The notes below the pieces were generated by a model that made no database searches, was not told where the DNA came from, and saw only the letters and a program-made list of their open reading frames with translations. The translations under genes and the position numbers were made by a program. Shown one piece after another: positions 1 through 20,924 of a stretch of 20,924 nt of DNA. The stretch is from a virus: positions 1-20,924 of IMG/VR virus record IMGVR_UViG_3300020442_000737; one strand, 5' to 3'. The first letter of the stretch is position 1; each line of letters begins with the position of its first letter.

Positions 1-35
1 ATATACAATCAAGGGAAATACTTCATGTACTTTAT

Positions 36-896
36 TCACTTATTATCGTTAATGGTATATTCGTTATTATCTCCTGGGTAATCAGCAGGTGTCAAGCCCT
101 TATACTCTGCAATGTTCTTTTCAACATCTCTTCTTTCTGCGAAGATTGTATAATGGAAATCAAAATGTTTTTGACCCTGAATAGTGATTCCACCACCAAT
201 GTAAACGAGATTATCGTCGATATTTTTTACATATAAATTCTGATCTTGACCAACTGAAGTCAAAGAAACTGTAATAGATTCTGGATCTACAAGACCTCTC
301 CAGTATTCTGGTAAAGCAATTACATTAGACTTGGATTTACCACGAACATAAACTTCTGCACTCGGACCTTCCAAACAAATATGTCTGAGTCTATAATTTT
401 CTTTTGTTGGGTGTGGAATATCAAAAGACTTTTTGGTTGCAATCGCAGCCGCAATCGTTGGATTGATTCCAACTGTAGGGCTGATATTACCGACAAAAGT
501 TGAAGAGGTACATACAGTATCACAAATAATTGTTTTGAAAACATTAACTGCAGAACCAGCATTAAGTGCGGATTTAACATTGATTCCAGTTGTAGCACTT
601 AGAGCAGCTCTAAGAGTCATGCCAATTTTGGCAGTTAAACCAGTGACATTGGAGATTGCAATTCTATTATAAATTCCGTAATGATTTGTAATTCCAATAA
701 TTTGTAGTGAAATCGGGTTAGCGATTCCAGGTCCAATCATGCAGTTAGCAAGAGGAATCGGTGGACCAGCAGCACCAATCCACAAAGGTCCATTGATTAC
801 ACCTGTTCCAGGAACAGCAGGAACCGCAGGTAAAAAGGAATAATCTACTGGTCCTAATATAAGTTTTTCAGTATTAGTTACTGGTTTTGCGCCCAT
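36..896 (-). CDS. Tail fibre-like virion structural protein
   Basis: 286-aa protein. The first ~150 residues are rich in Gly, Ile, Thr and Ala with no charged clusters, as in beta-rich fibre or knob shafts. The last ~130 residues form a compact domain that I recognise from many marine T4-like phage structural proteins: an IPHPTK element, then LRHICLEGP, EVYVRGK, LPEYW, and an end containing AERRDVEK and TPADYPG. This domain usually sits at the C-terminus of fibre-like or appendage proteins; its exact job is not known to me. Its ATG overlaps the stop of the upstream gene by one base (TAATG), so it is the last gene of the hub operon seen here. Host-contact or fibre function is inferred from composition and place. 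A non-fibre baseplate decoration protein is the main alternative. Confidence 0.6.
   Translation of the reverse strand: MGAKPVTNTEKLILGPVDYSFLPAVPAVPGTGVINGPLWIGAAGPPIPLANCMIGPGIANPISLQIIGITNHYGIYNRIAISNVTGLTAKIGMTLRAALSATTGINVKSALNAGSAVNVFKTIICDTVCTSSTFVGNISPTVGINPTIAAAIATKKSFDIPHPTKENYRLRHICLEGPSAEVYVRGKSKSNVIALPEYWRGLVDPESITVSLTSVGQDQNLYVKNIDDNLVYIGGGITIQGQKHFDFHYTIFAERRDVEKNIAEYKGLTPADYPGDNNEYTINDNK
66..95 (-). promoter_or_regulatory. Candidate sigma70-type promoter pointing out of the window
   Basis: On the minus strand TTGACA (positions 95-90) is followed after 18 bases by GATAAT (71-66), which matches five of six bases of the -10 consensus. It lies inside the 3' end of the fibre-like gene and would fire toward whatever lies left of position 1. 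The same bases encode the ...LTPADYPGDNN... tail of that protein, so a chance match is quite possible. Confidence 0.3.
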
Positions 897-1465
897 TATT
901 CAAAAAGCCCCGATAGTCCACCTGTAATAAATGCAAAGATTTTACTCATAATTCCACCCTGTTGATCCTCAGTACCACTACTTGAGTTTTCAGCAATGTT
1001 ACCTCGGATATCGGTGGTCTGTGCAGCAACAATAGCACTATTTGTTCCCACCATATTTACTTTTGATCCTTTGATATTGACAACGGGAGCTCTCTCTTGG
1101 ATCTGTTTAGGAGCAGTGATAGTAACTTCTCCAGAACCATCTTGAGCTTCGATTCTAATGTTTAGACCCTTAATGATAATATCACCATCTTTAGCGTCAA
1201 TCACAATATTACCACCCATTGCATAGATGCCCTTTGCAACTTCATCCTTTCCAGAAAATTTTCCGCACGTTTCAAGAGAAGCTTTGGCTGTTACATCATG
1301 TTTGTTTCCTTCATGAGTGTATTCAAATCCTTGACCACGATCAGTAAACATTGCATAGTCAATCTGCCTACCCGCAGCATCTCTTGTTCCAGATTTAATT
1401 ACAAATCCAGGGCGCTTTTCAACAAATTGTTTTGGAAATAGATCCTTGTCCTGTTTTTCTGACAT
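896..1465 (-). CDS. Putative beta-helical baseplate spike (gp5 C-terminal-like)
   Basis: 189-aa protein directly downstream of the gp5-type gene with a 3-nt gap. Residues ~80-155 show short alternating strands with regularly placed Gly and Val/Ile (GGNIVID, GDIIIKGLNI, GEVTITAP, VVNIKGSKVNMVG). This resembles the repeats of the triple-stranded beta-helix at the C-terminus of T4 gp5 and VgrG spikes. The N-terminal ~75 residues contain phrases such as YAMFTDRGQGFEYTHEG, and the end is a Gly/Phe-rich hydrophobic tail. T4 gp5 carries OB-fold, lysozyme and beta-helix in one chain. Here the adjacent gp5-type protein has only the OB part recognisable, so this gene may supply the puncturing needle. 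That role is inference from pattern and position; the protein could also be a generic hub-associated protein. Confidence 0.5.
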   Translation of the reverse strand: MSEKQDKDLFPKQFVEKRPGFVIKSGTRDAAGRQIDYAMFTDRGQGFEYTHEGNKHDVTAKASLETCGKFSGKDEVAKGIYAMGGNIVIDAKDGDIIIKGLNIRIEAQDGSGEVTITAPKQIQERAPVVNIKGSKVNMVGTNSAIVAAQTTDIRGNIAENSSSGTEDQQGGIMSKIFAFITGGLSGLFE

Positions 1466-1468
1466 TGG

Positions 1469-3892
1469 TTATACGCAATCGATTACATTGATTAGTGTTG
1501 TACCAATACCGACCGAAGCAACTGCGTTGTCTACAGTTAGATATTGTGGGACAAACTTCATAACAGGGAAGACATTAGCACCATACCCTGTCTTAGTATT
1601 TATAGCTGCTCCAGGATAGAAATCAAACTGATCCTTACAGGTGTCATCTGATTCAAATCCAACAATACTTCCGTTAGCAGTGAGAATAGGTTTATAGACG
1701 CAACCACCAAATGAAACGTCATCACCAGATGTATATCCAATTCCAGGTCCGTCAATAATAATAGAAGTGATGATACCTACTGGATCACTTGAGATACCAG
1801 AGATTGGAACACAATAACCATTTATACAGGTAAATCCTAGTGGGCAATCTCCATCTTCATCACAGATTTTAACGCACTCACCATCTACACATGCATAACC
1901 CTCTGGGCAATCTCCTTCTTCAGTGCAAACCAGAACGCATTTACCATCCACACACTTATATCCTTCTGGGCAATTAGAATCATCACTACAAGGAATTGTT
2001 CCGTCTGCAATATCTTCTAATTCCCCTGGGATATATCCTTCACCAGGATCTACAACAATAACACCATCGATAGATCCTCCACTACCTCCAGGTCCTGGCG
2101 GTGTAATGGTTGTTTTGACGATTGCTCCTTTACCGCAACCAGTATTATCTACAACATATACGTTTGGTGCTTTTGTAAATCCTTTTCCTGGGTTTTGTAC
2201 AGCAACTGTTAGAATTGTTCCATCACTTGCAACAACAGGTTTCATTACTGCACCCTTTCCATCTCCAACAACGACAGCTGTAGGAGGCAAACAAGTATCA
2301 TACTTTAGACCAATAGGTAGACTTGCTACCGAGTTTTGGTCAGTTGGATTTATAATTTCTTCTCTACATGGTCCAAACGGAGAATCCGAAGAACCAAATA
2401 TCGACATGTATCCTACAGCTTCATCGATACCTGATTCCGCAGTCTTAAGGTCATTAAGGATGTCTAGATTCTGAAGAGTTTGTTGCCAGTTGTCTGGACT
2501 TGGTAGTTTGATACCACCGAAGGGATCAAAATCAATAGATCCTTCACACTTCAAAGAATCACAATCAAGGAAAGATAGTAGTTGTTGTAGTTGTGCAACT
2601 GCACCACTGATCATTCCTGAGATTTGACCGATACCACCAGCCAACCAATCAAGACCACTCAATACTGGAGCAAGAGCACTATTCAACATTTCTTCCAACT
2701 TAGAAAGAAGTGATGCGACGAATTCTTGTGCTGCACAAGTGGGGAAGTGGTTTAGTTTACCCAACATTCCATCAATCAATGAAGAAATAAAGTCAGTAAT
2801 AGGTCCGAATAGTTTTTCAAAGATACAGAAAATAATATCCAGAATGACTTTGGTTGCTTCACTAATGGGAAGTGAAATAGGAGATGGGATTGCAATACCA
2901 AGAACTTTAAATAATTTACCAATCAACTTGAACATATCATCACGCATTGCGTTCATGATCAGTTTCATCATGCCCGCAACCTTTCTTGCGATCCTACTAA
3001 TTACTGACCCCATGTCAACAACTAGATTTCTAACAGGATCAATAAACCCTAAAGCAGTTGACTCCAACGAATTAACAAACTTCATGAAGCTATTAATAGC
3101 TGCATGGATATTTGCAAGAATATTGTCTTGACAACCATTAGAACCAGTTTCTGGAAAAGGTTCTGATGCATCTCTAAGGAAAATCAGTTCTCCTTGATCT
3201 AAATCAATTAGGGAGTCAAAATTAATGATTAGTTTAGGTGGTTCGTACTTAGCACCAGCTTCTGGTTTACTATCTGTCTTAGTTTCTCCAGTAATTCCTG
3301 GGTCCTGTTGTTCAGCAGTAGTTGTACTACCGAGATTCTCATAAACACTATTATCACCTTTGACCTTAAATTGAGAACCACTACCTAATGTTTTCTCTTT
3401 TGGTGCAATTACACCTTCTTGTCCTGGCGCTCTAGTCGCCATGGGTTCACTTACAAATTTACCTTTGAATCCTGTAAAAGGTTCAAAGGGATCTGGATCT
3501 TGAACATTTATTACTGCAGGAGATCTGTTGATGCAACCAAATACCACAGGTTGTTGAGCTTCCTCTCCATCAAGGAAGAATCCAACAACAGTCTCTCCTC
3601 CAATAATACCAGCAGTTTTACCAAAACCACCTTGACCGACAGATCCATCAGCAGCACTGGATAGAACATGTGCCCAAGGCAGATCATTGTCCGCTAATTG
3701 ACTTCTATCAAAGGTATGAAAACCAATGATCCTAACCTTACATCTATAACCCCAAGACTCTGCTTTGAGGTCCTTATTGATGGAATTTACTTTTTGATTC
3801 AGCCAAACCTCTGGATCGGCAACTTGACCGATCCACCAGGTAAAGCCATCTTTACCAGCAAAGTTAGATTTAAGGAGGGCCTCGTCAATCAT
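1469..3892 (-). CDS. 5: Baseplate hub protein, gp5-type OB-fold, no lysozyme domain
   Basis: 807-aa protein. Residues ~16-125 match the gp5/VgrG OB-fold: a TWWIGQV start, LPWAHV at 71-76, and GFFLDGEEAQQPVVFG at 104-119. T4 gp5 (575 aa) follows this with a lysozyme domain and a beta-helix; neither is recognisable here. Instead there is a Pro/Gly linker (~125-215), a long helical, partly hydrophobic middle (~240-440), two to three GxGY/F-type beta segments (near VQNPGKGFTKAP, VDPGEGYIP and DGPGIGYTSG), and three Cys-rich repeats at 635-694. It would sit at the hub tip on the gp27-like trimer. The ATG lies 4 nt after the CP12-like stop; the next gene starts 3 nt after its own stop. The OB-fold assignment is solid; the middle and C-terminal roles are unknown. 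Confidence 0.82.
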   Translation of the reverse strand: MIDEALLKSNFAGKDGFTWWIGQVADPEVWLNQKVNSINKDLKAESWGYRCKVRIIGFHTFDRSQLADNDLPWAHVLSSAADGSVGQGGFGKTAGIIGGETVVGFFLDGEEAQQPVVFGCINRSPAVINVQDPDPFEPFTGFKGKFVSEPMATRAPGQEGVIAPKEKTLGSGSQFKVKGDNSVYENLGSTTTAEQQDPGITGETKTDSKPEAGAKYEPPKLIINFDSLIDLDQGELIFLRDASEPFPETGSNGCQDNILANIHAAINSFMKFVNSLESTALGFIDPVRNLVVDMGSVISRIARKVAGMMKLIMNAMRDDMFKLIGKLFKVLGIAIPSPISLPISEATKVILDIIFCIFEKLFGPITDFISSLIDGMLGKLNHFPTCAAQEFVASLLSKLEEMLNSALAPVLSGLDWLAGGIGQISGMISGAVAQLQQLLSFLDCDSLKCEGSIDFDPFGGIKLPSPDNWQQTLQNLDILNDLKTAESGIDEAVGYMSIFGSSDSPFGPCREEIINPTDQNSVASLPIGLKYDTCLPPTAVVVGDGKGAVMKPVVASDGTILTVAVQNPGKGFTKAPNVYVVDNTGCGKGAIVKTTITPPGPGGSGGSIDGVIVVDPGEGYIPGELEDIADGTIPCSDDSNCPEGYKCVDGKCVLVCTEEGDCPEGYACVDGECVKICDEDGDCPLGFTCINGYCVPISGISSDPVGIITSIIIDGPGIGYTSGDDVSFGGCVYKPILTANGSIVGFESDDTCKDQFDFYPGAAINTKTGYGANVFPVMKFVPQYLTVDNAVASVGIGTTLINVIDCV
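1597..1604 (-). promoter_or_regulatory. Candidate T4-type late promoter inside the gp5 gene
   Basis: The minus strand reads CTATAAATA, a perfect match to the T4/cyanophage late motif, at 1604-1597 within the gp5-type reading frame. It is about 130 nt upstream of the spike-like gene at 1465, so it could give extra late mRNA for the spike-like and fibre-like genes. With an 8-base motif inside a coding sequence, chance cannot be excluded. Confidence 0.35.
1811..1990 (-). repeat. Three tandem ~60-bp units encoding Cys-rich repeats
   Basis: Within the gp5-type gene, three consecutive units of about 20 codons each follow the pattern C-x-x-(D/E)-(D/G/S)-(D/N)-C-P-x-G-(Y/F)-x-C-(V/I)-(D/N)-G-x-C-V. 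They run from Cys635 to Cys694. The DNA units are also visibly similar, with repeated tctgggcaat and accatcyacaca blocks on the plus strand. The spacing is like that of small disulphide-rich modules (EB or Dickkopf-like) in secreted proteins. Confidence 0.85.
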
Positions 3893-3896
3893 TTAA

Positions 3897-4124
3897 TCAG
3901 TTATCGTGGGTTTTACACTCTGGTGCGCCTGGTTCCATTTCGCAGTAAAGTTCGAGTGCAGTGGGATCGTGATGATCACCAGCAGCAATCTCTTCTTTGT
4001 GGTTCTCTGCATAAACTTCTAGTTCATGCAACTCTTCTTCAATGTGACGGCGTTGTTGTGGCGATGTCGTAGGATCCTGAAGAATTTCTTTATCCTTCTG
4101 GATATGAGCTTCGATGTTTTCCAT
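3897..4124 (-). CDS. cp12: CP12-like Calvin-cycle regulator (phage auxiliary metabolic gene)
   Basis: 75-aa, acidic, His-rich protein. The last ~25 residues match the CP12 C-terminal signature: a PTALELYC segment, then Cys61-x8-Cys70 enclosing EMEPGAPE, then a basic residue and a short acidic tail. The stretch HIEEELHELEVYAENH fits the helical core of CP12. Family knowledge: CP12 bridges GAPDH and phosphoribulokinase when oxidised and so shuts down the Calvin cycle, and cyanophages carry cp12. Only the C-terminal Cys pair is present, and the terminal consensus YDD/YED is THDN here, which may alter insertion into the GAPDH active site. The gene lies 4 nt after the gp27-like stop and 4 nt before the gp5 ATG, with ACGGAG ahead of its ATG. 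It is therefore likely co-transcribed with late structural genes. Identification rests on the motif, not on a search. Confidence 0.75.
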   Translation of the reverse strand: MENIEAHIQKDKEILQDPTTSPQQRRHIEEELHELEVYAENHKEEIAAGDHHDPTALELYCEMEPGAPECKTHDN

Positions 4125-4128
4125 GGGA

Positions 4129-5406
4129 TTACTCCGTGATTCCGTAAGAGTCTCGTACTAATTTTAGAGACGTTACCATTTTATTCGCTTCAAAGTGGTG
4201 ACGCAACTCTTTTATGAGGTAATTACCACTTTTCTTTTCATCAGCTTCGGGTGAATCTTTCCCTGACGTAGCACCTTGTAAAACAACTTTTATGACATCA
4301 CCCGACTTTAAGTTGACATTCATTGGTACCATAATATTTAGCGACTGAGTGAAAAGGAGATTATATCTAGAAAATGACTTCGCCATATCAGCAACATCTC
4401 TGCCGGCATCTTCTTTTTCTCCCTTTGTATCTAGAATCCCCACATCAGCGGTTCTTACCAAAATTCTAGACACTCTACTACCAAATAGTTCAGATTTTGC
4501 AACTCCTTCAGCACCCAATAAAGACTTAGAGTTTACTTCATCACTGATATTATAGACGATACCATCTACTCTATTTTGATAAACATCATAAAAATAAGTT
4601 ACATTAGAATATGTACCCAGTGTCAGACTTTCTTTTAGATCATTCACTCTATCAAAAATGTGATCCATAATCACAAACGCATTATTTGGATTATTAGATT
4701 GGATCGCATCGTTTGTTGCGTATGTGAACGTTGGTTCTTGTTTGACTAAATTATTGATACTCCTGAAGTTATATCCTTTAGAGTTTTCAAAGAACAAAAA
4801 TCCAGATGTTCCTTTTGCTTTTGTTCCATCAGTACCAGACTTTGAGTCTGATGGAATACCTTTAGGTGACAACCAGGTTAATACATTAAAAGGTTTCTTC
4901 ATCGTTCCAATGAACGAGTAACTATTGGCAGTCTTATCAAAGACACCACCAGTGACTTTAGGATTTTGTTTGTTTTGATGTAGATACTCTCTAATAATTT
5001 TGATGATGTGATTTTCAATCGTCATCTTTTCAAACTTTCTCTGCACCCTTGAAGTTTCATTGGTTAGATACTCCATAGAACACAAATGCAATCTAAAACT
5101 TTCTTGAGATGCACTTGTATTGATATTACTAATCTTATGTACATACATTGCAAATTCTTTATCTCTGATGAATTGACCACTTGCAGTCTCTACATCAAAT
5201 AGTACAGCTTCTCCACCAACAATAGGTAATTTTTCAAGAACAGGATAACCAGCAGCAATATCAATAGTCATCATTACACTAGGAGAAAATAAATCCTCAT
5301 AGTAATCCGATTGAGTAATTGCGTTTGTTAAATCAATCTGATTGCTACCATCAAGAGTACTGATGATAACTGCATTATAATTTAGAGCTTCGATTACTGA
5401 TGCCAT
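4129..5406 (-). CDS. Baseplate hub structural protein, gp27-like
   Basis: 425-aa protein (T4 gp27 is 391 aa). It opens with ALNYNAVIISTLDGSNQIDL, then DYYEDLFSPSVMMTIDI and segments such as GGEAVLFDVET and FRLHLCSMEYLTNE. These are typical of hub proteins built from tail-tube-like domains, and homologous proteins are usually listed as virion structural in cyanophages. It lies upstream of the CP12-like and gp5 genes, the order expected for a gp27-gp5 hub. Its role would be a trimeric adaptor between the sixfold tube and the threefold spike. The ATG lies one base after the stop of the 710-aa gene (TAATATG). No sequence motif by itself proves gp27; length, neighbourhood and the tail-protein character support it. 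Confidence 0.6.
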   Translation of the reverse strand: MASVIEALNYNAVIISTLDGSNQIDLTNAITQSDYYEDLFSPSVMMTIDIAAGYPVLEKLPIVGGEAVLFDVETASGQFIRDKEFAMYVHKISNINTSASQESFRLHLCSMEYLTNETSRVQRKFEKMTIENHIIKIIREYLHQNKQNPKVTGGVFDKTANSYSFIGTMKKPFNVLTWLSPKGIPSDSKSGTDGTKAKGTSGFLFFENSKGYNFRSINNLVKQEPTFTYATNDAIQSNNPNNAFVIMDHIFDRVNDLKESLTLGTYSNVTYFYDVYQNRVDGIVYNISDEVNSKSLLGAEGVAKSELFGSRVSRILVRTADVGILDTKGEKEDAGRDVADMAKSFSRYNLLFTQSLNIMVPMNVNLKSGDVIKVVLQGATSGKDSPEADEKKSGNYLIKELRHHFEANKMVTSLKLVRDSYGITE

Positions 5407-5407
5407 A

Positions 5408-7540
5408 TTAGCAACTTGCGAGTTTAGTTGTTAAGAGTTCCTTCTGTATTCTATTTACACTAGCAGGTACAGGCATAGGTACAATCATCATCTCTTGACC
5501 TCCTGGTCCAGTCATCATCTGTGGTTGTTGAGATTGACCTCCGATAGGCATTACAACGACATTATCTCCTCCACCTTGTTCATAAGATTGATAATCAGAT
5601 ATTTGAGTAGATACCTGACTCATTACTTGTTGTGGTACAGGGCTTGGGGTTACTTGTGGAGTTACTTCTGGTGCAGATGGTGCAGGTGTTTTAACTTCCT
5701 CCACATAACCACCTTGAATTTCATTCATAATTCTTTCTACTTCTTCTCCTTTGCCCTGATCTCTCAACATTTTAGAATATCCTTCTACAGTTGCCTGACC
5801 AGACACCCAATCTAAAGCACCAGCAAATGCATCTCTACCGAGAGCCTCTTTCATTGCTTTAATTCTTTCCTGTTTTATCTGAATATCTTCCATCTCACCT
5901 GCGGTGAATCCAGTTTCTTCATCGATAACTGTATTACGATCTACACCTGCACGAGTTTTGGTTTCATCTCTCTTTAGTTGTGATTCAGTCCTTGCACCAT
6001 CATTTCCTGATGTAGGTGGAGCAGCAGTAGGCGCAGGTTCTGGGTCAGATGGTTTGTTGCCAGGAGGTGCTAACTTAGGTGTAGTTCCTGCACCTGGTCC
6101 AACATATTTGAAGTGAGCACTACCAGGTCCATGGTTATAAACATATTGCCATCCAAACTTGTGACCATTTTCTCTCATCCACTCATAGCCTTCACCATTC
6201 ATATCAAGTGCTTCGCCATACATATGGTGTGAATTTTCGTGACCCCCAATAGCAGTATTCTTTTCTTGACTTCTACCAGAACTTGCAACATAAGATCCAA
6301 GATTCATCCCAGATTCTTTTAATGCTCCAGCAAAAGCAGCAGCTGCAGGTTGAGAAAATACCAATGGTCTTCCATTTTGATCAATTTGACCAGCAATACC
6401 ATAACCAGAACCAGTCTCAGGGTGATCTGCCCCAACAACATTAGCAGCACCAGTAAATTGTTGTACACTAACACCCCCACCACCAGTGCGACCATCATCA
6501 CTTCCAGATGTGGTTGATCTGACGATTTTCTTGGCCTTTACCGAACTTTCAAATTTTTTAATAATTTCTTCAAACTTATCTAGCAATTCACTGAAAGTCT
6601 TTCTACCTCTTGGATTATCTAATTCTTTCTTCTGTTCTTCCTGTTTTTCTTTCTTCTCTTTGTTTTCTTCATTAAACTTTTCAAGATCCTCACCGACTTT
6701 ATCGGCACCAGTGAGTTTGTCCGCACCTGAAGCAGCTAACTTGGATCCAGCCATTGAACCCATAATACCAGAACCAAGAACCGCAATTCCATATAAAATT
6801 CTTGCACCTGGTACAGGAGTTACAAGTAGTGGAGAAAGAGCGGTAGCAGTTGCTTTACTTGCAAGAGCAAAACCTGCCATACCACCTGCAGCATCCGCAG
6901 CAGTACCTACTACAGCTTGGGTATTAGTCTGACCTTCTGCTTTTCTAAATCCAAATTCTAAACCAGCAGACGCAATATTTAATGCAGCATTCGCTTTACT
7001 GACACCTCTGAGACCTTTAGAGGCATCTGCAACACTATCAAGAACTCTAGTGCCTTGTCTTGCACCTCTAACTGCATCTTGTGTTGCATCAACTGCTTGA
7101 CCAGTCTGTTTTAATTTTTTTAAGTCTTTTGCTCTCTGAAGGGCAGTTCTACCATCTCTACCTACCTTACCACCTCTTCTGAATAAACCCCTAATATCAT
7201 TAGCAAAATCAGCAATACCAAGAAGATTACTTCCTAAACCAAGTAATCCCATACCTCCAGTCAATGCACCTCCAATAGCACCAAGGATTCCACCTCCACC
7301 ACCTTTGATGTTAAGATTTTTTAGTGATTTGAGTTTTTGACCTTTAGGTAGGTTAAAACGACGAATATTATTAGCTCCTCTATTGAGGAACTTGGACATA
7401 TCATCAAAGTCTCTTTTGACTCTGTTACGTTGGGTCTTTCCGTGTCTTAGATTGCCAACGATACCAGTCATCTGCCCGATAGGAGATGATACAGCGGAAA
7501 TCTTTGGTTTTTTATATGTGGGAACTACTGATACTGACAT
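5408..7540 (-). CDS. Tail/hub protein with M15 (VanY-like) peptidase domain
   Basis: 710-aa protein. The basic N-terminus (1-70) is followed by Gly-rich hydrophobic stretches (~78-115 and ~210-275), which could span a membrane or pack in the tail lumen. A highly charged Lys/Glu helix follows (~280-315). A D-Ala-D-Ala carboxypeptidase-like domain covers ~370-480, with the SxHxxGxAxD signature at Ser437-Asp446 (zinc ligands His439 and Asp446) and a closing AHFKYVG with third ligand His476. The usual acidic residue three before the last His is Gly here, so catalysis may differ or belong to another M15 subgroup. A Pro-rich linker and a Gln/Met-rich tail ending in Cys complete it. The start overlaps the previous stop (TAATG). 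Likely a tail-delivered wall peptidase; a second tape-measure-like role is possible. Confidence 0.65.
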   Translation of the reverse strand: MSVSVVPTYKKPKISAVSSPIGQMTGIVGNLRHGKTQRNRVKRDFDDMSKFLNRGANNIRRFNLPKGQKLKSLKNLNIKGGGGGILGAIGGALTGGMGLLGLGSNLLGIADFANDIRGLFRRGGKVGRDGRTALQRAKDLKKLKQTGQAVDATQDAVRGARQGTRVLDSVADASKGLRGVSKANAALNIASAGLEFGFRKAEGQTNTQAVVGTAADAAGGMAGFALASKATATALSPLLVTPVPGARILYGIAVLGSGIMGSMAGSKLAASGADKLTGADKVGEDLEKFNEENKEKKEKQEEQKKELDNPRGRKTFSELLDKFEEIIKKFESSVKAKKIVRSTTSGSDDGRTGGGGVSVQQFTGAANVVGADHPETGSGYGIAGQIDQNGRPLVFSQPAAAAFAGALKESGMNLGSYVASSGRSQEKNTAIGGHENSHHMYGEALDMNGEGYEWMRENGHKFGWQYVYNHGPGSAHFKYVGPGAGTTPKLAPPGNKPSDPEPAPTAAPPTSGNDGARTESQLKRDETKTRAGVDRNTVIDEETGFTAGEMEDIQIKQERIKAMKEALGRDAFAGALDWVSGQATVEGYSKMLRDQGKGEEVERIMNEIQGGYVEEVKTPAPSAPEVTPQVTPSPVPQQVMSQVSTQISDYQSYEQGGGDNVVVMPIGGQSQQPQMMTGPGGQEMMIVPMPVPASVNRIQKELLTTKLASC

Positions 7541-9327
7541 TATCCTACTACGTTATAAGTCATTCTTGAGAACATATCGTGAGCATTGTCCTTCATTGAA
7601 GAACTCATGAAAGGAACTCCACCTCCATCAGGTTTATTTGAAGAACCTCTAGCAACACCGCCAGATGGGGTTGGTTGACCGCCTCCGCCACCTACAGGAA
7701 CAACACTAACTCCACCACCTTTTCTAGCTGGTTGAGCAACCTGTTGACTAACTTTTTTCATCACTTGTGATTGTTCTGGTGCAGCTTCAACCTTTACTTT
7801 GTTAGGGTCAACTTCCGTACCAGTTACAAACTCGGGAACTGCCATCGTTCCCTTACCAGATACCTCTTCATTGAGGAATTGATTATCTCCAGCACCACCT
7901 CTCCAGATACTATTTGTTAGTGTCTGGTAATTCTTTGCACTCGCTCTGAATGATGTTCTGTCTTGAACAAATGTCTGTGCGTTCTTAATCAATTCTGGGT
8001 TACGCATTGCAGCAATAGTCGATCTGATTTGTTGTTCAGCGACTTCTGCAGTCTCACCTTTTTTCTTCATTCTAAATTTAACTGCATCTTCAAGAGTTTT
8101 GATGTTTTTTGCATCTGGATCAATATTATCATTCTGGTCAAACATCACTGCAAACTGACCCTTAGCAGTAGCAACTTCAGTCGCACTCTGACCTCTTTGA
8201 CCCATTCTATTATAAACAGCTTGAGCAACGTCTGCCCTTGCTTGATCAGTACCAGCTTCCATACTTGCAAGTGTTGCAGTAGTATAGAGATCTTGATCTT
8301 CTGAAGGCATAGCACCTCCACCACCACCCATAGATGAACTATCAGTACTACCACCACCACTTCCAGTAGCTGGTGTAGTTTGGGTCGGTGTTGTTTTGGC
8401 AGGTTTCGTTAAACTATCGATTGCATTATTAAATTGATCAAGAACCTGATTGAACTTTTCAAGTAGTTTCTGACTTAGAGGTTGTTCAACAACGGGTTCG
8501 GGTAGTTCTGGTGGAGCTGTAGGGGAACCCTGTACAGCAGGTGCTAGTGCCATTCCACCACCTAACAATCCTGCCCCTCCCAGGAGCATTCCAGCTGTAC
8601 CCATTCCACGTCTTCTTCTGGGTCTTGGTCTTGATGTTGGTGTTTGATTGGGTTTTCTTGGTGGACGTTTATTTCCTCCACCAAATCCAGGTATTCTAGG
8701 CAATCTAAAACCACCACCGCCACCACCGCCACTATTTTTGGCTGCGTCTTTTAGTTGTTTGATTATTTTTTTAAGAGTCTTAGCGACTGTTTCACCAACT
8801 ATAAACAATTCATTAAATCCAGTCCTTAGATTCTTAATTCCTTGTCTTAAGAATGCTAATCTCTTTCTATCACTTAGGAATCTGATGAAGTCCAGACCAC
8901 TGCGGAGCATGTCCAAGAATCCACCAAGCAGATTCGTTGGTTTATTACTCTCAGCGTCGTCAATACTTCTTCTATGTTCTGCCTTTAATCTATCTAATAC
9001 TGGACTGACAATATTAGTGACATTACTCTGAAGTTGAGTAATCGCATCCCCAAATTGATTATTGATATTGGTTGAAATGGATTTGATCAGAGATCCATTA
9101 CCTGGGTCTTTTGCTTTGACTCCAGCACCAAATTTTACAATCTTATTTGCAGGACTTTCTTCTTTACTTCTAACCTGACCTTCACGTCTTAGTGAACTGA
9201 AAAATCTATCTTGAAATCTATCTGTTGTTGGTTGTTTTTTATTACCACTAAAACCTCCTACACGAGGAGCTGCAAAAGAACCCATCGCACCATCAGTATT
9301 CCCTCCAGTTGCACCAATTTTAGCCAC
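7540..9327 (-). CDS. Tape measure candidate with SleB-like cell wall hydrolase domain
   Basis: 595-aa protein (T4 tape measure gp29 is 590 aa). It lies directly after the gp26/gp51-like chaperone genes, the usual place for a tape measure. Residues ~50-190 are helical, then come a poly-Gly stretch (~195-210), a basic Pro/Arg segment, a hydrophobic Gly/Leu segment (~245-265), and a Thr/Ser/Gly linker. Residues ~345-470 resemble SleB-type hydrolases: LASMEAG with candidate catalytic Glu357, ARADVAQAVYNRM, then KGQFAVMFDQ. The end is disordered and Gly-rich. The start codon is GTG, overlapping the upstream stop by 8 nt, with no clear Shine-Dalgarno, so coupled translation is likely. The hydrolase fold is moderately clear. 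The tape-measure role is inferred from size and place; the 710-aa neighbour is an alternative. Confidence 0.6.
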   Translation of the reverse strand: MAKIGATGGNTDGAMGSFAAPRVGGFSGNKKQPTTDRFQDRFFSSLRREGQVRSKEESPANKIVKFGAGVKAKDPGNGSLIKSISTNINNQFGDAITQLQSNVTNIVSPVLDRLKAEHRRSIDDAESNKPTNLLGGFLDMLRSGLDFIRFLSDRKRLAFLRQGIKNLRTGFNELFIVGETVAKTLKKIIKQLKDAAKNSGGGGGGGFRLPRIPGFGGGNKRPPRKPNQTPTSRPRPRRRRGMGTAGMLLGGAGLLGGGMALAPAVQGSPTAPPELPEPVVEQPLSQKLLEKFNQVLDQFNNAIDSLTKPAKTTPTQTTPATGSGGGSTDSSSMGGGGGAMPSEDQDLYTTATLASMEAGTDQARADVAQAVYNRMGQRGQSATEVATAKGQFAVMFDQNDNIDPDAKNIKTLEDAVKFRMKKKGETAEVAEQQIRSTIAAMRNPELIKNAQTFVQDRTSFRASAKNYQTLTNSIWRGGAGDNQFLNEEVSGKGTMAVPEFVTGTEVDPNKVKVEAAPEQSQVMKKVSQQVAQPARKGGGVSVVPVGGGGGQPTPSGGVARGSSNKPDGGGVPFMSSSMKDNAHDMFSRMTYNVVG

Positions 9328-9502
9328 GGCGTTCTCGTTGTTTTACTTTCTCGTTTTCTTCATCAATATGTTGTTTCAATAGAGCAAGATAAATGTCACG
9401 TTCCCAAGGGATGAGGTTTTCTACCTCTGTTAAGCTATATTTATGGAACTGCAGGAGAGCGAAGTTGATTCGATAGTATGACTCAAGTGAGATGTGAGCC
9501 AT
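9320..9502 (-). CDS. gp51-like hub/tape-measure assembly chaperone (second frame of gp26 pair)
   Basis: 60-aa protein containing LPWERDIYLALL-type sequence (here LIPWERDIYLALLKQHIDEE), a helical acidic pattern typical of the small second tape-measure chaperone downstream of gpG/gp26-type genes. T4 gp51 is larger, so the assignment rests on place and pattern. The ATG is 2 nt after the gp26 stop and lies exactly in the -1 frame relative to gp26. No stop occurs between the slippery site at 9517-9511 and this frame, so it may be made mainly as the C-terminal part of a 304-aa gp26 fusion and less as a free protein. Its stop overlaps the GTG of the tape-measure candidate by 8 nt. Confidence 0.6.
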   Translation of the reverse strand: MAHISLESYYRINFALLQFHKYSLTEVENLIPWERDIYLALLKQHIDEENEKVKQRERRG

Positions 9503-9519
9503 GATCAGGCGAAAAAACT
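9480..9519 (-). promoter_or_regulatory. Candidate -1 programmed ribosomal frameshift site (gp26/gp51-like)
   Basis: On the minus strand the last gp26 codons read AGT TTT TTC GCC TGA, giving the canonical X XXY YYZ heptamer T TTT TTC at 9517-9511, two codons before the stop. A -1 slip continues as CGC CTG ATC ATG GCT..., entering the 60-aa frame with no stop and giving a 304-residue fusion. Ten bases downstream a weak stem can form, GGCTCA (9500-9495) with TGAGTC (9485-9480), including one G-U pair. The arrangement matches the gpG/gpGT tail-chaperone frameshift of lambda. Frameshifting itself is inferred. Confidence 0.65.
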
Positions 9520-10233
9520 GGTCAACCCCTCCAACGTTACTTCACTCTCAACACCAGTCTTAGGATTTTTGACCTTAAAGGTGTGAGATAGTTTAGGCAT
9601 AGTGGTGAAGAAGTCTTCAATCATCTTGAATTGTGCAGACTGCATACCTTCAAGGAACTGAGTCAGTTCTTTCTTAGTGCAATCTGATGCTGCCCATGCC
9701 TCTTCCTCTGTGAAGATGGTATCAATACAAGAACTAATCACCTCGAAAGATCTTTCAATAGTTGAAACATCTTCATTACCTTCAAATTCAAAGTTCTCTT
9801 CAATGAATTGTTTGAGAGATGGATACTTCATTCTCAAAACAATCTTATCGTCCAACTTAATATCTTTACTATGCCCTTCTGGTTTTACAACTTGAATCTG
9901 ATCAACAAATAGTTTTACAGGTACAGTCGTTTCACCATCATCAGAACAAGTTACGATAAGATCGATTGCCTCACCAACAGACTTACCACGAACATTCAAG
10001 AACAAGTATTCAATATCAAAAGAAGGAAGATCTTCAATCTTTACTCCTCTGGTTTGAACGCAGTCTTTAAGAACTTGTTTGATAGCGTTCGTAATCTGTG
10101 TAGGGTCTTGACTTTCTAATGCGAGAATGAGAACTTTCTCTTCTTTAACTAGAAATGGACGATACTTAATTTTCTTCCCCGTAGAAGGAAGTTCCAACTC
10201 ATAAGTTGGAGTAGAAATCTTAGGTAATGGCAT
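9505..10233 (-). CDS. 26: Baseplate hub assembly chaperone gp26
   Basis: 242-aa protein (T4 gp26 is 208 aa). It matches the T4 base plate protein family: MPLPKISTPTYELELPSTG near the start, then YRPFLVKEEKVLILALES at ~25-42, a central FDIEYLFLNVRGKSVGE segment, and an acidic helical C-terminal half. The N-terminal fold is the same as in phage tail assembly chaperones of the gpG type. In T4, gp26 acts with gp51 and gp28 in hub/tape-measure assembly and is not a major virion part. The gene starts 31 nt after the upstream gene and has a late-promoter-like AATAAATA about 25 nt before its ATG, but no clear Shine-Dalgarno. Its 3' end carries the slippery heptamer described separately. Confidence 0.85.
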   Translation of the reverse strand: MPLPKISTPTYELELPSTGKKIKYRPFLVKEEKVLILALESQDPTQITNAIKQVLKDCVQTRGVKIEDLPSFDIEYLFLNVRGKSVGEAIDLIVTCSDDGETTVPVKLFVDQIQVVKPEGHSKDIKLDDKIVLRMKYPSLKQFIEENFEFEGNEDVSTIERSFEVISSCIDTIFTEEEAWAASDCTKKELTQFLEGMQSAQFKMIEDFFTTMPKLSHTFKVKNPKTGVESEVTLEGLTSFFA

Positions 10234-10258
10234 GAACGATGATGTAGTCAGATATTTT

Positions 10259-10266
10259 TATTTATT
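10259..10266 (-). promoter_or_regulatory. Candidate late promoter for gp26
   Basis: The minus strand reads AATAAATA at 10266-10259, matching the relaxed cyanophage late motif NATAAATA. It overlaps the stop codon of the upstream gene and ends 25 nt before the gp26 ATG, close to the 19-nt spacing seen for the consensus late promoter of gp4. This would start a hub/tape-measure transcript. Confidence 0.45.
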
Positions 10267-11266
10267 AAGCGATATTGGAGCCCGTTCCAAACAAATCATT
10301 TGCACCAACACCTAGATTGACATCCAATCCGTTGAATGCATTATAGAAGTTATTATTCAATAAAGTGTCTCCAGAATACAATGATGGAGCACCAGATACA
10401 AGAACTTGTTGATTTGTTGCAGGGTCCAATGCAGATTGTTGATTGCTAGCATTGAATGGATTCTGAGAATTACCAGTACCAGCATGATCTAAAGTGATGT
10501 ATCTTGTATATCCAAGAGTAACACTAACTCTCATAATATCGGAGTTTTCATATCCAAGTCTGATATTATCAACTGAAATTGGATATGCATCAATAAGTCT
10601 ATAGGTGATCATGTTAGGTGTTGCAGTTACATAACCACCATCGACATGAACATCTCTCTCAAATTTAGTAATGCTGATTTCTCTCTTATATCTGTCTGGA
10701 TATCTAAACTGCAAGAAGTCATTTCTCATGATTCTGTTGACTTGTCCACTATTACTTCCAGTAGTATCTCTACCACCGAGACTTAGTGCAGCGATGAAGT
10801 TTGCCCACTCTTGCCATAGTCTTAGAATACCATAATCTGCACCAACATAGAATGATAAATTTACAGGTGTAAACGTTCTGGTATTAACGAATTGTTCTTG
10901 CAATCCTTGTCTATCACCCATAGTAGTAGCACGACCAAGTTCATATCCAGGTAGTGCTGCACCATCACACATAAACTCATAACGTAAAGACTTTAGGTTC
11001 TCGTTAGGAACGTTTGCATTGAAGTTTCCAAGAACACCACAACTAGTCAACCAGTCAGTGACATTTTGATCTGCTTGATTTCCTCCAGAATCGCCCAAGT
11101 GTAAACTAATTTTGTATTGGGATGTCATGGCGAGTTCGCCAAACATATCCATTACACTAGGCAAAGAGGCACGACCATCCTTCGTAGCCCGAGGAGTGGT
11201 CATTTTTGTGTAGATTGGATCTACTCTGAATAAATTTTGGTCTCCTGCAGTTCCTGAAGATGCCAC
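10265..11266 (-). CDS. Tail-tube-fold virion protein, gp54-like tube initiator candidate
   Basis: 333 aa from the GTG at 11266 (T4 gp54 is 320 aa). Conserved-looking pieces are SLPSVMDMFGELAMTSQ, CDGAALPG with TFTPVNLSFYV, a LWQEWANFI helix, and near the C-terminus RYKREISITKFERD, ITYRLIDAYPISVDNIRL and MRVSVTLGYTRYITL. This succession is typical of gp19-fold proteins (tail tube, gp48, gp54). T4 gp54 and gp48 together start the tail tube, and gp48 is encoded nearby on the other strand. The reading frame stays open further up to 11653, but that part runs antisense through gp4 and looks non-coding. GTG 11266 abuts the divergent late promoter. ATG 11203 is the alternative start; neither has a good ribosome binding site, and I see no promoter. 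Confidence 0.6.
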   Translation of the reverse strand: MASSGTAGDQNLFRVDPIYTKMTTPRATKDGRASLPSVMDMFGELAMTSQYKISLHLGDSGGNQADQNVTDWLTSCGVLGNFNANVPNENLKSLRYEFMCDGAALPGYELGRATTMGDRQGLQEQFVNTRTFTPVNLSFYVGADYGILRLWQEWANFIAALSLGGRDTTGSNSGQVNRIMRNDFLQFRYPDRYKREISITKFERDVHVDGGYVTATPNMITYRLIDAYPISVDNIRLGYENSDIMRVSVTLGYTRYITLDHAGTGNSQNPFNASNQQSALDPATNQQVLVSGAPSLYSGDTLLNNNFYNAFNGLDVNLGVGANDLFGTGSNIA

Positions 11267-11274
11267 TATAAATA
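11267..11274 (+). promoter_or_regulatory. T4-type late promoter for the gp4-gp53 operon
   Basis: A perfect TATAAATA, preceded by C and followed by a T-rich run, lies 19 nt before the gp4 ATG, with GAGG (11281-11284) in between as the ribosome binding site. The element and spacing are typical of late promoters read by host RNA polymerase with a gp55-type sigma factor and gp33. Confidence 0.75.
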
Positions 11275-11293
11275 TTTTTTGAGGATCTATACT

Positions 11294-11737
11294 ATGTATA
11301 TGAGTTATAAGGGTAGATATAAACCAGAGAATCCCAAAAAGTACAAGGGCGACTCGGGTAACATCGTTTATCGTTCTCTTTGGGAACGAAAATTCATGAG
11401 ATATTGTGATTTGAATGAGAATGTGAACCAGTGGCAATCTGAAGAGTTTTTCATTCCTTATCGTTCCCCTATTGATGGAAAGATGCACAGGTATTTTCCT
11501 GACTTCTTTGTGAAATATAATGATGCAAATGGCAGACAACGATGTGTTGTCATTGAAGTCAAACCTGCAAAAGAAGTAAAGATGCCTGAAAAGAATCCTA
11601 AGAGAAGGACAAAAGCATGGGCATATAGTGTCCAGACTTGGGTAGTGAACCAAGCGAAGTGGGATGCAGCAAAAGAGTATTGTGCAGATCGTAACTATGA
11701 ATTCCGAATCATGACCGAGAAGGAGTTAGGGGTATGA
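11294..11737 (+). CDS. 4: Head completion protein gp4, nuclease-like fold
   Basis: 147 aa from ATG 11294 (T4 gp4 is 150 aa). The pattern is that of gp4/gp50: KGRYKPENPKKYKGD, NIVYRSLWERKFMRYCD, QWQSEEFFIPY, DGKMHRYFPDFFV, VVIEVKPAKE. Asp70 and Glu88-x-Lys90, with Glu31 upstream, form a PD-(D/E)XK-like set shared with TnsA-type endonucleases. In T4, gp4 acts on the filled head before tail joining. GAGG at 11281-11284 is 9 nt before ATG 11294; a second ATG at 11300 gives MSYKGRY, which looks more like family N-termini but is 15 nt from GAGG. A TTG further up at 11279 is unlikely. The stop overlaps the next start (ATGA). Confidence 0.85.
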   Translation: MYMSYKGRYKPENPKKYKGDSGNIVYRSLWERKFMRYCDLNENVNQWQSEEFFIPYRSPIDGKMHRYFPDFFVKYNDANGRQRCVVIEVKPAKEVKMPEKNPKRRTKAWAYSVQTWVVNQAKWDAAKEYCADRNYEFRIMTEKELGV

Positions 11738-12270
11738 GTTTTGAATTCATAGATGGTCAATACGAATCAGGAAAAGGATTTGGATATGAATTAAAAGAGA
11801 ACTTTAAGGGAAAAAATGTAAAGAACTCAGTATACACTAATGCAGTTATCGAGTATCTAAGCAACTTAGAACAATTCGATATCAATGAGATGGATACTGG
11901 TGGTATCAACATTGGTAGACTATATTTTTTCTTTTATCAAGCAACAACTCCAGGTTTGGCATACTATGATACTCAACCTCTTGTCTACATCACTGAAGTA
12001 AATTATAACGCAGGATACTTTATTGGTGCTAATATGCACTATCTAAATACAAAACATCGAGAAGGGATTGCACAAAGCCTAATAAATAAAGGCAGTACAG
12101 TAGCTGTTCCTCGCAAAACCATTCATCGTTATCTATTTTCTGGGGTCGCCGGTGGATTCATGAGAGTGCCTGAAAAAGACTGGCCTTCTATTGCAATGTT
12201 ACCCATGGAAAAATTTGTTGATACGAGAGGACAACCATTCCCTAAACACCGAGCTTGGAACAAACCATAA
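11734..12270 (+). CDS. Conserved phage morphogenesis protein of unknown function
   Basis: 178-aa protein that I cannot name with confidence. It has a central hydrophobic/aromatic block (IGRLYFFFYQATTPG), then YYDTQPLVYITEV, GYFIGANMHYL with TKHR, a later PRKTIHRYLFSG, and WPSIAMLPMEKFV near the end. The series YYDxxPL, G-F-x-G-x-N-x-H-Y-L, R-Y-L, W-x-x-A-x-x-L-P is one I associate with small proteins in the packaging/head-tail region of marine T4-like phages. No signal peptide or membrane segment is evident. It overlaps gp4 by 4 nt and its stop directly abuts the gp48 ATG, so it is part of the same late operon and probably acts in head or tail assembly. Confidence 0.7.
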   Translation: MSFEFIDGQYESGKGFGYELKENFKGKNVKNSVYTNAVIEYLSNLEQFDINEMDTGGINIGRLYFFFYQATTPGLAYYDTQPLVYITEVNYNAGYFIGANMHYLNTKHREGIAQSLINKGSTVAVPRKTIHRYLFSGVAGGFMRVPEKDWPSIAMLPMEKFVDTRGQPFPKHRAWNKP

Positions 12271-13749
12271 ATGGCACTTAAAAAAGTCAACAAGAAACCA
12301 ATCTTTAATAAGAACGGATTGGACTATTATCCTTTCTGGGATAGTAAAACTGGAAAAGTTTTAATTCAGGTAGAAAATCCCAGTGCGGCTGATAAACCTG
12401 TCTTTGAAAACGGAAACTGGAATGTAAATGCAGATGCTATTGGACTAACAGAACAAGAAAAAGCGGTATATTGGGAAACGACAAAACAATCAATTCAAAA
12501 ATCATATGATGCTGTTCCTCTTACAGGTGGTCAGGGAGGTAAAAAGAAGAAGAAAGCTGTTTTGCCACAATGGGTAAAAGTCGGAGTTAATCCTAACCAA
12601 ACAGCATTAACACCAGGTCAACCAGTTTTGGGTACTGGAGTTGGAGCTGGTGTTAATGGTAATCAGCTTAATTATGGAGTACCAACTCCTAATCTGGGTG
12701 AGACTATTGTGGAAGCTCAGGGCAATTTTGCAACTTATAAAAAATTTTTCAAGGGAACTGAATTTCAAAAAGCGTTTGATGGTGCAAAGTATCCTTATGA
12801 CATGGATACAGTGCATCAAGATCATGTCGTAATCAGTGCGATGGCGTACAGACCAGCATTTGCAGATGAGTTATTTTCAAAGAGTGGAAGTGCTTTGAAT
12901 GGGGGTATTCAATCTAAAGGTAATAAGTTTAAGAGACTCTCTACAATCTATCTACCTATGCCTGCAGGCATTAGTGATGCAAATTCAGTAGATTGGCAAG
13001 GTGATGAATTAGGCGCACTCGCTGCTGACGCAATGAATAATATTGGAGGTCTTGCTGGTGGTGGTGTCGTCGGTGGTATTTTGGGATTGTTTGGTATCGG
13101 TGGTGCAGGTGCTGGAGCAAGTGCAGCAGATATGTTAGACAAACTTACTAGCCTTGGAGATGGTGACTTTAAGGAACTTGCAGGAGCTGCTGTTAATTCT
13201 AAAATTCTGAATATGGCTGGTTATGCAGTCAGTCCTGAATCAATTCTTGCAAGAAAGTCTGGTATTATTCCAAATAATAATAACGAACTTCTCTTTAAAG
13301 GTGTGACAATGAGAAGTTTCACCTTCACTTATAAAATGTCACCAAGAAATCCAGAAGAAGCTGATCAAATTAGAAAGATTATTAGATATTTCAAATTTAA
13401 TATGGCAGCAAAGAAAAAGACTGGTGGAGGAAGTGCAAATGTGGCTGGAGGAACTTCTTTCTTCTTGGGTACTCCAGATATATTTGAAATGAAATTCATG
13501 ACTAATATAAATGGTCAGATAGTGGAGAACCCAGCTGTCGGTATGATGAAACCGATGGCATTGAAGAAATTTGGATGTAATTATACTCCAGATGGTCTTT
13601 GGGCAGCATATACTGATGGTCAACCCGTTCAAGTTCAATTCTCATGCGATTTCCAAGAACTAGAACCAATCTTCGATACAGATTATATTGGTGTAGCAGG
13701 TGAAAATAAAAACCTTAGACCAGTATCAGACAACGCAGTAGGTTGGTAA
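12271..13749 (+). CDS. 48: Baseplate tail tube cap protein gp48
   Basis: 492-aa protein (T4 gp48 is 364 aa). The C-terminal half is characteristic of the T4 tail-cap family: STIYLPMPAGISDANSVDW, a Gly/Ala-rich hydrophobic stretch (~250-285), LLFKGVTMRSFTFTYKMSPR with PEEADQIRKIIRYFK, then FFLGTPDIFEMKFM, CNYTPDGLWAAYTDG and a FQELEPIFDTDY ending. It sits on the hub and, with gp54, nucleates the tube. The N-terminal ~170 residues (with KKKKK at ~92-96 and a Pro/Gly linker) are extra compared with T4 and may be cyanophage-specific. The ATG directly follows the upstream stop. The next gene starts 3 nt after its stop. Confidence 0.88.
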   Translation: MALKKVNKKPIFNKNGLDYYPFWDSKTGKVLIQVENPSAADKPVFENGNWNVNADAIGLTEQEKAVYWETTKQSIQKSYDAVPLTGGQGGKKKKKAVLPQWVKVGVNPNQTALTPGQPVLGTGVGAGVNGNQLNYGVPTPNLGETIVEAQGNFATYKKFFKGTEFQKAFDGAKYPYDMDTVHQDHVVISAMAYRPAFADELFSKSGSALNGGIQSKGNKFKRLSTIYLPMPAGISDANSVDWQGDELGALAADAMNNIGGLAGGGVVGGILGLFGIGGAGAGASAADMLDKLTSLGDGDFKELAGAAVNSKILNMAGYAVSPESILARKSGIIPNNNNELLFKGVTMRSFTFTYKMSPRNPEEADQIRKIIRYFKFNMAAKKKTGGGSANVAGGTSFFLGTPDIFEMKFMTNINGQIVENPAVGMMKPMALKKFGCNYTPDGLWAAYTDGQPVQVQFSCDFQELEPIFDTDYIGVAGENKNLRPVSDNAVGW

Positions 13750-13752
13750 CCC

Positions 13753-16095
13753 ATGGCATATTTTAAGTACTTTCCACAATTAGAGATCCTAAACAGAAGT
13801 AAGAATGAAACTTCTAGTGATGAGACTCATATCGTCACTAATCTGTTTAAGAGAGTAAAAATTAGAGAAGATATCCTTGGTGCCGTCAGTGCTTTTGAGG
13901 ATTATAGAATTGATCCAGGAGAAAGACCCGATTCTATCGCAGAAGCATACTATGGCGATCCAGAACTTGACTGGGTAGTCCTACTCTCGAATAATATCAC
14001 TAATCTAGAGAACCAATGGCCTCTTGATCCTGTTGCATTCAAGAGATACCTTGATGAAAAATATCCCAATCAAGAAGAACTTCAAGCCATTGCATATTAT
14101 GAAACCAGAGAGATCAGAGATGATTTTAATAGACTTGTGTTCCCAGGAGGTCTCAAAGTAGACGAGGCTTTCTATAATGCACCAGTCTACGTTCCTATCG
14201 TTGAAAACCCTCCAGGCATTACTTTCCCCCCAATCTATGTCTCGGGTACTCAAGCACAGATCAACCCTATTATCGGTGCAGGCAACTCGATTGTAGGTGG
14301 TTTTATCGTTAATCCAGGAGCGGGTTACACTGAAGTTCCTTCAGTAACACTATCTGCACCAGCACCAACATCTAGTGCTTCTGCAAGTGTTTCTATGAAT
14401 CAATTTGCAGTTACTGGAATCGTAACCTTTAACCCAGGTTTGGGATATAACTTTGTTCCAACTGTTGTAATTGAATCTCCAATTCAATCTGTTGCTGCTG
14501 CAGCAACTTGTGAGTTGGGCACTGGTAATAACTTTGATAGAGTCGCAGCAATCACGGATCTAACACCTGGTATTGGTTATGGTATTACTGCACCAGCAGT
14601 TACATTCTCCAAATCCCCCAACTTCATGGGTGGATCTTATGTTCAACAATCCATCATTAATCTTGGTAATAATATTGAAGGTGCGTTTCTAAGTGCTGAT
14701 GGTGGTAAGTTATACACCGCAAGTTTGACTGGTACCAATCAGATCAAGGCATTCAATGTCAGTAATGCATACGAAGCAACTACGATCTTCGCAGTCAATG
14801 ATCTCGATGTAAGTTCAGACTTCACTTTCACGACTGGTGTGGAAATGAATCCAACTGGATCTAAGTTGTTCGTCTCTGGTGGTCAGGCGTCTACTTATAA
14901 GATTGCAGAATATGTTCTATCAACACCTCACAATCTAAACACTGCAACCAAGAACTCTGAACTTATTGTAACTGAACCTAGTGCAATCAGATTCAACAAT
15001 GATGGAACACTACTTTATCAAATTACAGGTCAGATTCTAAAGGTTTATACTTTATCTACTCCATATCAAATTACATCGGTCAACACTCTATTCAATGTAC
15101 CTCAAGTTAATCTGAATACACTCATTGGTGCAGGTTTAGACTTCACTGGATTTACAATTAAATCTGATGGATCTAAAATGTTCGTTACTGATGAAACAAC
15201 AACTTCTCTTTATGAACTTGATTTTGGATTCCCATATAACATCCAAACTCTAACCTATGCAAAGACTTTCAACGTAAGTTCTCAAGCAAATGAACCTGTT
15301 GATGTTTATCTTGCAGAAAACGAAGAGAAGTTCTTAGTATTCGATGGTGCATCAAACCGAGCAAAAGAATACCTGATGACAACCCGTGCAGAAGGTATTG
15401 CACTAATTGATGGTGCAGGAAAAGTTGATCAAATCCAGATTACTAGAACTGGCAGTGGATACACTACGGCACCAACAATTACTATTGGTCAACCATTCCC
15501 AGCAGTAACAGCAACAGCAGCACTTACGATGGATGCTGGCAAGATTGATACCCTGACAATTACAAATGCAGGATTTGGTTATACCTTTACTCCCTCAATT
15601 ACTATTTCTCCTGCACAGGAATTCAGACAAGGTACGTTTGAAGTTATATTGAATGATGAACCCGATAGAGGTATTGGTACAATCCGTATGATTGATGGTG
15701 GTGCTAACTATGTTAATAGTCCTGTGTTCACGATTGGTCCAGCACCAGATATTCAAAGAGTCTTTGAGGATGACTTCTATTCTCAAATTGGTAGAACTTG
15801 GAAATGGAGTGGTACTACATGGGAGGAGAAGATCTCTCAAGAATTTAGATATCTAGAGTCTATTGATGGTCGTATCAGATCCATTCCTGGTAAAGATATG
15901 GCTACTCCAGTTACCAACTATGAAGTAGAGATCCAAAAGAATGATGAGAAGAGTATTATCACTCTTATCAAACCAGAATTCTTATCAGCAGTCTTGGCAG
16001 AAATGAAGACTCTCATGAAGTATGATCCTGAGAGTGAGAACTTCGTCAATGAGAAACTGAAGACAACTTATAACCCCAAACTTACTGGAATTTAA
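13753..16095 (+). CDS. 53: Baseplate wedge protein gp53, enlarged by a beta-rich insertion
   Basis: 780-aa protein (T4 gp53 is 196 aa). Residues 1-155 match gp53: MAYFKYFPQLEI, YRIDPGERPDSIAEAYYGDP, LDWVVLLSNNITN, WPLDPVAFKRYL. Residues ~670-780 return to gp53-like sequence (TNYEVEIQKNDEKSIITL, IKPEFLSAVLAEMKTLMKY). Between them lie ~500 extra residues: GxGYxxxP-type repeats (~175-300), about five ~45-residue propeller-like repeats with (D/T)G(S/G/T)K(L/M)(Y/F)V cores (~310-545), then further GSGY/GFGY repeats (~555-660). T4 gp53 links wedges to the hub. The insertion probably projects outward and could touch neighbouring baseplate parts or the host. Last gene of the plus operon; its 3' end overlaps the convergent oxygenase gene by 14 nt. 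Confidence 0.85.
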   Translation: MAYFKYFPQLEILNRSKNETSSDETHIVTNLFKRVKIREDILGAVSAFEDYRIDPGERPDSIAEAYYGDPELDWVVLLSNNITNLENQWPLDPVAFKRYLDEKYPNQEELQAIAYYETREIRDDFNRLVFPGGLKVDEAFYNAPVYVPIVENPPGITFPPIYVSGTQAQINPIIGAGNSIVGGFIVNPGAGYTEVPSVTLSAPAPTSSASASVSMNQFAVTGIVTFNPGLGYNFVPTVVIESPIQSVAAAATCELGTGNNFDRVAAITDLTPGIGYGITAPAVTFSKSPNFMGGSYVQQSIINLGNNIEGAFLSADGGKLYTASLTGTNQIKAFNVSNAYEATTIFAVNDLDVSSDFTFTTGVEMNPTGSKLFVSGGQASTYKIAEYVLSTPHNLNTATKNSELIVTEPSAIRFNNDGTLLYQITGQILKVYTLSTPYQITSVNTLFNVPQVNLNTLIGAGLDFTGFTIKSDGSKMFVTDETTTSLYELDFGFPYNIQTLTYAKTFNVSSQANEPVDVYLAENEEKFLVFDGASNRAKEYLMTTRAEGIALIDGAGKVDQIQITRTGSGYTTAPTITIGQPFPAVTATAALTMDAGKIDTLTITNAGFGYTFTPSITISPAQEFRQGTFEVILNDEPDRGIGTIRMIDGGANYVNSPVFTIGPAPDIQRVFEDDFYSQIGRTWKWSGTTWEEKISQEFRYLESIDGRIRSIPGKDMATPVTNYEVEIQKNDEKSIITLIKPEFLSAVLAEMKTLMKYDPESENFVNEKLKTTYNPKLTGI
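14668..15390 (+). repeat. Propeller-like repeat block within gp53
   Basis: About five units of ~45 codons encode the same pattern: a small-residue/Phe strand, then S-x-D-G-x-K-(L/M)-(Y/F)-V or a close variant, then a Y-x-L-S-T-P or similar strand. Recognisable cores are SADGGKLYTA, NPTGSKLFVSG, NNDGTLLYQ, KSDGSKMFVTD and AENEEKFLVFD. This is typical of YVTN/WD-type beta-propeller blades. The DNA units are only loosely similar, so the duplication is old. Confidence 0.65.
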
Positions 16096-16717
16096 AGTTC
16101 ATTGCGATTATGTATCGTGGGTAATCTGCAACTTCTTCGGAAGGTGGCCAAACTCCACAATGCATAATCTTTGAACCATCAAAGAATAAACATCTATTTT
16201 CTACACCATAGACTAGGGTCTCGTCTTCAATGACAGTTCCATATTCTTTGTCTGGATTTTGGATGTAATAAACAGAACTATAAACTAGATCATCTCCAAG
16301 ATGAACATGTGGTACATTATCCATGTACCCGAATTTTTCATGTTTTCTTACATTTAATTCAATATCTTTCTCATCATATTCTTCAACCTTACAGACACGA
16401 ATATCTGTAGGGATAACTGGTTTACCAACTATATTTCCCACTTCTTCACAATTCTTTTGAAGAAAAGACTCCCAACACTTTTTCTTGAACAAGACATCTC
16501 TACATTGTTGGATCTGTTCCAACGAATATGTCATGTAAGGTGGGTAGGGAGTCTTCCATTGTTCATAGACATCTAAAGTCTCATGAGTGTTCCCAGAATA
16601 GTCTTCAGGACTCTCTCCGCGAGTGTCTGGACGTTTATAGAGATCGACAATGATCTCACATGTCTTTAACATACTCTCCCACTCATCGGTGGCTAGAAAG
16701 TCATCTACTATCTTCAT
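16082..16717 (-). CDS. 2-oxoglutarate/Fe(II) oxygenase-like protein with atypical metal motif
   Basis: 211-aa protein. The C-terminal half has the layout of 2OG-Fe(II) oxygenases: NVPHVHLGDD (His137-x-His139), SSVYYIQN, GTVI, ENRCLFFDGSKIMHCG with distal His186, and RYIIAMNF with candidate 2OG-binding Arg201. The usual HxD...H triad has His at the Asp position (139), with Asp142/143 close by, so iron binding may be altered. The N-terminal half (KIVDDFLATDEWESML) fits the start of such proteins. Cyanophages carry many of these genes; substrates are mostly unknown. It lies downstream of the gp32 terminator, so it depends on readthrough or an unseen promoter, and it overlaps the gp53 3' end by 14 nt on the opposite strand. 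Confidence 0.6.
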   Translation of the reverse strand: MKIVDDFLATDEWESMLKTCEIIVDLYKRPDTRGESPEDYSGNTHETLDVYEQWKTPYPPYMTYSLEQIQQCRDVLFKKKCWESFLQKNCEEVGNIVGKPVIPTDIRVCKVEEYDEKDIELNVRKHEKFGYMDNVPHVHLGDDLVYSSVYYIQNPDKEYGTVIEDETLVYGVENRCLFFDGSKIMHCGVWPPSEEVADYPRYIIAMNFKFQ

Positions 16718-16734
16718 TGGAACCTCTTGACATT

Positions 16735-16758
16735 AAAAAAGGGAGGTTTGAACCTCCC
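16735..16758 (-). terminator. Rho-independent terminator of gp32
   Basis: On the minus strand a GGGAGGTT/AACCTCCC inverted repeat (16758-16741, loop of a few bases at most) is followed by six T (16740-16735). It begins 8 nt after the gp32 stop. On the plus strand the same hairpin is followed only by TTTCGG, so it would terminate opposing transcription from gp53 less well. Confidence 0.9.
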
Positions 16759-16766
16759 TTTCGGAA

Positions 16767-17723
16767 TCAACTCTCTGCGAGTTTTTGGAAATAAGACAGA
16801 GCATCGTCTGCATCTTCATCAGTCTCTGTTGAAGCTTGCGGAGTGATGTCTGAATCATTGAAACCACCACTACTAGGTGCGGTGAAACTGGGTTGAGAAC
16901 GTTGTTCGGAGAAGTCTCCACGACGTTCTGCTTCCCATTGACGATCTTCTTCAACGGTCTCCTGGTCTTGGAACTTAGGAGTACCTTTGTGACCAAGAAC
17001 GTAGTCCAGACGCTTCTTCAGTTCCTCGTAGGTCTTGAAGTTTTCAGCCTTAGAGAACTCATTGAGATCGTTCAGGTTGTTGTAGATCTTCTCCAGTGCA
17101 TCATCATCTTCCAGAAGAGCACCAGGGCGATCGAACTCGGACTTGTCGTAGTTCCAGTAACCTTCAACCTTGCGAATCTTCAGTTTGAAGTTTGCACCAG
17201 CCCAGAAGTCGAAGGGGTTGATAGCTTCTTCATCTGCAAACTGAGGTTGCATTGCTTCGGTAATCTTATCAAAGATTTTCTTACCGAACTTGTAAAGGAA
17301 CACCTTACCCTCATTCTGAGGATTGGTGGGATCTGCGACAACGTAAATGTTGGCGTAGTGGGACAACTTACGTTTCTGTTTGCGGGCAATATCTTTATCA
17401 GAATCACGACCACTATTCCACAGAGTGCGGTTGTACTCAGAAACAGGATCTTTTTGTCCCAGCGTAGTCAGAGAGTTCTCGATGTACCAACCTCCAGGTC
17501 CTTGGAAGGCATGACTCCACATTTGGGCCCAGGGAAGTTCGCACCCTTCAGGTGCAGGAAGGAATCGGATAACGGCATAACCATTACCAGCCTTATCTAC
17601 TTCGGGTTTCCAGAAGCGATCATCTGCAGATTTCTCTCCACTATTCAGTTTTTCGACTTTTTTGATCAGTTTATCAGTCAGCGAACCTGCGCGGGACTGT
17701 TTCCTGAGATCAGCAAAAGACAT
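16767..17723 (-). CDS. 32: Single-stranded DNA-binding protein gp32
   Basis: 318-aa protein (T4 gp32 is 301 aa). The N-terminal basic cooperativity segment is MSFADLRKQSRAGSLTDKL. The OB core includes RFLPAPEG, LPWAQMWSHAFQG, SHYANIYVVADPTNPQNEGK and FLYKFGKKIFDKI. Residues ~285-318 are acidic and Ser/Asp-rich, as expected for the tail that recruits partners such as gp59. The T4 zinc-binding His-Cys3 set is lost: where T4 has CPVC this protein has DPVS, and no Cys remains in that loop. It coats DNA in replication and recombination. GGAG at 17736-17733 lies 8 nt before the ATG. A sigma70-like promoter upstream and a strong terminator downstream make it a separately regulated unit. Confidence 0.95.
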   Translation of the reverse strand: MSFADLRKQSRAGSLTDKLIKKVEKLNSGEKSADDRFWKPEVDKAGNGYAVIRFLPAPEGCELPWAQMWSHAFQGPGGWYIENSLTTLGQKDPVSEYNRTLWNSGRDSDKDIARKQKRKLSHYANIYVVADPTNPQNEGKVFLYKFGKKIFDKITEAMQPQFADEEAINPFDFWAGANFKLKIRKVEGYWNYDKSEFDRPGALLEDDDALEKIYNNLNDLNEFSKAENFKTYEELKKRLDYVLGHKGTPKFQDQETVEEDRQWEAERRGDFSEQRSQPSFTAPSSGGFNDSDITPQASTETDEDADDALSYFQKLAES

Positions 17724-17770
17724 GTTCGTATTCTCCGTATTGGTTTGGATTTGGCCTTTGGGACGACTTT

Positions 17771-17799
17771 ATCTTACAGGTCGCAAGAAGGGATGTCAA
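17771..17799 (-). promoter_or_regulatory. Sigma70-type promoter of gp32
   Basis: The minus strand has a perfect -35 box TTGACA (17799-17794), a 17-base spacer, and -10 TAAGAT (17776-17771; four of six bases). It starts 4 nt after the stop of the upstream small gene and lies about 50 nt before the gp32 ATG. It would be read by unmodified host RNA polymerase, consistent with early or middle expression. Confidence 0.7.
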
Positions 17800-17802
17800 G
17801 CC

Positions 17803-18072
17803 CTAGTCTTTGGGAAGTTCCTCTGGATTTGCGAGTTCCAGTTCAAAGAGGAGTGGGTGACACTCCTCCTGTACGAGATAATTTGACCATCGATACATGT
17901 CGTCGATGGTATAGGAATAATTATCATTTGCTTCCATTTGAATGTAAGGATCATCCTGCATAATTGTAGGAATATCATCAAATGTAAATGGAATACCATT
18001 AATGAAAAACATATCAACTATCACATCATTGTGGTAGACGTACCTCGAAGTAATGTGATATTGATATGACAT
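17803..18072 (-). CDS. Small acidic protein of unknown function
   Basis: 89 aa from ATG 18072; a TTG two codons earlier is less likely because it overlaps the preceding stop. The upstream DUF1825 gene ends 2 nt before this ATG, and its last codons (GAAGAGGA) provide a ribosome binding site. The protein is rich in Tyr, Asp, Ile and Met (TSRYVYHNDVIVDMFFINGI, DDIPTIMQDDPYIQMEAND), with a net negative charge, no Cys-rich motif and no membrane segment. I do not recognise a family. It sits between DUF1825/gp59 and gp32 in the replication block and ends 4 nt before the gp32 promoter. Confidence 0.65.
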   Translation of the reverse strand: MSYQYHITSRYVYHNDVIVDMFFINGIPFTFDDIPTIMQDDPYIQMEANDNYSYTIDDMYRWSNYLVQEECHPLLFELELANPEELPKD

Positions 18073-18074
18073 GT

Positions 18075-18407
18075 TCAATCCTCTTCCGTAATTGTATCTA
18101 GACGATCTAGAGTTTCTTCCATCGTGGCAAACAATTCATCGATATTGTTACCACTAAAACCTAGAAGTTCCGCAGCTTCTTTCATCCGTTCTTTCATTGA
18201 AACCGCTTCGGGATCATCAGAAAGAGTTAGACGAAAGTAGAGGTTCTTCTGTTTTTCCAGAAAAGTTTTCATTAAGTCAATATGTTCCCGTTTTTGTTCG
18301 GGTGTCATTAATGGTGCTGAGAATGTGGCTTCGATAATTTCTTGTTGAAGTTCTTCCATCTCTTTGATGGCGTTTCTTACAACTTCTGATTCAAAAAATC
18401 CACTCAT
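18075..18407 (-). CDS. DUF1825 family protein shared with cyanobacteria
   Basis: 110-aa, mostly helical protein. The pattern FFxSExV at the start, K-x-x-x-I-x-x-M-x-x-(F/L)-x-E-K-Q-K in the middle, RLTLSDDPEAxxMK, and a FATMEETLDRL end match the DUF1825 family as I know it from cyanobacterial genomes (usually ~100-120 aa, starting MxFFDSEIV). No biochemical function is known to me for the family, but it is also common in cyanophages. The gene overlaps gp59 by 4 nt (ATGA) and is followed after 2 nt by the unknown 89-aa gene. Its place among replication genes suggests early or middle expression. It may mimic or compete with a host protein; that is inference. Confidence 0.75.
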   Translation of the reverse strand: MSGFFESEVVRNAIKEMEELQQEIIEATFSAPLMTPEQKREHIDLMKTFLEKQKNLYFRLTLSDDPEAVSMKERMKEAAELLGFSGNNIDELFATMEETLDRLDTITEED

Positions 18408-18994
18408 AACACGATATCTTTTAGTGTAGCAGTATACTTTTCCTTGTCAATATTTAGGAAAGATTTATACTTTTTAATTCGTAAACTAACGGATTCCCAC
18501 ACTGGATCTATGAGTTTCTTATCAAAGTTCTTAGAGAACATCAGGATCATATCCATGATCACCAGGGTCTCTATTGAAATAGCTTTCTGTAAATACTTTC
18601 TAAGGATTTCTGGGTGACTCGCACCCTTAATTGTAAATAAGTTTTCAAAGTTTTCTCTATTGCAGAAAACTTCTGATTCAGTTTTGAATAGGTAATAAAG
18701 ACTTTGAGATCTCTTCAACCAATTTGCATAATTTTCTTCACCTGATTCAATAATCTCACCGATCCAAAGTTTTGTTGGATCATCGCATTCTACAAAGTTT
18801 GCGAGGAAGTATAGTTTAATTTCATCATCAGTTTTCTTACGAGACATTCTTTCAAAGAAGTATCGATCTTTTCTTTTATTGAATGCCTCTTTAGATGCTC
18901 TAGACTTCCCGCAATATTGATGGTAATCGTAGTTTGGTTTTGTGAAATGATTCTTGAATGCAAGGTATGTTTTGTATACCTCGATTGGAGTCAT
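18404..18994 (-). CDS. 59: gp59 DNA helicase loader
   Basis: 196-aa protein (T4 gp59 is 217 aa). The N-terminus is diagnostic: MTPIEVYKTYLAFKNHF, then YDYHQYCGKSRASKEAF and KRKDRYFFERMSR, corresponding to the HMG-like DNA-binding part of T4 gp59. The C-terminal half is helical (WIGEIIESGEENYANWL, SIETLVIMDMILMF). It binds fork DNA and gp32 and loads the gp41 helicase. The ATG overlaps the gp33 stop by one base (TAATG) and its stop overlaps the next start by 4 nt, so translation is probably coupled. Confidence 0.92.
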   Translation of the reverse strand: MTPIEVYKTYLAFKNHFTKPNYDYHQYCGKSRASKEAFNKRKDRYFFERMSRKKTDDEIKLYFLANFVECDDPTKLWIGEIIESGEENYANWLKRSQSLYYLFKTESEVFCNRENFENLFTIKGASHPEILRKYLQKAISIETLVIMDMILMFSKNFDKKLIDPVWESVSLRIKKYKSFLNIDKEKYTATLKDIVL

Positions 18995-19257
18995 TAGAAT
19001 ACTAACTTAGCGCGACTTGTTTTTTTGAGAAAGTTGAGTTGGGTCGCTTCATGCTTCAACTTTTCTTTTAGGGGTTTTGAGATTAATTTAGATACTGATT
19101 CAAACTCAATACCATTTTCTTCACAATAGGTGACGATCGCTTCAATGTAATTGATCTTGGAAGTCATTACAAGGTACTCGATGTCCTGTGCGAACTTCGA
19201 CTGGCAGAGAAACTTCTCCTTAATTAGGTTGTTTACATCTTCAGTGTTGTTCTGCAT
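18994..19257 (-). CDS. 33: gp33 late transcription co-activator
   Basis: 87 aa from ATG 19257; the frame is open further upstream to 19362, but that part overlaps the exonuclease gene and looks non-coding. The core (FAQDIEYLVMTSKINYIEAI, YCEENGIEFESVSKLISKPL, KLKHEATQLNFL) matches the T4 gp33 pattern around its GMSYLEATTAFLEENSI region. Family knowledge: gp33 binds the flap of host RNA polymerase and, through its C-terminus, the sliding clamp, coupling late transcription to replication. Here the C-terminal residues are SRAKLVF, a hydrophobic end that could play the clamp-binding part. The ATG is 4 nt after the exonuclease stop. Confidence 0.82.
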   Translation of the reverse strand: MQNNTEDVNNLIKEKFLCQSKFAQDIEYLVMTSKINYIEAIVTYCEENGIEFESVSKLISKPLKEKLKHEATQLNFLKKTSRAKLVF

Positions 19258-19261
19258 AGGT

Positions 19262-19933
19262 TTAGTCTTCTGTGTGATGAGAGACGAACTCCCTGATGTA
19301 CTTGGTAAGAAGTTTAATATAGTAATCTTTGTTGCGTTTTTCATAGACAAAACATTCTCCATTTTCAGCTACCATAATGGTAATCAACTTTTGAACTGGG
19401 ATACCAGTCATTTCATAATACATGCAAGCGTAAGCTACTTCTTGGACGAAGTAGTTTTCAATCCACTTTTCGGGTTTAATCTTTTTTGATGTCTTAAAGT
19501 CGATGATCGCGAGTTCTCCTTCGTATTCTGCGATGCAATCAACACGACCCGCAAGACCGAGATAATCACTATAAAGTGACTTCTCTAAAGCATGTATATT
19601 ATTTATACGATCCAAATATGGTTTGGCTTTAAGAAAAAGAAATTTTGTAGTGGGTAGAGGTTTGTAATCATCTACGTTCTCATTGAGCATATACTTCTCA
19701 ACAAGATCGTGAAATTTAGTTCCTCTAGTAGTGGCGAGACGAGTGATTCTATCAGCTTCTTCGTTACCGACTTTCTTTCTCCACTCTACGAACTTTTGTC
19801 TTCCATAGAAACTAGTCACCGAAGTAATTGAAGGATACATCTTACCAGAAGGGACCCGATAGAAACGGGTCCCCTCGATCATCTCTGCTTCCAAGTCAAC
19901 TTCTTCTTTCAAATAATCAAGATGTTTGAACAT
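19262..19933 (-). CDS. PD-(D/E)XK exonuclease, RecB/Cas4-like
   Basis: 223-aa protein with the ordered motifs of the RecB/Cas4 nuclease group: RGTKFHDLVE (His75), AGRVD (Asp132), IIDFKTSK (Asp145-x-Lys147) and VQEVAYACMY (Gln164, Tyr168). The N-terminus (YPSITSVTSFYGRQKFVEWR) is also typical of phage members of this group. No helicase domain or Cys cluster is present, so it is a stand-alone nuclease. In cyanomyoviruses such a gene is common in the replication region and probably acts in recombination or degradation of host DNA. The start overlaps the PhoH stop by one base (TAATG), and gp33 follows after 4 nt. Confidence 0.85.
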   Translation of the reverse strand: MFKHLDYLKEEVDLEAEMIEGTRFYRVPSGKMYPSITSVTSFYGRQKFVEWRKKVGNEEADRITRLATTRGTKFHDLVEKYMLNENVDDYKPLPTTKFLFLKAKPYLDRINNIHALEKSLYSDYLGLAGRVDCIAEYEGELAIIDFKTSKKIKPEKWIENYFVQEVAYACMYYEMTGIPVQKLITIMVAENGECFVYEKRNKDYYIKLLTKYIREFVSHHTED

Positions 19934-20691
19934 TACATACCCATAGCTAGTTTAGTGACAATGTAGTTCTTAACAAGTCCAGAGCGAACAATATCGTCGG
20001 TTCCAAATTCAACTGAAGAGAAGTCGTACTCCATTGCACGGATAATCTTCATAAAGTCAAGAATACCATTTTTTTCATTAGTGCGAGTAAGGTCAGTCTG
20101 GGTAGCATCACCACAGAATAGAATCTTACTATTCTCACCAATACGTGTAATTATACTATCAAGTTCATGGAAATTCAAGTTCTGCATCTCATCGACGAGA
20201 ACAATTGCATTATCTAGAGTAGTACCACGAATAAAACTAGTAGACCAGAATGAAATAGTTTCTTGTGCTTTGAGGTTTGCATAGAGCATCTCAAAGTCAG
20301 AATCAGAAGCAAGTTCAAACATATACTTCACCATGTTCTTATAAGGAATCTGGTAAAGTGCAGCCTTGTCTTCATGATCTCCAGGAAGGAATCCAATTTC
20401 TCTAGTGGAAACCAAGGATCTCACGATGTAGACTTTTTCATATGGAGTATCAGGATTTAGAACGTCCTTCAGAGCATGATACAAGGCAATAAATGTTTTA
20501 CCTGTACCTGCACAACCATAGGCGAATACATTTTTACCCTTTTTGTACTCATCAAAGTAAGCAGTTTGATTGTCAGTTAAGGGTGAAATATCAGTCATCA
20601 AGTCTGAGTTGATGGGTTTCTTACGTCTCATTTGTTTGGCACTCATACCAATACCGATGTTGCTACTGGACGACTTTCTAGATCTTGGCAT
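19933..20691 (-). CDS. phoH: PhoH-like P-loop ATPase
   Basis: 252-aa protein. Walker A is GCAGTGKT at residues 59-66 and Walker B is IVLVDEMQ at 163-170, followed by the family pattern ENSKILFCGDATQTDL. Residues 85-105 (KVYIVRSLVSTREIGFLPG) are the strongly conserved PhoH block. The basic N-terminal ~30 residues are variable. PhoH-like genes are widespread in marine phages; the molecular role is unsettled (RNA or DNA helicase-like or phosphate-stress functions have been suggested). It is the first complete gene of the minus replication block in this window and is coupled to the exonuclease (TAATG). Confidence 0.93.
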   Translation of the reverse strand: MPRSRKSSSSNIGIGMSAKQMRRKKPINSDLMTDISPLTDNQTAYFDEYKKGKNVFAYGCAGTGKTFIALYHALKDVLNPDTPYEKVYIVRSLVSTREIGFLPGDHEDKAALYQIPYKNMVKYMFELASDSDFEMLYANLKAQETISFWSTSFIRGTTLDNAIVLVDEMQNLNFHELDSIITRIGENSKILFCGDATQTDLTRTNEKNGILDFMKIIRAMEYDFSSVEFGTDDIVRSGLVKNYIVTKLAMGM

Positions 20692-20699
20692 ATGTAAAA

Positions 20700-20924
20700 T
20701 TAGAGGGTTTTAACGTTTGAACCTGGTGCTTTTTGTGCTTTACGAAGAACATCATTCCAGCCTGGATTCTTGGAAATCAGTTTGTTCTGCCAGTCCCCAA
20801 CTTCTTGGGAGGCAGCACAACCTTTACTCCAATCCTTATCCCAATCGGGATTTTCTTTTCTCCAAGCTTCGTAGTCCTTCACGGACATTGACAATTCTTG
20901 TTCTTCACCAGTTTTCAAATTCTT
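20700..20924 (-). CDS. Partial small conserved phage protein (C-terminal part)
   Basis: 74 codons plus stop are visible; the frame runs off the right edge without an ATG before it (the first possible start, TTG at 20918, is unlikely). The visible beginning (KNLKTGEEQELSMSVKDYEA) looks like the start of small phage proteins that open with a short strand before TGEE, so perhaps only a handful of residues are missing. The rest is Trp-rich (WRKENPDWDKDW, GDWQNKLISKNPGWNDVL) and ends KAPGSNVKTL. I know similar sequences as hypothetical proteins in cyanophages, with no function. It lies 8 nt upstream of PhoH. Confidence 0.6.
   Translation of the reverse strand, partial: KNLKTGEEQELSMSVKDYEAWRKENPDWDKDWSKGCAASQEVGDWQNKLISKNPGWNDVLRKAQKAPGSNVKTL

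Follow-up and report, generated by a model that had tools for sequence, protein, structure and literature searches.

A probable -1 frameshift site in the tail assembly chaperone gene of a T4-like cyanophage

Overview

The stretch of viral DNA analysed here (the window, 20,924 nt) comes from an IMG/VR record that is a 20.9-kb fragment. On comparative grounds it is very probable that its gp26-like gene and the 60-aa frame that follows are one frameshifted tail assembly chaperone (TAC) gene with two products, TAC-N of 242 aa and TAC-NC of 304 aa. We place it with the lambda gpG/gpGT type of TAC gene, in a T4-like cyanophage, because of its conserved slippery site, its open -1 frame, the putative stimulators around the site, the fold match, and its colinearity and copy number relative to T4. 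An earlier note made from the letters of this DNA had proposed the -1 frameshift and the lambda analogy, and both are strongly supported by comparative sequence and predicted fold.

In the proposed mechanism most ribosomes would terminate at the gp26 stop and release TAC-N. In a minority, both Phe tRNAs would re-pair one base back, on TTT TTT, at the heptamer T TTT TTC, and translation would continue in the -1 frame to give TAC-NC. The slip would be aided by an upstream GGAGG, through pairing with the 16S rRNA 3' end, and presumably also by a hairpin that starts 4-8 nt downstream. By analogy with gpG, TAC-N would coat the tape measure protein; the minor TAC-NC, like gpGT, would bring in tail tube subunits.

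The gene and its junction in the window

The features of the locus, in the order in which they are transcribed, are as follows.

10265..11653, minus strand: tail-tube-like protein, upstream of gp26
9505..10233, minus strand: gp26-like gene, the short tail assembly chaperone (TAC-N), 242 aa, stop TGA 9507-9505 included
9526..9532, minus strand: putative SD-like 5' stimulator GGAGGGG, whose core GGAGG (9532-9528) ends 10 nt before the heptamer
9511..9517, minus strand: slippery heptamer T TTT TTC in X XXY YYZ phase, its first base ten nt before the gp26 stop
9320..9511, minus strand: -1 frame encoding the gp51-like C-terminal domain (TAC-C), 63 codons read after the slip (RLIMAHIS...RERRG)
9471..9507, minus strand: downstream hairpin, core ATGGCTCA (9502-9495) with TGAGTCAT (9485-9478) around a 9-nt loop, outer TGAT (9507-9504) with ATCG (9474-9471)
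7540..9327, minus strand: 595-aa ORF that starts with GTG shortly before TAC-C ends, probably in the tape-measure position to judge by position and size

The gp26-like protein matches PF12322 (T4_baseplate) over profile positions 2-219 of 219 (E 4e-75, 252.7 bits against a cut-off of 24.5) and phrog_150 (E 2e-80). On the minus strand the 3' end of its gene reads GGG TTG ACC AGT TTT TTC GCC TGA, so that the ending AGT TTT TTC GCC TGA with an in-phase T TTT TTC, as originally described, is indeed present at 9517-9511. After a -1 slip the reading would be TTT TTT CGC CTG ATC ATG..., in a frame that in the window opens 34 nt ahead of the gp26 stop and stays open for 185 nt beyond it. The slip had been predicted to enter the downstream 60-aa frame and give a 304-aa fusion, and the fusion that we computed has this length; its junction is TSFF-RLIMAHISLESYYRINFALLQFHKYSLTEVENLIPWERDIYLALLKQHIDEENEKVKQRERRG and its end falls inside the start of the 595-aa ORF. 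The TAC-C portion matches phrog_634 (E 3e-27) and the end of phrog_150 (E 1e-6). In background counts, which cover the 20.9-kb fragment, any X XXY YYZ heptamer was found in phase at 26 of 6,713 positions and T6N at 2. Only the gp26 T6N site, among all in-phase heptamers of the window, sends the -1 frame beyond the end of its gene.

Conservation of the slippery site

IMG/VR scans together with named phages provided 274 loci with a readable gp26 end. T TTT TTN is in phase at 255 of these, its first base preceding the stop by 7-13 nt. The remaining 19 belong to Ackermannviridae or close relatives and were left out of the conservation counts. Outside the Ackermannviridae the heptamer is therefore present in 255/255 loci, and in 182/182 representatives after clustering at 90% identity, against an in-phase T6N background of 12/42,242 in the same genes, although many of the relatives are closely related and these counts are not counts of independent events. 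No close relative among the 255 had a broken heptamer or a phase that a -1 slip could not join. All 245 untruncated relatives have a -1 frame without interruption from the heptamer onward, extending 164-203 nt past the stop. We rejected a +1 (or -2) shift, since in 13/13 named phages the +1 frame meets a stop codon within some 80 nt of the gp26 stop.

Judged from the aligned codons, it is the slippery site that is conserved rather than the protein residues. The earlier note had asked whether the heptamer and -1 phase are kept while flanking codons drift, and this is what we observed: every representative keeps T TTT TTN, whereas residues and stops vary. The gp26 gene ends in TAG, TAA or TGA, at a distance of 0, 3 or 6 nt past the heptamer. 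The second heptamer codon is TTC in 153 representatives, TTT in 15, TTA in 13 and TTG in 1, so that Phe is replaced by Leu in 14 with the heptamer intact. One could suppose that the heptamer is just a by-product of conserved Ser-Phe-Phe residues and AT-rich codon use, since Ser-Phe-Phe is common at the site and the genes are AT-rich. We find this hardly credible. The codon preceding the two heptamer codons (AGT, TCT, AAT, GCT, GAT or GGT) encodes any of five residues, Ser, Asn, Ala, Asp or Gly, yet its third base is T in 182/182; the first heptamer Phe codon is TTT in 182/182 where 0.69 is expected; and the Leu substitutions just mentioned spare the heptamer. Moreover, T4 and its near relatives, which need no shift, have TTC TTT at these Phe codons and so a broken run, the more distant T4 relative L282 having TTT TTT.

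At the second heptamer position TTC accounts for 153 of the 168 Phe codons (0.31 expected), which holds the T run at six. The preference may tune the efficiency of the slip or avoid slippage by the polymerase. The window's counterpart of this TTC is at 9513-9511.

The 19 Ackermannviridae-type loci (L089, L091, L092, L093, L183-L197) have an open -1 frame and a similar C-terminal domain, and we found no canonical heptamer at the gp26 end of any of them. Motifs seen there are CGTTTTTC, GCTTTTTG, CCTTTTTC and GATTTTC, resembling the GTTTTT motif reported in Vandenendeviridae, and these loci may use a single-tRNA slip. The TAC frameshift of Vandenendeviridae/Andersonviridae (phage Adele, PMC12846349) likewise has a conserved poly-T at the end of TAC-N and an uninterrupted -1 frame; its GTTTTT is closer to the Ackermannviridae loci than to the canonical T6N heptamer.

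Elements flanking the slippery site

Codon choice upstream of the heptamer is strongly biased. Among the 182 representatives, Glu at position -14 from the heptamer is encoded by GAG in 121 of 171 cases (0.28 expected), and Gly at -11 by GGG in 46 of 181 (0.06 expected). GAA-GGT, elsewhere in these genes the commonest Glu-Gly codon pair (25/60), occurs only once at this place. For pairing predictions we used CACCUCCUUU, which we take to be the cyanobacterial 16S rRNA 3' tail. The predicted anti-SD duplex averages -7.4 kcal/mol, compared with -5.7 for synonymous shuffles, and reaches -9.8 in the window; further upstream, anti-SD pairing showed no comparable excess over synonymous shuffles. GGAGG is thus likely a frameshift stimulator under selection, and in dnaX -1 frameshifting a 5' SD stimulator counts among the main features (PMC5009743). 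The conserved SD-like element is a tangible starting point for asking what sets the ratio of the two forms.

Downstream of the site, structure in excess of dinucleotide shuffles peaks directly after the heptamer. The window's hairpin has its core beginning 8 nt after the heptamer. A weak stem had been suggested here; the stem itself is upheld by covariation among relatives, but at -9.3 kcal/mol it is stronger than "weak" implies. In one part of the window's clade the hairpin has 8-12 bp, with 82% of cells paired against 24-44% when it is slid, and 14 cells are changed on both sides, which was matched in 0 of 500 shuffles, a count that is not a probability because the sequences are related. The other part of the clade has a short GGTCC-ATAT-GGACC hairpin, with both-side changes in 5/5 pairs. 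RNAalifold found no common stem in the syn9-like and Melnitz-like loci. The hairpin is accordingly restricted to the window's clade, where it takes two alternative forms, and is not common to all groups; within that clade these hairpins are likely stimulators under selection. A third form, CCCTCT...AGAGGG around CTCATATGAG, follows the heptamer in L156 and L167, neighbours of the short-hairpin sub-clade.

These flanking elements bear on two further explanations. RNA polymerase slippage on the T run could add a base to some transcripts, and from an extra base the same -1 product would arise with no ribosomal event. The site is a T run, as this explanation needs; however, the run is held at six T, with TTC preferred as described above, bacterial slippage has been described on runs of 9 A or T (PMC5009743), and polymerase slippage gives no reason to expect stimulators of the ribosomal kind, fixed in their spacing, on both sides. 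We consider it most unlikely.

The other explanation is that of two ordinary overlapping genes, in which the gp51-like ORF would start by re-initiation at its own ATG (9502-9500), with no frameshift. In the window this ATG follows the stop by two nt, 99/115 members of the clade have one at exactly the same place, and public annotations do give gp51 as a separate gene. Outside the clade the picture is different, as an ATG is found near the junction in just 5/25 syn9-like and 1/27 Melnitz-like relatives, and where it is missing the annotated "gp51" starts deep in the conserved domain. The SD-like element, about 25 nt upstream of the ATG, is too far away for initiation, and the ATG itself forms part of the hairpin. 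Nor do two separate genes account for a T TTT TTN that is kept while residues change, or for a -1 frame that is always open from the heptamer. We therefore hold this arrangement to be very improbable and prefer a single frameshifted gene. Since an ATG is nearly always near the junction in the window's own clade, some additional free TAC-C may be made there.

Predicted fold and gene order

An AlphaFold2 model of gp26 (pLDDT 86.9) gave as its best VIA-align matches 3FGX (Z 8.0), 2OB9, the HK97 tail assembly chaperone (Z 7.8), and 3KLU, which is YqbN (Z 7.2), the next match having a Z of 4.9. These three are the solved structures that PMC9603447 names as TACs. Foldseek searches of the PDB with the model returned nothing significant (E above 1) and phmmer found no match among PDB sequences. 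Because Foldseek was not significant and a Z near 8 can be reached by chance, our argument from fold rests on which chains rank first. By that measure the gp26 model has a TAC-N fold at moderate Z, the matches spanning only about residues 1-95.

The protein encoded upstream of gp26 is tail-tube-like (PF23849 Phage_TTP_2, E 4e-17; phrog_45 tail tube, E 1e-23). Downstream, the site had been placed directly before a tape-measure-sized gene, and the 595-aa ORF, a candidate tape measure gene, does overlap the last part of the -1 frame; PF and phrog profile searches gave it no family match above cut-off. Most relatives have a large ORF within about 10 nt downstream. The order in lambda is V-G-T-H, and with a tail-tube-like upstream neighbour the order tube - TAC - large ORF therefore matches it.

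We also noted a SleB/Hydrolase_2-like match, weak and below cut-off, in the 595-aa ORF. It is followed, with a stop/start overlap, by a 710-aa ORF that has a peptidase M15 match (the two ORFs occupying window 5408-9327, minus strand), and syn9 and others have one much longer gene in place of the two. Tape-measure and lytic functions may be split between these ORFs.

The arrangement in T4

T4 genes 26 (minus strand) and 51 (plus strand) lie on opposite strands and are divergent. Each product matches PF12322, and each is a full member of the family. In our alignment T4 gp51 runs through the junction as a single ORF, colinear with the cyanophage fusion, while T4 gp26 stops where the cyanophage slip would occur; neither gene has an unbroken T run. 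It had been suggested that a shift here would show the T4-like hub chaperones to follow the lambda rule; this fails for the T4 pair itself, where the strands are opposite and the slippery site is gone from both genes. Two copies of PF12322 were found in T4 and PhiKpNIH-6, as against one in each of 13 other phages searched. Similarly, phrog_634 lies inside one ORF in T4 and PhiKpNIH-6 but starts at the junction in the frameshifters, and Aeh1 and AS-zj, which are Straboviridae, retain the frameshift arrangement. On these three observations we regard recoding and gene duplication as alternatives. We infer that recoding came first, since the cyanophages have it in common with phages of Methylophilales, Sinorhizobium, Vibrio, Stenotrophomonas and Aeromonas. 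Recoding and duplication would be two routes to the same two chaperones, both within Straboviridae (Aeh1 versus T4). In the abstract of Vladimirov et al., several T4-like groups are reported to have kept the frameshift, with genes 26 and 51 serving in T4.

Relation to known frameshift systems

The lambda slippery heptamer is G GGA AAG. As in lambda gpG/gpGT and the wider TAC frameshift family (Xu, Hendrix, Duda 2004; Levin 1993), the cyanophage slip would be a -1 shift at the very end of a short chaperone gene, giving a long form with an added C-terminal domain, between the tail tube gene and a large downstream ORF. Unlike lambda, the cyanophage is T4-like and contractile-tailed, its heptamer is T TTT TTC, and SD-like and hairpin elements are evident.

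The layout is that of E. coli dnaX, with an SD-like element about 10 nt upstream, a homopolymeric X XXY YYZ heptamer and a hairpin shortly downstream. In dnaX, however, the gene is a different one, the heptamer is A AAA AAG, and the shift gives a shorter product. Our data point to selection on both flanking elements, the hairpin in the window's clade only. We think it fairly likely that the T4-like TAC frameshift is a dnaX-type cassette, in which a conserved anti-SD stimulator with a constant spacing of 10 nt is combined with downstream hairpins re-invented in different forms in neighbouring sub-clades, and that on the T4 branch the whole cassette was dismantled as duplication of the gene gave rise to 26 and 51. 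If so, the TAC-N:TAC-NC ratio, and its preservation when two genes replace recoding, become directly testable.

In 2016 the frameshift was described as widely conserved in long-tailed phages "except T4" (PMC5009743). The title of Vladimirov, Gautam and Davidson 2022 (Virology 566:9-15; doi 10.1016/j.virol.2021.11.003) announces the identification of T4-like TAC genes and a mechanism other than frameshifting; the paper is cited in PMC12846349 in connection with poly-T slippery signals of T4-like TAC-N genes, and also in PMC10885494. From its title and these citations, gp26/gp51 are likewise TAC-N/TAC-NC in that study, with frameshifting in some groups and separate genes in T4. The frameshift principle in T4-like phages, including the difference from T4, thus appears to be already published. 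Neither the SD-like element nor the alternation of hairpin forms was found described in the literature searched, in which Vladimirov et al. was represented by its title and citations.

Public cyanophage records split the two halves into separate genes, with gp51 sometimes begun at an internal Met, and the true 300-aa product is consequently missing from them. The gp51-like gene is annotated from an internal Met in syn9 and ACG-2014a and omitted in AS-zj and Aeh1, though the -1 frame is complete from the heptamer; the loci concerned are L082:3271-3414, L083:3301-3396, L088:3205-3370 and L094:3217-3384.
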